From: Halanaeroarchaeum sp. HSR-CO
Lineage (GTDB): Archaea > Halobacteriota > Halobacteria > Halobacteriales > Halobacteriaceae
Assembly: GCF_024972755.1 (NCBI RefSeq)
Contig: NZ_CP087724.1
Coordinates: 1,984,001 to 2,048,000, forward strand
Reading direction: 5' to 3'
Length of the DNA stretch: 64,000 nt
Below are positions 1 to 64,000 of this stretch, piece by piece; within the stretch, counting starts at the first letter, position 1, and each line of letters starts with the position of its first letter. The notes below the pieces were generated by a model, which was given only the letters and a program-made list of their open reading frames with translations, was not told the DNA's origin and searched no databases. The position numbers were made by a program, and so were the translations under genes.

Positions 1-754
1 TAAGTTCGCGTTCGACGAAGTCCCCTACCAGCTATCCCGGTGGGCCCAACGGGAACTGCTGGCCCAGTTATACGACGAATCGCCGTGGCTGGAACCCTAC
101 CCGCACGTCTCCTGGTTCTTCCTGCCGGTATTCCTCTCGAAGGACGGGCGTGAGTCCTCCCGCGAGTTCTTCTCGACGCATGCTGCAGGCTTTCCCGATG
201 CCGAACCGGAGAGCGCGCTGGAGCTCTACGAGTCGATCCTCGGGACCGGCGCGCTCGATCAGTATCGGTACACGATGGCCGGCAAATTGGGGACGTCGCC
301 GGTTCTGGACCGGACCAGGATGGCGAGTGCGATGGCGGAGTTCAACACGGCCAAACTCCTGCTGGACAACGGCTACGATATCGAACCCGAGGCCCCCGTC
401 TCGACGGGACACTCCATCGACTACCGAGCAGAGGGCGAACAGTCTGTCACACTGGTAGAGGTCACCCGACCGGCTCCGATCCATCGGCGGCAGGCCTCAC
501 ACCCCGTCGCAGCCGTCCGCGACACCGCAGAGACGAAGGTCAACGGGCAACTGGACGACCACGCCGGTGGGGTGACGCTGTTCGTCGATTGTTCGGGCTT
601 CCGGGACGACGACTGGGCGACGGTCCGCGACGAGCGACCCGACGTTCGACACCGACCCGCAGTCGTCTATCGGATGCGTCCGGACGGGTACGTCGAGGGG
701 TATACGAAAGGCGCCGTACCCCTCGATATTCAGACAATTACCCTGCGGAACTGA
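1..754 (+). CDS. DUF5784 family protein (5' end outside window)
   Basis: The reading frame is already open at base 2 and ends at the TGA at 752-754, so about 250 C-terminal residues are visible and the start lies upstream of the window. The sequence matches my recollection of the haloarchaeal DUF5784 family: a WAQRELLAQL stretch, then SWFFLPVFLSKDGRE, MAGKLGTS and VRDERPDVRHRPAVV. No catalytic motif, signal peptide or membrane segment can be seen in the visible part, and the function of the family is not known to me. The C-terminal half contains a run like a restriction-endonuclease-type alpha/beta core (TLVEVTRP, then VTLFVDCSGF), but that is only an impression. Confidence 0.75.
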   Translation, partial: KFAFDEVPYQLSRWAQRELLAQLYDESPWLEPYPHVSWFFLPVFLSKDGRESSREFFSTHAAGFPDAEPESALELYESILGTGALDQYRYTMAGKLGTSPVLDRTRMASAMAEFNTAKLLLDNGYDIEPEAPVSTGHSIDYRAEGEQSVTLVEVTRPAPIHRRQASHPVAAVRDTAETKVNGQLDDHAGGVTLFVDCSGFRDDDWATVRDERPDVRHRPAVVYRMRPDGYVEGYTKGAVPLDIQTITLRN

Positions 755-858
755 CAGCAACGACCATTATAGTTCTGTAAACCACGAGCCGGCGGAGGGG
801 TCTCTAGTGCTGTATGATACCACGTTACAGATGGCGGCATATCTGACACGGTTCCGTG

Positions 859-866
859 TCTTTAAG
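859..866 (+). promoter_or_regulatory. TATA-like box for the HEWD-family gene
   Basis: TCTTTAAG lies about 29 bases before the ATG at 892. This is the usual distance for a haloarchaeal promoter giving a leaderless or nearly leaderless transcript. Confidence 0.5.
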
Positions 867-891
867 TGCCGTGACTACAATCCACACAGTG

Positions 892-1059
892 ATGAACGCG
901 CAGATCCGATCCCCCTCACATCGATCGTGTGTACGATGTGGGCGCGAGGAACACTACGACGAGAATGCGAACAGCTGGCAGGTAGCCGAAACGGTCGGGG
1001 ACGTCTATTGCATCCACTCCTGGGATATCACCGGCGAGTTCACACCGGTCGTGCAGTGA
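892..1059 (+). CDS. HEWD-family zinc-binding mini-protein
   Basis: This 55-residue protein has a CVRCG knuckle near residue 14 and a downstream Cys-x-His-Ser-Trp-Asp segment (CIHSWD), corresponding to the Cys-His-Glu-Trp-Asp signature that names the haloarchaeal HEWD family; here Ser replaces Glu. The Cys and His residues suggest one small zinc site. The ATG at 892 is preferred to an upstream GTG at 856 because a TATA-like box lies 29 bases before it. The gene overlaps the convergent HTH gene by 20 bases. Function is unknown; regulators of this size often bind nucleic acid or protein, but nothing here shows that. Confidence 0.7.
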   Translation: MNAQIRSPSHRSCVRCGREEHYDENANSWQVAETVGDVYCIHSWDITGEFTPVVQ

Positions 1060-1264
1060 CGAATCGGTCTTCTTCTCGTCGCACGAGTCCCCGCTCTCGA
1101 AGCGTCTTCAACACGCTGTAGAGCGTGAGCGCTCCGAGGTCAAGGTCCGCTTTCAGGTCCGCCAGCGTCGCTCCCTCGGACTGGACGAGGTACAGATAGA
1201 CGAGTTTGCCGCGAGGGGACTGCAGTTCACCGGGGAGTGGTTTCGGCGTCTGTCGGATGGACAT
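1040..1264 (-). CDS. Small winged-helix transcriptional regulator (TrmB/MarR-like)
   Basis: This 74-residue protein is almost entirely a winged helix: a first helix around GKLVYLYLVQ, a LADLKADLDLGALTLYSVLKTLRERGL helix-turn-helix segment (about residues 36-60) and a short wing (VRREEDRFV). It resembles the DNA-binding part of TrmB or MarR regulators and has no ligand domain. An in-frame GTG at 1399 would add 45 residues, but that extension has no recognisable sequence and overlaps the divergent acyltransferase, so the ATG at 1264 is chosen. A 7-base inverted repeat lies directly upstream and may be its operator. Confidence 0.7.
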   Translation of the reverse strand: MSIRQTPKPLPGELQSPRGKLVYLYLVQSEGATLADLKADLDLGALTLYSVLKTLRERGLVRREEDRFVTARPV

Positions 1265-1265
1265 G

Positions 1266-1294
1266 TCGTCGATTGTAGTTTCGATTTTCGACGA
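1266..1294. promoter_or_regulatory. Inverted repeat upstream of the HTH gene (possible operator)
   Basis: TCGTCGA at 1266-1272 is matched by TCGACGA at 1288-1294 around a 15-base spacer. It sits directly upstream of the small HTH gene and next to the AT-rich run AATAAAAG (about 1298-1311) that could serve as TATA box for both divergent genes. An autoregulatory operator is plausible but inferred. Confidence 0.35.
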
Positions 1295-1339
1295 TAATAA
1301 AAGCTTCCAACGACGGTAGTCGAACCCCCTGTCTTTACG

Positions 1340-1861
1340 ATGGGCCCCGAACAATCGTGTACCGTGCCCAAACGGCGTCACGAACGGCTCTCCCGTCACG
1401 CGACGGGCGACAGCCAGAACTCGCTGTGGAACTGGCCCGATGCCAAGTCACCGGTGGTTGTCGCCAGGAACTACGCCGCCATCGTCCTGGCGCGTCACTC
1501 TCCGAGCCTCCGGGTGAAAAACTGGCTCTACCGTCGACTCGGGATGACCGTCGGTGACGGCGTCTCGTGGGGACTCGAGGCAACGCCAGACGTCTTCTGG
1601 CCGGAGTTAATCACGATAGAAGATCACGCGATCGTGGGCTACGATGCGACGATACTCTGCCACGAGTTCCTCCAGAACGAGTACCGGACTGGCGAGGTAA
1701 CGATCGGTGAACACGCAATGATCGGGGCCGGCGCGATCGTTCTCCCGGGCGTCAGGGTCGGTGCCGGCGCATCGGTAGCGGCGAATTCGCTCGTGACCGA
1801 GGACGTGCCGGCGGGAGAGACGGTCGCCGGCGTTCCGGCTGCGCCGATCGCGGACGATTAA
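1340..1861 (+). CDS. Hexapeptide-repeat acyltransferase (maltose/galactoside O-acetyltransferase type)
   Basis: This 173-residue protein shows left-handed beta-helix repeats from about residue 85 onward, with [LIV]-G-x4 turns such as [26 protein letters not shown] and [13 protein letters not shown], and ends in the typical [10 protein letters not shown]. The His of CHEFLQ is where the catalytic histidine of this family usually lies. Such enzymes transfer acetyl or succinyl groups from acyl-CoA to sugars or small amines. The N-terminal 50 residues are less typical. Its last four bases overlap the end of the convergent mscS-like gene. The substrate cannot be read from sequence. Confidence 0.8.
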
Positions 1862-2631
1862 TCTCGTATCAGTGTGGCGCCGTCACGGACGACGAGGTGG
1901 TTCGGAACGATGTACTCGTGTCCATCCGCTTCGATATACGTGACGAAGACGTCCACCTCCTGGACGACGCCCTCCCGCTCCCCGACGGCGATGCGATCGC
2001 CGATTCCGTATGGTTGGTTCAACAGGAGATAGATACCCGCGGCCCCGGAACTGAGGAGGTGGCGGAGTGCGACGACCGAGACCACGACGACCGCGAAGAC
2101 GTACGCACCGAAGAGGACGACGAGCACCGTCGTCGAGATGCCGACCTGAGCGAGTGCGAGGAGAACGGCAGCCAGGACCACGGTGTACCTGACTGCGGTC
2201 GGTATCAAGCCGATCTCTGGCAGTTTGACACTCCGGAGCGATTCGCTCACGAACACCTCGGCCTTGTCCGCGATGAGCAGACCGACGAACAGGATGAGAA
2301 CCGCCAGAACGAGATTCGGTATGACGTTCCCCGCCTGGATCAAGAAGACGACTGATCCGAAGTACCCCAGGAACTCGAGGGCGACGAGGATGGCGACGAA
2401 GTAGATGATCAACGACGTCGCCCGGCCGATGAGCGCGACCGTGGTCGTCCCGAACTTCCGGGCCGTTCGTTCCACGGTCGTCCCCTCGACGGCGGCCGGA
2501 ACGCCGATCGAGCGCAGCACCCGTGCATTGAACTGCCCCACGACGTAGCCCAGAATCAGCCCGCCGAGCAGGATCAGAATTCCGACCACGAACCGGAGCT
2601 GTGCACCGGTGAGCTGATCCCAGAATACCAT
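1858..2631 (-). CDS. MscS-family mechanosensitive channel, short form
   Basis: The 257 residues contain about five hydrophobic segments (roughly 12-35, 65-90, 100-125, 145-170, 172-197), then an MscS beta-domain core ([18 protein letters not shown], ending in YIVPNHLVV). The protein stops soon after this beta domain, so the C-terminal alpha/beta vestibule of the classical channel is missing. The channel would release solutes on hypo-osmotic shock. Its ATG overlaps the TGA of dacZ by one base (TGATG), so the two should be translated together, which ties a turgor-release channel to cyclic di-AMP synthesis. Confidence 0.82.
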
Positions 2632-3443
2632 CAGTATTCCTCCGGATCGAGTTCGAGTATCAGTTCGCCGCTCTTGAACGCCCTGACCATGCCGTCGCTT
2701 TCGCTCAAAACGATGGCGATGGCATTCGTATCACGGGTGATCGCGCCCGCGGCCATGTGACGAGCACCGAGTCCCTTGGGGATGTCGACACCCTCTGCAG
2801 AGGGCTCGAGGTACCGGTACGCACTCACGATCTTCCCCGAGTCGGAGATGATGAACGCACCGTCCAGCCGGGAGAACTCCTTCAACATCACGTTCACGAT
2901 GGGGTCGCCGACGTGCACGTGGGACTTCTCGAAGGGGTTGTAGGACAGGGGCCGGGACTTGTTCATCACCTTCCCCGCGTCCCCGACGACGAATAGGGCG
3001 CCGACGGGTTTCCCCTTCTGTCCCTTGCGCCCGAGTTCGATGGCGACCTCGAAGACGTTCCGGATGACGCCGGGTTCGGCCCGTGATTTGACGAAGAGGT
3101 CGTAGATACCGGTGTGCTTCGACTGGTCCGCTCGGGTCCGCGTCATCATATCTATCTCGTCGCCGAACAGCGGTGCAGCGATCGCCACCGCAGCACCGTC
3201 CTCGATGTGCCCCCTGTCCAGCGCCCCCTCGAGGCCGAATCTGATCTGTTCACGGATGTCGCTGAACGAGAGGGGGAGTTTGACGAAGGTTGCCGCGTCC
3301 ACGGCGTTCTCGTCGTCGACTACGACGAGGTCGAGGTTCTCGATGTCGCGGGCCGTCTCGTAGTACGAACTACTCGGGGAGAAGAGAAACAACACGTCGA
3401 CGTCGGACACGATTGGGTCGAAGAGATCGCGAATCCCGGCCAT
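2631..3443 (-). CDS. dacZ: Diadenylate cyclase DacZ (c-di-AMP synthase)
   Basis: This 270-residue protein carries a DisA_N/DAC domain in its C-terminal part. The DGA motif is at residues 194-196 and the second motif reads GARHM at 226-230, where bacterial enzymes usually have GxRHR. The N-terminal 120 residues form an alpha/beta domain typical of archaeal DacZ. The enzyme makes c-di-AMP from two ATP; in Haloferax volcanii DacZ is essential and linked to osmotic balance (established knowledge). An in-frame GTG five codons upstream exists, but the ATG at 3443 lies 30 bases after a TATA-like run. It is coupled to the mscS-like gene. Confidence 0.88.
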   Translation of the reverse strand: MAGIRDLFDPIVSDVDVLFLFSPSSSYYETARDIENLDLVVVDDENAVDAATFVKLPLSFSDIREQIRFGLEGALDRGHIEDGAAVAIAAPLFGDEIDMMTRTRADQSKHTGIYDLFVKSRAEPGVIRNVFEVAIELGRKGQKGKPVGALFVVGDAGKVMNKSRPLSYNPFEKSHVHVGDPIVNVMLKEFSRLDGAFIISDSGKIVSAYRYLEPSAEGVDIPKGLGARHMAAGAITRDTNAIAIVLSESDGMVRAFKSGELILELDPEEY

Positions 3444-3469
3444 TATGTATACGGACACGGGCCCACGAG

Positions 3470-3476
3470 AAAAAGG
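3470..3476 (-). promoter_or_regulatory. TATA-like box for dacZ-mscS
   Basis: On the minus strand this reads CCTTTTT, about 30 bases before the dacZ ATG at 3443, consistent with a leaderless dacZ-mscS transcript. Confidence 0.45.
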
Positions 3477-3866
3477 TTCGTGGACCCGACCACCCCTCTA
3501 CCACGTCCGGTAGCTTACGATCCGGAGAATGTCGACCAGTATCCGACGTTCTATGGAGGATGGGTTTGTCTGTCGATCCACACACGCGAGAGGACGACCC
3601 CAAGAGTCGGAAACGGCTAATGCAGACTCACGACGGGAAAACCCCGCCCCCAGCCCAGGAAGCCAACCGTCTACAGCGAATCCGGGACGGGCAAGCACCC
3701 GCCCGACGAGAGAACACAGATCCAATCCAATGCACATGGACGAACGTCGGCCGTCGAAAACCGGCCACTATCGAGAGCTGACCGACTCACAATCCGCCGA
3801 TGAAGCCACACGCGGACCGTCGGTACATAATTATCAGCGTCGTCAGCAACGGGGAGATATCCATCC
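3477..3866. other. Intergenic region between divergent dacZ and antiporter genes
   Basis: About 390 bases with no convincing coding sequence; the frames open here lack family signals and start/stop context. It separates divergent dacZ and the CPA2 antiporter gene. Near the right end, ATAATTAT (about 3828-3835) is a likely TATA box for the antiporter, and GGGGAG (about 3851-3856) could act as a ribosome binding site ahead of the ATG at 3867. I see no riboswitch-like structure, but this is where c-di-AMP-related or salt-related regulation would have to act. Confidence 0.5.
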
Positions 3867-5108
3867 ATGGTAGCCGCGGCGGGGCTGGACGTCGTCGCGC
3901 TGCTGTCCGTCATCGCACTGGCCTGGCTATTCGGCACCATGGCAGAACGCGTAGGCTATCCGGCGATGATGGGAGAGATACTGGCCGGCATCATCTTCGG
4001 CCCCCCGTTGCTTGGTCTCGTCGAGACGACCGCCGTCCTGGACATCCTCGCCGAGCTCGGGGTGTTCCTCCTGATGGTCTACGTCGGAATGGAGATAGAC
4101 CTGCACGACCTCTTCGAACTGGGTCCACAGGCATTGATGATCGCCATCGGTGGCTTCGTCGTTCCGTTCGGGCTCGGGTACCTCGGTGGTGTGTCCCTCG
4201 GCGCGGGGTTCGCGGAATCGCTGTTCATCGGTATCGCGCTCGCCGCAACGTCGCTCGCCACGAAATCACGCATCCTCGTGGATCTCGACGTGCTCGACAC
4301 CCGCATTGCCGGCGTGTTGCTCGGCGGCGCCCTGCTCTCCGACGTCGGCATCCTGGTCGTCTTCGCAGGAGTGACGGGCTTCATCGAGACCGGAGACGTC
4401 ACGGCCTGGGGGATCGCCGCGGTCCTCGCACGCGCTATCGCCTTCTTCGCCGTGGCACTCGTCTTCGGTGATCGCATTCTGCCGGTGGTCTGGGAGTATC
4501 TCGAGGCGATGATGAATCGGTACGGATTCATCGACAAGACGTCGGCGTTCACGGTCGCACTCCTCGTCTCGTTGTTATTCGCCCACCTGGCCGCGCTGGC
4601 GGATCTCCACATCATCATCGGCGGATTCGTCGCGGGGATGTTCCTCCGGCAGGCCCAACTCGACGAGGAGATCTACAACCACATGTACACCGTCATCTAC
4701 GACCTCGCGATCGGGTTCTTCGCCCCCATATTCTTCGTCGTCGTCGGCTTCGAACTCACGTTGAGCGTCTTCACCCAGGAACTGGGCCTTCTCGTCCTGA
4801 TGCTCGTCCTCGCCTTCGTGGGGAAGATCGCCGGTAGCTGGCTGTTCGCATTACCCACGAAACTGAGCAGCCGGGAGGGACTCGTCATCGGATTCGGCAT
4901 GAACGGCCGCGGCACGGTCGAGATCATCATCGTCTCTATCGGGCTCTCGATGGGCGTTATCTCGCAAGAACTGTTCTCCGTGCTGGTCTTCGTGGCGATA
5001 TTCACGACGGCGCTCGTCCCCGCAACGATGAAGATCGGGATCGATTGGCTCGAACGATCGGGAGAACTCGTCTACCTCGATACGCCGGGGAGTGAGGAGA
5101 CCGACTGA
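3867..5108 (+). CDS. CPA2-family cation:proton antiporter
   Basis: This 413-residue membrane protein has about 12 hydrophobic segments and the Na+/H+ exchanger (Kef/NapA-like) pattern: GEILAGIIFGPPLLG near residue 31, GVFLLMVYVGMEID near 70, and a LSDVGILVVF segment near 160 where CPA2 carriers hold their ion-binding acidic residue. GFGMNGRGTVEIIIVSIGL near 345 matches the conserved C-terminal helix. There is no cytoplasmic RCK/TrkA domain, so this is the bare transport unit exchanging Na+ or K+ for protons. It is divergent from dacZ-mscS, suggesting an ion-homeostasis neighbourhood, though co-regulation is inferred. Confidence 0.85.
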   Translation: MVAAAGLDVVALLSVIALAWLFGTMAERVGYPAMMGEILAGIIFGPPLLGLVETTAVLDILAELGVFLLMVYVGMEIDLHDLFELGPQALMIAIGGFVVPFGLGYLGGVSLGAGFAESLFIGIALAATSLATKSRILVDLDVLDTRIAGVLLGGALLSDVGILVVFAGVTGFIETGDVTAWGIAAVLARAIAFFAVALVFGDRILPVVWEYLEAMMNRYGFIDKTSAFTVALLVSLLFAHLAALADLHIIIGGFVAGMFLRQAQLDEEIYNHMYTVIYDLAIGFFAPIFFVVVGFELTLSVFTQELGLLVLMLVLAFVGKIAGSWLFALPTKLSSREGLVIGFGMNGRGTVEIIIVSIGLSMGVISQELFSVLVFVAIFTTALVPATMKIGIDWLERSGELVYLDTPGSEETD

Positions 5109-5299
5109 AGATACGGGTTCGATCGACCGTATGCGCGTCGGCGACTCGTTCCAGTCGGTCCATTCGTTCTCGTCTCGTAACCGGCCACGACCCTGGGACC
5201 GGAAATTATTAGGTCAATTAAGGTTCTTCGACAGAGGAAAGTCATATAGTGCATATGTACAGTACTATTTTATGTCAGGATACCGATTTTCCGGCCGTA

Positions 5300-5518
5300 A
5301 TGACAGCCACCACGTCCACCGAAGACGCCGCTTCACTCACGTCTGTATCGTCTCCCTCTGCACGTCGCCTTTACTACGAACTCGCGGAGGGCGAAGATGC
5401 GTCACCCGAGCAACTCGGCGAGGCCGTCGGGTTCGACGCCGATCGCGTGCGCGACCTGCTCTCCCTGCTCGATTCCCGTGGGCTCGTGACCGAGACTGGC
5501 GGGACGTACTCCGCCTGA
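5300..5518 (+). CDS. Small winged-helix regulator (MarR/ArsR-like)
   Basis: A 72-residue protein beginning at the ATG at 5300; a reading frame 17 codons longer exists but crosses an AT-rich promoter-like stretch (about 5198-5275). The core is a helix-turn-helix: SARRLYYELAEG, SPEQLGEAVGFDADRVRDLLSLLDSRGLV, and a short wing ending at the stop. It has no dimerisation helix or ligand domain. It stands alone between the antiporter and a zinc-ribbon membrane protein. The stretch before it includes GTACAGTAC, a small dyad that could be an operator. Confidence 0.65.
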   Translation: MTATTSTEDAASLTSVSSPSARRLYYELAEGEDASPEQLGEAVGFDADRVRDLLSLLDSRGLVTETGGTYSA

Positions 5519-5621
5519 GAAACCGGTTCAATAGTCGCTTCGCAGGACCACGGGGCGGATCACGACGAGTATCCGACACGACGAAACAATCAACTTTCCG
5601 TAGTGTCTATATCTATTCGCT

Positions 5622-5939
5622 ATGGCCCAGATGTGGGTCTACGCACTGATCGCGATCGCCATCGGACACCTCCTCGCCACGGTCGGGGTGTACTACTGGC
5701 TCGGTCGGGGCGCCGAACGGACCGACGAGGCTGATGGAATAGCGTCGTCACGAACGCCTCGTGAAACGAGCGATCCGGAGCCAGCACGGGAGTACGGAGA
5801 CGACGTCGTCGTCTGTCCGAACTGCAATACGACGAACGATCCGGGCTATCGGTACTGCCGGCAATGCGTCTCGCCGATCGACGTCGGCGGGCGGCCACGA
5901 GGCACCGCCGACGGCCCCGATTTGCCGTTCACGCGGTGA
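5622..5939 (+). CDS. Zinc-ribbon membrane-anchored protein
   Basis: The 105 residues begin with one membrane helix (about residues 5-28, MWVYALIAIAIGHLLATVGVYYWL split around Tyr residues), continue through an acidic linker (about 30-63), and end with a C4 zinc ribbon: CPNC near 66-69 and CRQC near 80-83. This is a common haloarchaeal layout in which the ribbon faces the cytoplasm. Its function is unknown; the family is often seen near proteases and membrane quality-control genes, but no such link is visible here. Confidence 0.65.
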   Translation: MAQMWVYALIAIAIGHLLATVGVYYWLGRGAERTDEADGIASSRTPRETSDPEPAREYGDDVVVCPNCNTTNDPGYRYCRQCVSPIDVGGRPRGTADGPDLPFTR

Positions 5940-6025
5940 CCGAACATTCTCCAGGCGACCATTTAGAACGGTCGAGTACGAGTTTCGTGATCCGTCCGTT
6001 CGAAGGAACGGAAAAACGAGAGCGA

Positions 6026-6541
6026 TCAGTCGTCGTCTGCGGTCCGCCGCATGATGCCCTGCCGCGCCATGGTCACACCTGTCTCGAGGAAATCGGTGAT
6101 GCGGAACTGCTCTGGCACCAATCCGAGTGACTGCATCATCCCGAGCGCATCCCAGGTAGCCCAGCCTTCGACCACCTTGCCGTCCTCGACGCGGTGGACC
6201 ATGATCCCCGGCGTTTCACCGGGATTCACGTCCGTCGGCGGGATGCCCATGAATTCACCGTCGTGGGTCCCGGTCGTCGTGAACCCGACCGTGATCATGT
6301 CGTCTTCTGCCACCATGAATTCGATATCCATGTGGAAATCCGAGAACCCCTTCCGGGTCTCCTCGATGAACATCCGGAGTCCGTCACGGTCTGTATCGCC
6401 ACCCTCCATCGAGAACCAGTGGCCGACGTAGTCCTCGTGGGTCAACTCCTCGAGAACGTCCATGTCCCCCTCGTTCCAGACCTCCGCTACCATCCGTTCT
6501 TCTCGTGCCCGCAACTGCTCGATGTCTGTCTTTGCTGGCAT
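6026..6541 (-). CDS. SnoaL-like ester cyclase/polyketide-cyclase fold protein
   Basis: This 171-residue protein fits the SnoaL-like (NTF2-fold) pattern: an early VAEVWNEGDMDVLEELTHEDYVGH segment, IEETRKGFSDFHMDIEFMVAEDD, the TGTHDGEFMGIPPT turn and VHRVEDGKVVEGWATWDALGMMQQ-like strand (here MMQSLG). It is soluble and small. The family includes polyketide cyclases, isomerases and many uncharacterised stress proteins. The ATG at 6541 is preferred to a codon ten residues upstream. The HTxDYxxH segment could hold a catalytic Asp/His pair. No neighbour suggests a pathway. Confidence 0.72.
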   Translation of the reverse strand: MPAKTDIEQLRAREERMVAEVWNEGDMDVLEELTHEDYVGHWFSMEGGDTDRDGLRMFIEETRKGFSDFHMDIEFMVAEDDMITVGFTTTGTHDGEFMGIPPTDVNPGETPGIMVHRVEDGKVVEGWATWDALGMMQSLGLVPEQFRITDFLETGVTMARQGIMRRTADDD

Positions 6542-6770
6542 AGCCACTGTCCAAACGGCGACCGGAGGCATTGTAATTCAGCCCATAGCGTGACCGAGGA
6601 CGGGCTTACTCGAACTCCGATTCGAGTGCGCCGGACTCCGGACCCGTCGTGGTACCGGTCGAAGCCAACACCCCCGGTTCGACGGGATACGGCAAACTCC
6701 TCCGCGTTCTCCCGATCGACGATTTCGAAAGACGGGCTTACCACTCGTGTAAGAAACCCGGTTGGTGTCG

Positions 6771-7433
6771 CTACTGCGCCCGTTTCCTGTTCAGATACTC
6801 CGCGACCGCAACCACGAGACGTGGCGGGGGATAGACCAGTCGACGAAGACTCCGGAAGGCGACTCCGACGTCCGCTCCATCGATAAACTCCCGGCGTCGT
6901 CGCCGGTACGATGTCACACCCAGTTTCGAGAGGGCGAAGACTTCTGCCGCCCCCTCGTCCAGCCACGAGACGAAACCCACGCCGGCGACGAGTCCGAGCC
7001 CCCGGATGCTGAGTCGCGACGAAGACCGGATAGCCTCCGCCGATGACGACGCCCTGCCGACTGATCGGACCCACCGTCGACCCAGTAACGGGAGTCCCAG
7101 GACCGCCGCGAGCGTCACCACGGTTCGAACCGCATACACAAACACGGTGCTGATCGCTGACCGCTGCCCGTGGCCGATCTCGTGTAAGAACACGTAGTCG
7201 ACGGCCTCGGTGGAGAGGTCGTCAAGCCGATCCGCGTTCAACACGACCGTGCCGAAGGGTGTGTACTGTCCACCCATCGGCCAGCGGTCGGCATCGACCC
7301 AGTACACCCGGTGTTCCTCGCCGTGCGTCCGGTAGACCGTCTCGTCGACCACCCCGTTCTCGTCGAGGAGCCGAGCGTACCACCTGGTCAACCGGTCGGC
7401 GAGCCACCCGGTTCCGAACGTGCGCCCCGTCAC
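6771..7433 (-). CDS. Membrane-associated M48-like metallopeptidase
   Basis: This 220-residue protein contains the zinc-protease motif HEIGHG (about residues 85-90), preceded by a strand (FGTVVLNADRL) as in M48/HtpX and M56 relatives. A hydrophobic segment follows (VYAVRTVVTLAAVLGLPLLG), and SWLDEGAAEVFALSKLG (about residues 160-175) supplies a later Glu that could be the third zinc ligand. A second weaker hydrophobic stretch is near 145-160. Family members degrade misfolded membrane proteins, but the protein is short and divergent, so specificity is unknown. It begins just beyond the tRNA-Leu repeat array. Confidence 0.68.
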   Translation of the reverse strand: MTGRTFGTGWLADRLTRWYARLLDENGVVDETVYRTHGEEHRVYWVDADRWPMGGQYTPFGTVVLNADRLDDLSTEAVDYVFLHEIGHGQRSAISTVFVYAVRTVVTLAAVLGLPLLGRRWVRSVGRASSSAEAIRSSSRLSIRGLGLVAGVGFVSWLDEGAAEVFALSKLGVTSYRRRRREFIDGADVGVAFRSLRRLVYPPPRLVVAVAEYLNRKRAQ

Positions 7434-7586
7434 TGGTGCGTACTACAGGTCAAGATGAGATAATCGCTGGGGATTGCTACAAGCGTCGGTGGGCTCGTGC
7501 TCTCTCGGGTCGTCCCACCCGGTTCGTGTCTCGGAGTCTCACTTCGGACGACCTCCCTCGCTCAGTCGCTACGCTCTTTCGCTTAG
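7434..7586. other. Non-coding stretch at the far end of the tRNA-Leu array
   Basis: No credible gene. It contains a possible hairpin built on GGTGGG (about 7479-7484) and CCCACC, and the run CCCTCGCTCAGTCGCTACGCTC, which is reminiscent of the loop motif found in the neighbouring array. It appears to be a decayed part of the same repeat field. Confidence 0.4.
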
Positions 7587-7887
7587 TGCGCGGGACCGGA
7601 TTTGAACTACGCCCGAGAACCTGCGCTAGGCGCAGAACCTCGGTCTACTTCAAATCGCAGTCCTGCTCTTCGCTCACTTCGTTCGCTCATGCGCGGGACC
7701 GGATTTGAACCGCGAGGACTTCGCTTCGCTCGTCCTCTGGGCTGCAAATCCCGGTCCCTCCTCGTTCACTTCCGGCAGCGACGCTGCCCTCCGTTCACTG
7801 CGCGGGACCGGATTTGAACCACGGTCGGAACATAGCTTCTCCCTGATTCAAATCGCAGTCCTGCTCTTCGCTCACTTCGTTCGCTCA
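7587..7887 (-). repeat. Array of tRNA-Leu 3'-end copies with inverted T-arm copies and hairpins
   Basis: Three extra copies of the last 21-22 bases of tRNA-Leu (T-arm 3' strand plus acceptor) lie downstream of the real gene on the minus strand: at 7799-7820, 7690-7711 and 7587-7607, spaced 89-109 bases. Between them are imperfect inverted copies (about 7649-7666, 7743-7758, 7847-7864). A hairpin at 7714-7737 has stem GAGGAC/GTCCTC; read on the minus strand its loop is GAGCGAAGCGAA. A second small hairpin, GGCAGC-GAC-GCTGCC, lies near 7772-7786. Open frames through the array translate to RGTGFEPR-like strings and are not credible genes. Confidence 0.8.
7649..7712 (-). repeat. 64-base direct repeat, copy 1 of 2
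   Basis: Bases 7649-7712 are identical to 7847-7910. The second copy runs into the real tRNA-Leu gene, so the unit holds an inverted T-arm copy, a spacer rich in CTTCGCTC/ACTTCGTTCGCTC and the tRNA 3' end. Perfect identity suggests recent duplication or gene conversion. Confidence 0.9.
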
Positions 7888-7910
7888 TGCGCGGGACCGG
7901 ATTTGAACCG
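7847..7910 (-). repeat. 64-base direct repeat, copy 2 of 2, overlapping tRNA-Leu 3' end
   Basis: Identical to 7649-7712. Its last 23 bases (7888-7910) are the 3' end of the functional tRNA-Leu, so the tRNA trailer encodes an inverted copy of the T-arm that could pair with the tRNA 3' strand in the precursor. Confidence 0.9.
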
Positions 7911-7971
7911 GCGGACCCCTACGGGACAGCGTCCTAAGCGCTGCGCCGTTTCCTGGCTTGGCTACCCGCGC
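7888..7971 (-). tRNA. tRNA-Leu (anticodon UAG)
   Basis: On the minus strand the 84-base sequence folds as a class II tRNA. The acceptor stem is GCGCGGG (7971-7965) with CCCGCGC (7895-7889) and discriminator A at 7888. The D region is GCCAAGCCAGGAAACGGC. The anticodon stem CAGCG/CGCUG closes loop CUUAGGA, giving UAG. A long variable arm (CCCGUAGGGG-type) and T-arm GGUUCAAAUCC follow. CCA is not encoded. A TATA-like GTTTAAGG lies near 8021-8030 on the minus strand, about 55 bases upstream, which implies a 5' leader. Confidence 0.93.
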
Positions 7972-8085
7972 TCGCTCCATCGACTCGCCGTCGACGGGCA
8001 TGGCACACTTCGCTGGTTCCGCCCTTAAACATCACGAGGTCCGTCGAGCACAGTAGCTAAACCGTCCGACGACCTACCATCGGCT

Positions 8086-8394
8086 ATGTACCGGGCGGGC
8101 GACGAGGTGGACCAGCAGGAATGGCTGGCCGAGTTGCAAGCGGTCGCGGACCGACTGGACCTCGATTCGCCCGCCCGGTCGACCGCACAGGACCTCTTTC
8201 TCTCACGCCTCCCGAAGGAGGAGCGCTCGAAGCAGGCCGCGCTGGCGGCGAGTCTCTACGCGGGGTCGCTGATCGCGGGCGACCAGCGAACCCAGACGTC
8301 GGTCGCCGACGCGGCGGGGGTGTCGCGACTCGTGATACAGCGCCGCTGGAAGGAATTACTGACCGAAGCGGGTCTAGAACCGCCAGACTGGTAA
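8086..8394 (+). CDS. Short TFIIB-like cyclin-repeat protein
   Basis: The 102 residues resemble a single TFIIB cyclin repeat: DRLDLDSPARSTAQDLFLSRLP, then KQAALAASLYAGSLIAGDQRTQTSVADAAGVSRLVIQRRWKELL, which matches the second cyclin fold with its C-terminal helix-turn-helix for BRE contact. The N-terminal zinc ribbon, B-finger and first repeat of a full TFB (about 300 residues) are missing. It might bind DNA or compete with full TFBs, but it cannot replace one. It converges on coaD with no gap (stop at 8394, next gene's stop at 8395). Confidence 0.7.
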   Translation: MYRAGDEVDQQEWLAELQAVADRLDLDSPARSTAQDLFLSRLPKEERSKQAALAASLYAGSLIAGDQRTQTSVADAAGVSRLVIQRRWKELLTEAGLEPPDW

Positions 8395-8886
8395 TCAGGC
8401 TCTAGAGCGCTTCCGGCCCTCGCGGTCAGGCGTGAGGTTGCCGTGTTCGTCGATCTCTCCGTTGACGATGCGCGTACTCGAGATGATGTCGCCGTCCTCT
8501 GCGAGAACGTGGTCGACGACGACGAGGTCGAGCGGATCGTACCCGCGTTCAGCTCGTATCTCGTTGATCCGTTCGCCGCCGGGGCGGGTCTCCGGGGAGA
8601 CGACCAGGGCGTCGTACTGCGCCTCCGTCGCGATGCCCGTTGGTTCCGTGAGCGTCCGGACCTCGAAGTCCCGGTCGTACTGCTCTGCGAGCGGTTCGAG
8701 TTCCGAGACGAGATCATCGTATCGCTCCTCGTACGGGCGGACGTAGCGTTCCTCGTGGCGGGTCTTCGGTGCGAGTTCGTCACTCGTGAGTCCGACGGTA
8801 ACGTCACCGAGTTCGAACGCCCGTTCGAACAACTTCCGGTGTCCGTCGTGGATCGGGTCGAACGTCCCGCCCAGGGCGACGTTCAT
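8395..8886 (-). CDS. coaD: Phosphopantetheine adenylyltransferase, archaeal type
   Basis: This 163-residue nucleotidyltransferase transfers AMP from ATP to 4'-phosphopantetheine, giving dephospho-CoA in CoA synthesis. It starts with a Rossmann strand and the nucleotidyltransferase HxGH motif (HDGH, residues 13-16), followed by KTRHEERYVRPYEERYDDL. The second signature ISSTRI, near residue 140, binds ATP phosphates. Length and pattern fit archaeal CoaD, which is closer to eukaryotic CoA synthase than to bacterial CoaD. The C-terminal tail is basic (GRKRSRA). Confidence 0.92.
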   Translation of the reverse strand: MNVALGGTFDPIHDGHRKLFERAFELGDVTVGLTSDELAPKTRHEERYVRPYEERYDDLVSELEPLAEQYDRDFEVRTLTEPTGIATEAQYDALVVSPETRPGGERINEIRAERGYDPLDLVVVDHVLAEDGDIISSTRIVNGEIDEHGNLTPDREGRKRSRA

Positions 8887-8911
8887 ACAGAGCGGGACGG
8901 ATGCCTCGGCT

Positions 8912-9493
8912 TTAGGGGTTGGGATTCTCCTCGTCCGCGCCGTCGTCAGATGGCTCTTCGCCTTCGGCGGTGACCTCGATGGAGACCGGGCGGGATTCGG
9001 GTTCTGTCTCGTCGAGATGGGAATCGAGGTTGAACAGGGTGTTCAGTTCGTCCTGCACCCGACCGACCACGTTTCCGACGAGGTCGCTGGGGGGAATAGC
9101 CATGTACTCGTACGGATTGTTTCCGGCACCCTCGCTCTGGCGCTTCTGCCGGTCGACCACGCCCTCCTCGTGGAGTGCGGCCAGCGCTTCCCGGACCGTG
9201 CTCGGGTACAGACCGGTTCCCTCGGCGACTTCCTCGCTGGTACTCCAGGGGAGTTTACGCAACTGGACGTAAATACGGGCGCGAGTCTCCGTCTCGAGAA
9301 CCCAGGACAGGATGTCGACGACCCGGCTATCGAACTCCGAGCGCGCACGGTCGGCCTCCTCCTCGAGTCGTTCGCGCGCACCACCTGCGGGTTCGCTCTC
9401 ACCACCCATTTCATCCTCGCTACCAGTGTCTACGGGAATCTCAACGCCCTCGTCTGCGTCCGTGTCGGTGTCTGTAGGATTATCGTCGGACAT
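8912..9493 (-). CDS. Winged-helix regulator with acidic tails (TrmB-like)
   Basis: This 193-residue protein has an acidic disordered N-terminus (about 1-45), a helix-turn-helix core (about 65-125) with LRKLPWSTSEEVAEGTG then YPSTVREALAALHEEGVV, and an acidic C-terminus. The core recalls TrmB/MarR winged helices used by haloarchaea. A start seven codons further upstream is possible, but the ATG at 9493 opens the conserved MSDDN-like acidic leader. It sits between gshA and coaD on the same strand, so it may be co-transcribed with either; the target genes are unknown. Confidence 0.68.
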   Translation of the reverse strand: MSDDNPTDTDTDADEGVEIPVDTGSEDEMGGESEPAGGARERLEEEADRARSEFDSRVVDILSWVLETETRARIYVQLRKLPWSTSEEVAEGTGLYPSTVREALAALHEEGVVDRQKRQSEGAGNNPYEYMAIPPSDLVGNVVGRVQDELNTLFNLDSHLDETEPESRPVSIEVTAEGEEPSDDGADEENPNP

Positions 9494-9542
9494 GCGTCGT
9501 CTTATCGAGGACAAAAGCGATGGGGCCGTTTAAACCATTTGC

Positions 9543-10616
9543 TCAGAGGACGATCGATTCCCGTAGCGCGCCCGCTCCGCGCTCCTGGAGGATTCGACGT
9601 TGGCGCTCGGCGCCGCTCTCCCGCTCGAGAACGTCGCCGAGAGCAGAGACGCCCAACCGATCCGTCTCTCGGTCGACCGCTGCTTCGAGGGCGATGGTCG
9701 ACGAACCATCCGCTTCGATGAACGACGCGTCGTGGCCGTTCCGTATCGCTCGCCACTTGTTCTCGTCGAGAATCTCCCGACGGACGTCGGTTCCCGACTC
9801 GCCGTCCTCGTACCGCTCCGCCAGGTCGACAACGAGTGCGTGGACGTACTCGACGAAGGCAACGACGTGATCGTGGCGAACCTGTGCGTCGGGGACCCTG
9901 ACCTCGACGGTGCCGTGTCCGGAATGCGGTCGCACGTCGAACCACAACTCACCCCGGTCCTCGATGCTGCCGTGTTCGAGCATCCGCTTCTCGAATCGGT
10001 CGAATTCCGCGTAGCTATCGAACGCGGTGGGCATCCCGGTGTTCGGTAACCCCTCGAATAGCTTCGCTCGCGCCGACGCGAGTCCGGTATCGAACCCGTT
10101 CCAGAACGGGGAGTTCACAGCGAGTGCGAGGAGCAGGGGCAGGTACCACCGCGTCTCGTTGGCTACCCACATCGCCTTGTCCGGGTCGTCGACGCCGACG
10201 TGGACGTGCACGCCCGCCGTCGTGTTCCGATGTTGGGGGTACTGGATGCGGTCGAGTTGCGAGCGGTACCGAGGTTTCTCGGCGTGTTCGTGATCACGCC
10301 AGTCTGCAGTAGGGTGTAGCCCTGCCGTAGCGATCCGGTACCCGCTTTCGGCTGCGTACTCCACCAGCACATCGCGACAGCGTTCGATCATGTCGGGGGC
10401 GCGCCCCGGGTCGGAGAGTTTTGGGGTCTGGGTCTCGATGACGAACTTGAACAACTCGTGGTCGATGCTGTCCCGGAGGAGGGATGGCGGGTCGCGCTCG
10501 TACACTAGCTCGTCCGACCCGGGGACCGGGTGTCCGTCCTCGTCCACCACGAAGAACTCCTCTTCCACGCCGACCGTGCCCATCTCAGTGAACGCAGCAC
10601 GCGAACCCATTTTCAT
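9543..10616 (-). CDS. gshA: Glutamate-cysteine ligase, haloarchaeal GCS2 type
   Basis: This 357-residue enzyme joins glutamate and cysteine to give gamma-glutamylcysteine, the main low-molecular-weight thiol of haloarchaea (established knowledge). Family signatures are [14 protein letters not shown] near residue 15, [13 protein letters not shown], the [22 protein letters not shown] segment near 120, [17 protein letters not shown] near 165, and [23 protein letters not shown] near 225. The protein is close to full family length. Two ATGs two codons apart (10616 and 10610) are possible starts. Confidence 0.93.
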
Positions 10617-10669
10617 CTACAGGGACGTTCCCGACACCGTAATTAATTGTGCATTGAGCAGGCCGTGCC

Positions 10670-11299
10670 CTATCTCGGATGGGCGACGACGGCCAGGTGG
10701 TCGTCGTGGAATGGTTCCAGCCGTCGTGTCGCGTCGACGACGTACTGATCGGCGAGCGTGTCGAGGACGTCATCGAAGACCGCTCGCGGCGCTCTGGTGA
10801 CGTCCTCGCTTCTGGCCTTTATCGCGATAACGAGACGGCCGTCGTCGGCGAGAAAGCGGCGGTTCACGTTCGCGACCCGTGCCTGTCCCCTGGTTGCGAC
10901 GTCCTGCACGATGACGTCCAGGCCGCTCTCGACGACGTGTGCGTACGTCTCGGGACGACGGGCGTCTTTCAAAAGTGGGAAGAGCCGGTCGCGGGTCCGG
11001 GCCACAGCCACCAGATCGCGCACTGGACGGGGCGCGAACTCCACGGCGTAGGTGGGGCCGGCGAAGTCGGCCACGTGACTCACGGTCGTCCCGTTGGCCG
11101 CCCCGAGGTAGAGGACGGAATCGCCGTCCGTTACCCTCGTCTCCATGCCCTGCTCGAGGATTGCGCCCAGTTTCGATCGATGTGGATCCCAGTGACGCCA
11201 TCCGTCCGCCGTCGCCTCACCGTACACCGGTTCTCCCCTCGTTGCGAGACCTCGTGTCCCGTCGAAGGTCCGTCGCTCGACGCCAGCTGGCAGCGTCAT
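10670..11299 (-). CDS. flpA: Fibrillarin-like rRNA/tRNA 2'-O-methyltransferase
   Basis: This 209-residue SAM-dependent methyltransferase is the catalytic subunit of box C/D RNPs, which use guide RNAs to 2'-O-methylate rRNA and tRNA. The SAM motif reads YLGAANGTTVSHVADF (about residues 65-80), followed by YAVEFAPRPVRDL and DARRPETYAHVV, with DVIVQDVA as motif IV. The reading frame stays open far upstream, but that region is Nop5 in another frame. The ATG at 11299 overlaps the nop5 stop by four bases (ATGA), the usual nop5-fibrillarin coupling. Confidence 0.95.
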   Translation of the reverse strand: MTLPAGVERRTFDGTRGLATRGEPVYGEATADGWRHWDPHRSKLGAILEQGMETRVTDGDSVLYLGAANGTTVSHVADFAGPTYAVEFAPRPVRDLVAVARTRDRLFPLLKDARRPETYAHVVESGLDVIVQDVATRGQARVANVNRRFLADDGRLVIAIKARSEDVTRAPRAVFDDVLDTLADQYVVDATRRLEPFHDDHLAVVAHPR

Positions 11300-12132
11300 T
11301 CGTCCCCACCCCGACTCCGGATCCGGGCCATCCGTTCGTCGAGTTCGTCCTGCAACCCGGGACGGCGGTCGCCCGAATAGTGGTCGATGCGGGCCGCGAT
11401 GGCGAGCTTTCCGGCGAGCGCGCGTGCTGCGGACCCCCGCTGCTCCGGGGTCGTGCCACGCACGTACTCGTGCGTGTAGATGACGCCGTGTTTCGGAGAG
11501 GACGCGTGCCCCCTGAGGTGAGCGAACAGGGCGTCCTCGGCGCCCAGAACCTGTACGGTCCCGCTCGGTTTCTTCGCGAGTTGTTCGAGACCGCCGGCGA
11601 GGGCGATCAGTCGTGTGGCGAGTACCGGCCCGGCGAGCATCGAAAGGTTCGGACAGACCGCAGGGGCTTCGCGTCGGACGAACGCGTCGATGGTCTCGCG
11701 TTCGTCCTGGAGGTCGGTGACGCGGTTCGCCAGCGAGACGATACGCGCTTCCACCGGATCCCCTGGTTCGCGGCCGGCGATCTTCGCCACGTACTCGGCC
11801 CCCGACGCCGATTCCCCGTAATAGCTGCCCGCCCACTCGGTAAGTCGCTCCGTCAACTCGTTGGTCGTCGCTGCCAGGTCGTCGATCGTCCGGACGGCGT
11901 GGATGAGTTGTTGGTCGTCGGCCCGTTCGCGTTCCGCGACCTGCGATCGGGTCGCCTCGACAGTCACCTCGTGGAGTCGGTCGTAGTAGGCCGACTCGTC
12001 CGGAACGAACCCCGCTGCGACGGCCTCCGACGGCCACTCCTGGGGCGAGGACGCCGACCCCTCGCGAATGCTGGCCACGGCACCGTCGACGTCGTCTGGG
12101 TCCAGGTCCTGGAACCAGCCCTGCGATTGCAT
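11296..12132 (-). CDS. nop5: NOP5/NOP56 box C/D RNP scaffold protein
   Basis: This 278-residue protein bridges L7Ae-bound C/D RNA and fibrillarin. The Nop domain is clear: [49 protein letters not shown], then [16 protein letters not shown] (about residues 170-235; split motifs). Upstream lies the coiled-coil region ([20 protein letters not shown]). At 278 residues it is shorter than many archaeal Nop5 proteins (about 350-400), chiefly in the N-terminal fibrillarin-binding domain. The ATG at 12132 begins MQSQGWF; longer frames upstream have no family similarity. Confidence 0.93.
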
Positions 12133-12229
12133 ACCTCCGATTTCCGTGGCTTCGCGTTTAAACCTACGCGTCGAGCGGGGCGACGAAAGACAACGGTTAA
12201 ACCGCCACAGACGGCAAATGGTAGTAAGG

Positions 12230-12403
12230 ATGAGCAAGACCCAGCAGGCGCGGCGGTGCGTCTCGTGCGGGATCAATATCTCCGGCACGAATGCGGCCAC
12301 CTTCAAATGTCCCGAGTGTGGCCAGCAGATCTACCGCTGTGCGAAATGTCGCAAACAGAGCAACCTCTACGAATGCCCGGACTGCGGATTCAGGGGGCCC
12401 TGA
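12230..12403 (+). CDS. HVO_2753-type double zinc-ribbon mini-protein
   Basis: This 57-residue protein holds four C-x2-C[G] knuckles (CVSCG, CPECG, CAKC, CPDCG) and ends in the conserved FRGP. It matches the haloarchaeal HVO_2753 family; the Haloferax protein binds two zinc ions and its deletion affects swarming and biofilm formation (recalled literature). The TGA is followed after one base by the EF-1 beta ATG, so the two genes form a translationally linked pair. GGTTAAACC near 12195 is the probable TATA box. Confidence 0.88.
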
Positions 12404-12404
12404 G

Positions 12405-12671
12405 ATGGGCAAAGTCGCCGCCGTCATCAAGGTGATGCCGGACAGTCCCGAGCTGGACCTCGACGAACTCCGCGACCGACTGGAGACCTCCCTGCCCGAG
12501 GGCGCGAAGATCAACTCGGTCGAGACGGAGGACGTGGCCTTCGGCCTCGTCGCGTTGCTCCCCACGGTCATCGTTCCGGACGATGCCGGCGGCACCGAGG
12601 CCGTCGAAGAGGCGTTCAGCACCGTCGACGGTGTCGAGTCCGTCTCGGTCGTCGAAGTCGGCCGAATCTGA
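12405..12671 (+). CDS. ef1b: Translation elongation factor 1-beta
   Basis: At 88 residues this is the archaeal aEF-1 beta, the nucleotide exchange factor that restores GTP on EF-1 alpha. It begins [22 protein letters not shown] with the ferredoxin-like fold typical of the family, includes [19 protein letters not shown], and ends with a beta strand [12 protein letters not shown]. The start ATG is one base after the stop of the upstream zinc-ribbon gene, an arrangement I recall from other haloarchaea. Confidence 0.93.
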
Positions 12672-12729
12672 TTCGACCGGGCGGCTTCCGGCGGCAATCT
12701 TTTTCCCGCGCGAGGTCGGACTCAACAGT

Positions 12730-12915
12730 ATGGCGCACGAGGCGTTCGTCCAATTAGCCTGTCCAGAATGTTCGAAAACGTGGGAGGCGACACCGAGTGA
12801 CCTCCCCACGCCGGACGCCAACTACGAGTGTCCGAACTGTCATACGACCCGTCGAACGTCCGAATTTCTCCGAACGAACCGCGACCTGGAGACCCTGAAA
12901 CAACTCCAGGGGTAA
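12730..12915 (+). CDS. Zinc-ribbon mini-protein
   Basis: This 61-residue protein has two zinc knuckles, CPEC (residues 11-14) and CPNC (33-36), separated by an acidic/polar loop, then a helical basic tail with TRRTSEFLRTNRDLETLKQL. It is soluble and probably binds one zinc ion. It follows EF-1 beta by 58 bases and is convergent with a methyltransferase gene. Haloarchaeal genomes hold many such C(P)xCG proteins of unknown role; I cannot assign one. Confidence 0.7.
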   Translation: MAHEAFVQLACPECSKTWEATPSDLPTPDANYECPNCHTTRRTSEFLRTNRDLETLKQLQG

Positions 12916-12923
12916 GCGGCGGG

Positions 12924-13544
12924 TCAGGCGCGGGCAGTCACGACGAGCGCGTCCCGGGCCAGCCAATCCATATGCACGGTCTCGGTCTCGATGTCGGACC
13001 AGCCGGCGGCTCGACACCGCTCCGTAAACGCTTCTGGCTCGAGGAAATGCACCAGCCCGTCGGCCACCCGTCGGGCGATCGGATTGGTCGGATACCGCGG
13101 GCCGACGACGAACAGTCGCCCACCGGGTCGCGTCACCCGATGGGCATCTGCCAGTGCCGCGTCCACGTCGGACACGTAGGGGAGGGAGCCGATTGACATG
13201 ACCACGTCGAAGGTGTCCCGTTGGTAGGGGAGGCGCACCGCATCCCCAAGCGTCACCGTGGCGTCCTGGAGGGACGGTTTCTCCGTGGCATAGCGCAGCT
13301 GGTGGGGACTCAGGTCGACACCGTGGACCTCGCGGTCCCCACCGGCGACCCGTCGCATACTCTCGCCGGTGCCACAGCCCACGTCGAGGATGCGGTCGTC
13401 ATCGGCCAGTGGTAGCTTCGAGAAGTACTGCTTCCGGGTCGGGGCAAAGCCGGTGAAAAGGGGGCGAAGCCGATCGTAGAATCGCGCGACGTACCGGTAC
13501 ATCCGTGCGGCGCGATACTGATTACCGAAGATCGGATGTGGCAT
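12924..13544 (-). CDS. Class I SAM-dependent methyltransferase (UbiE/MenG-like)
   Basis: The 206-residue protein opens with a YRYVARFYDRLRPLFTGFAPTRKQYF-type N-terminus and shows SAM motif I as ILDVGCGTGES (about residues 52-62), motif II around VHGVDLSP, and FDVVMSIGSLPYVSDVDAAL followed by RPGGRLFVVGP. These features resemble small-molecule methyltransferases of the UbiE/MenG group, including quinone methylases, but the acceptor is not evident. It is immediately downstream of aIF2-beta on the same strand (one base between stop and start), which suggests co-transcription rather than shared function. Confidence 0.75.
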   Translation of the reverse strand: MPHPIFGNQYRAARMYRYVARFYDRLRPLFTGFAPTRKQYFSKLPLADDDRILDVGCGTGESMRRVAGGDREVHGVDLSPHQLRYATEKPSLQDATVTLGDAVRLPYQRDTFDVVMSIGSLPYVSDVDAALADAHRVTRPGGRLFVVGPRYPTNPIARRVADGLVHFLEPEAFTERCRAAGWSDIETETVHMDWLARDALVVTARA

Positions 13545-13545
13545 C

Positions 13546-13944
13546 TCAGACCGACGACCTGGCGCCACAGGCATCGCACTTGAGGATCTCCGCCCCGTGT
13601 TCGGTCGTCAGCTTCGTGTCGGGGAGGCCACATTCGGGGCAGAGAACGTAGGTGTCGACGTAGTCGTCGAGAACGGCCTGGATGCGACGCTCGGTGAACT
13701 CGCCGGTGAGTCGTGCCCGCCCACGCTCGTCGATCTGGGCGCTCGTCCCGAGTTCGTCCTGGAGGAACTTCAGCAGATGTTCCTCCTCGCGACCGACGGT
13801 ATCGACGGTGGCCTGGAAGTTCTCGTAGACCGTGACGTGCCCTTCAGGACGGACCTCGGGGTCGGGAACGTCGAAACGGACGTCCTCACCGGCGATTTCC
13901 GGTTTGTCCTCGAGTGCCCGCTCGAGTTGCTCGTCGTAGTCCAT
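13546..13944 (-). CDS. eif2b: Translation initiation factor 2, beta subunit
   Basis: This 132-residue protein is one of three aIF2 subunits that deliver initiator tRNA to the ribosome. The central alpha/beta core (HVTVYENFQATVDTVGREEEHLLKFLQDELGT) and VDTYVLCPECGLPDTKL with a second LKCDACGA pair give the C-terminal C4 zinc ribbon (about residues 103-127). The ATG at 13944 gives the typical MDYDEQLERALE start; longer frames upstream are unlikely. Confidence 0.94.
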   Translation of the reverse strand: MDYDEQLERALEDKPEIAGEDVRFDVPDPEVRPEGHVTVYENFQATVDTVGREEEHLLKFLQDELGTSAQIDERGRARLTGEFTERRIQAVLDDYVDTYVLCPECGLPDTKLTTEHGAEILKCDACGARSSV

Positions 13945-14112
13945 ATCTTCGGTGTGCAGGTACGCGCCTAAAAGCCTTTCAGCGTCGACCCGGCCTGCGG
14001 ACCCGCTCGATGGAGAGCAAAACCGCCCTATCCGCCGAATTTGCCCCAAACAAAGTGTGTTAACGGCTCTCAGGATAATACTATAACCCCACAGTCGCTA
14101 GGACAGATTGCA

Positions 14113-14352
14113 ATGAAGAAGCAGGAGCTTATCCATCTACATGGACTCCTCGCAGAGGTAGGAAATTACTACGAGGAAACGACACCAGCAGAACTCGATC
14201 TCGACGAATACGATTCTCTTGGTGTCCGACCGACGTCCATACACAAATCGAAAACTGACCACAAGACCGCTGTTTTTGCGCTGGCTGACGGAATCACAGG
14301 TGCCTTCGACGGAATCGAACGGACCGAGACCGTCACCCCCAGCGCCGACTGA
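14113..14352 (+). CDS. UPF0058 family protein
   Basis: The 79-residue protein starts MKKQELIHLHGLLAEV, followed by YDSLGVRPTSIHKSKTDHKTAVFALADGI, the diagnostic pattern of UPF0058. Three conserved His residues (HLH and IHKSK/DHK) suggest metal binding, but the function is not established. Its codon use is less GC-rich than its neighbours. Start chosen at 14113, because the upstream extension has no similarity and an AT-rich promoter-like stretch (around 14075-14090, ATAATACTATAA) precedes it. Confidence 0.85.
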   Translation: MKKQELIHLHGLLAEVGNYYEETTPAELDLDEYDSLGVRPTSIHKSKTDHKTAVFALADGITGAFDGIERTETVTPSAD

Positions 14353-14521
14353 TACGTACCCGATACGTCTCGACCGTCACCGACCATCTCCCGTCCAGCG
14401 GCTGCCACACTGAGCCGTGTCGCCACTACAGTCGTGCGAGGGCGATACAACACAACCGATGAAAACCGTCTAGTCGAGGGTCGGCGATTCGAAGAAGCGC
14501 CGGCGAAACCGGCCTGGGACT

Positions 14522-14953
14522 TCACCCCTCCATCAATTCGTCGAACTCGGGGAGAACGCCGTCGTCTTCGGTCTCCTCGTCCGTCCCGCCACCGTCCGCT
14601 GCCTCGTCGTTTTCCCCTTCGATGACTTCGACCGCCAGAACCTCGAGGGGAATGTTCTCGAGGCGCTGGCCGATCTCCTTGCGAGCGATGCGCGAGGCGT
14701 GCTCCTCGCGTTCTACGTTGAACACCGTCATCTCGAGTTCGAGGGCGACGAGACTCTCGTCGGCGGCCACGAAGGCGGGCTCGATTTCTTCGCCGCAGTG
14801 CGGACAGTGCCGTTCGCCCATGTTGATCTCCACGTAGTTCAGGTCCGGGTTCAGCATATCGCCCGTCTTGGAGATGGCGATGCGCACCGCCTCGTCCGAC
14901 GATTCGACGTCGTACACCGGTACCGCCGCCTCGACGACGACCCTACAATCCAT
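14522..14953 (-). CDS. UPF0212 (DUF555) family protein
   Basis: The 143 residues start MDCRVVVEAAVPVYDV, contain a zinc-knuckle-like HCPHCGEEIEPAFV near residue 49, and LEMTVFNVEREEHASRIARKEIG, all typical of UPF0212/DUF555. The last 30 residues are an acidic tail. Its role is unknown; family members are found across euryarchaea. The gene is preceded by a TATA-like ATTTTTAA on the minus strand near 14982-14990, about 30 bases before the ATG. Confidence 0.87.
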   Translation of the reverse strand: MDCRVVVEAAVPVYDVESSDEAVRIAISKTGDMLNPDLNYVEINMGERHCPHCGEEIEPAFVAADESLVALELEMTVFNVEREEHASRIARKEIGQRLENIPLEVLAVEVIEGENDEAADGGGTDEETEDDGVLPEFDELMEG

Positions 14954-15039
14954 GGTTACGTGACACTATTGGCGCCCCCATTAAAAATAGGTTGGCCCCG
15001 ACCGACACGTTTCTCCCCCACCCTCCCCAAACCCGTTCG

Positions 15040-15942
15040 ATGGAGACGGGAACGATACCGACCGCGGAGGTGCCGGGTCCCTTCGACCTCCAGGCGACAC
15101 TGGAGAGCGGACAGACCTTCCTTTGGACGCGCCGGGACGGCCGGATGTACGAGGCGACGGTCCCCACCGGTGACAACGCCTGGTACCGGACCGTCATCGA
15201 CGGGGCCGGGGTCGCACTCCGACAGTCGGATGCGGGTCTCGAATGGCGGGCGACCACCGACCCGACGGAGGAACTCCGGGAGCGACTCGGGTTGACCGAT
15301 GAGATGGCGACGGCCATCGCGGCACTCCCGGACGATGGGCTCACCGGGATGGCGAAGGCCGCATTTCCGGGCCTCCGCGTCGTGAACGAGCCGTTCTTCC
15401 CGACGCTCGTCTCGTTCATCCTCTCGGCCCAGATGCGCGTCGAGCGCATCCATGCGCTCGTCCAGACCCTCTCCGAGCGATACGGGACGGCCCATCGGAT
15501 CGGCGAGGAGGTCGTTCACGCGTTCCCCGAACCAGCCGACCTGGCGGCCGTCTCCGAGGCCGAACTCCGCGAGTTGGGACTGGGCTACCGGGCGCCCTAC
15601 GTCACCGCGACGGCCGAGATGGTCGCCGAGGGAGTACTGACGGCGAACGACATCCGCGGACGTGACTACGAGGACGCCCGGGAGACCACGACGGGCTACG
15701 TCGGAGTGGGCGAGAAGGTCGCCGACTGCGTATTGTTGTTCTCGCTGGGGTACCCGGACCCGGTTCCACTGGACACCTGGATCCGATCCGCCATCGACGA
15801 GCACTACCCCGATGTACGGGGCGACGATTACGCGTCGACCTCGCGAGCCCTCCGAGACAGGTTGGGGCCATACCCCGGGGTCGCCCAGACCTACGTGTTC
15901 CACTATCTTCGCCACCGCGACGCCATCGAAGCTCCCGTCTGA
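15040..15942 (+). CDS. OGG1/AlkA-type DNA glycosylase (HhH-GPD)
   Basis: This 300-residue protein has the two-domain layout of 8-oxoguanine or 3-methyladenine glycosylases: an N-terminal beta domain (PFDLQATLESGQTFLW, like the OGG1 start) and a helical HhH-GPD domain. The helix-hairpin-helix reads TGYVGVGEKVADCVLLFSLG near residue 215 and is followed by PVPLDTWIRS, which holds the catalytic Asp (about residue 245). A Lys in the HhH hairpin (GEKVAD) is where bifunctional OGG1 has its lyase Lys. It probably excises oxidised or alkylated bases. Confidence 0.85.
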   Translation: METGTIPTAEVPGPFDLQATLESGQTFLWTRRDGRMYEATVPTGDNAWYRTVIDGAGVALRQSDAGLEWRATTDPTEELRERLGLTDEMATAIAALPDDGLTGMAKAAFPGLRVVNEPFFPTLVSFILSAQMRVERIHALVQTLSERYGTAHRIGEEVVHAFPEPADLAAVSEAELRELGLGYRAPYVTATAEMVAEGVLTANDIRGRDYEDARETTTGYVGVGEKVADCVLLFSLGYPDPVPLDTWIRSAIDEHYPDVRGDDYASTSRALRDRLGPYPGVAQTYVFHYLRHRDAIEAPV

Positions 15943-15981
15943 GGCCAGAGGATTTTGTGGCTGGACGGGCAACTAACCGCC

Positions 15982-16263
15982 ATGAGTGGCCAACGAACCA
16001 GAGCCCACGTGTACATCACTGGCACCGTTCAGGGGGTCTACTACCGGGCGAACACTCGAGACGCGGCGAGGGCCCACGGCGTGGACGGCTGGGTGCAAAA
16101 CCTCTCAGACGGCCGCGTCGAGGCCGTCTTCGAGGGCGAGAAGGACCGCGTCGAAGCGATGGTCGAGTGGTGTCACGACGGCAGTCCCGCCGCGTCCGTC
16201 GAAGCGGTGGAAGTCGATTTCGAGTCGCCGGAGCAACTCGACGGTTTCGAGATCCGGCGGTGA
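15982..16263 (+). CDS. acyP: Acylphosphatase
   Basis: At 93 residues this matches acylphosphatase, which hydrolyses carboxyl-phosphate bonds such as in acetyl phosphate or 1,3-bisphosphoglycerate. The active-site loop reads GTVQGVYYRANTRDAAR with the catalytic Arg, and GVDGWVQNLSDGRVEAVFEG contains the catalytic Asn. In classic enzymes the loop is GxVQGVxFR; here Tyr replaces Phe. Start at ATG 15982, 39 bases after the glycosylase stop. Confidence 0.93.
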   Translation: MSGQRTRAHVYITGTVQGVYYRANTRDAARAHGVDGWVQNLSDGRVEAVFEGEKDRVEAMVEWCHDGSPAASVEAVEVDFESPEQLDGFEIRR

Positions 16264-16271
16264 GCGCGCCA

Positions 16272-16279
16272 CCTTTACG
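16272..16279 (+). promoter_or_regulatory. TATA-like box for nnr-moaC
   Basis: CCTTTACG lies about 28 bases before the ATG at 16304, the spacing expected for a leaderless haloarchaeal mRNA. Confidence 0.45.
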
Positions 16280-16303
16280 ATTGGCCCCCGCTAACGGTCG
16301 GGC

Positions 16304-17737
16304 ATGATCACGAGCGACCGGATGGCGGCCGTGGACCGTAACGCCACGGCCCTCGGCGTCGCCCCGGAACAGTTGATGGAGTCGGCCGGCAACGCCGTCG
16401 CCCGGACGGTCCGGGAGATGGCCGCACCGGGCGAATCGGTTGCCATCGTCGCCGGACGTGGGAACAACGGTGGCGATGGGTTCGCGACGGCCCGATTTCT
16501 CTCCGGGTTCGACGTCGCGGTACACCTGTTGGGCCGGCCCACAGGAATCGCGAGCGAGGTCTCGCGGGCCAACTGGGACGCCCTCCAGACCGCCGAGATA
16601 CCGACACGGCGAGTGCGCGATTCGACAGCGCTTGACCTCGGGTCGCCGGACGTCGTCGTCGACGCGGTCCTGGGCACCGGCGTCACGGGTGCACCGCGAG
16701 AACCCGAACGGAGCGTCATCGAAGCAATCAACGAGAGTGGTGCCAGCATCGTCTCGATCGACGTGCCCTCGGGCATGGACGCCGACAGCGGCGAGGTTCG
16801 AGATATCGCCGTCGAGGCCGATCGGGTGGTCACGTTCCACGACCTGAAGCCGGGACTCGAGGGACGGGAGGGCGTGACCGTCGCCGACATCGGCATCCCC
16901 GACGCCGCGGAGCGATTCGTGGGCCCCGGCGATCGATTCGCCCTCGAACGGCCCCGGGACAGCCACAAGGGTGATTTCGGCCGGGTGCTGGTCGTCGGCG
17001 GTGGTCCGTACACCGGGGCACCGGCACTGGCCGGACAGGCGGCCCTCCGTGCCGGCGCCGACCTCGCGTACGTCACGGCGCCCGAACCAGTGGCCGACGA
17101 GATACAGGGGTACAGCGAGGACCTCATCGTCGAGCCTATCGTCGGCACTCGACTCGTCCCCCAGCACGTCGACGACCTGCTCGAACGTGCCGCGGGACGG
17201 GACGTCGTCGTTCTCGGTCCGGGGCTGGGCGACGCGAGCGACACGGTGCGCGCCGTCGGGGAGTTCCTCGAACGATACGACGGCCGGGCGGTCGTCGACG
17301 CCGACGCCCTCTCGGCGGTCCCGGACGTTGAAACGAACGCCACACTCGTCTGTACGCCACACCAGGGAGAACTCGCAGAGATGGGAGGGCCGACGGCGGA
17401 CGACTGGGAGACGCGCGCCGACCTCGTCGAGGAGTATGCCGCCGACCTCGGCCGCACGCTCCTCGTGAAGGGGGCGTACGACGTCGTCTCCGACGGCGAG
17501 ACGACGCGAGTCAACCGCACCGGCAATCCGGGGATGACGGTCGGTGGGACGGGGGACGTACTCGCTGGGGCGACCGCGGCGCTGCTGGCCAAGCTATCCC
17601 CCGTCGAGGCAGCCTCGCTCGGCGCCTTCGCGAACGGGACCGCGGGCGACGCCGTCGTCGAGGAGACCGGATTCGGTCTGCTCGCCTCCGACCTGCTGGC
17701 GGAACTCCCACGGGCCCTCTGGGGTGATCGCCGATGA
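16304..17737 (+). CDS. nnr: Bifunctional NAD(P)HX epimerase/dehydratase
   Basis: This 477-residue enzyme repairs hydrated NAD(P)H. The N-terminal YjeF_N domain (about 1-205) epimerises the R and S forms and has GRGNNGGDGFATARFL and VSIDVPSGMDADSG. The C-terminal ribokinase-like domain (about 215-477) dehydrates S-NAD(P)HX using ADP or ATP and shows HKGDFGRVLVVGGG, DADALSA, TPHQGELA and NPGMTVGGTGDVLAGATAAL. The last four bases overlap moaC (ATGA), so the two are translationally coupled. Confidence 0.94.
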   Translation: MITSDRMAAVDRNATALGVAPEQLMESAGNAVARTVREMAAPGESVAIVAGRGNNGGDGFATARFLSGFDVAVHLLGRPTGIASEVSRANWDALQTAEIPTRRVRDSTALDLGSPDVVVDAVLGTGVTGAPREPERSVIEAINESGASIVSIDVPSGMDADSGEVRDIAVEADRVVTFHDLKPGLEGREGVTVADIGIPDAAERFVGPGDRFALERPRDSHKGDFGRVLVVGGGPYTGAPALAGQAALRAGADLAYVTAPEPVADEIQGYSEDLIVEPIVGTRLVPQHVDDLLERAAGRDVVVLGPGLGDASDTVRAVGEFLERYDGRAVVDADALSAVPDVETNATLVCTPHQGELAEMGGPTADDWETRADLVEEYAADLGRTLLVKGAYDVVSDGETTRVNRTGNPGMTVGGTGDVLAGATAALLAKLSPVEAASLGAFANGTAGDAVVEETGFGLLASDLLAELPRALWGDRR

Positions 17738-18216
17738 GCGACGACGAGTTGACACACACGACCGAGAGCGGCGAGGCACAGATGGTGGACGTCGGCGAAA
17801 AACCGGATACCGCACGCAGAGCGGTCGCGGCCGGGGAGATCCACCTTACCGACTCGACGCTCGACGCCATCCGCAACGACGAGATCGGCAAGGGGAACGT
17901 GCTGGCGACCGCCCGTGTCGGCGCGATCCAGGCGGTCAAACACACGTGGGAGACGGTCCCGATGTGCCATCAGATCCCCATCACGAACGTGGAGACGGAA
18001 TTCGCCGTCCGCGAGGACCGTGTCACCCTCGAGGTCGCCGTCGAGACGACCGGCAAGACCGGCTGCGAGATGGAGGCATTGCAGGGCGTGACGACCGGAC
18101 TGGGGGTCGTCTGGGACATGGTCAAGGCGGCAGAGAAAGACGAGGACGGGCAGTATCCCGACACGGCGATCGAGAACGTGCGCGTCCTCGAAAAGGAAAA
18201 ACGGCGGCGAGACTGA
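17734..18216 (+). CDS. moaC: Cyclic pyranopterin monophosphate synthase MoaC
   Basis: This 160-residue enzyme converts 3',8-cyclo-dihydro-GTP to cyclic pyranopterin monophosphate in molybdenum cofactor synthesis. Signatures are ARVGAIQAVKHTWETVPMCHQIPI with the CH pair, KTGCEMEALQGVTTGLGVVWDM and the catalytic KAAEKDEDGQYPDT region near the C-terminus. It is coupled to nnr and convergent with hflX, whose stop begins at the next base. Confidence 0.94.
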   Translation: MSDDELTHTTESGEAQMVDVGEKPDTARRAVAAGEIHLTDSTLDAIRNDEIGKGNVLATARVGAIQAVKHTWETVPMCHQIPITNVETEFAVREDRVTLEVAVETTGKTGCEMEALQGVTTGLGVVWDMVKAAEKDEDGQYPDTAIENVRVLEKEKRRRD

Positions 18217-19527
18217 TCAGGCGCGGACGATCTCGCTGGCCTTCGAACGGGATTTCTCGACGATGGTCGGTCGCGCCTCGAAGTCGATGACGACTTCCTC
18301 GTCACCGTATTCGACGTCCTCGACGTGCGCGTGATCGTGGACCCAGGAGACCACGCTCATCGTCTCCTCGGTCATCGGCAGGACGAGGCGTTCACGTTGC
18401 CGGTCCGGGAGTTCCGCGTCGATGCGCTCGCGGAGGGCGTCGAGGTTCTCCCCCTCGCTGGCACTGATCGCGACGGGGTCCGGTGCGAGGGCCGCGAGCG
18501 CGTCCCGTTTCTCCGCGAGTTCGGCGTCGTCCACCTGATCGATCTTGTTCAGGACGGTGACGATCGGGGCCTCGTTGCGCTCGTAGAGGGTATCGTGGCT
18601 CGTCACCAGTTTCTCGCGGATGTCGTCGATGGGTTCCGCGGCGTCGACGACGAGCAGGACCAGGTCGGCGTGATAGACCGAGGAGAGCGTCGACTTGAAC
18701 GATTCTACGAGCCAGTGCGGGAGGTCGCTGATGAACCCGACGGTGTCCGTCAACAGCACCTGGCGTCGCTCTAGCTCCAGCCGACGGGTCGTCGTCCCCA
18801 GCGTCGTGAACAACTTGTCCGCCTGCTCCGCCGTGGGATCGAGGTCGGGGTGGAGGTCCTCGTTCTCACCGACCTCCAGGTCCGCCGCCAGCGCCTGCAT
18901 CAGCGTGGATTTCCCCGCGTTCGTATACCCAGCGAGGGCGACCAGGTCGAATCCGGACCGGCGGCGCTCCGCCCGTCGTTCGTCCTCGGTCTTCTCGATG
19001 CGGTCGAGTTCGTCGCGGATGCGACTGATCCGGGCTTTGATGTCCTGTTCCCGACTCTCGTCGTACTCCCCCAACCCCATGAATCCCGGCCGCTCGTCGC
19101 GTTTGGCCAGGCTCACCTTCGCCTCCGCCCGTGGTAGTTCGTAGCGAAGTTCGGCGAGTTCGACCTGCAACTGGGCCTTGCGGGTCTGTGCCCGCTGTCC
19201 GAATATCTCGAGGATGAGGGTGAACCGGTCCAGGAGTTCAACGCCGTCCGGTAATCTCGTCCCCAGGTTGTACGTCTGATAGGGACCGAGACGATTGTCG
19301 AAGACGACCGTTCCGGCGCCGATTCGGGAGACGACGCTCGCGAGTTCCTCGACTTTCCCCTCCCCGATCTGGAGAGCCGGGTCTGCCGATCGCGTCTGTG
19401 TGAGGACGTCCACGACCGCGTAGCCGGCGGCCTCGGCGAGACCGCTAATCTCGGTCGTCTCCGCCGTTCCCTCGTCGACGCGCTTTACCACCACGGCCCG
19501 ATCCGGGGATAGCTGTGCTCCGGTCAC
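18217..19527 (-). CDS. hflX: Ribosome-associated GTPase HflX
   Basis: This GTPase of about 436 residues has an N-terminal HflX domain (to about residue 175) with the GEGKVEELASVV and VVFDNRLGPYQTYNLG patterns, a coiled linker, and a G domain with G1 GYTNAGKST, G3 DTVGF, G4 NKID. HflX binds 50S subunits and splits stalled ribosomes in bacteria. The GTG at 19527 (VTGAQLSPDR) is chosen because it lies 29 bases after a TATA-like CTTAAG; an in-frame GTG at 19554 would overlap that box. Confidence 0.9.
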   Translation of the reverse strand: MTGAQLSPDRAVVVKRVDEGTAETTEISGLAEAAGYAVVDVLTQTRSADPALQIGEGKVEELASVVSRIGAGTVVFDNRLGPYQTYNLGTRLPDGVELLDRFTLILEIFGQRAQTRKAQLQVELAELRYELPRAEAKVSLAKRDERPGFMGLGEYDESREQDIKARISRIRDELDRIEKTEDERRAERRRSGFDLVALAGYTNAGKSTLMQALAADLEVGENEDLHPDLDPTAEQADKLFTTLGTTTRRLELERRQVLLTDTVGFISDLPHWLVESFKSTLSSVYHADLVLLVVDAAEPIDDIREKLVTSHDTLYERNEAPIVTVLNKIDQVDDAELAEKRDALAALAPDPVAISASEGENLDALRERIDAELPDRQRERLVLPMTEETMSVVSWVHDHAHVEDVEYGDEEVVIDFEARPTIVEKSRSKASEIVRA

Positions 19528-19553
19528 TCGACCGAAGATACGTGACGAGCGCA

Positions 19554-19559
19554 CTTAAG
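19554..19559 (-). promoter_or_regulatory. TATA-like box that sets the hflX start
   Basis: CTTAAG on the minus strand is centred about 29 bases before the GTG at 19527 and would itself be transcribed if the GTG at 19554 were used, so it argues for the shorter protein. Confidence 0.45.
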
Positions 19560-19608
19560 CCTCCGGCGGGCAGAAGAACCTTGGTCTCGCACAACAGAGT
19601 GGGTGCTA

Positions 19609-19929
19609 ATGGCTCTCGACGTCAACCTCAGTTCGATCGGACTGGAACTCGGCACCGGTGCCGTCATCGGGTTCATCATCGGATATGCGTTCAAGATGGT
19701 GGCGAAGATCGTGGCCGTCATCGTCGGCCTCGAACTCGCGCTGTTCAGCTTCCTCGAATCCCGCGGCATCCTCGTCGTCAAATGGGATCGACTTTCCGGT
19801 GGCCTCATCGAGGCGACCGACGTCGCCACGGCGAGCCAACCGCCCTCCTGGATGACGTCGATCATCTCGACGCTCTCCGTCGGTGCCGGGTTCACCGGTG
19901 GCTTCCTCGTCGGCTTCAAGAAGGGGTAA
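19609..19929 (+). CDS. FUN14-family small membrane protein
   Basis: The 106 residues begin with an amphipathic stretch, then GTGAVIGFIIGYAFKMVAKIVAVIVGLELALFSFLESRGIL, a FUN14-like double helix rich in small residues. A second hydrophobic segment closes the protein (SVGAGFTGGFLVGFKKG). The archaeal function is unknown; eukaryotic FUNDC1 acts in mitophagy, which is no guide here. It is divergent from hflX. Confidence 0.8.
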   Translation: MALDVNLSSIGLELGTGAVIGFIIGYAFKMVAKIVAVIVGLELALFSFLESRGILVVKWDRLSGGLIEATDVATASQPPSWMTSIISTLSVGAGFTGGFLVGFKKG

Positions 19930-19954
19930 TCCGCCGCTCCGGCCGTTCGACCGG

Positions 19955-20680
19955 TCACCGAGTGCTGATTTCGTCCTTGTCCTTGATGATGCGCGTCTCG
20001 GCCTGACCGCTCGTAATGTCGTTCACCTTGTCGTAGAAGTCGTTTTGCATCCCCGCGGGGAAGGTCAACACGCCCACCCAGGAGCCGTCGGGTTGCCACT
20101 CCTCCCGTTCGAGGTCACCGTACCCACGTATCTGGGCCTGCGCACTCCCCGCGTAGTCGGCGGGGATCTGTACCGCGACGGTCACCTCGTCGAACCGGAT
20201 CGGGATGACCGGCCGGAGCGCGTCGAGCGCCTCGTCGACCTGCGTCTCGACGGGTTGCATCGGATCGATGTCGAAGCCGGCCTCCTCGAGAGCCGCCTCG
20301 ATCCTGTCGGGCGGGTGCGGGGCGTCGTCCATCTGCGGGTTGACCGCGTTGCGCGCGATCTTGTTGACGAGTTGTCTGTGCTTCTGTTCTTCCATCTCCC
20401 GGCGCTGTTCGGCCGTGATCTGGATCTCGCCGCGCTCGACGACCGCGGGGATGATCTCGAGGGGATCGGTCGTCCCGAAGACCTCCTCTAAGTCCTCCTC
20501 GGCTGGGCGGTCGCCCCGGGATGCGTTCTCGAACACGTCGCGAGCCGCGATGACGTCCTCCAGTTCGCCATCGAACTCGCCGCGCTTCATGGCGAGTGCG
20601 GCGTCCGGGTCCACCAGCACCTCGAATCGCGCACCGTGTGATTCGAGACGCGCAGTGACCGCGTCGTCCAGTGAAATCAT
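19955..20680 (-). CDS. sdo1: SBDS/Sdo1-family ribosome maturation protein
   Basis: This 241-residue archaeal homologue of the Shwachman-Bodian-Diamond protein starts MISLDDAVTARLESHGARFEVLVDPDAAL. GEIQITAEQRREMEEQKHRQLVNKIARNAVNPQ lies near residue 120 and matches the conserved family stretch, with PHPPDRIEAALEEAGFDIDP after it. SBDS helps release eIF6 from the large ribosomal subunit in eukaryotes. It is the last gene of a minus-strand series with psmA, rnp2 and rnp3, as in many archaea. Confidence 0.93.
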   Translation of the reverse strand: MISLDDAVTARLESHGARFEVLVDPDAALAMKRGEFDGELEDVIAARDVFENASRGDRPAEEDLEEVFGTTDPLEIIPAVVERGEIQITAEQRREMEEQKHRQLVNKIARNAVNPQMDDAPHPPDRIEAALEEAGFDIDPMQPVETQVDEALDALRPVIPIRFDEVTVAVQIPADYAGSAQAQIRGYGDLEREEWQPDGSWVGVLTFPAGMQNDFYDKVNDITSGQAETRIIKDKDEISTR

Positions 20681-20766
20681 ACCACACGATTGGGGCGCCA
20701 ACGGATAAAAATGTAGTTGATGGGTTGGACGCCACTGCGACAGAGAAACTGCCGGGCGAATCCGAC

Positions 20767-21510
20767 TCAGTCCTCGTCTTCGGCGAGCAGATCGTTGTCG
20801 ACGAGGTACTCCTCGACTTCCTCGTCGGTCAACTGGATATACTGGCCCGACTCGGCGTCGATGGTGGCCGCGCCGAGTCCCTTCGGCGACAGCCCCTCCT
20901 CGTGGACCGACGCGAGTGCCCGAAGCGACAGGTCGACGGCCTCGTCGATGGTCTGTTCCTCGTCGTAGTGCTCCTCGAGATACGACTGGATGTCGCCCCG
21001 TTCCGACCCGATGGCGATGGCTTTCCACTCGTAGGGCGTGCCACTCGGGTCCGTCTCGAACAGCCGTGGTTCGCCGTCCTCCAGGCCGCCGATCAACAGC
21101 GCCACGCCGAACGGCCTGGCCCCGCCGACCTGGGTGTACTGCTGGATGTGGTCGGTGATATCCTTCGTCAGTGCCTCGACGCCGATGGGCTCTTCGTACC
21201 GCAGACGGTTCACCTGCGCGTCTCGGCGGGCGAAGTCGATCAGTTGGCGAGCGTCGGCGACGTGCCCCGCGCTCGCGACGCCGACGTGGTCGTCTGCCTT
21301 GTGCAACTTCTCGACGGAGGACTGTTCCATCAGCGGCGAACGGATGCGCTTGTCGACGAGCAGCGCGACCCCGTCGGCGGCCCGAACGCCGATGGAGGCC
21401 GTCCCGCGCTTGACGGCCTCGCGGGCGTATTCGACCTGATAGAGGCGTCCGTCCGGGGAGAAGATCGTGATGCCGCGATCGTACGCCTGTTGTTTGGCTT
21501 GACCCTGCAT
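20767..21510 (-). CDS. psmA: Proteasome alpha subunit
   Basis: This 247-residue subunit forms the outer rings of the 20S proteasome and the gate. The N-terminal signature AYDRGITIFSPDGRLYQVEYAREAVKRGTASIGVRA matches the alpha-type pattern, without the catalytic N-terminal Thr of beta subunits (the full motif is read in parts). The acidic C-terminus (YLVDNDLLAEDED) lacks the usual chaperone-binding pattern. It lies four bases after rnp2 and 86 bases before the SBDS gene. Confidence 0.95.
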   Translation of the reverse strand: MQGQAKQQAYDRGITIFSPDGRLYQVEYAREAVKRGTASIGVRAADGVALLVDKRIRSPLMEQSSVEKLHKADDHVGVASAGHVADARQLIDFARRDAQVNRLRYEEPIGVEALTKDITDHIQQYTQVGGARPFGVALLIGGLEDGEPRLFETDPSGTPYEWKAIAIGSERGDIQSYLEEHYDEEQTIDEAVDLSLRALASVHEEGLSPKGLGAATIDAESGQYIQLTDEEVEEYLVDNDLLAEDED

Positions 21511-21514
21511 TGTA

Positions 21515-21994
21515 TCACGTGATATCGATTCGTGTCGCGCCCACGAACGCCCCGTCGATGTCGACGTCCACCCGATCGTCTCGGACGACGGCCCGGCGTG
21601 AGTCGTTCCTGAACACGACCGATTCCTGTCCCGTTCCTTCCCTCGGACCGCCTAAATACTTTTCTTCACCAGCACGGACCGTGCCGCTTACCCCGCGGAC
21701 GGTCACCCGTATCGGATCGTCGTAGACGCTATCGACACAGGCCAGGGCGGCCCGCGCGAGGGCCACGTTGCCACGACGCGTCCTGAGGAGCGCCCGGCCG
21801 TCGCCACCGGAGAACGCGAAGTTCACGACCCGCAGATCGGCCTCGACGCTCCCGACGTCCCCGACGAGATTCTGGGCGGCGAACCAGAGACTGCGCTGGA
21901 ACGCATCCTCGTCGACGGAGGCGTCCGGCCAGGTCTCGAGTTCGACGGCGAGATATCGCCAGCGCTGGCGGAGATGTTTCGGGAGATGTCTCAT
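21515..21994 (-). CDS. rnp2: RNase P protein component 2 (Rpp14/Pop5)
   Basis: This 159-residue protein fits Rpp14/Pop5: RHLPKHLRQRWRYLAVELETWPDA at the start, then FQRSLWFAAQNLVGDVGSVEADLRVV and the GGDGRALLRTRRGNVALARAALACV ferredoxin-like RNA-binding region. The C-terminal 50 residues are more variable and include VRGVSGTVRAGEEKYLG. It helps tRNA 5'-end maturation together with Rpp30, encoded just upstream. The stop is four bases before psmA. Confidence 0.9.
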   Translation of the reverse strand: MRHLPKHLRQRWRYLAVELETWPDASVDEDAFQRSLWFAAQNLVGDVGSVEADLRVVNFAFSGGDGRALLRTRRGNVALARAALACVDSVYDDPIRVTVRGVSGTVRAGEEKYLGGPREGTGQESVVFRNDSRRAVVRDDRVDVDIDGAFVGATRIDIT

Positions 21995-22054
21995 CGACCT
22001 ACGTTCAGTGCGGAGGTACAAGGACGTTTGGAGAGCGGTTGCCCCGAACGAGGA

Positions 22055-22477
22055 TCAGGACTCACACGGGACGGCGTCGTCGCCGTCGTACTGTGCCCAG
22101 AGGTTGCAGTAATCGCAGGGGTGGATCTTTCCCTGAACGACGACGCAGGCACCGAACCCGTCGCCGTTCTGGTCGGGAACGTACAGGCTACAGTTCCCGC
22201 AGTACTGATCCCCCGACGGTTCGTGGGCGTATCCAACGTCGTCTTTTGCCTGGTCGGGTTCGTCCGGGCGGGATTGCCCCCCGAGTGACTCGGCGTTGAC
22301 CTCCGAATCCGGCACCGTGGCGTCGTCGGGATGGGGAACTTCGTGGGTAGGACCGTCGTCTCCGCCATCGCCACCGTCGCCGCCATCTCCACCGCACCCT
22401 GCGAGTGCCGTCACCGCGGCCACACCCGCGTATTTGAGATACGTTCGTCGATCTGAAAGGGCTCTGTCTGTGGACAT
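22055..22477 (-). CDS. High-potential iron-sulfur protein (HiPIP) with Tat/lipobox leader
   Basis: The 140-residue protein starts with a twin-arginine leader (SDRRTYLKYAGVAAVTALAGC) whose LAGC may serve as lipobox, so it is probably exported folded and lipid-anchored. A Gly-Asp-rich linker follows (about residues 28-45). The C-terminal 60 residues hold five Cys (YCGNCSLY, GACVVVQ, HPCDYC), resembling the HiPIP [4Fe-4S] pattern, although spacing is not textbook. HiPIPs carry electrons to terminal oxidases or nitric oxide reductases. It interrupts the RNase P/proteasome series and has its own TATA-like box (ACTTATTG near 22505-22512). Confidence 0.72.
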   Translation of the reverse strand: MSTDRALSDRRTYLKYAGVAAVTALAGCGGDGGDGGDGGDDGPTHEVPHPDDATVPDSEVNAESLGGQSRPDEPDQAKDDVGYAHEPSGDQYCGNCSLYVPDQNGDGFGACVVVQGKIHPCDYCNLWAQYDGDDAVPCES

Positions 22478-22548
22478 GTAAACTCACATACAATCGGCCG
22501 AGCAATAAGTGTTTGTGGCGGATATGGTCGGTTCACTCCGACGCCGTT

Positions 22549-23247
22549 TCACCGTTCGTATCGTCCCCGACGGACGCCCTCGGCGACGTACTCCTCGGAC
22601 AGTCGCTCCCGATTTGTCGTGGCGATGTCCCCCCACGCCTCGAGGCCCGAGCGGATCTGGTCCTCGTCGAATCCTAACTGCTGTCCGAGCGCCAGAAGTT
22701 CGCGGGGACCCCGGACCTGGAGATGTGTCTCGGGGCCACCACTCACCACGAATGGGGCGTCGAAGTGGTCGAGCAGTTCTCTGAGTTTGCGCAGACCGCG
22801 GAGCGCCTGCACCCGTGGCCCGCCGGACGTTCGGAGGACGGGGCCCAGATTTACCTCGATATGGACGTCGTTCCGGGCTGCCGCCTTCACGATAACGTGG
22901 TTGACGTCGCCGTCGCCCCGCAGCGGATCGCGGAGGACGTCGATGGCCGGTGTCTCGACGGCGTACCGGTTCATCGTCGGCGTGCCGCCCCGGAGCATAA
23001 GGACCGTCGTCTTCCGGCGTCGGTCCGCGATCACGCCACTGGCGACCCCTTTCTCAGTCGTCCTCACCTCGAATCCATCGACGACGTCGATACCGTAAGC
23101 CGCCCGGAGACGGTCCGCGTCGAACGGCGCCGGGTCGTCGTATCGATCGGCGACGACGATCCCATCGAACCCTGCATCTGCGGCCGTCGCCGCGAACCGG
23201 GCGGTGGTGGTTCGTCCCTCGGCCTCGACGCGGACCGCCTCGTACAT
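22549..23247 (-). CDS. rnp3: RNase P protein component 3 (Rpp30)
   Basis: The 232-residue TIM-barrel protein belongs to the Rpp30/PHP-like family. It starts MYEAVRVEAEGRTTTARFAATAADAGFDGIVVADR, and HVIVKAAARNDVHIEVNLGPVLRTSGGPRVQALRGLRKLRELLDHFDAPFVVSGG (read in parts) matches the conserved core. Rpp30 supports RNase P RNA in 5' maturation of tRNA. The start at 23247 is the ATG of MYEAV; five further codons upstream are possible. Confidence 0.9.
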   Translation of the reverse strand: MYEAVRVEAEGRTTTARFAATAADAGFDGIVVADRYDDPAPFDADRLRAAYGIDVVDGFEVRTTEKGVASGVIADRRRKTTVLMLRGGTPTMNRYAVETPAIDVLRDPLRGDGDVNHVIVKAAARNDVHIEVNLGPVLRTSGGPRVQALRGLRKLRELLDHFDAPFVVSGGPETHLQVRGPRELLALGQQLGFDEDQIRSGLEAWGDIATTNRERLSEEYVAEGVRRGRYER

Positions 23248-23298
23248 GCATTTTCGTTCCATCGACGAGAAGAAAAACCGTCCGGTGCCCTCGCCGGT

Positions 23299-23712
23299 TC
23301 AGAGCGCTTCGCGGACGTTCTCGAGTGCGGCCTCACGGGTGGCCGGATACGCCTCGACCTTCCCGCGGAGCGCAATACCCGCTCCCAGGGCGAGGGCGCC
23401 CTGCGCTGCGGCCTGTTTGTCGAGGTGGACGAACAGGGAGTTGTTATCGTCGAGACGATCGTCGAGTTCCGCGCTGACCTCGTCCAGAACGCCGGCCTCG
23501 CCCAACGCATCGAGTACGTGGCGCATCTCGTCCGCGCGCTCGACCCGGGCCGAGAGAACCACTATCGTGTCCCCGATGTGGCCCTCCGATTCCATCCGCT
23601 CGATCGGAACGTCCTCGGGAAGGAGGGTCCGCAGGGCGGACTCGACGCGGTCCTCCGACTCCGTTCCGTAACAGAAGGTGCGGAGGTCGAGGTAGTGAAA
23701 GGGAACGCTCAT
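23299..23712 (-). CDS. RNA-binding protein of the exosome-linked DUF54 family
   Basis: The 137 residues start MSVPFHYLDLRTFCYGTESEDRVESALRTLL and continue HIGDTIVVLSARVERADEMRHVLDALG and DDNNSLFVHLDKQAAAQGALALG, the pattern of archaeal RNA-binding proteins encoded next to rnp3 and exosome subunits (DUF54). It probably binds structured RNA during processing. It is the first gene of the minus-strand run ending with the SBDS homologue. Confidence 0.85.
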   Translation of the reverse strand: MSVPFHYLDLRTFCYGTESEDRVESALRTLLPEDVPIERMESEGHIGDTIVVLSARVERADEMRHVLDALGEAGVLDEVSAELDDRLDDNNSLFVHLDKQAAAQGALALGAGIALRGKVEAYPATREAALENVREAL

Positions 23713-23752
23713 TGGCGCCAGATACGCGGTGGGTTCTGAAAAGTCGTGCCGT

Positions 23753-23947
23753 CTATTCCTCGTCGTCTTCGGGGGCCAGTTCGACGTTATCCTCTGGAAC
23801 GCCCTGTTCCTGGCCGTCCTCGAACTCGATGGTGTAGTTGGCGTCGCCGAACATCGTCTCGACCACCTGGGTCACCGTCCCGACCTGTCCATCGTACTCG
23901 CTGTGTTTATCGGAGAGAACGACGCGGTCGTCTTCTTCGAAGCTCAT
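23753..23947 (-). CDS. Small acidic SH3/KOW-like protein (DUF1918-like)
   Basis: This 64-residue protein reads like an SH3-type barrel: EEDDRVVLSDKHSEYDGQVGTVTQVVETMFGDANYTIEFEDGQEQGVPEDNVELAPEDD (given here by its parts), with a GQVGTV turn resembling KOW motifs and an acidic tail. It may bind nucleic acid or protein. I recall similar short haloarchaeal proteins annotated as DUF1918-like, but am not certain of that number. Confidence 0.6.
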   Translation of the reverse strand: MSFEEDDRVVLSDKHSEYDGQVGTVTQVVETMFGDANYTIEFEDGQEQGVPEDNVELAPEDDEE

Positions 23948-24014
23948 ACCCCCGATTACTCGGTGGGTCGGTGAAAAACGAACCGGTCTGCCCCGGTACA
24001 GACGGGAACATCGG

Positions 24015-24845
24015 CTACTCGCCCGGCTCGCCGAACGTCTTTCCGTCTCGCGTCTCGGCGTCGAGGCGTCTGATGGCCGCACTCGCGTTGTTCCCGTCGT
24101 ACCCGAAGTAGACGTCTGAGGCGTACGCGTCCGCGACACGGGCCGCGCTGACGAGGTTGTCGACCGGAACGTCTGCGGCGAGCAGTTCGATGGAGAAGGG
24201 GACGTCGAGTTCGTCTTCGAACCCCTTGGCGAGAGCCTCGAGCCAGTACGTCGTCCCGTACTCGGTGTCGTACAGGGTCACGACGTACTCGTCGACGTAT
24301 TCGTCGAGCGCGTCCAGGTCGACGCCGTTCCGTCGATAGAGATGGCCCGGATAGGGGTCGGGGTAGAGCGTGAAATACGTCTTACCGGGGATGTGCTCGT
24401 CGGCCGTCGCGACGAAGTCGGTCACCTGGGCCGCTCGCCACTCCCACCAGTCCTCGTCGCTCTCGGCGAACCCGGTCTCGCAGCGCTCGCAGTGGCAGTA
24501 CTCCTCGCGGGGGAACCCGACGTCGTCGAGGCGGACGTCGGGGCTGACGTCGGCGGCCGACGCGACGAGGTCGTAGAGGCGCTCTTTGTACTCCTCGACG
24601 GACGGACAGACGTACGCCCAGTCGAAGTAAGGGCGGTCGGTCGTCGCTCGATTCCCCGCATCGTCGACGGCCAAAAGCGAGGGATCGTTCCGGCCCACGT
24701 CGTTGTCCCCGAACGCGGAGATCATGTTCACCGCGTTCGGTTGCGGGTCGGTGTGCCGGCCGGTGACGTCCTTGACCTCGTAGAACGCCCGGTCGAACTC
24801 CGGCCAGTCGAGTTCCTCGGCCTCTCGCGTGACGACGCCGAACAT
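24015..24845 (-). CDS. Conserved haloarchaeal protein, possible glycosidase-like TIM barrel
   Basis: The 276-residue protein has no signal peptide. It contains WAYVCPSVEEYKERLYDLV, LDDVGFPREEYCHCERCETGF (an HCxxC zinc-knuckle-like pair near residue 118), then KTYFTLYPDPYPGHLYRR and EYVVTLYDTEYGTTYWLEALA. Alternating strands and helices with acidic residues at strand ends suggest a TIM barrel like uncharacterised glycoside-hydrolase-related proteins. No catalytic residue can be proven. I do not recognise a named family. It stands alone, 109 bases after an upstream gene on the same strand. Confidence 0.5.
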   Translation of the reverse strand: MFGVVTREAEELDWPEFDRAFYEVKDVTGRHTDPQPNAVNMISAFGDNDVGRNDPSLLAVDDAGNRATTDRPYFDWAYVCPSVEEYKERLYDLVASAADVSPDVRLDDVGFPREEYCHCERCETGFAESDEDWWEWRAAQVTDFVATADEHIPGKTYFTLYPDPYPGHLYRRNGVDLDALDEYVDEYVVTLYDTEYGTTYWLEALAKGFEDELDVPFSIELLAADVPVDNLVSAARVADAYASDVYFGYDGNNASAAIRRLDAETRDGKTFGEPGE

Positions 24846-24879
24846 ACCCGACCTCAGGGTGGGTCGGCAAAAAGGATGC

Positions 24880-24987
24880 TTACTCTATCTTGTCGATCGG
24901 TTCCATCTCGTCGTCCCCCAGGACCAGCTTCCAGATGAGGGCGACCAGGAGCAGTGCGACGGCGATCTTCAGAATCCGTTTGACCAT
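24880..24987 (-). CDS. 35-residue single-helix membrane protein
   Basis: A short frame from ATG 24987 to TAA 24882-24880 encodes 35 residues: a basic start (MVKRILK), one membrane helix (IAVALLLVALIWKLVLG) and an acidic tail (DDEMEPIDKIE). The positive-inside pattern and the AT-rich promoter-like ATATATCACTATACG just upstream support a real gene. It is on the same strand between the pyrBI operon and the unknown gene at 24015-24845. Role unknown. Confidence 0.6.
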   Translation of the reverse strand: MVKRILKIAVALLLVALIWKLVLGDDEMEPIDKIE

Positions 24988-25101
24988 ATATCACTATACG
25001 AGCGTATCGGATAAACCGTTTTGGGCGCGAACGGCCACGACCGATCACGGGTGATCCCCGACCCAATCAACACCGGTACACCGAAATCGACTCACGCTCG
25101 C

Positions 25102-25566
25102 TCAGGACTCGATGTGTTCGGTGAGGTCCTCGCGGATGATCGTATCGCAGTACTCACATCTGACGCCGTCGTTGAGGACCGCAAATTGGGTCTCGACCGG
25201 TTCGCCGGCGTTCGTGATACAGTTCGCGTTGGGGCACTCGAGAACACCGGTGACCGCCTCCGGTCGTTCGACCCGGTGTTTTTCCGTCACCTCGTACTCG
25301 CGGATGATGTTGATGGTGGCGTCCGGTGCGATGAGCGAGAGGACGTCGACTTCGGACTGGCTCAATTCCCGTCCCTCGACCTTCACGATGTCCTTTTTCC
25401 CCATTCGGTCGCTGGGGACGTTCATTCCCAGACTGACGGCCTCGCCGCCCGAGCCGTCGATGCCGATGATCGCGAGGACGTGCAGTGCCTCGCCGCCGGT
25501 CACGTGGTCGATGACGGTGCCGTTCTGGATCTTGCTGACGCGGAGTTCGGTATCGATGTCTGTCAT
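25102..25566 (-). CDS. pyrI: Aspartate carbamoyltransferase regulatory chain
   Basis: This 154-residue regulatory subunit binds CTP/ATP and stabilises the holoenzyme. The N-terminal allosteric domain has [24 protein letters not shown]. The C-terminal zinc domain (about residues 105-148) contains CPNANC and CEYC, four ligands that tie it to PyrB. The start overlaps the pyrB stop by four bases (ATGA). Confidence 0.95.
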
Positions 25567-26465
25567 AGCAACATGTCGAGGAGTGCCATGCGGACTGGCA
25601 CGCCGTTGTGGGCCTGGTCGAAGTACGTCGCGTTCTCGAGGTCGTCGATGGCCGGGTCGATCTCGTCCACCCGCGGGAGCGGGTGCATGATCGAGAGGTC
25701 GTCCGCGGCGTCCTCGAGGGTCTCCAGGTCGATGTTGAACTGACCGGCGACCTTCTGGTACTCGTTCTCGTCTGGGAACCGCTCGCGCTGGATTCGCGTC
25801 ACGTACAGGACGTCCAGTTCGGGCAGGACTGCCTCGAGTGACTCGTGTTCGCGGACCTGTGCCCCCGCCTCGTGGAGGTCGTAGCGGACGTTACGCGGGA
25901 GTTTCAGACTCTCCGGGCTGATGAAGTGCTGGCGCGTGTCGAAGTTCGTGAGCGCGTGCGACAGCGAGTGAACCGTCCGACCGTACTTCAGGTCACCCAT
26001 AATCCCGATGGTGAGGTCGTCCAGGCCGGCATTCTCCCGGATGGTGTAGAGGTCCAGAAGCGTCTGTGTCGGATGTTGGCCGGCCCCGTCGCCGCCGTTG
26101 AGCAGGGGAACGTCGATGAACTGGCTCGCCATCGTCGCCGACCCCTCCATGGGATGGCGCAACGCGATGGCGTCCGCGTAGCCCTCGATGACGCGGACGG
26201 TGTCCGCGAGCGTCTCGCCTTTCGTCACGCTGGAGTACTCGACGGGGCCCATGTCGATGACGTCCCCGCCGAGACGTTTGATCGCCGTCTCGAAGCTCAT
26301 TTTCGTGCGCGTGCTCGGCTCAAAGAACGCGAGCGCCAGGAGTTTTCCCGGGTGTCGGTCCGCCTGGCCCGACAGGTCCCGGTCGAACTCCGCCGCCAGG
26401 TCGAGGACGGCTTCGATGTCCTCCCGCGAGAGTTGTTTGGCCGTGATGATGTGGTCGTGACGCAT
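25563..26465 (-). CDS. pyrB: Aspartate carbamoyltransferase catalytic chain
   Basis: This 300-residue enzyme condenses carbamoyl phosphate and aspartate, the committed step of pyrimidine synthesis. The signature [21 protein letters not shown] (carbamoyl-phosphate site) is near residue 50, with [12 protein letters not shown] and the [13 protein letters not shown] motif further on, and [14 protein letters not shown] in the aspartate domain. The ATG at 26465 is taken; a GTG three codons upstream is possible. Confidence 0.95.
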
Positions 26466-26643
26466 CGAGTGCAACGGGGTGTCGGGAGGCCTTGAATGTC
26501 CCGAATATCCCCCTGAACGCGAGTGAAACTGGACGGAAAATCGAGCGAATTCGAGAGAAAGCGTGGATGAACGTGGTCAATTCGACTGCAGGGCTTCCCC
26601 CGTTCAAGGCCCTTCGGCCCCCTCGAATCGATGCGAACGAACC

Positions 26644-27126
26644 ATGAACCTTCGACACATCACGATCGTCGGCCTCGCGGCCCTCCTCCTCGTCTCAGGG
26701 GCCGTCGCGGCCACACCGGCCGCAGATACGCCTCCCGAAGATGCATCGCAACCTGACACGGCTCCGACTGAAACCTCGCAAGCCGACTCGGTACCTGAAC
26801 ACGCATCACAAGCCGACACAGATTCCGAGAACGCATCGCAGCCGGGCAGGGAATCCGAACCCGGATCACAGACCGACACGACGCCCGAAACCGTTTCGCA
26901 GGCGGACGACACCGACTCGCCGGCCAAACGGGCCCAGGGTGACGGGCCACCGATAGACATGCCCGACGCGGTCCCGGACCACGTGACCGAGATCCACCAG
27001 AGCATCCAGTCCTTCGTCGACGGTTCACTGGATGGCTCCCTCGGTGCCACACTCTCCGACCGCCTGCGTGGGAACGGACACGAAGATACCGGTGACGAAC
27101 CGGTGACCACGACGGTGGACGCATAA
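26644..27126 (+). CDS. Secreted protein with ten-residue tandem repeats
   Basis: The 160-residue protein has a Sec-type leader (LRHITIVGLAALLLVSGAVAATPA, cleavage near residue 22-24). Residues 28-87 are six imperfect ten-residue repeats with consensus Asp-Thr-x-x-Glu-x-x-Ser-Gln-Ala/Pro, for example DTPPEDASQP and DSVPEHASQA. A more conserved segment follows, including DMPDAVPDHVTEIHQSIQSFVDGSLDGSL (in parts), then a short acidic tail. The repeats are probably extended and disordered, forming a stalk or spacer outside the cell. It is followed within three bases by a membrane protein gene. Confidence 0.65.
   Translation: MNLRHITIVGLAALLLVSGAVAATPAADTPPEDASQPDTAPTETSQADSVPEHASQADTDSENASQPGRESEPGSQTDTTPETVSQADDTDSPAKRAQGDGPPIDMPDAVPDHVTEIHQSIQSFVDGSLDGSLGATLSDRLRGNGHEDTGDEPVTTTVDA
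26725..26904 (+). repeat. Six 30-base tandem repeats coding ten-residue units
   Basis: Six in-frame 30-base units, each coding a Ser-Gln near its end (TCGCAA, TCACAA or TCGCAG). Units differ at many positions, including a replaced first pair (GRES) in unit five, so the array is old. Codon use is poorer in GC than the surrounding genes. Confidence 0.75.
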
Positions 27127-27128
27127 CC

Positions 27129-27497
27129 ATGGCACCGCCGACAGTCGTACCCGGGATGATCGATGGTCTCGCAGCGCTCCTCGGCAGCCTGCTCGTCGGT
27201 GGCCTCGGCATCGCCGCGGGGACGCAACTCGTCGCGGGCGACGGTGACCTGGTCCGGGCCACGATCACTGCCGGTATCGGGGCGCTCGTGTGGGCGTTCC
27301 TCGACGGCATCCCGCTCCTCGGGCCCGTCATCGCCCTGCTCGCGTGGATCGGCGTCCTTCAGGTCAGACACGATACGGGCTGGGGAGGGGCCGCCGTGGC
27401 CGGCTTCGTCGCCTGGATCGTCGCCGGCGTCCTGGCAATCGTGCTCTCCGCCATCGGCCTCCCCGTGACCGAGGTCGTCGGCGTCCCGGGCGTCTGA
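27129..27497 (+). CDS. Small multi-helix membrane protein
   Basis: The 122-residue protein has about four hydrophobic segments (LAALLGSLLVGGLGIAAGTQLVAG; ATITAGIGALVWAFLDGIPLLGPVIALLAWIGVL read in parts; VAGFVAWIVAGVLAIVLSAIGLP), with a short polar link (RHDTGWG). The family is unknown to me. The start lies three bases after the repeat-protein stop, so the two are probably one transcription unit, and the repeat protein may be displayed near it. Confidence 0.6.
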   Translation: MAPPTVVPGMIDGLAALLGSLLVGGLGIAAGTQLVAGDGDLVRATITAGIGALVWAFLDGIPLLGPVIALLAWIGVLQVRHDTGWGGAAVAGFVAWIVAGVLAIVLSAIGLPVTEVVGVPGV

Positions 27498-27536
27498 GCC
27501 GAACCTTTTTGTACCGAACCCCGACCATCGCTGCCC

Positions 27537-28142
27537 ATGCTCGCAATCGCCGGAGGGAAAGGTGGGGTCGGGAAGACGACGACAGCCCTCGGCGTCGGTG
27601 TGGCGCTCGCCGCCCGGCGACGGAATCCGGTCGTGGTCGACGCCGACCGCGACACACCCAACCTCCATCTCGTCGCCGACGTCGACGACGGCGGCATCGA
27701 GGCCCTCGCCGACGGCGTGTCCATCGACGATGCCAGTACCGTCTCCCGCGGCTACGAGGGGATCCGAATCATCGGGTCGTACGCCGGCGGCCCGGTCGGC
27801 CGGGCACTCCGACAGCTCGTCACCGACAGTCCAGTAGTCGTCGACACGCCCGCCGGTGGGTCCCGTGACGCCATCCTCCCGCTCCGGCTGGCCGACCACG
27901 CAATCGTGGTGACGACGCCGGATCCGGCGTCTGTCGAGGATGCGAGGAAGACGGCCAGGATCGCTCGCCGGGTTGATACCGAGGTGGTCGCCTGGATCGT
28001 CAACCGGTCGTCCACGGTGCCCGAGACGCTCCGAGGGTCCGTCGGCGACGTTCCCGTGATACCGGTGCCGGCGTCTCCCGATCCACCCACAGACGCACGC
28101 CGTGCGTACGACGATGCGGTGTCGGGGTGGGTAAATGCTTAA
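27537..28142 (+). CDS. ParA/MinD-family ATPase
   Basis: This 201-residue protein starts directly with the deviant Walker A GGKGGVGKTTT (signature Lys at the first KG, P-loop Lys at KT). Walker B-like VVVDTPAGGSRD and the conserved DADRDTPNLH are present. The C-terminal amphipathic helix needed for MinD membrane binding is not obvious. Such ATPases position cell-division, chemotaxis or motility structures in haloarchaea. It lies 39 bases after a small membrane protein and 21 bases before a KaiC-like gene. Confidence 0.82.
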   Translation: MLAIAGGKGGVGKTTTALGVGVALAARRRNPVVVDADRDTPNLHLVADVDDGGIEALADGVSIDDASTVSRGYEGIRIIGSYAGGPVGRALRQLVTDSPVVVDTPAGGSRDAILPLRLADHAIVVTTPDPASVEDARKTARIARRVDTEVVAWIVNRSSTVPETLRGSVGDVPVIPVPASPDPPTDARRAYDDAVSGWVNA

Positions 28143-28163
28143 CTACGGCCGAGCGCGTATCAA

Positions 28164-28796
28164 ATGACGATGCCGGAGCGGCTGTCGACGGGGGTCGAGG
28201 TCCTCGACCGCGAACTGTCGGGTGGGCTACCGGCCGGGAGCGTCGTCGCCTACCAGTCCCCGCCAGCGAGCCAGGGAGAGCTCCTGCTGTACGAGTTGAC
28301 CCGTCCCCGCCCGACGCTGTACCTGACGACCGATCGCACCGAGGACACCGTCGCCGACGCGTTCGAGGAGACGCGCGCTCCGACGGGGTCACCCGACATC
28401 CGTTACGTCTCAGGTGAGGACCCACTCGACGCGGTCCGGCGGGCGTTCAGGAGCGCGGGCGAAGGGACGACGGTCATCGTCGATCCTATCGACGGTCTGG
28501 AACGGACGAGCCGGGGCCGGTACGAGACCGTGTTGAACGAACTCGCGAACCACATGCAGAACACCGGCAGCATCGCCATCCTTCACTGTCTGTCCGGATC
28601 ACATACGCCGATGCTCCGGGAGACCACCCAGCACATGGCGGACGTCGTCCTCGACCTGCGCACCGAGGTGAAAAGTGGCGTCATCGAGAACCGGCTGGCC
28701 GTGACGAAGTTCCGCGGCGGCCGGGTCCCCTCCGAGACCATCAAGATGGACCTGACCGAACGTGTTCGGGTGGACACGAGTCGCGACATCGCCTGA
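28164..28796 (+). CDS. KaiC/RAD55-like protein lacking the P-loop lysine
   Basis: The 210-residue protein has the RecA-fold opening of KaiC relatives (LSTGVEVLDRELSGGLPAGSVVAY) but the next loop reads QSPPASQGELLLYEL, without the GKT of Walker A. A Walker B-like segment is TTVIVDPIDGLER. The C-terminus has the strand VIENRLAVTKFRGGRVPSETI typical of KaiC domain ends. It is probably a non-hydrolysing partner or sensor, perhaps of the adjacent ParA/MinD ATPase. Two starts, 28164 and 28170, are possible. Confidence 0.65.
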   Translation: MTMPERLSTGVEVLDRELSGGLPAGSVVAYQSPPASQGELLLYELTRPRPTLYLTTDRTEDTVADAFEETRAPTGSPDIRYVSGEDPLDAVRRAFRSAGEGTTVIVDPIDGLERTSRGRYETVLNELANHMQNTGSIAILHCLSGSHTPMLRETTQHMADVVLDLRTEVKSGVIENRLAVTKFRGGRVPSETIKMDLTERVRVDTSRDIA

Positions 28797-28924
28797 AATC
28801 CGGTCGCGACAGCGCAGGAAAACCGATCTGTCGGTTGCTTCGAATCCGTACTCGGCGAAATCGGTCGTCCTGCAGGTCACGGTCTCCGAACGACGGACCG
28901 CTTGCGAGAATAACGCGCCGTCGG

Positions 28925-29896
28925 TTACTCTTCGTCGAGCAGTTCCTCGGCGTCGACGTCCTCGAGGTCCTCGTCACCCTCGTCGAGTTCGTCGATGATC
29001 TCGTCGGCATCGATGTCGGCGTCTTCGAGGGCCGCGTCGATGTCGCCGAGGCCGCCGCCCATGCCGCCCATGCCCATGCCGGGCATCCCGCTGCCGTCGA
29101 TGATCTCCTGGACGATGACCCGGTCGACGCCGATCTTCTCCATGACGTCGCCGAGGATCTGCTGTTTGCTCATCATCCACTGCTGGTTGAACTGCAGCTG
29201 CGGGTTGCTCTCGATGTAGAGGGTCTCCTGCTCCTCGATTTCGGTGGTCGTCTCCGGTTCGGCGTCTTCGTCCTCGTCATCGGGTTCGACGGTGACCTCC
29301 GTCTCCACTTCGTCGGTCTCGATGAACATCTCGAGGTCGACGTCGAAGTACATCTTGAGCAGCCCACTGGCCTGCTTGACCCGGTCCTCGACGGTGTCGA
29401 CGATCTCGTAGTCGTACTCGATGTCCTGGCCGGCTAGGGGGTGATTGAAGTCCACGCGGGCCCGCCCACCGATGATCGTCTCGACGTGGCCGTGCTCGCC
29501 GTCGACGTCGACGTGGGCACCGGGGTAGCGGTCGTCTTCCGGGATCTTGTCGGCCTTGACCGTGCGGACCTGTTCTTCCTGGTACTCCCCGAAGGCCTGG
29601 CCCGCGGGAACGACCACGGAGCCCTCCTCACCGACCTCCTTGCCCTCGATGTCGTCCTCCACGGCAGCGAACAGGTGGCCCTCGCCGAGGACGATGGTTC
29701 GGGGGGAAAAGTCTCGTTCCTCAGTCTCGATGCCCTCGGCTTCGGCGGTCTCGAGGTCCGTCGTGTCGACGAGTTCCCCACCCTCGGTGGTGCGGGCGGT
29801 GTACGCAAGTTTCACGAAGTCGCCCGACTGGAGTCCCTCGTCCGTGGACTCCTCGTCGGTTTCCTCGGGCTCGTCGGCCGTATTCTCATCGGTCAT
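28925..29896 (-). CDS. SlyD-like FKBP peptidyl-prolyl isomerase
   Basis: The 323-residue protein has a GDFVKLAYTARTTEGGELVDTT FKBP start (in parts), an inserted-in-flap domain near EEQVRTVKADKIPE, and VDFNHPLAGQDIEYDYEIV at the close of the SlyD-type core. A C-terminal extension of about 150 residues includes acidic regions, a QQWMMSKQQILGDVMEKIG helix and a Gly-Met-rich GSGMPGMGMGGMGGGLGD stretch. FKBPs of this type are folding helpers with chaperone activity. The Met-rich segment is reminiscent of chaperonin tails. Confidence 0.85.
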   Translation of the reverse strand: MTDENTADEPEETDEESTDEGLQSGDFVKLAYTARTTEGGELVDTTDLETAEAEGIETEERDFSPRTIVLGEGHLFAAVEDDIEGKEVGEEGSVVVPAGQAFGEYQEEQVRTVKADKIPEDDRYPGAHVDVDGEHGHVETIIGGRARVDFNHPLAGQDIEYDYEIVDTVEDRVKQASGLLKMYFDVDLEMFIETDEVETEVTVEPDDEDEDAEPETTTEIEEQETLYIESNPQLQFNQQWMMSKQQILGDVMEKIGVDRVIVQEIIDGSGMPGMGMGGMGGGLGDIDAALEDADIDADEIIDELDEGDEDLEDVDAEELLDEE

Positions 29897-30020
29897 ACCA
29901 GTACCGAGTCCCGTTCTACCCTTAAGAATCACGTTTCTCGGACGTCCGACACGGGCCTCGCCCTGGGTCGGTACGACTCCCGTCGGTCACGGCAACTCGA
30001 CAGCGCCACGACCACCGCGC

Positions 30021-30389
30021 TCAGGATTCACGGGTGTAAAGCAGTGCGAGGACAACGATGAGGACGACCTGGACGACTTTGTCCCCGATACCGAGCGGGG
30101 AGAAATCCGGTGCGTTCACGAGGTACCAGGCCACGATCTGCCCCCCGGTGAACGGGATACCCAGGAGGTAGATCAGTCGCCGTCGGTAGTCGTATAGGAC
30201 CGCGACGATGGCGGCGAAAAAGACCACACCGGCGAAGAGGAATGACCAGCCCATCGGGTCCGAGACGAAACTCACCCCGAGGACGAGATGTATCACGCCC
30301 GTCACGAGGGCGAGGCCGATGGCGAGCCAGTGGAGCCCAGTGAGGGATTCGGTCCGGATGGAGGTCCCGGAGTCGGTCATCGTTGACAT
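30021..30389 (-). CDS. Four-helix membrane protein of unknown function
   Basis: The 122 residues hold four hydrophobic segments: LHWLAIGLALVTGVIHLVLGV, SFLFAGVVFFAAIVAVLYDY, RLIYLLGIPFTGGQIVAWYLV and VVQVVLIVVLALLY. The layout with short loops recalls a widespread haloarchaeal membrane family with no known role. Starts at 30389 or three codons later are both possible. A weak AT-rich stretch (CATATGTCAACATAG) lies upstream. Confidence 0.62.
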   Translation of the reverse strand: MSTMTDSGTSIRTESLTGLHWLAIGLALVTGVIHLVLGVSFVSDPMGWSFLFAGVVFFAAIVAVLYDYRRRLIYLLGIPFTGGQIVAWYLVNAPDFSPLGIGDKVVQVVLIVVLALLYTRES

Positions 30390-30426
30390 ATGTCAACATA
30401 GCCCAGTACCGGCTTGAATCTTTTGT

Positions 30427-31527
30427 CTATCTGACGTGTTGCCGAAACGCCTCCTGGAACCCGTCGGTCGCGAACCGGTCGCGCTGGAGCCTCGGGCGGT
30501 CGTCGCGGTCGATCGCCCCGCTGACGAGGTCGATTGCCTCGGGCACAGAATCGAACGATCGGTCCGCTCGACCGCGGAGAATCTCACGCTGACCACCGGA
30601 CGCCGGTGCGAACGGGACCATGCCGGCCGCGACGTATTCGGCCACGGCCATGCCGAAGTGCTCGTCCGCTTTGACGTTGAGCCCGTATCGATACCCACAC
30701 AGCAACTCGATGACGCGACGTCGAGGTACGTCCGTCTCGAGGTGGACGTAAGGTCGCTCCTCCGCCGCAGCAGCGATCCGATCGGCGTACCGGCGATAGG
30801 CCCGCGGTGCCGAACCGACGATGTGCAGGTGGACGTCGTGGCCCCGGTCTCGCACGCCGTCCACGATGGCTATCGCCTCCTCGAGCCGTTTGTCCGGGGC
30901 GATGCGACCGACGACCACGATTCCCGTCTCACGGTCTTCCCAGGTGGTGTCACACGATATCGGGTCGACCGGGGGGTGCAGGACCGTCGGTCGAGTCCCG
31001 TAGATGGCCTCGAATACGTCCGCGGTCCATCCGGAGTTCGCGAGGTAGGTGGCAGTGTCGGTCCCGCCACTCACGTCGGGGGCCGCCACCCGACTCCAGA
31101 GCGCGTTCAACCGGCCCGCGTCGGCGTCCGCCGCACGGCGGATCTTGAACTGCGGATAGTGCACGTACTGGACGGACGGAATGGGTACCGCGACCTCGTT
31201 CGCCGTGCTCACCGCCAGGTCGAACTCGTCTGCGACAGGGAGGAAGAACCGACGGAGGAGGACGCTCCGAAAGGCTAGCTGTGGACCGACCCACGGCGCC
31301 AGCCAGGAGAGGGCTCGGGCGGTTCGGTTTGCGCCCGTCGGCATTCTGACGTCGACGTCGGGCAACGGGGTGTCAAAGCGGTCGGACAGGGCTTCGAGGG
31401 CCGTCTCGGAGACGGTAAAGAGCGTGACGTCGTGGTCGTCGGCCAGCGCGTCACACACCGCCAAACAGACGGTATCCGCACCGCCCTGAAAGTCGAGGGT
31501 ATTGTGGAGGACCGCGACGTCGGCCAT
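30427..31527 (-). CDS. GT-B family 4 glycosyltransferase
   Basis: This 366-residue protein shows the GT4 retaining glycosyltransferase fold: an N-terminal FQGGADTVCLAVCDAL glycine loop, YLANSGWTADVFEAIYG, VVVGRIAPDKRLEEAIAIVDGV and the C-terminal ADEHFGMAVAEYVAAGMVP, which has the EX7E-type acidic pair. It would transfer a sugar from a nucleotide donor; its VHYPQFK segment recalls ALG11-like mannosyltransferases, but specificity is not certain. It is divergent from the Gfo/Idh-AKR fusion and shares a 73-base promoter region, so it is likely part of the same pathway. Confidence 0.82.
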   Translation of the reverse strand: MADVAVLHNTLDFQGGADTVCLAVCDALADDHDVTLFTVSETALEALSDRFDTPLPDVDVRMPTGANRTARALSWLAPWVGPQLAFRSVLLRRFFLPVADEFDLAVSTANEVAVPIPSVQYVHYPQFKIRRAADADAGRLNALWSRVAAPDVSGGTDTATYLANSGWTADVFEAIYGTRPTVLHPPVDPISCDTTWEDRETGIVVVGRIAPDKRLEEAIAIVDGVRDRGHDVHLHIVGSAPRAYRRYADRIAAAAEERPYVHLETDVPRRRVIELLCGYRYGLNVKADEHFGMAVAEYVAAGMVPFAPASGGQREILRGRADRSFDSVPEAIDLVSGAIDRDDRPRLQRDRFATDGFQEAFRQHVR

Positions 31528-31550
31528 GGACTGCCTTCGCTGGGGTGGGT

Positions 31551-31557
31551 TATAATT
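31551..31557 (-). promoter_or_regulatory. TATA-like box for the glycosyltransferase gene
   Basis: AATTATA on the minus strand is about 27 bases before the glycosyltransferase ATG at 31527, the first half of a divergent promoter pair. Confidence 0.45.
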
Positions 31558-31570
31558 TCGTGGCCTTTAC

Positions 31571-31578
31571 ATTTTTAT
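31571..31578 (+). promoter_or_regulatory. TATA-like box for the Gfo/Idh-AKR operon
   Basis: ATTTTTAT lies about 26 bases before the GTG at 31601, supporting that GTG as a leaderless start. It is 14 bases from the oppositely oriented box at 31551-31557, so both genes are likely controlled together. Confidence 0.5.
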
Positions 31579-31600
31579 CCTGGCTCTCGAATGCAGTGGC

Positions 31601-33586
31601 GTGGAATGCGTCTTCGTCGGTGCGGGTTCGGTCGCAGAGCAGTACGCAGACGGTCTCGAAACCGCCCCCCTGGAGCTGACGGCGGTGTGCGACCGGCGGT
31701 TCGATCGAGCGCAAGCACTCGCCGATAGCCACGGGGCGACCGCCTACGAGGACCTGACGGAGCTATTGGCGGCGGAAGCCGCGCCCCTGGTCGTCAACCT
31801 GACCAGCCACACCGCCCACGCGGGAGTGACCGAGACGGCACTGACCGCGGGTCGACACGTCTTCAGCGAGAAGCCACTGGCGATGAGTGCCGACCGCGCG
31901 GCCGAACTGCTGGCAATAGCCGAACGAAACGACCTGGCCCTCGCAGCGGCCCCGATCAATCATCGCGGAGCGGCACAGACACACGCCGGGACCCTCCTCG
32001 GCGACCGTCGCTTCGGCGAGATTCGCCTCGCGTACGCCCACGCCCACGTCGGGCGGGTCACGGAGTGGCACGAGAATCCCGACTCGTTCCTCGCGGTCGG
32101 CCCGCTCTACGATGGCGCGGTCTATCCGTTGAACCTGCTCGTCGCGTGGTTCGGGCCGGTCGAACGCGTCAGGACGGCCGACGCCATCGACGTCTGGCCG
32201 GACGGCGAGGACGGCACTCCCGGTCGCGCACCCCACGTCGAGGCAACCCTCGACTTCGAAAGCGGCCCCACCGTCCGACTTTCGACGAGTCTCTACGTTC
32301 CCCATCGCAGTCGCGAGTTCTACAGCCTCGAGATCCACGGCGACGAAGGCTCGCTCTACCTCCCGGATACCGGTGCGATGTCGGCCGGCCCGAAAGCGGT
32401 ATCGGTCGGTGCAAACGGTCGCGAATACGTCGCCGCGCCGCCCCCGTCCCCGCCGCGACCGCAATCGTACGTCGACGGCCCCACCCGGCTGGCCGAATCC
32501 ATCCGCGCCGGCGAGCGTCCGACGAACGACGCGCGGCGGGCCGTGCACGTCGTCGCCGTCTGTAACGCCATCGAGGAGGCCGCCGCCGATGGCGGCGACG
32601 TTCGCGTCCCCAGCCACGGGTTCTCCGCCAGCTTGCCCGACGGGCCACCGGTCCGACCGCCATCGGGCGGCCAGGGGTCCGAATCGCCCCGCGAGCCGGG
32701 ACGGGGATCCGCGATACGGCTGCCGCCGATCGGTTTCGGCGCTTCACGATACAGAGACGGCACGTACGTCGACCGCATCGACTCCATCGCGACGGCCATC
32801 GACGCTGGCTACCGACTGTTCGACTCCGCCGAACTCTACGGCAACGAATCGCGGATCGGAGCCCTCCTCGCGAGGGCGGGGACGCCGGACAGGGACCACT
32901 ACGCCATCATCGGGAAGGTCTGGAATACGAACCACGAACACGTCGCCGAGGCCTGCGAGGGGAGCCTGGCCGAACTCGGTCTCGAGTCGTTCGACGCCTA
33001 CCTCCTCCACTGGCCCGAAGCCTGGACATACCAGGGACCGCTCGAGGATCTGGCAGCGAAACCGGTCGACGAGCAGGAGGCGTTGACCTTCCCCACCGAC
33101 GAGACCGGACACCCTGCGACGGTCGATGTCCCACTGACGGAGACCTGGGGGCGCATGGAACGACTCCACGACCGGGGCCTCACCCGCACGCTGGGGTTGA
33201 GCAACGTGACCGTCGAACAGCTAGAGACGGTACTGGAGTCGGCCAGGATACCCCCGGCGATCGTCCAGGTCGAATCCCACCCGTATCGACCACGGCGCGC
33301 GCTGGTCGAGACCTGTCAGGACCTGGGCATCCGGGTCGTCGCCCACTCGCCACTCTCCGCCCCCGGACTCCTCGAAGAGCCAGTCCTGCTCGACGTCGCC
33401 GAGACACACGACAGCACCCCTGCGCAGGTCGTCCTCGCCTGGAATCGTGCCCGTGGCGTGGTCCCGATACCCGCGAGCAACGACCGCGATCACATCGTCG
33501 AGAACCTCGCAGCAGCCCGGATTCGTCTGGACAGCGCCGAACGAGCACGGATCGACGCCCTCGAGGACCCGACGTTCGAGCCATGA
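31601..33586 (+). CDS. Gfo/Idh/MocA oxidoreductase fused to aldo/keto reductase
   Basis: The 661-residue protein joins two reductase domains. Residues 1 to about 345 are a Gfo/Idh/MocA dehydrogenase with Rossmann loop VGAGSVAEQYADGL and the EKP motif at 90-92. After a Pro-Gly-rich linker (about 346-371), residues 372-661 form an aldo/keto reductase with an intact tetrad: Asp408, Tyr413, Lys439 and His470 (DSAELYG, IIGKVW, LLHWP). The C-terminal PIPASNDRDHIVEN is the usual NADPH phosphate site. Together they could oxidise and reduce one sugar- or polyol-like substrate in series. The fusion is unusual. GTG start chosen from the TATA spacing. Confidence 0.85.
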   Translation: MECVFVGAGSVAEQYADGLETAPLELTAVCDRRFDRAQALADSHGATAYEDLTELLAAEAAPLVVNLTSHTAHAGVTETALTAGRHVFSEKPLAMSADRAAELLAIAERNDLALAAAPINHRGAAQTHAGTLLGDRRFGEIRLAYAHAHVGRVTEWHENPDSFLAVGPLYDGAVYPLNLLVAWFGPVERVRTADAIDVWPDGEDGTPGRAPHVEATLDFESGPTVRLSTSLYVPHRSREFYSLEIHGDEGSLYLPDTGAMSAGPKAVSVGANGREYVAAPPPSPPRPQSYVDGPTRLAESIRAGERPTNDARRAVHVVAVCNAIEEAAADGGDVRVPSHGFSASLPDGPPVRPPSGGQGSESPREPGRGSAIRLPPIGFGASRYRDGTYVDRIDSIATAIDAGYRLFDSAELYGNESRIGALLARAGTPDRDHYAIIGKVWNTNHEHVAEACEGSLAELGLESFDAYLLHWPEAWTYQGPLEDLAAKPVDEQEALTFPTDETGHPATVDVPLTETWGRMERLHDRGLTRTLGLSNVTVEQLETVLESARIPPAIVQVESHPYRPRRALVETCQDLGIRVVAHSPLSAPGLLEEPVLLDVAETHDSTPAQVVLAWNRARGVVPIPASNDRDHIVENLAAARIRLDSAERARIDALEDPTFEP

Positions 33587-34362
33587 CCGGACAGACCGTC
33601 GACCGATCCGGACTCGAACGGCCGTTCGGCCGCGTGGTCGTGGGGTTCACCCTCTCAGTACTGGCGATCGCCCTCGGAGTGGGTACTCTCGCAGGAACGT
33701 CGACCGCCGTCCGATGGGCGATTCCGACAGCCGCGGTCGCGGCCATTGCACTGGCGTATTGCTACCGCCTCCTCGAGCACAACCACCCTGCAGGGGCATC
33801 GCGACCGGCGTTCGATTCGCTCGGCGTCGCGAACCACGTGACCCTCGCCAGAGGCGGCCTGTTCGCGGCCATCGCTGGTTTCGCGTTTCTCGAACCGACC
33901 CGGTGGATCGGCTGGCTTCCGGCCCTGCTCTACGGGGCGGGGTCCGCGCTTGACGCCGTCGACGGGTTCCTGGCGCGGATGAACGGACGGACGACCGTCC
34001 TCGGTGCGAAACTGGACATGGCGTTCGACTCGGTCGGGTTCGTGGTCGGACCGGTCGTCGCCGTCCTCTGGGGGCGGTTGCCGGTCTGGTACCTCTCGCT
34101 CTCGGTGGCCCGATATCTGTTCCTCGCGGGCAAAACGTGGCGACAACGGCGAGGCCGGCCAGTCTTCGAACTGCCCGAGAGCAGGGTCCGGCGGCCGCTC
34201 GCGGGTTTTCAGATGGCATTCATCACCGTCGCACTCGCTCCGCTCGTGTCGGCCGAGACGATTCACACGCTCGCCGTGGTCGCGTTACTCCCCTCCCTGC
34301 TGGTGTTCCTCAGAGATTACCTGGTCGTCAGCGGTCGGCGTGGGGGTGGGGAACAATATTAA
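33583..34362 (+). CDS. CDP-alcohol phosphatidyltransferase family protein
   Basis: This 259-residue membrane protein carries the CDP-alcohol phosphotransferase motif D124-x2-DG-x2-AR-x8-G141-x3-D145-x3-D149, all residues present. Hydrophobic segments surround it (about 17-35, 43-62, 90-105, 150-165, 215-255). Such enzymes move a phospho-alcohol from a CDP-linked donor to a second alcohol, for example making archaetidyl-inositol or -serine. Its ATG overlaps the stop of the fusion enzyme by four bases. The acceptor cannot be deduced, but the neighbours suggest an unusual sugar or polyol. Confidence 0.85.
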   Translation: MTGQTVDRSGLERPFGRVVVGFTLSVLAIALGVGTLAGTSTAVRWAIPTAAVAAIALAYCYRLLEHNHPAGASRPAFDSLGVANHVTLARGGLFAAIAGFAFLEPTRWIGWLPALLYGAGSALDAVDGFLARMNGRTTVLGAKLDMAFDSVGFVVGPVVAVLWGRLPVWYLSLSVARYLFLAGKTWRQRRGRPVFELPESRVRRPLAGFQMAFITVALAPLVSAETIHTLAVVALLPSLLVFLRDYLVVSGRRGGGEQY

Positions 34363-34474
34363 CCGTGCCGGGTATTGTTATCGATGTGAACCGTATAGCT
34401 CGCTATGAGGTACCGGCCCTCGCGACCGACGGAACCACGCCGTCTCACCACGCCGATGCACGGGTGACCCGGCA

Positions 34475-35539
34475 ATGGCCCAGAGCAACGAGTCGCCCTC
34501 GAGCACCACCGCAGGAGTGGTGTTCGGGCTGATGGAGCAGCGCTCGCTCTACTTCACCGCCCCAGGGGAGACCGCCATCCAGGAGTCCCGAGTGACCGCT
34601 GCAGAGGACGAGGTGCTGGTCGAGACGACCGTCTCGGCGGTCAGCGCTGGCACCGAACTCCTCATCTATCGGGACGAGGCGCCGGGGAGTCTCGAAGCGG
34701 ACGCGACCATCGACGCACTCGACGGCGACCTCTCGTATCCGGTCAAATACGGCTACGCCACGGTCGGGACGGTCACCGAGACCGGCCGATCCGTCGACGA
34801 CGACTGGCGAGGGCGATCGGTCTTCGCGTTCAACCCGCACGAATCGCGATTCGCCGCCACCCCCGACAGCCTCATCCCGGTGCCCGAAGGACTGCCGGTG
34901 GAGTCGATGGCGCTATTCCCCTCGGTCGAGACCGCGACGTCGCTCGTCATCGACGGACGGCCACGGATCGGCGAACGCGTAGTGGTCTTCGGGGCGGGTA
35001 TCGTCGGCCTCTGTACCGTCGACCTGCTCTCGTCGTTCCCCCTCGGCCGACTGACCGTCGTGGAACCACTCGAGCAGCGACGCGAGCACGCACGAGAACT
35101 CGGGGCCGACCGGGCCATCGCGCCGGCGGAAGTGCGGACCGAACTCGAGTTCGACGGCGACCCGGCGGGAGCCGACCTCGTCTACGAACTCTCCGGAAAT
35201 CCGGCGGCACTCGACGACGCTTTGGACGTGACGGGGTACGACAGCCGCGTGATCGTCGGCTCGTGGTACGGAACCAAACGGGCCGATATCGATCTGGGCG
35301 CCGATTTCCACCGGGACCGTGTGTCCATCGAATCGAGTCAGGTGAGCACGCTCGCGCCTGATTCGCGGGGTCGGTTCACGCGCGACCGGCGAGCGGCAGT
35401 CGCCCTCGACCGGCTCCGGACGATGGATACCGACTCGTTGATAACCCATCGGATCCCGTTCGCCGAGGCCGACGCCGCGTACCACCTGCTCGATAGACGA
35501 CCGGAGGCCGCCATCCAGGTACTCCTGACCTACGAATGA
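34475..35539 (+). CDS. MDR-family dehydrogenase, BchC-like, without zinc ligands
   Basis: The 354-residue medium-chain dehydrogenase has the substrate-domain pattern SAVSAGTELLIYRDE (SAGTE at 57-61) and KYGYATVGTVTETG, as in BchC-like enzymes, in place of the GHE and Cys motifs of zinc alcohol dehydrogenases. The structural zinc Cys cluster is also missing. A Rossmann domain follows: VVVFGAGIVGLCTVDLL near residue 170. It may reduce or oxidise a ring-attached hydroxyl. An alternative start 19 codons later (34532) would remove a Ser/Thr-rich leader. A 112-base gap before it contains AT-rich DNA (about 34353-34385) and could hold its own promoter. Confidence 0.78.
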   Translation: MAQSNESPSSTTAGVVFGLMEQRSLYFTAPGETAIQESRVTAAEDEVLVETTVSAVSAGTELLIYRDEAPGSLEADATIDALDGDLSYPVKYGYATVGTVTETGRSVDDDWRGRSVFAFNPHESRFAATPDSLIPVPEGLPVESMALFPSVETATSLVIDGRPRIGERVVVFGAGIVGLCTVDLLSSFPLGRLTVVEPLEQRREHARELGADRAIAPAEVRTELEFDGDPAGADLVYELSGNPAALDDALDVTGYDSRVIVGSWYGTKRADIDLGADFHRDRVSIESSQVSTLAPDSRGRFTRDRRAAVALDRLRTMDTDSLITHRIPFAEADAAYHLLDRRPEAAIQVLLTYE

Positions 35540-35967
35540 CCCGAACTACCGACACTGCAACGGTCGAGACGAATCGCCCCGAAACCACCTATACGCTCGG
35601 CGTCAGCCGTGATCTCGTCGCCCAACACTTCCTCACGGTCCCCGATCCCGGGCCGGAGGGAGAGATCCACAGCCACCACTTCGAACTGGAGGTTCGATTC
35701 GCAGGACCCGCCCTCGACGAATACGGCTATCTCGTGGACATCGACGCCGTAAACGACATCCTCGACGAGATCGAGAGCCGGTATCGCGACGCCCTCCTCA
35801 ACGACCTCCCCGAATTCGAGGGCGAGAACCCCAGCGTGGAGCGATTCGCCCGCCACGTCGGCGACCGTATCGCTGCCGAACTGCCCGACGCCACCCCGAA
35901 TAGCCTCGTGGTCCGCATCTGGGAGGACGAATCCGCCTGGGCCAGTCACCGGCGTCGACTCGAGTGA
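35536..35967 (+). CDS. 6-pyruvoyl-tetrahydropterin synthase/QueD-family protein with Glu for Cys
   Basis: The 143-residue protein matches the PTPS/QueD fold: His31 and the HSHH stretch (45-48) supply zinc ligands, and LNDLPEFEGENPSVERFARHV matches the LND...NPTaEnLA segment. In QueD and PTPS-I the catalytic Cys lies four residues before the HGH histidine; here that position is Glu41, as in PTPS-III enzymes that make 6-hydroxymethyl-dihydropterin. Overlaps of four bases with both neighbours (35536-35539 and 35964-35967) make it part of a tightly coupled set. It may make a pterin or act on a related aldehyde. Confidence 0.8.
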   Translation: MTRTTDTATVETNRPETTYTLGVSRDLVAQHFLTVPDPGPEGEIHSHHFELEVRFAGPALDEYGYLVDIDAVNDILDEIESRYRDALLNDLPEFEGENPSVERFARHVGDRIAAELPDATPNSLVVRIWEDESAWASHRRRLE

Positions 35968-36824
35968 TGGACCACGCAGCGATCCGGTACCTGGAGGCGA
36001 AACGGTCGATCGACGACCGGGCGATGGCCGACGAAGTGCTGGCGACGGTGCGGCGGTCGCTGCCGCCAGACCCGACCATCCTGGAAGCGGGCTGTGGAAC
36101 CGGGACGATGGTTCCCCGGCTACTCGAGTTGGGAATCACCGACGGCACGTATCGCGGTGTGGACCGGGACGAGACAGTCATCGCCTTCGCCAGGGACGAT
36201 CGCCCGAAAGAACTCCGGAATGGTGGTCGGCAGGTCGACGTCTCACCGAGGGGGTTCCGGGTCGATGACATGGCCGTCTCGTTCGTGGTGGGTGACGCGC
36301 TCGACGCGTTCGCGGACGTGAGCGACGCAGACCTCTTCGTCGCGGCCTCGTTCGCAGACCTGGTTCCCATACCGGCCCTGCTCGATACCATCACGACGGC
36401 GCTGCGCCCCGGAGGGCTGGCGTATCTCCCGCTCACCTTCGACGGCGAGACGGTCTTCCAGCCGGACCACCCGGCCGACGAACAGGTGATCGACGCGTAC
36501 CACCAGGCCATCGACGCCCGACCCGGTCGTGACGCCCGGGCTGGCCGCCATCTACTCCATGAGTTCCAGGACAGCCCGGGCGAGTTGCTCGCCGTCGCGT
36601 CCTCCGACTGGATCGTCCGCCCGCGAGACGGAGTCTATCCGACCGACGAGGCGTACTTCCTCACTCGAATTCTCGACTTCGTCGAGTCGTCGCTCTCGAA
36701 TGCGTCGCCGCCGGTTCCTGACCTCGCGGACTGGCTCGAGGTCCGGCGAAGCCAGTTGGCCGCGAGCGAACTGACCTACGTCGCCCACAATTACGACCTC
36801 CTGTACCGGACGGCAGGGGACTGA
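35964..36824 (+). CDS. Class I SAM-dependent methyltransferase
   Basis: The 286-residue protein has SAM motif I as ILEAGCGTGTMVPRLLELG (about residues 34-53), a motif II acidic residue in YRGVDRDE, and RPGGLAYLPLTFDGETVF further on. The C-terminal third (LLAVASSDWIVRPRDG; YVAHNYDLL) is specific and may bind the substrate. It ends the coupled cluster that starts at 31601. The acceptor is unknown, but pterin, sugar or lipid head-group are candidates. Confidence 0.78.
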   Translation: MMDHAAIRYLEAKRSIDDRAMADEVLATVRRSLPPDPTILEAGCGTGTMVPRLLELGITDGTYRGVDRDETVIAFARDDRPKELRNGGRQVDVSPRGFRVDDMAVSFVVGDALDAFADVSDADLFVAASFADLVPIPALLDTITTALRPGGLAYLPLTFDGETVFQPDHPADEQVIDAYHQAIDARPGRDARAGRHLLHEFQDSPGELLAVASSDWIVRPRDGVYPTDEAYFLTRILDFVESSLSNASPPVPDLADWLEVRRSQLAASELTYVAHNYDLLYRTAGD

Positions 36825-36911
36825 ACGGCGCGGTCCCCTGCAGAGCAGGTCTTCTTCCGAACTCCCCGAAGATGTACAGGACTTTTCCCCGACCCGAGTG
36901 AGTGACCAGTC

Positions 36912-37457
36912 ATGTACGAGGTCGAAGTGAAGGTTCGTGCGGACCACGACGCCGTCCGGAGTGCACTGGAACGACTCGAGGCCACTCGCGTGGGAACCGT
37001 CGAGCAGGCGGACGTCTACTACGACGTGCCCCATCGGAACTTCGCCGAGACCGACGAAGCGCTCCGAATCAGGCGGGAAGTCGATGCAGCGGGCGAATCC
37101 GAGACGGTCCTCACCTACAAAGGACCGCTCGTCGAGGACGATTCGAAGACCCGCGAGGAGATCGAGACGCCCATCGTCGAACTACCGACGTTCGAAGCCA
37201 TCCTCGATTCGCTGGGGTTCGAACCGGCGGCGACGGTCGAGAAGACGCGGGAACGGTGGGAAGTCGACGACTACGTCGTCTCTCTTGACGACGTGGCGGG
37301 GCTCGGAGGGTTCGTGGAGGTCGAGGCCGAAGCGGAACGGGAGGCAGTCTCGTCGGTTCGAGACGGCGCCTACGAGGTCCTCCGCCGCCTGGATCTCGAC
37401 CCCGAATCGCAGATTCGGACGTCCTATCTCGGACTGTTGCTCGAGGACGATGGATAG
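36912..37457 (+). CDS. CYTH-domain protein (CyaB/thiamine-triphosphatase type)
   Basis: This 181-residue tunnel-fold protein begins with the ExExK motif (YEVEVKVRAD) that binds metal and triphosphate. Arg and Lys-rich strands follow (EALRIRREVD, TYKGPLVEDDSKTREEIET), then RERWEVDDYVVSLDDVAGLGGFVEVEAE. Archaeal members are annotated as class IV adenylate cyclase, but most act as inorganic triphosphatases; the product here cannot be decided. It lies 87 bases after the methyltransferase. Confidence 0.85.
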   Translation: MYEVEVKVRADHDAVRSALERLEATRVGTVEQADVYYDVPHRNFAETDEALRIRREVDAAGESETVLTYKGPLVEDDSKTREEIETPIVELPTFEAILDSLGFEPAATVEKTRERWEVDDYVVSLDDVAGLGGFVEVEAEAEREAVSSVRDGAYEVLRRLDLDPESQIRTSYLGLLLEDDG

Positions 37458-37550
37458 CGCCCGGGACGCCACCGAAAATGCGCGTGGCGCATATTGTCGG
37501 CCCCAGTTCTTTTCGCAAGTTATAGAACGCCCGGCAGGTAACCTTCGACA

Positions 37551-38756
37551 ATGACCGAGCGAAACATTCGAGTGCAGGCCCTCGACCGCGGCGCGGTCGA
37601 AGACCAGGAGGTCGAGATCGTCGAGCGGAAGGGCATCGGTCACCCCGACTCCATCTGCGACGGCATCGCCGAGGCCGTCTCTCGGGCACTCGCCCAGGAA
37701 TACATGGACCGGTTCGACAAGGTCCTCCACTACAACACCGACGAGACCCAACTGGTCGCCGGCGACGCCGCCCCCGCCTTCGGTGGTGGCGAGGTGATCG
37801 AACCGATCTACATCCTCCTCGTGGGTCGCGCGACGAAATACTACGACGGGACCGCGATTCCCGTCGACGCCATCGCGCTGGAGGCCGCCCGTTCGTACCT
37901 CCGCGAGACGATTCCCAACCTCGACCTCGAGTCGGATGTCATCGTCGACGTCAAACTCGGGGAGGGCTCCGGGGACCTCCAGGAGGTCTTCAGCGAAACG
38001 GGCGCGGCCGTCCCGATGGCCAACGACACGAGTTTCGGAGTCGGGCACGCACCGCTCACCGAGACCGAGCGCATCGTCCTGGAGACCGAACGACGTCTCG
38101 ACGCGGAGTTCGGCGAGAGTCACCCCGCCCTCGGCGAGGACGTCAAGGTGATGGGCAAGCGCGAAGGCAACACGATCGATCTGACGGTCGCCGCCGCGAT
38201 GGTCGACGCCTACGTTCCGAACATGGACGCCTACAAGGCCGAGGTCGAGGCGGTCCGCGACTTCGTGAACGACCTCGCCTACGAATTTACGGACCGGGAG
38301 GTACGGGTGCACGTCAACACGGCCGACGACTACGACGAGGGCTCCATCTACCTCACCACCACCGGGACGAGCGCCGAACAGGGTGACGACGGCTCGGTGG
38401 GCCGGGGCAATCGCGCGAACGGGCTCATCACCCCAAACCGCTCGATGTCGATGGAGGCGACGAGCGGGAAGAACCCGGTCAACCACATCGGCAAGATCTA
38501 CAACCTCCTCTCGAACCAGATCGCTGGCCGCGTCGTCGACAACGTCGCCGGCATCCGGGACCTCCGTGTCCGCCTGCTCAGCCAGATCGGCTCGCCGATC
38601 GACGATCCCCACGTCGCCGACGTCCACGTGACGACCGAGGACGGCGTCGGCCTGGGCGACATCGAGCAGGATGTCCGGGACATCGTAGACGACGAACTCG
38701 CCCACGTGGCCGACGTCACCGAACGGACGATCGACGGCGAACTGACGACGTTCTAG
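37551..38756 (+). CDS. mat: S-adenosylmethionine synthetase, archaeal type
   Basis: The 401-residue enzyme forms SAM from methionine and ATP. It is the archaeal MAT family, distinct from bacterial Met[23 protein letters not shown] near residue 25, [64 protein letters not shown] (motifs read in parts). All conserved nucleotide-binding residues appear intact. It could supply SAM to the adjacent methyltransferase, though as housekeeping function. Confidence 0.95.
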
Positions 38757-38793
38757 CGAAGGCGGTATAGGGTACGGGTCCGTTCTCCCGGAC

Positions 38794-39996
38794 ATGACGG
38801 TCCCCGGTGCCGACGCGGTGCTCGTCAGACACGGAGACATCGGTGTGAAATCCGCCCACGTCCAGGCGTCGATGGAGGGGGACCTCGCCGACCGCGTCGC
38901 CGCAATGCTCGATGATCGGGGCGTTTCGGGAACGGTGGACCACGAGTGGGGACGGTTGTTCGTCAGAACGCCGGCGGCGGAGGTGGCGACGGACACAGTC
39001 ACGGACGTCTTCGGCGTTCACACCGCCAGTCCAGCACGAACCGTCCCGGCGTCGATCGACGCGATAACCGAGACGCTGGCGGAGATAGCGACCGTGACCT
39101 ACGACGGTGGGACCTTCGCCGTCGATGCGCGGCGGACCGGCGACCACGATTTCACGAGCCACGAGGTCGGCAAGCGGGGTGGGGACGCCATCTGGCAGGC
39201 CGTCGAGTCCGAGTTCGACCCCGGAGTCGACCTCGACGACCCGGATCACCCGTTTTACGTGGAGGTCCGCGACGAGGACGCGTACATCTTCACCGAGAGA
39301 CGAGACGGCCCAGGTGGCTTTCCGCTCGGAAGCCAGGCCCCGCTCGTCGCACTCGTCAGCGGTGGCATCGATTCGCCGGTGGCCGCCTGGCAGGCGATGC
39401 GGCGTGGGTCGCCCATCGTCCCGGTCTACCTCGACCTTGGAGACTACGGCGGCAGCGACCACCGGGCCAGGGCCATCGCGACCATCGAGACGCTCTCCCG
39501 ATTCGCGCCCGCCCAGGACGTGCGACCCAGAGTCGTCCACGTCGGCGAGTACGTGGACCGACTGGTCGAAGCGATTTCCTCGACGCGGATGCTCTCGTTC
39601 CGGCGGTTGATGTACCGGATTGCCGAACACGTCGCCGAGGCGGAGGGTGCTGCCGGCGTGGTCACCGGGGAGGCAGTTGGACAGAAGTCGAGTCAGACGG
39701 TCCGGAACCTCGCCGCAGTCGATCGGGCCACGGAGCTGCCGATCCACCGGCCACTGCTGACCTGGGACAAACAGGAGATCATCGCCGAAGCCCGCCGGAT
39801 CGGGACCTACGAGGACTCGACCATCGACGCCGGCTGTCATCGGGTCGCTCCAGACAAACCCGCGACGCGAGCGACCGTCGCGGCTGTCGAAGCCGCCGAG
39901 CCACCCGAGATGTTCGAGTGGGCCACGAAAGCGGCGGAGAACGTCGAGGTGATCGAGGTCGGCGAGCCAGAAAGCGTCGTCGAGGGGGCACCGTGA
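38794..39996 (+). CDS. thiI: tRNA 4-thiouridine synthase ThiI
   Basis: The 400-residue protein starts with an N-terminal ferredoxin-like plus THUMP region (to about residue 165), then the PP-loop ATP pyrophosphatase (VALVSGGIDSPVAAWQ, near 180) that adenylates uridine 8 of tRNA. GEAVGQKSSQTVRNL and PLLTWDKQEIIAEAR also match. It has no C-terminal rhodanese domain, as in most archaea, so sulfur must come from another carrier. It overlaps the next gene by four bases (GTGA). Confidence 0.93.
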   Translation: MTVPGADAVLVRHGDIGVKSAHVQASMEGDLADRVAAMLDDRGVSGTVDHEWGRLFVRTPAAEVATDTVTDVFGVHTASPARTVPASIDAITETLAEIATVTYDGGTFAVDARRTGDHDFTSHEVGKRGGDAIWQAVESEFDPGVDLDDPDHPFYVEVRDEDAYIFTERRDGPGGFPLGSQAPLVALVSGGIDSPVAAWQAMRRGSPIVPVYLDLGDYGGSDHRARAIATIETLSRFAPAQDVRPRVVHVGEYVDRLVEAISSTRMLSFRRLMYRIAEHVAEAEGAAGVVTGEAVGQKSSQTVRNLAAVDRATELPIHRPLLTWDKQEIIAEARRIGTYEDSTIDAGCHRVAPDKPATRATVAAVEAAEPPEMFEWATKAAENVEVIEVGEPESVVEGAP

Positions 39997-40445
39997 CCAG
40001 GGTCTGTATCCTCGGCCAGGCGGACGTCGCCATCAAAGCGGACCTACTCGCCTACGAGACGGCGCGGTCTGCACTCGCCCCCTACGAGTTCGAAACCCCC
40101 TTCGAGAACGCACTCGCCGTGGACACGGTGAGTCTGGGGGCGGCGGTCTCGCTGTTGAACGACCTCAACTGGTATCTCGTCAGACTCGCCCGTGAGGCGT
40201 TCGTCCAGGACCGCTCCATCAGCGAGACGGAGTGGCTCTCCCGGGACCTCGCGACCGCGATTCGGAACGGCGCCATAACGAAAGAGCAGTCCGGCGACTA
40301 TCTGAAGGTCTACGGGGTGCAGGACGGCGAACTCGTCGAGCCGATGTTCGCCGCACGAACCGTCGACGGCGTGCCGGAGTACGACCTGCGCGAGGTCGAG
40401 GAGACGGTCGTGGTCCGGGTCACGGACTCCGAGTTCGGCGACTAA
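39993..40445 (+). CDS. Conserved haloarchaeal protein (DUF5804-like)
   Basis: The 150-residue protein uses a GTG start overlapping the thiI stop by four bases. It has no hydrophobic segment. Conserved-looking stretches are TRVCILGQADVAIKADLLAYETARSAL, ENALAVDTVSLGAAVSLLNDLNWYLVRLAREAF and YLKVYGVQDGELVEPMFAARTVDGVPEYDLREVEETVVVRVT (in parts). I believe similar proteins are annotated DUF5804 but cannot confirm. Translational coupling to thiI suggests a role near tRNA thiolation or is simply positional. Its 3' end overlaps the convergent cysK. Confidence 0.6.
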   Translation: MTRVCILGQADVAIKADLLAYETARSALAPYEFETPFENALAVDTVSLGAAVSLLNDLNWYLVRLAREAFVQDRSISETEWLSRDLATAIRNGAITKEQSGDYLKVYGVQDGELVEPMFAARTVDGVPEYDLREVEETVVVRVTDSEFGD

Positions 40446-41356
40446 TCGTCGAAGAGACCGGTCGAGAGATACCGCTCGCCGGAATCGGGAAAGATGGTCA
40501 CGATCAGTGGCTCCCCGGGGCCGTCCGGATCGGCGGCCAGTCGCTCGGCCACCCGTCTGGCTGCCACGCTCGCCGCGCCACTCGACTGTCCGACGAGGAT
40601 GCCCTCCGTCGACGCGAGACGACGACATTCCCGCTCGGCGTCCTCGAGGGCGACCGATTCGACCGCGTCGATCTGTTCGACGTCGAGCGTCTCCGGGACG
40701 AACGATGGGCCCATCCCCTGGTAGTCGTCTGGAGCGGGTTCGCCGGTCGAGACGAAGGGGTTCGCGGCCGGTTCGACCCCGACGACGGTGAGGTCGGGAT
40801 ACTCCTCGCGGAGGTAGCGGGCCGTCCCCGAGATGGTGCCGCCCGTCCCCACGGCCGCCACGAAGGCATCGACGGTCCGTCCCTCGACCTGGTCGGCGAT
40901 CTCGGGGCCGGTGGTTCGGTAGTGGGCTTCGGGATTGTTGGGATTCGTGAACTGCGAGATGTGAAAGGCACCCTCGTCCGCGGCGATGGCCTCGGCCCGT
41001 CGATTCGCCTCGCCGACGTCGCCATCGACGAGTTCGACCGTCGCGCCGTAGGCCCGCATGAGTCGGCGCCGTTCGGGGGACATCGACGCCGGCATCACGA
41101 TGGTGAGGTCGTACCCACGCGCCGCTGCGACGAACGCGAGACCGATGCCCGTGTTCCCGCTGGTCGCCTCGACGAGTCGGCCGCCTGGTTCGATGTGGCC
41201 CGCCCGCTCTGCCGCGGTTATCATCTCGAGTGCCGGCCGGTCTTTCGCCGATCCACCCGGGTTCCGTCCTTCGAGTTTCGCCGCGACGGTCGTTCCGTCA
41301 GGTCCGTCGATGCGCACGAGCGGTGACCCGATCGTCTCCAGGACGGAGTCGTACAT
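40442..41356 (-). CDS. cysK: Cysteine synthase family PLP enzyme
   Basis: The 304-residue enzyme resembles O-acetylserine sulfhydrylase: GSPLVRIDGPDG near the start, the PLP Lys38 in NPGGSAKDRPAL, VEATSGNTGIGLAFVAAARG, FTNPNNPEAHYRTTGPEI and the GTGGTISGTARYL phosphate loop. SSGAASVAA lies near the C-terminus. It makes cysteine, which could feed gamma-glutamylcysteine synthesis (gshA in this window). The ATG at 41356 is chosen from the family start. Confidence 0.9.
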   Translation of the reverse strand: MYDSVLETIGSPLVRIDGPDGTTVAAKLEGRNPGGSAKDRPALEMITAAERAGHIEPGGRLVEATSGNTGIGLAFVAAARGYDLTIVMPASMSPERRRLMRAYGATVELVDGDVGEANRRAEAIAADEGAFHISQFTNPNNPEAHYRTTGPEIADQVEGRTVDAFVAAVGTGGTISGTARYLREEYPDLTVVGVEPAANPFVSTGEPAPDDYQGMGPSFVPETLDVEQIDAVESVALEDAERECRRLASTEGILVGQSSGAASVAARRVAERLAADPDGPGEPLIVTIFPDSGERYLSTGLFDD

Positions 41357-41474
41357 CGTCGAGAGGTAGACCGTCGGCGTACTTACCAGTGGTGACCGCG
41401 ACGCTCCCCGCCGGCTCGTCGCTGCCGGGAGCGGGGAGATTAAACGCCTCGGCCGCCAATCCGCGAGCGAACCC

Positions 41475-41849
41475 ATGGAATCGATGGAACCCGCCCCCAA
41501 CTGGGACGTCGACGCCCACCGGGAGGTCGTCGACGCCTTCGCCGACCTGGACGAGGACGTCGTCATCACCGTCTGGGGCGCCGACTGGTGTCCGGACACC
41601 CGAAACCAACTTCCCGAATTCGCCGCCGCACTCGACGCGGCGGGAATCGAGGACGACCGGATCGAACAGGTCGAGGTCGACCGCGAGAAGAACGGCGACG
41701 GAACCGAGAAGTACGGCATCGAGTTCATCCCGAGCATCGTCGTCGAGCGGGACGGCGAGGAAATCGCCCGCTTCGTCGAGGAAGAACCAGTCCCGGCGGC
41801 GGTCCATCTCGCGAGTCAGTTCGGAGACGTCGACGCGGCAACGTACTGA
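41475..41849 (+). CDS. Thioredoxin-like protein with a single active-site Cys
   Basis: The 124-residue protein fits the thioredoxin fold: VVITVWGADWCPDTRNQLPEFAAAL carries the motif C-P-D-T where CxxC would be expected, and VEVDREKNGDGTEKYGIEFIPSIVVERDGEEIARF contains the cis-Pro strand (IPS). With one Cys it cannot form the usual dithiol and may act like a monothiol or peroxiredoxin-type reductase. There is no signal peptide. It stands between cysK and pckA. Confidence 0.8.
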   Translation: MESMEPAPNWDVDAHREVVDAFADLDEDVVITVWGADWCPDTRNQLPEFAAALDAAGIEDDRIEQVEVDREKNGDGTEKYGIEFIPSIVVERDGEEIARFVEEEPVPAAVHLASQFGDVDAATY

Positions 41850-41986
41850 GAACGGTTCATCTGGCCAGTACGCAGACGGCGGGACCGACGAGTTCACGCC
41901 CGTGAGACACGACGTGACCGAAACAATCACTTTTTATCCTGGCGGAAACGGTCATCTTTTGTACCGAGACGCTGGAGTCCCAACCG

Positions 41987-43504
41987 ATGAGTAACTCCGG
42001 CACCGCCCTCGAGAACGGGCTGTCCGAAGCCGTCCGACAACCGAATGACGCCGACCACGTCACGGTGAATCCATCTTTCGAGGACCTCCGCGCCTTCTCC
42101 CGAGACCTGGAGCGAACGACCTCGTTCGGTGCGCCATCGTACGTGAGCGAGTACCGGTCCCGAAGTGCTGAGAAGACGAAAAACGCCATCGACGACGAGT
42201 TCGAGCGAGCAGATTACGACCTCGTCGAGGAGGCACTCGACATCGTCGACGCCGGGGACGAGGAGTTCGTCTGCGTCGATCGCACGGTCGGTCGTCACCC
42301 CGAAGAGTCCTATCACGCCAGGCTGTTCGTCCCGAAGGCGTACGGCCGCATCGCGCTCGGGTGGGCGAAACTCCTCGAACCGGCCGAGGGTGACGACCCG
42401 GATTTCGTCACCATCCAGATACCGGACGACGACCGGACCGCAATCCGCGTCCTCCCGGACCAGGGACTGACCGTCGTGCTCGGCAGCGACTACACCGGCG
42501 AGGCGAAGAAATCGTTCCTCCGGTTGTTCATGCGCCGCGCGAAGGAAGCCGGCGGGCTGGGCCTCCACGCGGGGAGCAAACGCGTGCGTCTCGAACGGGA
42601 CGGCGACCTCGAGACCGTCGGCCAGGTGTTCCTCGGCCTCTCCGGGACCGGCAAATCGACGCTGACGGGACACGGCTTCTGGCTCGACGACCCGGAGACG
42701 GCGGAGATGCTCCAGGACGACGTCTGTGCGCTTCGGACCGACGGCGTCGTCGCCGGGAGCGAGGGCAAGGGACTCTACATCAAGACCATCGGTCTCACAC
42801 GTGAACAACAGCCCGAACTCTACGATGCCGCGACCCGGGAGAGCGCCATCCTCGAGAACGTCTCCGTCGCGGCTGACGGGAGCGTCGACTTCGACCGGGA
42901 CGAACACACCACGAACTCCCGCGCGGTCGTCCAGCGGGAGACGATGTCGAGCGCGTCCGAGGACATCGACCTCGAGTCCATCGATCAGGTGTTTTTCATC
43001 ACCCGCAATCCGCTCATGCCGCCGATAGCGAAGCTCTCCGACGAACAGGCGGCGGCCGCCTTCATGCTGGGCGAGTCGGTGCAGACGAGCGCCGGCGACC
43101 CCGACAGCGCGGGCGAGTCCATCCGCGTGGTCGGCACGAACCCGTTCATCATCGGTTCCAAAGGGGCGGAGGGGAACCGCTTCCACGACCTCATCGCCGA
43201 TCTGGACGTCGATACGTTCGTGATCAACACCGGGACCATCGGCGGGGACGCCGTGGATATCGGTGTCGAGGATACGGTGCGGCTACTCACCGAGACCGCA
43301 CGCGGGACCGTCGAGTGGCGAGAGGACGACGACATCGGGATGACCGTCCCGGACGAAGTCCCCGGCATGGACGTCTCACGATTCGACGTACCGTCGGTCG
43401 TCGACGACTTCGCCGAGGAACACGCCGCATTGCGCGAGGAACGACGCGAGTATCTGGCCCAGTTCGAGGACCTCCGGGAGACCATCGTCGACGCCGCGTA
43501 CTGA
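41987..43504 (+). CDS. pckA: Phosphoenolpyruvate carboxykinase (ATP)
   Basis: The 505-residue enzyme converts oxaloacetate and ATP to PEP in gluconeogenesis. P-loop FLGLSGTGKSTLT is near residue 218, with FWLDDPETAEMLQDDVCALR, the metal- and substrate-binding NPLMPPIAKLSDEQAAAAFMLGESVQTSAG and the IGSKGAEGNRFHDLI stretches. It is of the ATP-dependent (bacterial/plant-type) family, not the GTP type. A TATA-like CTTTTTAT lies near 41930-41937. Confidence 0.92.
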   Translation: MSNSGTALENGLSEAVRQPNDADHVTVNPSFEDLRAFSRDLERTTSFGAPSYVSEYRSRSAEKTKNAIDDEFERADYDLVEEALDIVDAGDEEFVCVDRTVGRHPEESYHARLFVPKAYGRIALGWAKLLEPAEGDDPDFVTIQIPDDDRTAIRVLPDQGLTVVLGSDYTGEAKKSFLRLFMRRAKEAGGLGLHAGSKRVRLERDGDLETVGQVFLGLSGTGKSTLTGHGFWLDDPETAEMLQDDVCALRTDGVVAGSEGKGLYIKTIGLTREQQPELYDAATRESAILENVSVAADGSVDFDRDEHTTNSRAVVQRETMSSASEDIDLESIDQVFFITRNPLMPPIAKLSDEQAAAAFMLGESVQTSAGDPDSAGESIRVVGTNPFIIGSKGAEGNRFHDLIADLDVDTFVINTGTIGGDAVDIGVEDTVRLLTETARGTVEWREDDDIGMTVPDEVPGMDVSRFDVPSVVDDFAEEHAALREERREYLAQFEDLRETIVDAAY

Positions 43505-43574
43505 GCACGTCCGTGGATATTTTTGGCGGTAGCAACGGTAACCTTTACACAACGGTGGCCCGTCCCCGTCGATA

Positions 43575-44858
43575 ATGAGTGACTCCGTCCTGCTCGTCGG
43601 CGGTGGCGGTCGCGAACACGCCATCGCCCGCGCGCTCGCCGACGCCGAACTGTACGCCTGTGCGAGTAACCGAAATCCCGGCATCGCCAGCATCGCCGCC
43701 GATTTCGAGACCCTCGACGAGACAGACGCGTCGAGCGTGGTGGAATACGCCGAGTCCGTCGACGCGTCACTGGCGGTCATCGGCCCGGAAGCAGCACTGC
43801 AGGCGGGGGTCGTCGACGCCCTCGAAGACGCGGGAATCTACGCCTTCGGCCCGCGACAGGCCGACGCACGGATCGAGACGGACAAGGCCTTCCAGCGGGA
43901 GTTCATGGCCGAACACGATATCACGGGAACGCCCGCGTTCGCCACCTTCGAAGCGCGCGACCCTGCCGCGGCGTACGTCGAGTCGGTCGACGGCGACGTC
44001 GCCGTCAAACCCCGCGGACTCACCGGTGGCAAGGGTGTCCGGGTGACCGGCGATCAGCTATCGAAGCCCGAGGCCGCCGCCTACATCCGTGAGAGCGACT
44101 ACGAGGAATGGGTCATCGAGGAGCGCCTCGTCGGCGAGGAGTTCACGGTTCAGGCGTTCGTGGCCAACGGCGACGTACGGGTGACCCCGGCGGTCCAGGA
44201 TCACAAACGCGCCTACGAGGGCGACGAGGGGCCCAACACCGGCGGTATGGGAAGCTACTCCGACGCCAGGTTCGCCCTCCCCTTCATGACCGACGCGGAG
44301 TACGACGCAGCGGTCGATATCATCGAGGAGACGGTCGACGCCCTCGAGGACTATCGCGGAATCCTCTACGGGCAGTTCATGCTCACGACCGAGGGACCGA
44401 AGGTCGTCGAGTTCAACGCGCGGTTCGGCGACCCCGAGGCGATGAATACGTTGCCCATCCTGGAGACGGACTTTCTCGACGTGCTCCGCGCGGCCCGCGA
44501 CGGCGAACCGCTCCCCGACCTGGCCTTCGCCGCGCAGGCGACCGTCTGCAAGTACGCCGTGCCAGCGGGCTATCCGACGGACCCCGAGGCTGGCGCGAGG
44601 GTCGCGCTCGACGAGGCGTCCGTGGGCGATGGGTTGCTCTTCTACGCCTCCGTCGACGAACGCGACGACAGTATCTTCACGACGACGTCACGCTCGTTTG
44701 CGGTCGTCGGCGTTGCGGACACCATCGCGGCGGCCGAGGACATCGCCGCCGATGCACTCTCCGACGTCGACGAGGGGTTCCACGTCCGCCACGATATCGG
44801 AACGGACGAACTCGTCCAGTCCCGCATCGAGCACATGGCCGAACTCCGCGGCGAGTAA
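43575..44858 (+). CDS. purD: Phosphoribosylamine-glycine ligase
   Basis: The 427-residue ATP-grasp enzyme makes glycinamide ribonucleotide in purine synthesis. It starts DSVLLVGGGGREHAIARALAD, has KPRGLTGGKGVRVTG near residue 140, GPNTGGMGSYS near 218 and YGQFMLTTEGPKVVEFNARFGDPEAMNTLP with the metal-binding Glu/Asn. The product of this gene cooperates with enzymes outside this window. Confidence 0.95.
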   Translation: MSDSVLLVGGGGREHAIARALADAELYACASNRNPGIASIAADFETLDETDASSVVEYAESVDASLAVIGPEAALQAGVVDALEDAGIYAFGPRQADARIETDKAFQREFMAEHDITGTPAFATFEARDPAAAYVESVDGDVAVKPRGLTGGKGVRVTGDQLSKPEAAAYIRESDYEEWVIEERLVGEEFTVQAFVANGDVRVTPAVQDHKRAYEGDEGPNTGGMGSYSDARFALPFMTDAEYDAAVDIIEETVDALEDYRGILYGQFMLTTEGPKVVEFNARFGDPEAMNTLPILETDFLDVLRAARDGEPLPDLAFAAQATVCKYAVPAGYPTDPEAGARVALDEASVGDGLLFYASVDERDDSIFTTTSRSFAVVGVADTIAAAEDIAADALSDVDEGFHVRHDIGTDELVQSRIEHMAELRGE

Positions 44859-44904
44859 CCCGGCAAGCCCCCCTTCTAAGTAGGTGGTCGCCGTAGAAAC
44901 CGCC

Positions 44905-45357
44905 ATGGCAGATGAAGTAACCGACCTGCTGCGCGAAGCGTACGCTGACGAGATAGAGACGGTCATGAACTACATGGCCAACTCCATCGTCCTGGACGGC
45001 GTCCGTGCCGAGGAGATCAAAGAATCGCTCCAGGCGGACATCCAGGAGGAACTCGGTCACGCACAGCAACTCGGCGAGCGGCTCAAGCAACTCGACGAGG
45101 CGCCACCGGGGTCGATGGATTTCGAAGCCCGCCAGGAGAGTCTTCAGCCCCCGGCCGATACGACCGACGTGATCTCCGTCATCGACGGGGTCGTCGAGGC
45201 CGAGGAGGGCGCCATCGCGACGTATCGATCGTTGATCACGGCGGCCGAAGAAGCCGACGACCCGGTCACCGAGGACCTCGCCGTTACCCTCCTCGCGGAC
45301 GAGGAAGCCCACCGGACGGAGTTCCGCGGCTTCCGCAAGGAGTACGCCGCCGACTGA
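44905..45357 (+). CDS. Ferritin-like (rubrerythrin-type) protein
   Basis: The 150-residue helical protein has two ExxH-type repeats: ADEIETVMNYMANSIVLDG with ADIQEELGHAQQLGERL, and VEAEEGAIATYRSLI with LLADEEAHRTEF, enough to bind a di-iron centre. There is no rubredoxin domain. It may store iron or remove peroxide. The ATG at 44905 is selected, as the extra seven codons upstream are not conserved-looking. Confidence 0.82.
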   Translation: MADEVTDLLREAYADEIETVMNYMANSIVLDGVRAEEIKESLQADIQEELGHAQQLGERLKQLDEAPPGSMDFEARQESLQPPADTTDVISVIDGVVEAEEGAIATYRSLITAAEEADDPVTEDLAVTLLADEEAHRTEFRGFRKEYAAD

Positions 45358-45407
45358 TCGGTCGGCATTCCGAACCGCTTTTTCTCGACTCCCCCACCAT
45401 CTACAAT

Positions 45408-45602
45408 ATGAACACGACACTCGCCGTGCTCGCCCTGGTGACCGGAACGGTCGCCGGAGCCGTCTTCGCGTACCTCCAGGTCCCGATTCCGGCTCCGCCG
45501 ACCCTCTCGGGGCTGCTCGGTATCGTCGGCATCTACCTGGGGTACAAGATCGTGCAGGCCATGGGTATCGGCTTCGACCTGCTCGGTGCGCTGGGACTGT
45601 AG
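45408..45602 (+). CDS. XapX-domain small membrane protein
   Basis: At 64 residues this has two membrane helices: LAVLALVTGTVAGAVFAYLQVPIPAPPTLSGLLGIVGIYLGYKIVQAMG (in parts), with the conserved Pro-rich turn PIPAPPTLSG of the XapX family. The function of XapX is unclear; it was named from xanthosine transport operons. It follows the ferritin-like gene by 50 bases and has a TATA-like CTTTTTCTC near 45377. Confidence 0.82.
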   Translation: MNTTLAVLALVTGTVAGAVFAYLQVPIPAPPTLSGLLGIVGIYLGYKIVQAMGIGFDLLGALGL

Positions 45603-45902
45603 GGCTTGCAGGCGTCACATCGACATCGCCGCGAGACGGAGTGACGCACACCAGCCGGGTTCGTCCCGCGCTGTTCTCACAGGATGGTCAGGGGTGGCCG
45701 CGGCTTCGTAGATAAACGCTCGGCTGTGAAGCCGGGGACGAGCGGTCGGACGCATCACTCCTCCCCGATCGTGGGCCGTCGATCGGAGGATTTCCCCGGG
45801 TGAAAAGAAGGGGGTCTCCGGTGGCCTCCGTAATCGATGGGCTACATATAGAGGAGGATTCCGACCGGCAGGATGTATGTGAGTGCCAACCAATGATGGG
45901 GT
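45603..45902. other. 300-base region without a convincing gene
   Basis: I see no supported gene. The minus strand encodes a short hydrophobic string ending LALTYILPVGILLYM (stop near 45840), too short to assign and possibly a remnant. TACATATAGAGG near 45842-45853 is the best promoter candidate for the downstream oxidoreductase at 45903. Confidence 0.4.
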
Positions 45903-46892
45903 ATGCCGAAGTTCGGATACCTCTTACCGACACGGGAAATCGTCCTCTCGAGCGAGAACGAGACGTCGCTCACCGCGAAGACCGAGACGGAAGTGATCGG
46001 TCTCGCTCGACGCGCCGAGGCGCTGGGAATTGACGGGGTGTGGGTCGGCGACAGCGTCCTCGCGAAACCACGTCTCGAACCCCTCTCGACACTGGCGGCC
46101 ATCGCTAGCGTGACCGACGCCGTCGACCTCGGAACCGCCGTGTATCTCCCGACCCTTCGGAACCCGGTCCACGTCGCCCATCTCACCGCGACGATCGATC
46201 AGATCAGCGGGGGACGGCTGGGCCTAGGCATCGGCGTCGGCATCGGGGCCGACGTCCAGCGAGAGTACGAGAACCTCGGGATCGACTTCGACACCCGTGG
46301 GGCCAGGATGGACGAGTTGCTCGAAATCGTGAACGGACTGTGGGAGGGTGACCCAGTGAGCTTCGCGGGCGAGTTCTTCGATCTGGAGCAAGCGAGTATC
46401 GGCTTCGGGCCGACCCGCAAACCGCCGATCTACATCCCAACGGCGGCGTTCGATCCGTCCGAGGGATTCCCCATCTCGATCCGTGATCGACTCCTCAGCT
46501 ACGGGGACGGATGGCTTCCGATCGGGGTCTCGCCGCCAGCCTACGAAGCGTCCCTGGACAGAATCCACTCGTTGCTCCGCGAGGCCGATCGGAACCCGGA
46601 CAGCTTCGAGCCTGCGGTGTATCTCGATATGGTCATCAGCGAGACGGAAGCCGACGCGCTCGAGGAGGTACGGTCGTTCTACGAGCGGTATTACCCGGAA
46701 CGGGACCGGCTCACGGACGAGGCGATCCAGGCCCGGGGCGCCTTCGGACCACCCGAAGACGTGGCAAACACCATCGACGCGTACGAGGACGCGGGGGTCG
46801 AGAACGTGATCGTTCGGTTCACGACGCGGGATCAGCGCACCCAGTTACGCCGCTTTGCGGACGTCGTTCGCTGCGGCTCCAGCAGATACTGA
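45903..46892 (+). CDS. LLM-class F420-dependent oxidoreductase
   Basis: The 329-residue TIM barrel fits the luciferase-like family, which in haloarchaea uses coenzyme F420: ETEVIGLARRAEALGIDGVWVGDSVLAKPR near residue 30, TAVYLPTLRNPVHVAHLTATIDQISGGRLGLGIGVG and GVSPPAYEASLDRI. The non-prolyl cis-peptide region before LGIG is typical. The substrate is unknown. Its reading frame ends in CGSSRY. Confidence 0.83.
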   Translation: MPKFGYLLPTREIVLSSENETSLTAKTETEVIGLARRAEALGIDGVWVGDSVLAKPRLEPLSTLAAIASVTDAVDLGTAVYLPTLRNPVHVAHLTATIDQISGGRLGLGIGVGIGADVQREYENLGIDFDTRGARMDELLEIVNGLWEGDPVSFAGEFFDLEQASIGFGPTRKPPIYIPTAAFDPSEGFPISIRDRLLSYGDGWLPIGVSPPAYEASLDRIHSLLREADRNPDSFEPAVYLDMVISETEADALEEVRSFYERYYPERDRLTDEAIQARGAFGPPEDVANTIDAYEDAGVENVIVRFTTRDQRTQLRRFADVVRCGSSRY

Positions 46893-46922
46893 CGGGTGGG
46901 GGCGCTCTCGTCCGCCGGGAGT

Positions 46923-47420
46923 TCATTGTTCGTGGACCGTTACATCGAGATCGGCTCCCGCGATGTCGACGGTCAGCATCGTCCTGGCGGTGGCGGGTGC
47001 TGCACCGGTACAGCTCCCCGGATTGAGGAGTCGGATTCCATCGACTGTCGTGTCCACCACCTCGTGGGTGTGCCCGGCGACACCGATGGCGTCCTCGCCA
47101 CCCTCCTCGCGAACGATCCTCGCGACGCGTTCCTCGTACTCGTGGAGACTTCCGGTCCCGTGGGTCACGACGAACGTCCGGTCCTCGACCTCGAGGGTCC
47201 CCACGGAGGGCAGGTCGAGGTTCTGCGGGTCCATATTGCCGACCACTGCGGTCAGATTTCCGTCGGCGAGGTCGGTGAGGTCCTCGTGAACTGCTGCCGT
47301 CGTGAAGTCGCCGGCGTGAATGACGTGGTCGGCGCTGCGGAGGTGCTCCCTGAACGAGTCCGGAATCGCATCCGCTCGTTCCGGTATGTGCGTGTCGCTG
47401 ACGACCGCAAGTCGAGCCAT
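46923..47420 (-). CDS. YfcE/MJ0936-type metallophosphoesterase
   Basis: The 165-residue protein contains all calcineurin-fold motifs: VVSDTHIP, IHAGDFT, VVGNMD, THG and AGHTHEVV, with LLNPGSCT after them. Such enzymes hydrolyse phosphodiesters using two Mn or Ni ions; some act on cyclic nucleotides. With dacZ in the same window one may ask about nucleotide targets, but nothing specific is visible. Start at 47420 (MARLAVVSDT). Confidence 0.88.
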   Translation of the reverse strand: MARLAVVSDTHIPERADAIPDSFREHLRSADHVIHAGDFTTAAVHEDLTDLADGNLTAVVGNMDPQNLDLPSVGTLEVEDRTFVVTHGTGSLHEYEERVARIVREEGGEDAIGVAGHTHEVVDTTVDGIRLLNPGSCTGAAPATARTMLTVDIAGADLDVTVHEQ

Positions 47421-47544
47421 GGTCGTCTGTTTGGTCTCGGTCGGAATAATCGCTGGGGCGTGAGATATTCCGCAGACTCGACGATTGGAAGCGGGGAGCC
47501 CAGTCGGGCGCGTGGGTTGGGCGTAGCCGTCCCCTGGGAACCTA

Positions 47545-48117
47545 CTACACCGTCTCCCGTGTCCGGAGTGCGTCCGCCACCGCCGCGGCTGCCCCGTCGA
47601 TGTCTCCCTCGTTCTCGACGAGTCTGACCGGCGCGTCGACGTTGACCGCGTATTCGAAGGCCGCCGTTCGATTGATATCCTGCTCGAACTCGATGGTTCG
47701 CACCGTTGCATCGCCGTATTCGCGGTCGGCCTCCGTTCGGCGGTCGAATATCGTCTCCGGCGCGGCCTCGACGAGAACGAACTGCCCAGGATTCACGTCG
47801 CGAAGGACCGCATCGGGAAATCCGTGGAGGTACCCGGCGTCCGTCTCGACCGCCAGATGGGTCGTCAGTAGTATCTCCGCGGTCTCGGCGCTGTCGGCCA
47901 CGTACTCGCCGGCACGTCGCTGGAGCCGTCTCGTCTGTCGTCGGGTGAGCGTGCCCAGTTCCGACCGCCTGCTCGCCCAGTCCCGCGTGGCGGCGTGTTC
48001 CAACATCACGTCGCCGAAGTTGATCAGCTTGTACTCTTCGTCGAGTTCTCGTCGCGCGCGCTCGCTGATGCTCGTGAGTCCGACACCGGGAACACCCGAG
48101 AGGAGGGTGACGCTCAT
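47545..48117 (-). CDS. adkA: Archaeal adenylate kinase AdkA
   Basis: The 190-residue enzyme interconverts AMP, ADP and ATP. Its P-loop reads GVPGVGLTS, without the usual Lys; methanogen AdkA proteins also lack that Lys (GVPGVGGTT as I recall), so this is family-typical, although Leu at that site is unusual. KLINFGDVMLEHA and DVNPGQFVLVEAAPETIFDRR match. The ATG overlaps the upstream gene's TGA by one base. Confidence 0.85.
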   Translation of the reverse strand: MSVTLLSGVPGVGLTSISERARRELDEEYKLINFGDVMLEHAATRDWASRRSELGTLTRRQTRRLQRRAGEYVADSAETAEILLTTHLAVETDAGYLHGFPDAVLRDVNPGQFVLVEAAPETIFDRRTEADREYGDATVRTIEFEQDINRTAAFEYAVNVDAPVRLVENEGDIDGAAAAVADALRTRETV

Positions 48118-48404
48118 CAGAAGACCTCCTCCTCTTCGCCCTCTCCCTTCGGGGTGCTTCCCCGATCGTCGTAGAACTTCCTACCGATGAATTCGTCACT
48201 GACGAACGTCATCAACGCGTCGTAGAGCTCGTCTGCCGACCGGTACTGTTCGTTCGAAGTTCGATCGAGCACCTCCTCGATAGACTCGCTTTGCCCCGTT
48301 GGCGCCTGGAGCTCCGTCTCGCCGATGGCCTCGATAACGGTCCGGTGGGACGTCGGGAACGTCAACTCGCGGGCGAACAGGTCTCGTGTCTCTGGTAGTC
48401 GCAT
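48117..48404 (-). CDS. DUF5789 family protein
   Basis: The 95-residue protein shows the haloarchaeal DUF5789 pattern: MRLPETRDLFARELTFPTSHRTVIEAIGETELQAPTG, SIEEVLDRT and ADELYDALMTFVSDEFIGRKFYDDRG (in parts). The C-terminus is acidic. The function is unknown. GGAG about five bases before the ATG gives a good ribosome-binding site, and ATAAATGATTAAAG near 48415-48430 is a likely promoter, so this mRNA has a leader. It is coupled to adkA. Confidence 0.8.
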   Translation of the reverse strand: MRLPETRDLFARELTFPTSHRTVIEAIGETELQAPTGQSESIEEVLDRTSNEQYRSADELYDALMTFVSDEFIGRKFYDDRGSTPKGEGEEEEVF

Positions 48405-48650
48405 TCACTCCTTCTTTAATCATTTATCATATAGGTTTTGCGACACCGTCGATTTCCACTGGTATCCGTCGCTGTAACCGAGCGGTCGGCACCATCCTGG
48501 AATTTCGATGTCCGACGCCGGCGAACGGGGCATCGATCGAATCGACCCGACTGAACCAGTCATCTGACAGTCGGGGGTGAGACTGAAGCGACGTGCCAAC
48601 AGACGGAGGCCAACGTAAAACCGGACTGGCCGTGGACGGTGCGCTCGGTG

Positions 48651-50480
48651 TCAGTAGCTACGCTCTTTGGGTTCCCACTCGGTATCTTCGCCCTCGAGCA
48701 GCACCGGGCGATACCACATCTCCGGCTCGCCGTCGTTCCAGGAGAGCATCGTGTGTTTGATCCACTCGTCGTCCTTGCGCTCCTGATGTTCCTTGCGCCA
48801 GTGGGCGCCGCGGAACTCGGTCCGGGCCAGCGCGCCCATCGCGATGGACTCCGCGACGTCGAGGACGGACTCCGTCTCCAGGGTGTGCTGGAGGTCGGTG
48901 TTGAAGGTCCGCGATTTGTCCGTCACGTAGACGTCGCTGTACATCTCCCGCGCCTCGCGGATCTCCTTCAGGGCCTTCTTGATACCTTCTTCCTCGCGGA
49001 AGACGTTGACCCACTCGGTCATCGCCTGCTGGACCTTCTTGCGGATCTCCATGTGTTCGACCCCGTCCTCACGCGAGAGGAGTTCGTCGATGCGGGCTTT
49101 TTCGGCCTCGACGGCGGTCTCGACGACCGCAGCTGGGTCCGTGACGCCACCGTCGGCGGCGGGCTCTTCGACGACGGGTTCGACCGCACCGGGTTCGACC
49201 GGCCAGTCGACGTCCGCGCGTTCGGCGTCGTCGTCCGGCCCGACGGGGATCATCGGGTCGCCCAGGTCCACGCCGGCGGCGTGTCTGCCAGCATTGGCAC
49301 CGAAGACGAACAGGTCGGGCAGGGCGTTCCCACCGAGTCGGTTCGCCCCGTGGAGGCTCACGCAGGCCGTCTCGCCGGCCGCGTACAGGCCATCGATGCA
49401 GGTCTGGCCGTGTTCGTTGGTCTCGATACCGCCCATCATGTAGTGTTGCCCTGGTTTGACCGGCATCGGTTCTTCGAGCGCGTTCACGCCCTCGAAGTCC
49501 TCCGCGAGGTGGACGATGTTCTCGAGGCGGTCCATGATTCGCTCCTCGCCGAGGTGGCGCATGTCGAGGTAGACGTATTCGTCGTTGATGCCGCGCCCCT
49601 CGTTGACCTCCGTGAGTTCGGCTCGGGAGACGACGTCTCGGCTGGCGAGTTCGCCGTCGTTCGTCGCATAGCCGTACTCGAACATGAACCGCTCACCCTC
49701 GCTGTTGAACAGGCGACCGCCCTCGCCACGGACACCCTCGGTGATGAGGACGCCGGTGGACGGGAGCGTCGTCGGGTGGAACTGGATCATCTCCATGTCC
49801 TCGATGGGAACGCCCGCGCGGTAGGCCATCGAGATACCGTCACCCGTCAGGGAGACGGCGTTCGTCGTGTGATCGTAAGCCTGTCCGGCGCCACCAGTCG
49901 CGAGGATGACGCCGTTACGGGCCTTGAAGCCGGCTACTTCGCCGCTCTTGACGTCGATGGCGACGAACCCGTGGGCCGACCGGTCTTCGGGGTCCTCCTC
50001 GTCGGTGACGGCGAGTCGGGTGACGAACCACTCCTGGTAGACGTCGATACCTCGCTTGACGACCTGCTCGTACAGGGTGTGCAACAGGTGATGTCCCGTC
50101 TCGGCGCCGGCGTACGTCGTCCGGGGGTACGAGAGTCCGCCGAACGGCCGTTGCATCACGGTGCCGTCCTCGTTCCGGGAGAAGGGCATCCCCCAGTGTT
50201 CCAGCTGGATGACCTCCTCGGGGCTAGTCTGGGCGAAGGTCTCCACCGCGGGGGCGTCCGCGAGGTAGTCCGACCCCTTCATCGTGTCGTACGCGTGGTC
50301 CTCCCAGGAGTCGTCCTCCTGCAGGGCCGCGTTGATGCCACCCTCGGCGGCGCCCGTGTGACTACGCACCGGATGAATCTTCGAGACGATCGCCACGTCC
50401 GCTCCTTCCTCGTGTGCAGCGATGGCTGCGCGGAGTCCCGCACCGCCACCACCGACGACGAGTACGTCGTGTTCGTACAT
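48651..50480 (-). CDS. sdhA: Succinate dehydrogenase flavoprotein subunit
   Basis: The 609-residue subunit oxidises succinate with covalently bound FAD. It has the dinucleotide loop VVGGGGAGLRAAIAAHEEG, the FAD-linking His in RSHTGAAEGGINAAL near residue 44, and HPTTLPSTGVLITEGVRGEGG around the active site. KPGQHYMMGGIETNEHGQT and ANRLGGNALPDLFVFG complete the pattern. It is the last gene of the sdhCDBA operon, three bases after sdhB. Confidence 0.95.
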   Translation of the reverse strand: MYEHDVLVVGGGGAGLRAAIAAHEEGADVAIVSKIHPVRSHTGAAEGGINAALQEDDSWEDHAYDTMKGSDYLADAPAVETFAQTSPEEVIQLEHWGMPFSRNEDGTVMQRPFGGLSYPRTTYAGAETGHHLLHTLYEQVVKRGIDVYQEWFVTRLAVTDEEDPEDRSAHGFVAIDVKSGEVAGFKARNGVILATGGAGQAYDHTTNAVSLTGDGISMAYRAGVPIEDMEMIQFHPTTLPSTGVLITEGVRGEGGRLFNSEGERFMFEYGYATNDGELASRDVVSRAELTEVNEGRGINDEYVYLDMRHLGEERIMDRLENIVHLAEDFEGVNALEEPMPVKPGQHYMMGGIETNEHGQTCIDGLYAAGETACVSLHGANRLGGNALPDLFVFGANAGRHAAGVDLGDPMIPVGPDDDAERADVDWPVEPGAVEPVVEEPAADGGVTDPAAVVETAVEAEKARIDELLSREDGVEHMEIRKKVQQAMTEWVNVFREEEGIKKALKEIREAREMYSDVYVTDKSRTFNTDLQHTLETESVLDVAESIAMGALARTEFRGAHWRKEHQERKDDEWIKHTMLSWNDGEPEMWYRPVLLEGEDTEWEPKERSY

Positions 50481-50483
50481 TGG

Positions 50484-51329
50484 TTACCAGAATTTGAGGT
50501 TGTTCTTGACTGCCTCGCGTTTGAGTGCCTGGATGTGCTCGGTCAGTGGGATGTCCTTCGGGCAGACCTCCGTACAGGAGAACTGTGTCTGACACCGCCA
50601 GACGCCGTGCTCCTCCTCGACGATCTTGAGGCGTTCTTCCTGTCGATTCTCGCCCTCGCGCTCGTCGAAGTAGAAGCGGTAGGCCTTGTTGAGCGCGGCC
50701 GGCCCGAGGTACTGGTTGTCCCCTGCAGCGATGTTACACGATGACATGCAGGCCCCACACCAGATACACCGTGTGCTCATCTTGACCTGCTCCCGGTTCT
50801 CGGGAGTCTGGAGTTGCTGCTGGTCCGGCCCCGGGAGTTCGTCGGGATCGAAGAACGGCTCGACCGACCGCATCTGGTCGTAGAAGTGCTCCATGTCCAC
50901 GACCAGGTCCTTCACCACGGGGCGATGGGGCAGCGGTTCGATCTGGATTGGCTCGTCGAGGTCGACGGTCTGGGTCTTGCAGGCCAGTCGCTGTCGGCCG
51001 TTGACGAACAGGGCGTCGGAGCCACAGACGGCCTGTCGGCACGAGTGCCGGAACGTCAATGTCGGGTCGTACCGATCGCGGGCGTCCATGAGTGCGTCGA
51101 GGACCGTCATCCCCTCGAACTTCGGCACGTGGAACGTGTCGAAGCGTGGCTCCTGCTTGTCGGCGATCTCCGGGTCGTACCGGAAGACCTTGAGTTCGAC
51201 CGTCTCGCCCTCGATGACGTCCGCCGCCGCCTCCTCTTTCGCCGCTTTTCGCGTCTCCTTTTCCTTCAGGCGGCGCGTCTGCGGGTCCGGTACATCGCTG
51301 TCCTCGGTCTCTGGTGTCTCCGTACTCAT
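50484..51329 (-). CDS. sdhB: Succinate dehydrogenase iron-sulfur subunit
   Basis: The 281-residue subunit carries electrons from FAD to quinone through three clusters. The [2Fe-2S] ligands are in CRQAVCGSDALFVNGRQRLAC (read in parts), the [4Fe-4S] in CIWCGACMSSC and the last Cys set in CTEVCPKDIPLTEH. An N-terminal acidic, Lys/Glu-rich extension of about 40 residues precedes the catalytic fold. Start at ATG 51329. Confidence 0.95.
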   Translation of the reverse strand: MSTETPETEDSDVPDPQTRRLKEKETRKAAKEEAAADVIEGETVELKVFRYDPEIADKQEPRFDTFHVPKFEGMTVLDALMDARDRYDPTLTFRHSCRQAVCGSDALFVNGRQRLACKTQTVDLDEPIQIEPLPHRPVVKDLVVDMEHFYDQMRSVEPFFDPDELPGPDQQQLQTPENREQVKMSTRCIWCGACMSSCNIAAGDNQYLGPAALNKAYRFYFDEREGENRQEERLKIVEEEHGVWRCQTQFSCTEVCPKDIPLTEHIQALKREAVKNNLKFW

Positions 51330-51330
51330 G

Positions 51331-51699
51331 TCAGATTGCGCCTCCACTCATGGCCAATGCGACGCGGATCCCCTGGACCACCAGGACGAAGCCCGCCCCC
51401 ACGAGAACCCACTTGAGAACGCGTTTCGGTGTTCCGGTGAGTCCCTGATTGATCAACGCGTTGTAGACGCCGTTGACGCCGTGGAACGCACCGGCGAACA
51501 GGAACAACAGCATCGTCGCGAAGTAGCCCAGTTGTTCCATTCGGTAGGCGGTTCCCTGGAAGGTAATCTCCGCCGCGTGGTTGACGAAGTGCAACCAGAA
51601 GAAGTGGAACATCAACGTGACGATGAGGATTGCCGCCGTCACGCGCTGGAGGAACCATAGCGTCGTGCCCGACTTAAAAGAGGAGTACTGTTCCGCCAT
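51331..51699 (-). CDS. sdhD: Succinate dehydrogenase membrane anchor subunit D
   Basis: The 122-residue protein has three membrane helices: LQRVTAAILIVTLMFHFFWLHFV (with a His likely to bind haem), MEQLGYFATMLLFLFAGAFHGVNGVYNAL and LKWVLVGAGFVLVVQGIRVAL. It anchors the catalytic subunits and forms part of the quinone site. Its start overlaps the sdhC stop by one base. Confidence 0.9.
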   Translation of the reverse strand: MAEQYSSFKSGTTLWFLQRVTAAILIVTLMFHFFWLHFVNHAAEITFQGTAYRMEQLGYFATMLLFLFAGAFHGVNGVYNALINQGLTGTPKRVLKWVLVGAGFVLVVQGIRVALAMSGGAI

Positions 51700-52091
51700 C
51701 AGAACGCACCCCCCATGAAGTTCGGGACGCTCGCGATCACGATGATGGCCGTCACGATGAGCGACGCGTAGAAGCTCTTTGCTTGCGATTCAAGTCCGAT
51801 GCCGAGGTCGACGAGTAGCAAGCGGACGCCGTTGAGCGTGTGGAACACGGCGACCGCGAGCAGTCCGACCTCGAGCATTCGCACCAGGAGGATGCTCTCG
51901 AGGTTCTGTAACGTCTGCGTGTATACCTCTGGTCCAGCGATAGCTGAACTGAGCACCGCGATATGGGCGAACAGATACCCGATCAACACCCACCCGGTGA
52001 ACTTGTGAAATACCCAGGCCCACATGCCAGCCGAGAACTCCGTCCATCGTCCGAAGTCCTCGACGGGGCCCCGGTCATACGACTGACTCAT
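51699..52091 (-). CDS. sdhC: Succinate dehydrogenase cytochrome b subunit C
   Basis: The 130-residue membrane protein has three helices and the haem-binding His in [21 protein letters not shown], with [18 protein letters not shown] after. The N-terminus reads [18 protein letters not shown]. It is first in the operon. I choose the ATG at 52091; a start ten codons upstream would add CCGSHLQCG, which is not family-like. Confidence 0.9.
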
Positions 52092-52175
52092 ACCACATTG
52101 AAGGTGTGACCCACAGCACATAGAAGTTACTACCCTGTTCTGTGCGGTACAATTCCACGCCGTCGGTCGGATTTC

Positions 52176-53207
52176 TCAGCTTTTGCGACCACGGTGCTCC
52201 TCGTGCGAATCGACCAGTGTGCCCGAGAAGGCCCGACGAGTCCTGTCGTCCAGTTCGACGATGTGACAGAGCGGATTGCCTGGATAGACCACGGGGTTTT
52301 CGAGGACCCCGACGAGGAGACCAGTGAACGGGGCCTCGACGTGCGTGGTCTCGGTCTTGAACGGGTTCGAGATGGTGGCGATAGGTGCTCCTTCTTCGAC
52401 CATATCACCGCGCTCCACGTGCATCTCGACGAGTCCACCTGCGTCCGACCGGAGCCACGTCTTGTGCTTGGTGTCGATGATCGTCCGCCAGCCAGGCCAG
52501 TGGACCGGTTCGTCAGGCCAGAGACCGTATTCGGCGAACACGCTGGCAACCCCGTCCAGTGCGCGGTCGATGAGGGGGCGCTGGAACCGGTGGGCCTCGC
52601 CCATCTCGATGGTGATGGTCGGGGCACCCACATCGGTCGCCTCTCTGCGGAGCGTTCCCTCGGATCCCTCCGAATCGATGATCACGTGTGAGCCGAACGC
52701 GTGCGCAAGCCGAGACACCTCCTCGTCGGCCATGTCTGCCCTGACGTGGAGCATGTTGGTCCGGCCGCGCGTCGAGGTGTGGAAGTCGATACCGAGATCC
52801 GCCGGCTCCATGAAGTTCTTGAAGAGCTGATAGGCCATCCGCTTGGCACTGGTACTGGTCTGGTCGCCGGGGAACGAACGGTTCAGATCGCGGTCGTAGA
52901 TGGGGAGATAGCGTTGCTGGAAGAGGAAGGCCGGAACGTTGAGCACGGGCAGCAAGATGAGCGTCCCGTGCAGGTCGTCGTGCTCCCATTCGAAGGCGAC
53001 TTCCCGAACGACCTCGATTCCGTTCAACTCGTCACCGTGAGCGGCCGCGGAGAGAAAGATAGTGGGACCGGGTTCCGTGCCGTTGACGATGGTCACCGGC
53101 ACCCTGATCGGGTCTCCGAGGTAGGTTTCGCTGATGCTGTATCGGATGTTGGCGGTTTCGCCGGGGTCGACTTTTCCGCCGTTATACGTGAACGCCCCCT
53201 CGGTCAT
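52176..53207 (-). CDS. Aspartoacylase/succinylglutamate desuccinylase-like metallocarboxypeptidase
   Basis: The 343-residue protein is an M14-type zinc hydrolase: SAAAHGDELNG (His58, Glu61 zinc ligands) and GIDFHTSTRG supply the metal site, and FFxxRYLPIYDRDLNRSFPGD (here FQQRYLP) matches. A C-terminal lipoyl-like beta barrel follows (GGLVEMHVERGDMVEEGAPIATISNPF, in parts). Such enzymes split N-acyl or amide bonds to amino acids. It is divergent from a RimK-retropepsin fusion gene, which suggests ligation and removal of an amino-acid tag. Confidence 0.82.
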   Translation of the reverse strand: MTEGAFTYNGGKVDPGETANIRYSISETYLGDPIRVPVTIVNGTEPGPTIFLSAAAHGDELNGIEVVREVAFEWEHDDLHGTLILLPVLNVPAFLFQQRYLPIYDRDLNRSFPGDQTSTSAKRMAYQLFKNFMEPADLGIDFHTSTRGRTNMLHVRADMADEEVSRLAHAFGSHVIIDSEGSEGTLRREATDVGAPTITIEMGEAHRFQRPLIDRALDGVASVFAEYGLWPDEPVHWPGWRTIIDTKHKTWLRSDAGGLVEMHVERGDMVEEGAPIATISNPFKTETTHVEAPFTGLLVGVLENPVVYPGNPLCHIVELDDRTRRAFSGTLVDSHEEHRGRKS

Positions 53208-53227
53208 GTCGAGGGATGGGAGTGCGA

Positions 53228-53237
53228 CCTTTATACG
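53228..53237 (-). promoter_or_regulatory. TATA-like box for the aspartoacylase-like gene
   Basis: CGTATAAAGG on the minus strand is about 26 bases before the ATG at 53207, one of a divergent promoter pair. Confidence 0.5.
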
Positions 53238-53297
53238 TGTTCGGAGGTCGTTCGAATTGCTCGGTCTTCGAATCGAAACCGAGAACAATCACAGAAC

Positions 53298-53306
53298 GGT
53301 TTTACC
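53298..53306 (+). promoter_or_regulatory. TATA-like box for the ATP-grasp fusion gene
   Basis: GGTTTTACC lies about 27 bases before the ATG at 53329. It and the oppositely oriented box at 53228-53237 share a 121-base region. Confidence 0.45.
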
Positions 53307-53328
53307 GGACCCTCCCCTCATTAGATGT

Positions 53329-54663
53329 ATGGATCGATCCGTTTCTGTGGGCGTTTTGAGTCTCCATTCGAGCAAAGAGACGAAGGCAATCATCAACGCC
53401 GTCAACGAACTGGGCCACGAGGGGATCTGGCTCCGCGAGGAGAATCTCGTCGTCGACATCGATGACAACTCCGTCACGCTCGAACCGAACGTCGACGTCA
53501 TCCTCAATCGATTGTTACTATCGAAGACCGAGCAGCCATCGGAACTGCTGGGGCTCGCGAAGAGCCTGTCACAGCTCCGTCCGATGCTCAACCGGCCGGA
53601 GAACGTCCTCACCGCGTTCCACAAGTTCGCGACGGCCACGGCGATGGGCGACACCGACGTCAGGATCCCGGACGCCCTGCTCTCGCTCGACGCCGACCGC
53701 CTCAACGAAGAGCGGTTGCAGTTCGGCGACGAAGTCGTCTACAAGACCGCGATCGGCACCCACGGCGGCGGTACCTGGAAGATCACCGAGGGGGAGACCG
53801 TCAATCCCCGCGTCGGCGACCGATTTGCCTTCCTCCAGGAGCTCATCGACCAGAACGAAGACCAGCGTCACAGCGACCTGCGCGTCTACATCGTCGACGA
53901 CGAGATCGTCGCGTCGATGAACCGGTACGCGCCGGAAAACGACTGGCGGACCAACGTCGCCCTCGGTGGCGACGTCGAGGGCGTCGACGACGTCCCGGAC
54001 GAGGCCGCCGACATGGCACTCGAAGCCGCCGACATCCTGGGGCTTGACTACGCAGGCGTAGACCTCGTCAAGGGGATCGACGGCTGGTTCCTCCTCGAGG
54101 TCAACCCGACAGCCGGGTTCAAGGGGCTGTACAAAGCGACCGGCATCAGTCCGGCGGCCCATATCGCCAAACAGGCAATCGAGATGGGGGGCGGCGAGGT
54201 GGACGAAGACGAGGTCCAGCGACTCGCCGGTGTCCTCGACGACTCGATGCCGCCGAACGTGCCGAAACGACCCACCCAGGGAGACGGCGAACGGAAGGTC
54301 ATCGGCTACATCGAAGACGTCCTCGTCAGCGGGACCAGCGGCACCGAGCGAATCCGATCGAAATCCGACACCGGCGCGTCTCGGACCAGCATCGACACGC
54401 GACTGGCCGCGAAGATCGGTGCCGGGCCCATCAAGAGCATGACAAAGGTGAAATCAGGCAGTCACAAGGGTGGCAAGTCGAGACCCGTCGTCGACATCGT
54501 CGTCGGTATCGGCGGCGACCGACATACCGTCCAGGCGAGTCTCGAGGACCGTAGCCACATGGAGTACCAACTGTTGCTCGGACGCGACATCCTGCAGGAC
54601 TACCAGGTCGACGTTCGCCACCGGAGCGACGGCGAGGAACCGGTCACCGACGAAGAGGAGTGA
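53329..54663 (+). CDS. RimK-like ATP-grasp ligase fused to a retropepsin-like protease domain
   Basis: The 444-residue protein has an N-terminal RimK/LysX ATP-grasp domain (about 1-295) with YKTAIGTHGGGTWKI near 139 and FLLEVNPTAGFKGL (metal-binding Glu257 and Asn259). After a linker, residues 318-430 match the PF05618-type retropepsin-like domain: SDTGASRTSID with catalytic Asp347, and MEYQLLLGRDIL near 411-422. RimK relatives add amino acids to proteins or small molecules through isopeptide bonds. In bacteria these two domains are usually separate genes near an AstE-like peptidase (recalled). The neighbour here is such a peptidase. Confidence 0.85.
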   Translation: MDRSVSVGVLSLHSSKETKAIINAVNELGHEGIWLREENLVVDIDDNSVTLEPNVDVILNRLLLSKTEQPSELLGLAKSLSQLRPMLNRPENVLTAFHKFATATAMGDTDVRIPDALLSLDADRLNEERLQFGDEVVYKTAIGTHGGGTWKITEGETVNPRVGDRFAFLQELIDQNEDQRHSDLRVYIVDDEIVASMNRYAPENDWRTNVALGGDVEGVDDVPDEAADMALEAADILGLDYAGVDLVKGIDGWFLLEVNPTAGFKGLYKATGISPAAHIAKQAIEMGGGEVDEDEVQRLAGVLDDSMPPNVPKRPTQGDGERKVIGYIEDVLVSGTSGTERIRSKSDTGASRTSIDTRLAAKIGAGPIKSMTKVKSGSHKGGKSRPVVDIVVGIGGDRHTVQASLEDRSHMEYQLLLGRDILQDYQVDVRHRSDGEEPVTDEEE

Positions 54664-55236
54664 TCAGTCGATAGTGCGCCAGAGGTACTCGCTGGCGTAA
54701 CTACGATACGGTGCCCACGCTGTCGCCGTCTCGACCATTTCGGCTCTAGTCAGGTCCTCGTCGACGAGGTCCCACATCGCATTCCTGATACCGAGGTCCT
54801 CGACGGGGAAGATATCCTCACGCCCCAGGCCGAACAAGAGGAACATCTTTCCCGTCCATACCCCGACCCCTTTCACGGTCGTCAGTTCGTCGATGACCGC
54901 GTCGTCGGTCTTGTCCGCGAAGTACGACCGACACCACCCGTTCGACAGCCATGCGTCGGCGAGATTGCGGACGTACTCCGTCTTGGCAGCCGAAAGTCCC
55001 GCCTCCCGCATCGCATCGGGGTCCGCCTCGAGGATGCTCGCTGGCGTCGGGTCGACGCGGTCGAATAGCCGGCCTTCGATCGCAGCCGCGGCGTCCATCG
55101 AGACCTGTTGGCGGACGATGGAGGAGAGGAGGCGCTCGAAGGCATCGGGAGCCGGTTCGACGGAGATAGGACCGTGATCCTCGACGACTGTCCCGAGGTG
55201 TGGGTCCGACCGAAGGGCGTCGATGGGGTCGCTCAT
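54664..55236 (-). CDS. AlkA-type DNA glycosylase (HhH-GPD)
   Basis: The 190-residue protein is a compact HhH-GPD enzyme: LLSSIVRQQVSMDAAAAIEGRLFDRV near residue 42, TTVKGVGVWTGKMFLLFGLG as helix-hairpin-helix, and DIFPVEDLGIRNAMWDLV with the catalytic Asp. It resembles AlkA-like 3-methyladenine glycosylases lacking the N-terminal beta domain. An in-frame extension upstream lacks similarity, so ATG 55236 is preferred. Confidence 0.88.
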   Translation of the reverse strand: MSDPIDALRSDPHLGTVVEDHGPISVEPAPDAFERLLSSIVRQQVSMDAAAAIEGRLFDRVDPTPASILEADPDAMREAGLSAAKTEYVRNLADAWLSNGWCRSYFADKTDDAVIDELTTVKGVGVWTGKMFLLFGLGREDIFPVEDLGIRNAMWDLVDEDLTRAEMVETATAWAPYRSYASEYLWRTID

Positions 55237-55393
55237 GTCGGAAGGAGAGAACCGAGCCCGGATATACGCGTCGGCGCGCGCCGCGGAGAAACGACGATGC
55301 ACGGGAGTCGGGTTTGCACCGGAGTAAACGTGCGTTACGTTCACGTGGCGCAATACAGAAAGCTTCAATCGTCGCCCGCAAGACCGTGTGCAT

Positions 55394-57355
55394 ATGGACC
55401 TCGACAGTATCCAGACCATCGCGGTCATGGGCGCCGGTAATATGGGTCACGGAATCGCCGAAGTCGCGGCTCTCGCCGGGTACGAGGTGAAGTTGCGTGA
55501 CATCAAAGAGGAGTTCGTCCAGGACGGGTACGAGCAGATAGAGTGGTCGCTGGGCAAACTCGCGGAGAAAGACCGCATCCCCGAGGCGGAGGCCGATGCC
55601 GCCCTGGACCGGGTCGAGGCGCTCGTCGACATGGAGACGGCAGTCGAAGACGCCGATTTCGTCATCGAGGCGGTCCCGGAGAAGATGGACATCAAGGAGT
55701 CCGTCTACGACGAGATCGAGGAGTACGCACCCGAGCACACCGTCTTCGCGACGAACACGTCCAGCCTCTCGATCACGGACCTCTCGGAGGTGACCGACCG
55801 TCCCGAGAAGTTCTGTGGGATGCACTTTTTCAACCCGCCAGTGCGCATGGACCTCGTCGAGGTGATCCGCGGCGGCCACACCGACGACGAGGTGCTGGAC
55901 CTCACCGAGGAGCTCGCCGAGGATTTCGGAAAGACGCCAGTGCGCGTCCAGAAGGATAGCCCGGGATTCATCGTGAACCGAGTCCTCGTGCCCGTCCTCA
56001 ACGAGGCCGCGTGGCTCGTCCACGAGGGCGAAGCGACGGTGGCCGAGGTCGACTCCACGACGAAGTTCGGCATGGGCCACCCGATGGGCTCGTTCCAGCT
56101 GACCGACCAGGTCGGTGTGGACGTGTCCGTGCACGTTCTCGAGTACATGGAGTCCGTCCTCGGGGAGGCGTACGAGCCGTGTCCGCTCCTCGTCGAGAAG
56201 GTCGAAGCCGATGAACTCGGAACGAAGACCGGGAAGGGGTTCTACGATTACGACGACGGTGGGGTAGATATCCCATCCGACGAGGTCCGCGACGACCTCG
56301 CCGACCGACTGATGGCGATGATGGCCAACGAAGTCGCGAAACTCGTCGGCGACGATGTCGCTCCGCCATCGGCCATCGACAAGGCGGTCCAGCTCGGGGC
56401 CGGCTATCCCGAAGGGCCAGCGAAGACTGCCGACGAGCGTGGGATCGAGGACCTCTACGAGATTCTGGTCGAGCAGGACGAACCGCGCTACGAACCGGCC
56501 GCCGAACTCCAACGCATGGCCGAAGCAGGCGAGACGTTCCACGGTGCCGAGAGTGCGGACGATTCGGATTCGCTGGACCTCGAGACGATCAACCTCGAGG
56601 TCAAGGACCGCGTCGGCCACATCCAGCTCTCCCGTCCACACCGCATGAACACCATTAGCGGCGAACTCCTCGATGACCTTGCCGACGCCATCGACGAGTT
56701 CGAGGAGAACGACGAGGTCCGCGCCCTTCTCATCACCGGCGAGGGCGACCGGGCCTGCTCCGCCGGAGCCGACGTGCAGGCGATGGCGGGGAGTGCAGAC
56801 CCCCTCGACGCGGTCGAACTCTCCCGGAAAGGGCAACAGACCTTCGGGAAGCTCGAGCGTGTCGACATGCCCGTGCTCGTCGGCATCGACGGGTTCTGCC
56901 TCGGCGGCGGCATGGAGATGTCGATGTGTGGCGACATGCGCATCGCCTCGGAACGCTCCGAGCTGGGACAGCCCGAACACGACCTCGGCCTCCTGCCAGG
57001 CTGGGGCGGCACCCAGCGCCTGATGAACATCGTTGGCGAGGGGCGCGCCAAGGAGATCATCTTCACCGCCGAGCGTTTCGACCCCGAGACGATGAAAGAG
57101 TTCGGCTTCCTCAACGAGGTCGTTCCGACCGAGGAGTTCGAAGACCGCATCTGGGAGGTTGCCCGTGACCTCGCCTCCGGCCCGCCGGTCGCCCAGAAGT
57201 ACACGAAGCGCGCGATGCTCGCGGGACGCGACGACACCGAGGCCGGCCTCGAGATCGAGGCCCAGGCGTTCGGGATGCTCTACAACACCGACGACCTGAT
57301 GGAGGGCATCACCGCGTTCATGGGCGACGGCGAGCCGGAGTTCGAGGGCAAGTAA
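55394..57355 (+). CDS. 3-hydroxyacyl-CoA dehydrogenase/enoyl-CoA hydratase fusion
   Basis: The 653-residue enzyme has a dehydrogenase first and a hydratase second, the reverse of bacterial FadB. The NAD loop is IAVMGAGNMGHGIAEVAALAG (residues about 10-30), with FVIEAVPEKMDIK and FNPPVRMDLVEVI; the hydratase domain starts near residue 395 (INLEVKDRVGHIQLSRP) with GEGDRACSAGADVQAM (oxyanion hole) and LPGWGGTQRL. It handles two steps of fatty acid or C4 acyl-CoA metabolism. The domain order matches archaeal enzymes such as crotonyl-CoA hydratase/3-hydroxybutyryl-CoA dehydrogenase. A GTG two codons upstream (55388) is an alternative start. Confidence 0.92.
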   Translation: MDLDSIQTIAVMGAGNMGHGIAEVAALAGYEVKLRDIKEEFVQDGYEQIEWSLGKLAEKDRIPEAEADAALDRVEALVDMETAVEDADFVIEAVPEKMDIKESVYDEIEEYAPEHTVFATNTSSLSITDLSEVTDRPEKFCGMHFFNPPVRMDLVEVIRGGHTDDEVLDLTEELAEDFGKTPVRVQKDSPGFIVNRVLVPVLNEAAWLVHEGEATVAEVDSTTKFGMGHPMGSFQLTDQVGVDVSVHVLEYMESVLGEAYEPCPLLVEKVEADELGTKTGKGFYDYDDGGVDIPSDEVRDDLADRLMAMMANEVAKLVGDDVAPPSAIDKAVQLGAGYPEGPAKTADERGIEDLYEILVEQDEPRYEPAAELQRMAEAGETFHGAESADDSDSLDLETINLEVKDRVGHIQLSRPHRMNTISGELLDDLADAIDEFEENDEVRALLITGEGDRACSAGADVQAMAGSADPLDAVELSRKGQQTFGKLERVDMPVLVGIDGFCLGGGMEMSMCGDMRIASERSELGQPEHDLGLLPGWGGTQRLMNIVGEGRAKEIIFTAERFDPETMKEFGFLNEVVPTEEFEDRIWEVARDLASGPPVAQKYTKRAMLAGRDDTEAGLEIEAQAFGMLYNTDDLMEGITAFMGDGEPEFEGK

Positions 57356-57383
57356 CACGGCGAGGGCAGGCGCAGAACGACAT

Positions 57384-57393
57384 CCTTTTTAGA
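57384..57393 (+). promoter_or_regulatory. TATA-like box for tRNA-Glu
   Basis: CCTTTTTAGA lies about 30 bases before the tRNA 5' end at 57418, as expected for an archaeal tRNA promoter with a very short leader. Confidence 0.5.
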
Positions 57394-57417
57394 ACCACCC
57401 GGTAACTGGGTGATGTC

Positions 57418-57492
<75 letters not shown>

Positions 57493-57870
57493 CTACAGCG
57501 AGCGATTTTCGAGCGAGCGAAGCGCGCACGGAAGGGATTTGAAGTAGACCAGAAAGGCGCAGCGGAGCGAGCATTTCTGGGCGTGGTTCAAATCCCTGAC
57601 GGAGCACTTTTCGAACGAAGTGAGAAAATGCGACGGAAAGGGATTTGACACCCTACCAGTCGCGCGCAGCGAAGTGAGCACGTCTGGTATTGGTTCACAT
57701 CCCTGACGGAGCATGCGAGACACGAGCGAAGCGAGTGTCTCGATACTGTGAGCGGTGGAACCGCGAGCACTACAGCGAGCGAGTTTTCGAGCGAGCGAAG
57801 CGCGCACGGAAGGGATTTGAACTACGCGAATCCGAGCGCAGCGAGGATTCGCCATCGGGTTCGAAACCCC
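57493..57870 (+). repeat. Array of tRNA-Glu 3'-end copies with inverted T-arm copies and hairpins
   Basis: After the real tRNA, its last 22 bases recur at 57585-57606 (perfect) and 57692-57713 (one change, TTCACATC), and the tail GAGCACTACAGCGAGCGA recurs at 57765-57782. Inverted T-arm copies (GGAAGGGATTTGAA-like) are at 57529-57544, 57633-57649 and 57807-57822. Hairpins with unrelated stems lie at 57549-57580 (CCAGAAA/TTTCTGG), 57608-57628 (TTTTC/GAAAA), 57654-57689 (TACCAG/CTGGTA), 57716-57742 (CGAGACAC/GTGTCTCG) and 57827-57851 (CGAATCC/GGATTCG); several loops contain a GAGCGAAGCGA-like motif. A last T-arm-like palindrome GGGTTCGAAACCCC is at 57857-57870. Frames through it give RQGFEPR-like strings and are not genes. 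Confidence 0.82.
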
Positions 57871-58003
57871 ACCGGTACGATCGATTCATTTCGGCACACC
57901 TGCCGTAACCGAGAAGAAAAATACACGAGAAAACGATGCCCCGGGAGTCGTACGAGAGGTCACTACGGCCGACCGCCACCGTGGAATGCAACGCGGGTAG
58001 TTC
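57871..58003. other. Spacer between the tRNA-Glu array and the histidine kinase gene
   Basis: No gene or repeat is evident here. It includes an A-rich stretch (GAGAAGAAAAATACACGAGAAAACG, read in parts, around 57910-57935) that may mark a transcription end on either strand. Confidence 0.35.
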
Positions 58004-59056
58004 TTACTCGGCAATCGGCAATTCGACGACGAATTCGGCGCCACCGGACTCGCTGTCAGTCACGTGGACGTCGCCCCCATACCGATCGACGATCATCGAT
58101 ACCAGATACAAGCCGATTCCCGTTCCACGACTCTCGTCACCCATGGATCCCCGTTCGAAGATGTCCGGAGTCTGCTCGTCTGGGATGCCAGGCCCGTTGT
58201 CGGCAACGGAGAGGAACGCGGAACCCCCGTTGTGTGTGAGAGAAACGGACACCCTCGGGGTTTCAGCATCGTTGTGCCGGATTGCGTTCGACACCAGATT
58301 TCGGATCACTGATGAGAACATCTTGTCACCGGTGACTGTCAGGTCAGTCTCTGGCCGTCGGTAGTCGATGATACTGTCGGGGTGGGCGTTCCTCGCCGCC
58401 GCAAGTTCGTCTTCGACCACGTCATTGATCCGGATCGATCCGATATTCGAGTCCGCTTCCAAGAGCAGGTCGGTGAGTTCCCGTGCCTCGGTGGTCAATT
58501 CGATCGCCTCTTCGGTCGAATCGATGACGGTCTCGAGAGCGTCCGCACCGTCCTGGTCGACGGAGTCTGCGAGTTGTTGGGCATAGCCAAGGACGAGTTG
58601 CATGTCGTTTCGGATATCGTGGCGGACCATCTGGTTGAGCACGCTGAGCGCATCCCGTTGCCGTTCGACCTGTTCAATCTTCTGCTGGAGTTCCCGAGAC
58701 TGTTCTCTGCGCTCGAGCAGTGATGCAAGTCGCCGTCGAACCACTGGCCCCCGGACCGGCGCGTCGATACTATCGACGACCAGCGAACGCTCGTCCTCCT
58801 CGAGGACGTCTCGTTGAATCGAGGACGACTGCGCTTTCGCGCCCCGGATCAGTACGACCGGACGAAATACGGGCCGCTCCGACACGACGACCTGGTGCAG
58901 ATCGTCGCGAACCCCGGAGTAGAGGGAATCCTCGACGAGATACGCGTCCGCCTGCTCGACGTCGTCTCCGGTCAGAATATCGTACGTATCGTCGAGAAAC
59001 TCCGAGATCACCTCCCGATTACCGCTATCTTCGATGAGTAACTGGACAGTGTGCAT
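58004..59056 (-). CDS. Histidine kinase with pseudo-receiver-like N-terminus
   Basis: The 350-residue soluble kinase starts with about 110 residues resembling a receiver fold (TVQLLIEDSGNREVISEFL ... DAYLVEDSLYSGV) but without a clear phospho-accepting Asp. A coiled coil follows (RELQQKIEQVERQRDAL), then the dimerisation/phosphoacceptor box QMVRHDIRNDMQL with His146, and the ATPase domain (NLVSNAIRHN, VADNGPGIP, GTGIGLYLV). There is no membrane helix. It lies 48 bases downstream of the kaiC-like gene, so both are likely co-transcribed and functionally linked. Confidence 0.87.
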   Translation of the reverse strand: MHTVQLLIEDSGNREVISEFLDDTYDILTGDDVEQADAYLVEDSLYSGVRDDLHQVVVSERPVFRPVVLIRGAKAQSSSIQRDVLEEDERSLVVDSIDAPVRGPVVRRRLASLLERREQSRELQQKIEQVERQRDALSVLNQMVRHDIRNDMQLVLGYAQQLADSVDQDGADALETVIDSTEEAIELTTEARELTDLLLEADSNIGSIRINDVVEDELAAARNAHPDSIIDYRRPETDLTVTGDKMFSSVIRNLVSNAIRHNDAETPRVSVSLTHNGGSAFLSVADNGPGIPDEQTPDIFERGSMGDESRGTGIGLYLVSMIVDRYGGDVHVTDSESGGAEFVVELPIAE

Positions 59057-59104
59057 GGTGCTCTGACCTCGAATGATGTCGGTTGGTATCTGTTGACTCG
59101 ATGC

Positions 59105-60562
59105 TCATTCTGCGGGACTCGTAAAGTGCGGTGACCCATCCAGAATCCCAGAAACGCCAGACAACGGCTCACCCACGAAGATTCCCGCTTGGGAAATATC
59201 GAACTCACGGAGCGTCTGTTCGAAGTCCCCTGCTCGCTTTTTCAGCGTTCCGATCACTTTGTGCAGTTCTCCATCCACCTCCATATAGCTCAAGAACAAG
59301 ATATTGTCGGCAATATAACTAATATTGGAACTGGTCGCCGAGGTCAGCCCGGTTATCGTCGAAATTTCGTCGGTGACGAACACGCTCACGCCCCGGTTTT
59401 TCAGGACTCGCGTCAGCGAATGCAGTTTCCTCACCAGTCCCTCTTCGGTTCCCTGCAGCGACATCGTATACCCGTCGATCCCATCGATCATGACGAGTTC
59501 GGTGCCGTTCTCCTCGACATCCGAACGAACCATCTCCGCAAACTCTTCAGCCGAGAGTGACAACGGTTCGACTTCCCGTACCTGTAGGGTCCCCTGCTCT
59601 CTGAGTTCGGTAATCGGCATCCCGAGTGCATCGAGGCGATACGTGAAGGTTTCCTCGCTCTCCTCGAAGAGATAGAGCGTGGCGGTCGTCCCGTTCTGGG
59701 CGGCTTCGGTGAGAAATAAGGACCCAGTGGTAGTCTTCCCGACCCCCGTCGGGCCACTGACGATGGTCACCGTGCCCGACTCGATTCCACCACCGACCAA
59801 CGTATCGAGCCCATCGATCCCGGAGCTGATTCGTTCAGGATCGAACGACCGGTCACGTTGTTCTGGGATGAGTGCGGGATAGACTTCGAGACCCTGGGAT
59901 CGGATTTCCAGGCCGTGGTCGCCTTCTGCCTGGCCGTAGCCACGATGTTTCGTGATCTCGACACGCCGGCCACCCTCTCCCCGCTCCATTTCGATGACAC
60001 CATCCGCGAGAGACTGCATTTCCACGTCGAACTCCTGATTTTGCGACGGCGTCGTCGTGGCTAAGACCGTCGTCTCACGACCCTTGAGAAATCGCATGAA
60101 CGCGAGGATTCGCTTCCGAAATTCGTACTCATTTGCCTCTACGTACCGTATCTGTGTGATCGGATCGATCACGACCCGACTCGGGTTGATCTCCGCGATG
60201 GCGTTGTAGATCGATTCCGTGTGCTGATCGCGGTCGACGTCACTCGGATCGACCAGATCGTGTGACTTGCTTTCGGTGAAGAACTCCGACTCGGGACCCA
60301 AATCGAGGAAATTGGCATCCGACAGGTCGATATCGAATTGCGCAGCGTTTGCCAGAATCTCCGTCTCTGATTCCTCGCCATGAATGAACAGCACCGTTTC
60401 TCCTTGCTGGATCCCCTCTTCCAGGAAGTGCATCCCGGCAAGCGTTTTTCCCGTGCCTGGATGTCCCCGGATCAGGTAGAGGCGACCGACGATGTATCCA
60501 CCGTGTAAAATGGTATCCAGCGCGGGCACGCCAGAGCTCAGTGAAGATATTTCGGGTTGCAT
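59105..60562 (-). CDS. kaiC: Two-domain KaiC-family ATPase
   Basis: This 485-residue protein holds two RecA-like KaiC domains. The first has P-loop RGHPGTGKTLAG (Lys39) and the paired catalytic Glu in HGEESETEIL; the second has SGPTGVGKTTTG and LFEESEETF. By my alignment Ser415-Tyr416 (NISYIAD) match Ser431-Thr432 of Synechococcus KaiC (HISTITD), so one of two phosphorylation sites would be kept and the other replaced by Tyr. Haloarchaea use KaiC-like proteins in light-dark and signalling responses. No kaiA or kaiB is seen. ATG 60562 gives MQPEISSLSSG. Confidence 0.88.
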   Translation of the reverse strand: MQPEISSLSSGVPALDTILHGGYIVGRLYLIRGHPGTGKTLAGMHFLEEGIQQGETVLFIHGEESETEILANAAQFDIDLSDANFLDLGPESEFFTESKSHDLVDPSDVDRDQHTESIYNAIAEINPSRVVIDPITQIRYVEANEYEFRKRILAFMRFLKGRETTVLATTTPSQNQEFDVEMQSLADGVIEMERGEGGRRVEITKHRGYGQAEGDHGLEIRSQGLEVYPALIPEQRDRSFDPERISSGIDGLDTLVGGGIESGTVTIVSGPTGVGKTTTGSLFLTEAAQNGTTATLYLFEESEETFTYRLDALGMPITELREQGTLQVREVEPLSLSAEEFAEMVRSDVEENGTELVMIDGIDGYTMSLQGTEEGLVRKLHSLTRVLKNRGVSVFVTDEISTITGLTSATSSNISYIADNILFLSYMEVDGELHKVIGTLKKRAGDFEQTLREFDISQAGIFVGEPLSGVSGILDGSPHFTSPAE

Positions 60563-60572
60563 GAAATAGTGT

Positions 60573-60589
60573 AATCGTTTCCTACGATT
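60573..60589. promoter_or_regulatory. Inverted repeat upstream of the kaiC-like gene
   Basis: AATCGT (60573-60578) and ACGATT (60584-60589) form a perfect six-base dyad around TTCCT, ten bases before the kaiC ATG and just downstream of an AT-rich promoter region (60592-60609). It would overlap the likely transcription start and could be a repressor site. Confidence 0.4.
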
Positions 60590-60591
60590 CA

Positions 60592-60609
60592 CATTTTGAA
60601 TAAATTTTT
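60592..60609 (-). promoter_or_regulatory. AT-rich promoter region of the kaiC-histidine kinase operon
   Basis: The run ATTTTGAATAAATTTTT, from about 60593, is the only strongly AT-rich DNA nearby and lies 30-47 bases before the kaiC ATG, in the place expected for the TATA box. Confidence 0.45.
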
Positions 60610-60646
60610 CGGTACGGATACCCTTCCGTCCCGCCTGGACGCGAAC

Positions 60647-61693
60647 TCATTCGCCGCCACTGCGAGGGCCAGGTGGTATGGGCGGGCCGCCCGGTAGCGG
60701 GCGACCGCCGAACCGCTCCGGCGGTTGTCGACCACGCCACGCCTCGAACCACTCGCGGATCTCGCCGTCGGCGGCTTGCGTGAGTTGGTAATGCGGGCAC
60801 AGATGAACCGGCAAATCGAGCTCGGAACCGATGGCCAGCACCTGTCTGGACTGTTCGAACGCGTTCTCGACCCAGGCGGCGGTATCGTCCAATCGCTCGA
60901 ATGTCGCCGCGAGTTCGTCACAGCCACCCTCGCTGGCCGCCCGTATCGTCTGTTGCATCCGGGCACTACGCACGTTGAACGGTTCGTGGAACACGACGTC
61001 GGGATCGACCGCCGCGATCCGTTCGAACAGCGAGCGGAGTTCACCGTCGTTCTGGTCGGGGTACGTCGGTGAGGCCAGGACGTACACCGGAACACCCGCG
61101 TCGGCGAACGTCTGGAGGGCTTCGAGTCGGCGTTCCGGCGGCGGAGCGAACGGTTCCAGTGCGCCGACGGCCTCGGCGTCGAGTGAGGGAACCGAGGTCC
61201 CGACCGTGACGGACTCACCCGCCTGCTCGAAGGTCTCGAGGTCGCGGACCGCTCTGCTCGGATTTCGAGTCAGCACGCGGACGGGTTTTCCGTGTTCTGC
61301 GAGCACGCGGACCACGTCGGTGGCGATGGCGGCCGCCCGGTCGTCCATATACGGATCGGTGCTGAAGGATACGCCGACGATGCCCCCACCGAGGTCGGTC
61401 TCCCGCCAGGTCCGTTTTCTATCGAGGTGTGCATCGAGCCGGTCGGCGAGGTCCTCGCGGTAGAGCACGTACGCACCCCAGTCCTCCCGCGGGGAGTCGA
61501 CGGCCACGTTCGCGGAGATCATCTCCGTCCGAGCCCTGACCGGCGGTGTGGAGGGAACGTAACAGAACGCACAGCCGTGTCGACAGCCAGTCGCCACGTT
61601 GACGACGTACTCACAGACGCCGTGGACCGACAGCGCCGACTCCGAGAGGACTGCCTCGGTCGGGTCGGTGGCCGTACTGACGGGGCCGGTCAT
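60647..61693 (-). CDS. Radical SAM protein, spore-photolyase-like family
   Basis: The 348-residue protein has the radical SAM motif C-x3-C-x2-C in GCRHGCAFCYVPS (about residues 37-46). VSFSTDPYMDDR, PVRVLTRNPS and SVTVGTSVPSLDAE match the SPL/Rv2578c group of DNA-repair-like radical SAM proteins. The first residues MTGPVSTATDPTEAVL are not conserved-looking. Substrate unknown; true spore photolyase activity is not to be assumed. The gene ends in a Pro/Gly-rich tail. Confidence 0.82.
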   Translation of the reverse strand: MTGPVSTATDPTEAVLSESALSVHGVCEYVVNVATGCRHGCAFCYVPSTPPVRARTEMISANVAVDSPREDWGAYVLYREDLADRLDAHLDRKRTWRETDLGGGIVGVSFSTDPYMDDRAAAIATDVVRVLAEHGKPVRVLTRNPSRAVRDLETFEQAGESVTVGTSVPSLDAEAVGALEPFAPPPERRLEALQTFADAGVPVYVLASPTYPDQNDGELRSLFERIAAVDPDVVFHEPFNVRSARMQQTIRAASEGGCDELAATFERLDDTAAWVENAFEQSRQVLAIGSELDLPVHLCPHYQLTQAADGEIREWFEAWRGRQPPERFGGRPLPGGPPIPPGPRSGGE

Positions 61694-61903
61694 CGTGTTC
61701 GGCTATCCGCTGCAGCGGTATCCCTATTGCGTGGCGCCGGACCTCCTGTCCAGGCCGGCGTCGGTACGCATGGATCTCTGACCGTCGGCATCGACCGGGC
61801 GCGTCCCTGGCCGAAGACGAAAATACGGGAACGAAATTGTCTGATCTGCGGAAGACTCTCTACGACTCGGGACTATCGATCGATATATCGGATCGGTCAG
61901 GCC

Positions 61904-62992
61904 ATGCTCGAAAAACTCCCAGTACCGCAGTTGGCCCGCAGAAACCTGTCAGCAGTCGTCGCAGTCGTGGTACTCACGGGTATCCTAGGAGCGGGATTGA
62001 CCCTCACAGGACTCGCTGTGACGGAAATTGGGAGTGACCAGGGAGCGGTCGTGACGGACGTCTCGGGGGATACGACGGTGACCGTCACGTACCTGACCGC
62101 GTCGAACGAGACGAAGCAGTTCGAGGTCGACGGTGTCCGCTCGAAACTATCCGACGAGCACCAGAACTGGGCGTTCGTCCCCCGTTCGTCGCTACCACCC
62201 GAGCTCGAAGCGGTCGGAAGCGATCCCGACGCAGGGGTCGTCACTGTCGGCGAACGGGCGCTGGTCGGCGACCTCTCCTCGGCGACAGAAGAGATCGATG
62301 ACCAGCCCGTGATGGTCGTCGCACCGACCGGGATGGACGTCGACCCGGCACGGAAAGCCTACTTCCTCGACGAGTTCCTCTCGCCGTACTCCTTCGACCC
62401 GAATCCCAACGGCCAGGTGACCCTGGTCATCGCGCCGAGTGCGCTCCCGTCAGCCGGGATGATGTACGGCGATAGTGGATACATCGCGCAGACGGCGTTC
62501 TGGGACGGGACCGTCGGGAGCGTCTGGATCCACGAGTACGTCCACTCCCAACGGTCGTTCGCACTGGCCCCCGAGATGCGGTGGTTCAGCGAAGCGAGCG
62601 CGACGTACTACTCCTATCGGGTCATGGAAGAACAGTACGATCCAGTCACCGACGAGGACGTGCGCGAACGGCTGATGCTCGAGGATACGTATCCGGAGAC
62701 GACGCTATCCAATCCCGCGGAGTGGACGGGGACGCGGGCCAACTATCACCGGGGCGCGAAACTGCTCTACGTCGTCGACGCCGAGGTCCGTGCAGGCAGT
62801 GACGGCGAGCGGACCCTCGTCGACGTCTATCGGGCCATGAACCGCCACGATGGACCGATCACGGTGGCGGATTTCGTCCGTATCGTCGAGGCGACCGCTG
62901 GAAATGACGAACAGTGGTTACACGATGCGATTACGACCGACGACGACCTGAACGAGTCCGTCGACCGAGCGAGTGCCGAGTTCGAGGGGTGA
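61904..62992 (+). CDS. Membrane-anchored HExxH metallopeptidase
   Basis: The 362-residue protein has one N-terminal membrane helix (NLSAVVAVVVLTGILGAGLTLTGLAV) and an extracellular body. The zinc motif WIHEYVHSQ is near residue 208; MRWFSEASATYYSYRVMEEQ follows about 20 residues later and offers the third ligand Glu, the gluzincin arrangement. The preceding strand (TAFWDGTVGSV) is typical of such enzymes. It would act outside the membrane on proteins or peptides. Frames upstream of ATG 61904 are not convincing. Confidence 0.78.
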   Translation: MLEKLPVPQLARRNLSAVVAVVVLTGILGAGLTLTGLAVTEIGSDQGAVVTDVSGDTTVTVTYLTASNETKQFEVDGVRSKLSDEHQNWAFVPRSSLPPELEAVGSDPDAGVVTVGERALVGDLSSATEEIDDQPVMVVAPTGMDVDPARKAYFLDEFLSPYSFDPNPNGQVTLVIAPSALPSAGMMYGDSGYIAQTAFWDGTVGSVWIHEYVHSQRSFALAPEMRWFSEASATYYSYRVMEEQYDPVTDEDVRERLMLEDTYPETTLSNPAEWTGTRANYHRGAKLLYVVDAEVRAGSDGERTLVDVYRAMNRHDGPITVADFVRIVEATAGNDEQWLHDAITTDDDLNESVDRASAEFEG

Positions 62993-63100
62993 ATCGACGT
63001 ACCTACCCCGGAACGGAAATCATCGAGTATAGCCCCGCTCGGGCGACGGATCGGTTATCAGGCCGACAGAATTAATCGAACGACCGCCGACGTCGGACAT

Positions 63101-63499
63101 ATGGCAACCATTCCGACGTCCTACCGGGACCTGTTCGAAAAGCCCACGTTCGCCCACGTGACCACGATTTCGCCGGACGGCACTCCGCACGCGACACCCG
63201 TCTGGATCGATTACGACGAGACCGACGACCGCCTGCTGGTCAATACGGAGCGGGGCCGGCGAAAGGAGCGAAACGTCAGGTCCGACCCGACCGTCGCGGT
63301 GAGCATGGTCGACCCGGACGACCCCTATCGGTTCCTCTCGGTGACGGGCACGGTGGACGAGGTGACGACCGACGGGGCGAGAGACCACATCGACGAACTC
63401 GCTCGGCGCTACATGGACGTCGATTCCTACCAGAATCCGATCCAGACCGAACGGGTCGTCCTCCGTATCCGACCGGACGAGGTGCTGACGAGCGAGTGA
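63101..63499 (+). CDS. PPOX-class F420-dependent flavin-type oxidoreductase
   Basis: The 132-residue split-barrel protein matches PPOX/FDOR enzymes: FEKPTFAHVTTISPDGTPHATPVWIDYDETDDRLLVNTERGRRKERNVRSDPTVAVSMVDPDDPYRFLSVTGTV (identified in parts, residues about 12-87). The basic RGRRKERN loop contacts cofactor phosphates in F420 enzymes. No substrate can be assigned. It pairs logically with the F420-type oxidoreductase at 45903 only by cofactor. Confidence 0.87.
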   Translation: MATIPTSYRDLFEKPTFAHVTTISPDGTPHATPVWIDYDETDDRLLVNTERGRRKERNVRSDPTVAVSMVDPDDPYRFLSVTGTVDEVTTDGARDHIDELARRYMDVDSYQNPIQTERVVLRIRPDEVLTSE

Positions 63500-63544
63500 G
63501 GGGACCCAGGTCACCAGGGCCCGCCAGTCGGTCTCGGAGAGCCA

Positions 63545-63931
63545 TCAGGGAGACCGATCGGATGGACGGGCACGGCCGTACCAGACAACGACCGCACAGC
63601 AGGTGCCGAACAGGCCGGCCAGCAGGTCAGACGGTTCGTTCGCCCGACCGGGCACCCACTGCTGTAGCCGACCGATCACGAATCCATACCCAGCCGAGAC
63701 GGCTATCGAGAGAACGGCCGCAGTCCGCTTGTCGTGACGGGCCGCTCCGAAGGCGTTGGCGAGTGCGATAGCATAGCCCGCGTGGCCGAGGAAATGCAGA
63801 ACCGTATCCGGGCCAATCGGGTCCCACTTCGGATTGCGTTCGAGCGGTGCGGGCAAGAGTGTCGCCACGAGAAGGACGAGCGTCCATGCAACGACTGCCA
63901 CCCATCGGCCGTCGGTGGACCACTGTCGCAT
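63545..63931 (-). CDS. VanZ-like membrane protein
   Basis: The 128-residue protein has four helices: VAVVAWTLVLLVATLLP, VLHFLGHAGYAIALANAF, AAVLSIAVSAGYGFVIGRLQ and LLAGLFGTCCAVVVWYG. The pattern KWDPIGPDTVLHFLGHAGYA and QWVPGRANEPSDLLAGLFG is the VanZ signature (the conserved His and the PGR...D). VanZ proteins affect envelope composition and antibiotic tolerance in bacteria; the archaeal role is unknown. The gene is complete, starting at ATG 63931. Confidence 0.8.
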   Translation of the reverse strand: MRQWSTDGRWVAVVAWTLVLLVATLLPAPLERNPKWDPIGPDTVLHFLGHAGYAIALANAFGAARHDKRTAAVLSIAVSAGYGFVIGRLQQWVPGRANEPSDLLAGLFGTCCAVVVWYGRARPSDRSP

Positions 63932-64000
63932 ATGGTACTCTACGGATGCGGGGGTTATGGCTGGCGAGGGTGGTCGTAGCGGAGACGACACCGACACAGC

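Follow-up and report, generated by a model that had tools for sequence, protein, structure and literature searches.

The 64,000-nucleotide stretch of Halanaeroarchaeum sp. HSR-CO DNA analysed here (the window) contains the following genes and features:

30021–30389, minus strand: DUF7475 small membrane-protein-like gene (PF24287, 1.7e-11)
30427–31527, minus strand: GT4 glycosyltransferase, subtype f10 (PF00534, 2.7e-10)
31528–31600, no strand: divergent promoter region of 73 bases (from the sequence; spacing alike in six relatives)
31601–33586, plus strand: Gfo/Idh/MocA-aldo/keto reductase (Gfo/Idh-AKR) fusion, accessory member (PF01408 and PF00248)
33583–34362, plus strand: CDP-alcohol phosphatidyltransferase (CDP-OH_P_transf; PF01066, 6.4e-14)
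34363–34531, plus strand: gap, the site of GTP cyclohydrolase (GCH) III in related loci (gene maps L032, L033, L036, L037 and L040)
34532–35539, plus strand: zinc-free medium-chain dehydrogenase, core (annotated ORF 34475–35539; PF00107)
35536–35967, plus strand: PTPS-fold (PTPS-IV-like) protein, core (PF01242, 3.2e-25)
35967–36824, plus strand: class I SAM methyltransferase, core (start at 35964 or 35967; fold model and homologues)

The six open reading frames of the earlier note are present at the positions claimed, and their family names hold in sequence and domain searches. The DUF7475 gene, missing from that note, lies downstream of the GT4 gene on the same strand, 37 bases away. The 73-base divergent gap is confirmed and contains A/T-rich TATA-like stretches; the divergent layout of the GT4 and Gfo/Idh-AKR genes, with a gap of about 65–75 bases, is found again in six relatives. 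ATGA overlaps had been proposed at three junctions. They occur at two of them (33583 and 35536), while the PTPS and methyltransferase genes share a 1-base TGATG overlap, because homologues favour the methyltransferase ATG at 35967. The dehydrogenase probably starts at 34532 instead of 34475, since its homologues start at M-x-x-x-SLYF. This start leaves about 169 bases between the CDP-alcohol transferase and dehydrogenase genes, a gap that is filled by GCH III in Halococcus and some Halorubrum relatives.

The core of the locus consists of the zinc-free BchC-like dehydrogenase, the PTPS-fold protein, GT4 and the methyltransferase, to which the CDP-alcohol transferase is often added. Core synteny is found in haloarchaea, Chloroflexota, Desulfobacterota/Myxococcota, alpha- and gammaproteobacteria and actinobacteria (77 loci, a biased sample gathered via the dehydrogenase and short conserved peptides). 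Among 195 haloarchaeal genomes, the dehydrogenase is present in 113, PTPS in 115 and the methyltransferase in 114; all three are found together in 113 genomes and none of them in 80. This all-or-none pattern holds even in genomes where the genes are unlinked, and the hypergeometric probability for one gene pair is 3e-53, a statistic that ignores phylogeny. A chance neighbourhood is ruled out by the co-occurrence of the three genes. The proposal of a single uncharacterised biosynthetic locus is thus strongly supported by the synteny at 77 loci and the near-perfect co-occurrence in 195 genomes. Separation of the six genes in relatives, named beforehand as the refuting outcome, was looked for, and the locus proved to be conserved. 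The six genes are not equal members, however: the Gfo/Idh-AKR fusion and the window GT4 subtype, found at just 10–12 of the 77 loci, are peripheral.

The window PTPS scores 88.9 bits against PF01242 (threshold 22.4) and retains the zinc histidines H31, H45 and H47 and the substrate-anchoring E130; the pterin-anchoring glutamate is invariant. The protein has no cysteines and has lost the catalytic triad, with Glu at the catalytic Cys position and R-D at the Asp-His positions. In the locus PTPS proteins, Glu or Ala stands where the catalytic Cys would be, and the triad His is gone. The window protein lacks the CxxxHGH motif of QueD/PTPS-I with its catalytic Cys and Asp-His, the CxxxxxHGH motif of PTPS-II (BH4), being devoid of cysteine, and the ExxHGH motif of PTPS-III (folate), its EGEIHSH having Glu at −4 and −2 and not at −3. 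The PTPS-IV signature FGPAQ is found in proteobacterial relatives and SCO6650 but neither in the window protein nor in its haloarchaeal and Chloroflexota relatives; this position reads PGPEG in the window and WGPEN in Chloroflexota. PTPS is also present on some Streptomyces plasmids with the other core genes not nearby, making PTPS alone an unsafe marker of the pathway.

In the dehydrogenase, SxGTE and YGYA stand in place of CGTD and GHE at the zinc-ligand positions. Its BchC-like label reflects a weak match to TIGR01202 (50.4 bits) that does not reach the family cut-off of 291.25 bits, and its structure model matches general medium-chain dehydrogenases. The methyltransferase yields a confident structure model, and the fold search returned generic small-molecule methyltransferases, assigning no substrate. 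Conservation, co-occurrence, domain identities and residue losses are established features of the locus.

The first enzymes of the riboflavin pathway are found repeatedly inside the loci of relatives. GCH III, the haloarchaeal variant, is present at 23 loci, often as an additional copy dedicated to the locus; in five genomes (G032, G033, G035, G044 and G047) the locus copy is such a second one, and in G038 and G052, whose dehydrogenase gene lies elsewhere, GCH III adjoins PTPS. The GCH III tree, in which branches are long, contains a locus-only clade (100/96) together with separate recruitment of other copies. Bacterial loci carry GCH II and a RibD_C reductase, naturally fused in L066, and the best solved relative of the locus RibD_C is diamino-ribosylamino-pyrimidinone phosphate reductase. 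At least one of GCH II, GCH III or RibD_C is found at 46 of the 77 relatives' loci; at the other 31, some of which end at contig ends, neither a cyclohydrolase nor RibD_C lies within 6 kb. The window locus has no such gene, and both are unlinked single copies in its genome; housekeeping copies can serve the loci that have none. Creatininase-family (ArfB-like) relatives occur at L122, L072, L110 and L101. At L122, from Streptomyces, the creatininase relative is accompanied by a GCH II with Met at the position of E. coli Tyr105, where the other GCH II proteins tested have Tyr. A Streptomyces GCH II with this Met reportedly halts at the formylated intermediate, so that a deformylase would be expected just at L122. 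In Haloferax, the locus GCH III also serves riboflavin synthesis, its knockout being a riboflavin auxotroph (PMC8305020), and the linkage there could thus partly reflect riboflavin supply.

Since the relatives' loci hold GTP cyclohydrolases and the RibD_C reductase, the pterin or pyrimidine option is favoured among the sugar, polyol or pterin-like products suggested earlier, and sugar and polyol are less so. The view that no enzyme has an assignable substrate no longer stands, as comparative genomics points upstream to a GTP-derived diaminopyrimidine. On balance, we favour the reading, based on sequence comparison, that a widespread uncharacterised pathway branching from early riboflavin synthesis has its haloarchaeal form in this locus. 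From GTP, the cluster probably makes a pterin-like molecule that is glycosylated, methylated and perhaps bound to lipid; we infer the entry substrate, reaction order, final structure and lipid link as follows. GTP would be opened by GCH III (GCH II in bacteria) and then deformylated, giving 2,5-diamino-6-ribosylamino-4(3H)-pyrimidinone 5'-phosphate, and the RibD_C/ArfC reductase would convert the ribosylamino into the ribityl form of the diaminopyrimidinone phosphate; in the window organism, the unlinked single-copy genes would provide these entry steps. The branch point would be 2,5-diamino-6-(ribosyl/ribityl)amino-pyrimidinone 5'-phosphate, where the pathway parts from riboflavin synthesis. 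The zinc-free dehydrogenase may then work on the side chain, and the PTPS-like protein may hold the 2-amino-4-oxo-pyrimidine, or a derived pterin, via the conserved glutamate for a triad-free chemistry. GT4 would add a glycosyl group and the methyltransferase a methyl group. Linkage of the product, or of its glycosyl part, to a lipid phosphate would most likely fall to the CDP-alcohol transferase, whose putative membrane partner is DUF7475, or an LPG_synthase_TM protein in bacteria.

Lipid attachment is plausible. The window CDP-alcohol transferase has the motif D..DG..AR...G...D...D, and residues D124, D127, G128, A131, R132, G141, D145 and D149 are invariant in 16 archaeal and bacterial relatives. 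Locus-type DUF7475 relatives lie near the dehydrogenase in 27 of the 77 loci, and DUF7475 adjoins PTPS in several genomes whose PTPS and dehydrogenase are unlinked. Since the CDP-alcohol transferase is found at just 38 of the 77 loci, lipid attachment may nevertheless be optional or wrong. A possible, although rather unlikely, alternative keeps the GTP-derived entry and ends in a soluble glycosylated methylated pterin of the cyanopterin, limipterin or solfapterin type, the CDP-alcohol transferase and membrane proteins being accessory or belonging to neighbouring lipid genes. Glycosylated pterins occur in bacteria and archaea, and the remaining 39 loci have no CDP-alcohol transferase within 6 kb. 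Also in favour of such a product, tetrahydrobiopterin glucosyltransferase is among the solved GT4 relatives of the locus GT4 at 7e-10, although several unrelated GT4s score better; for the window GT4, no PDB sequence relatives were found at 1e-3. A GT4 of either subtype is present at 67 of the 77 loci (12 with f10, an alternative to the commoner f1). Against a soluble product, the CDP-alcohol transferase recurs with its motif intact across archaea, Chloroflexota, gamma- and alphaproteobacteria and actinobacteria, and LPG_synthase_TM proteins recur at bacterial loci.

Improbable, in our estimate, is a sugar or glycolipid locus, in which the PTPS-fold protein and dehydrogenase would have a sugar or polyol as substrate and nothing would derive from GTP. 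The Gfo/Idh-AKR fusion, GT4 and CDP-alcohol transferase of the window would suit it, but the fusion is found at just 10 of the 77 loci, GCH II or III, RibD_C and creatininase relatives are repeatedly in the locus, and the pterin-anchoring glutamate is invariant. Far less credible is a part in coenzyme F420 synthesis, to which PTPS-IV has been assigned in a published remark quoting unpublished data (PMC5041015) and which would have an early intermediate in common with the locus. It is contradicted by the distribution of CofD, which does not follow the locus: CofD is present in 43/43 near-complete haloarchaeal genomes whether or not they carry the locus, among them the locus-free same-genus genome G001, and is absent from 14 of the 16 bacterial genomes carrying the locus. 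Ordinary pterin housekeeping by a QueD (archaeosine/queuosine), BH4 or folate PTPS with unrelated neighbours is equally hard to credit, for although relatives are auto-annotated as 6-carboxytetrahydropterin synthase, such identities are ruled out by the motifs, in which the catalytic Cys and triad His are lost, and are opposed by the separate QueD-like PTPS beside the locus PTPS in haloarchaea other than the window organism and by the strict co-occurrence with the dehydrogenase and methyltransferase.

Returning to the branch from riboflavin synthesis, its boldest form, which we regard as speculative and unlikely, is a pterin or diaminopyrimidine, glycosylated, methylated and anchored to lipid, made in archaea and bacteria by a pterin route independent of GCH I. 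If RibD_C first reduced the ribosylamine and the dehydrogenase then oxidised the ribityl side chain, the two reactions together would be formally equivalent to the GCH I Amadori step, and could lead to a dihydropterin then reshaped by the triad-less PTPS.

PTPS-IV gene neighbourhoods are already known from the literature. Our full-text search (gene mix, halopterins, HVO_1281-1285) turned up no description of this pathway, and no published function for PTPS-IV or the window PTPS-like protein was found in the literature searched. The gene set is kept by about 58% of the sampled haloarchaea (113/195) and by members of at least five bacterial phyla, with no published product found. Orphan PTPS-IV-type proteins gain a defined pathway context and a testable entry substrate, and Haloferax offers a genetically tractable organism for testing. 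If correct, the proposal would account for the duplicated GCH III and II genes and mean that archaea and bacteria alike contain a guanine-derived cofactor, pigment or lipid not yet described.

Among known systems, PTPS-IV is a COG0720 subfamily with a described gene neighbourhood (AGeNNT, PMC5445326). It shares with the window protein the fold family and the lack of the catalytic Cys, and with the bacterial loci found here the neighbours GCH II (PF00925), RibD_C (PF01872), dehydrogenase, GT4 and methyltransferase. One PTPS-IV structure, 3d7j (SCO6650), has been solved and is listed as uncharacterized. The window protein differs in lacking FGPAQ while keeping the three zinc histidines, with Glu at the lost Cys; the GCH II and RibD_C neighbourhood, absent from the window, is found where bacteria carry this gene set, whereas haloarchaeal loci use GCH III. 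With the archaeal riboflavin/F420 entry (ArfA/GCH III, ArfB, ArfC) the locus has identical first enzymes, sometimes duplicated into it, and likely an identical early intermediate; it differs by adding the dehydrogenase, PTPS-like protein, GT4, methyltransferase and CDP-alcohol transferase, and by being missing in 80 of the 195 haloarchaea. With BchC, the bacteriochlorophyllide dehydrogenase, the points in common are weak similarity and the lack of classical zinc ligands in the locus enzyme; the locus dehydrogenase lies far under the family cut-off and in a different context with no chlorophyll genes. Glycosylated pterins and tetrahydrobiopterin glucosyltransferase represent the suspected product class, a GTP-derived ring with GT4-type glycosylation. 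Cyanopterin, limipterin and solfapterin are, as far as is known, made with GCH I and a catalytic PTPS, whereas the locus has GCH II or III, RibD_C, a triad-less PTPS and possible lipid attachment.

The locus at window positions 30427–36824 represents a real, conserved and uncharacterised pathway, in line with the earlier note. Gene calls and family matches place all six genes (GT4 glycosyltransferase, Gfo/Idh-AKR fusion, CDP-alcohol transferase, dehydrogenase, PTPS-fold protein [PTPS] and methyltransferase) where that note had them. Among the three ATGA overlaps it counted at four junctions, two stand and the third is TGATG. A start at 34532 is probable for the dehydrogenase. Flanking genes are:

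30021–30389, minus strand: DUF7475 gene, downstream of the GT4 gene and co-directional with it
36912–37457, plus strand: CYTH-domain gene, after the locus
37551–38756, plus strand: apparent archaeal-type S-adenosylmethionine synthetase, as read from its sequence, after the locus

Using the dehydrogenase as a query against one genome per prokaryote species, we obtained 58 loci from haloarchaea, Chloroflexota, Desulfobacterota/Myxococcota and alpha- and gammaproteobacteria; with 19 further loci from relatives, the total is 77. Within 6 kb of the dehydrogenase, PTPS is found in 69/77 loci, GT4 in 67 (55 of subtype f1 and 12 of the window's f10), the methyltransferase in 51, the CDP-alcohol transferase in 38, DUF7475 in 27, Gfo/Idh and AKR in 10, and at least one of GTP cyclohydrolase (GCH) II, GCH III or RibD_C in 46. 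Plasmid records extend the set to actinobacteria, Thiodictyon, Methylosinus, Rhizobium and Natronorubrum. Gene order in one genome (G041) is identical to that of the window; the core order also holds in Halocatena marina, YIM A00010 and three Halorubrum, with genes added or displaced.

Of 195 complete Halobacteria genomes, 113 carry the dehydrogenase, 115 PTPS and 114 the methyltransferase. All three occur together in 113 genomes and none in 80; the remaining two have PTPS plus methyltransferase and PTPS alone, respectively. For the dehydrogenase/PTPS pair, a hypergeometric test that ignores relatedness gives 3e-53. About a dozen genomes retain both genes although they are unlinked (other contig or >20 kb), and the methyltransferase is distant from the rest throughout one genus (g40). 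All three are absent from G001, a genome of the same genus as the window's, so they are gained and lost as a unit. In the dehydrogenase tree, haloarchaeal sequences form one group (support 86/97), nested with Chloroflexota, Thermodesulfobacteriota and Myxococcota in a 100/100 group, and the proteobacterial FGPAQ type branches apart. This topology fits a single inter-domain transfer, followed by spread and loss, partly on plasmids.

The pathway likely starts from a GTP-derived diaminopyrimidine. GCH III (PF05165) immediately precedes the dehydrogenase in Haloferax, Halococcus, Halolamina, some Halorubrum and others; in G038 and G052 it adjoins PTPS, with the dehydrogenase elsewhere. In five genomes with two GCH III copies, the second is the locus copy. 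Eight locus copies form one clade devoid of housekeeping copies (support 100/96; several branches are long), and the tree needs further separate recruitments for the remaining ones. In bacterial loci, GCH II and a RibD_C reductase occupy the GCH III slot, fused into a single protein in locus L066; the closest solved relative of the locus RibD_C is 2,5-diamino-6-ribosylamino-pyrimidinone 5'-phosphate reductase. The 2.79-Mb haloarchaeal genome carrying the window (G000; C1:1984001–2048000) has single GCH III (C1:1727568), creatininase (C1:790979) and RibD_C (C1:1948615) genes, unlinked to the locus, as needed for riboflavin; the window locus would draw on their product.

An alignment to QueD shows that PTPS no longer has the catalytic Cys, which has become Glu in the haloarchaeal, Chloroflexota and delta-type sequences and Ala in those of the FGPAQ group, nor the Asp-His pair. 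The ring-anchoring Glu130 and two of the zinc His are invariant; FGPAQ-group proteins lack the third His. PTPS probably still binds a 2-amino-4-oxo-pyrimidine ring, with changed chemistry. The window PTPS is the only one in its genome and G001 has none; since G000 lacks a QueD-type protein, archaeosine precursor synthesis may be missing there or done otherwise. Two Streptomyces plasmid loci (L116, L123) encode FGPAQ-type PTPS without the rest of the core; the neighbouring genes there are of MEKHLA-domain, cupin and MBL-fold types, and the protein may serve another purpose.

The dehydrogenase is of the medium-chain type without the usual zinc ligands; its model (pLDDT 87) matched medium-chain dehydrogenases in general. 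The confident methyltransferase model (pLDDT 96) retrieved generic methyltransferases alone in the fold search. Glycosylation and methylation steps are likely, given the enzyme families. The CDP-alcohol transferase motif is complete in all relatives compared, and choline phosphotransferases and phosphatidylglycerophosphate synthase are among the enzyme's best solved relatives. Loci of Chloroflexota, Marinobacter, Rhizobium and Microbacterium encode LPG_synthase_TM membrane proteins, with a weak match in the Streptomyces fungicidicus locus (L122). Attachment of the product to lipid is plausible. DUF7475 is a small membrane-protein family with many haloarchaeal paralogues, one subfamily of which tracks the locus, staying by PTPS even where PTPS is unlinked from the dehydrogenase. 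Stappiaceae loci (L067, L077, L085, L088) carry cytochrome b561, acyl carrier protein, acyl-CoA dehydrogenase-like and DUF1839 genes 3' of the core. In many alphaproteobacteria a large membrane GT2 (L067:8043–9875, minus strand, and similar) is divergent to the core, annotated as MdoH-like in Methylosinus.

PTPS-IV has been recognised by its FGPAQ motif and GCH II/RibD_C neighbours (PMC5445326), and F420 was mentioned for it from unpublished data (PMC5041015). A role in F420 synthesis is contradicted by CofD, present in 43/43 near-complete haloarchaea and absent from 14/16 bacterial locus carriers, some of which are incomplete MAGs. In S. fungicidicus, a creatininase-family gene neighbours the set, and GCH II has Met in place of E. 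coli Tyr105 (the E. coli sequence used matches the PDB 2bz0 alignment at this position). The solved SCO6650 is a PTPS of the FGPAQ type and, by gene number, lies near SCO6655. Met at the Tyr105 position reportedly makes the latter release the formylated intermediate (Spoonamore et al. 2006). FAPy formamidases of the creatininase family are established (PMC9478397), and creatininase relatives are also found at L072, L110 and L101. Thus, in these few loci, cyclohydrolases of the formylated-product type tend to be accompanied by a deformylase, whereas those of the Tyr type give the deformylated product directly.
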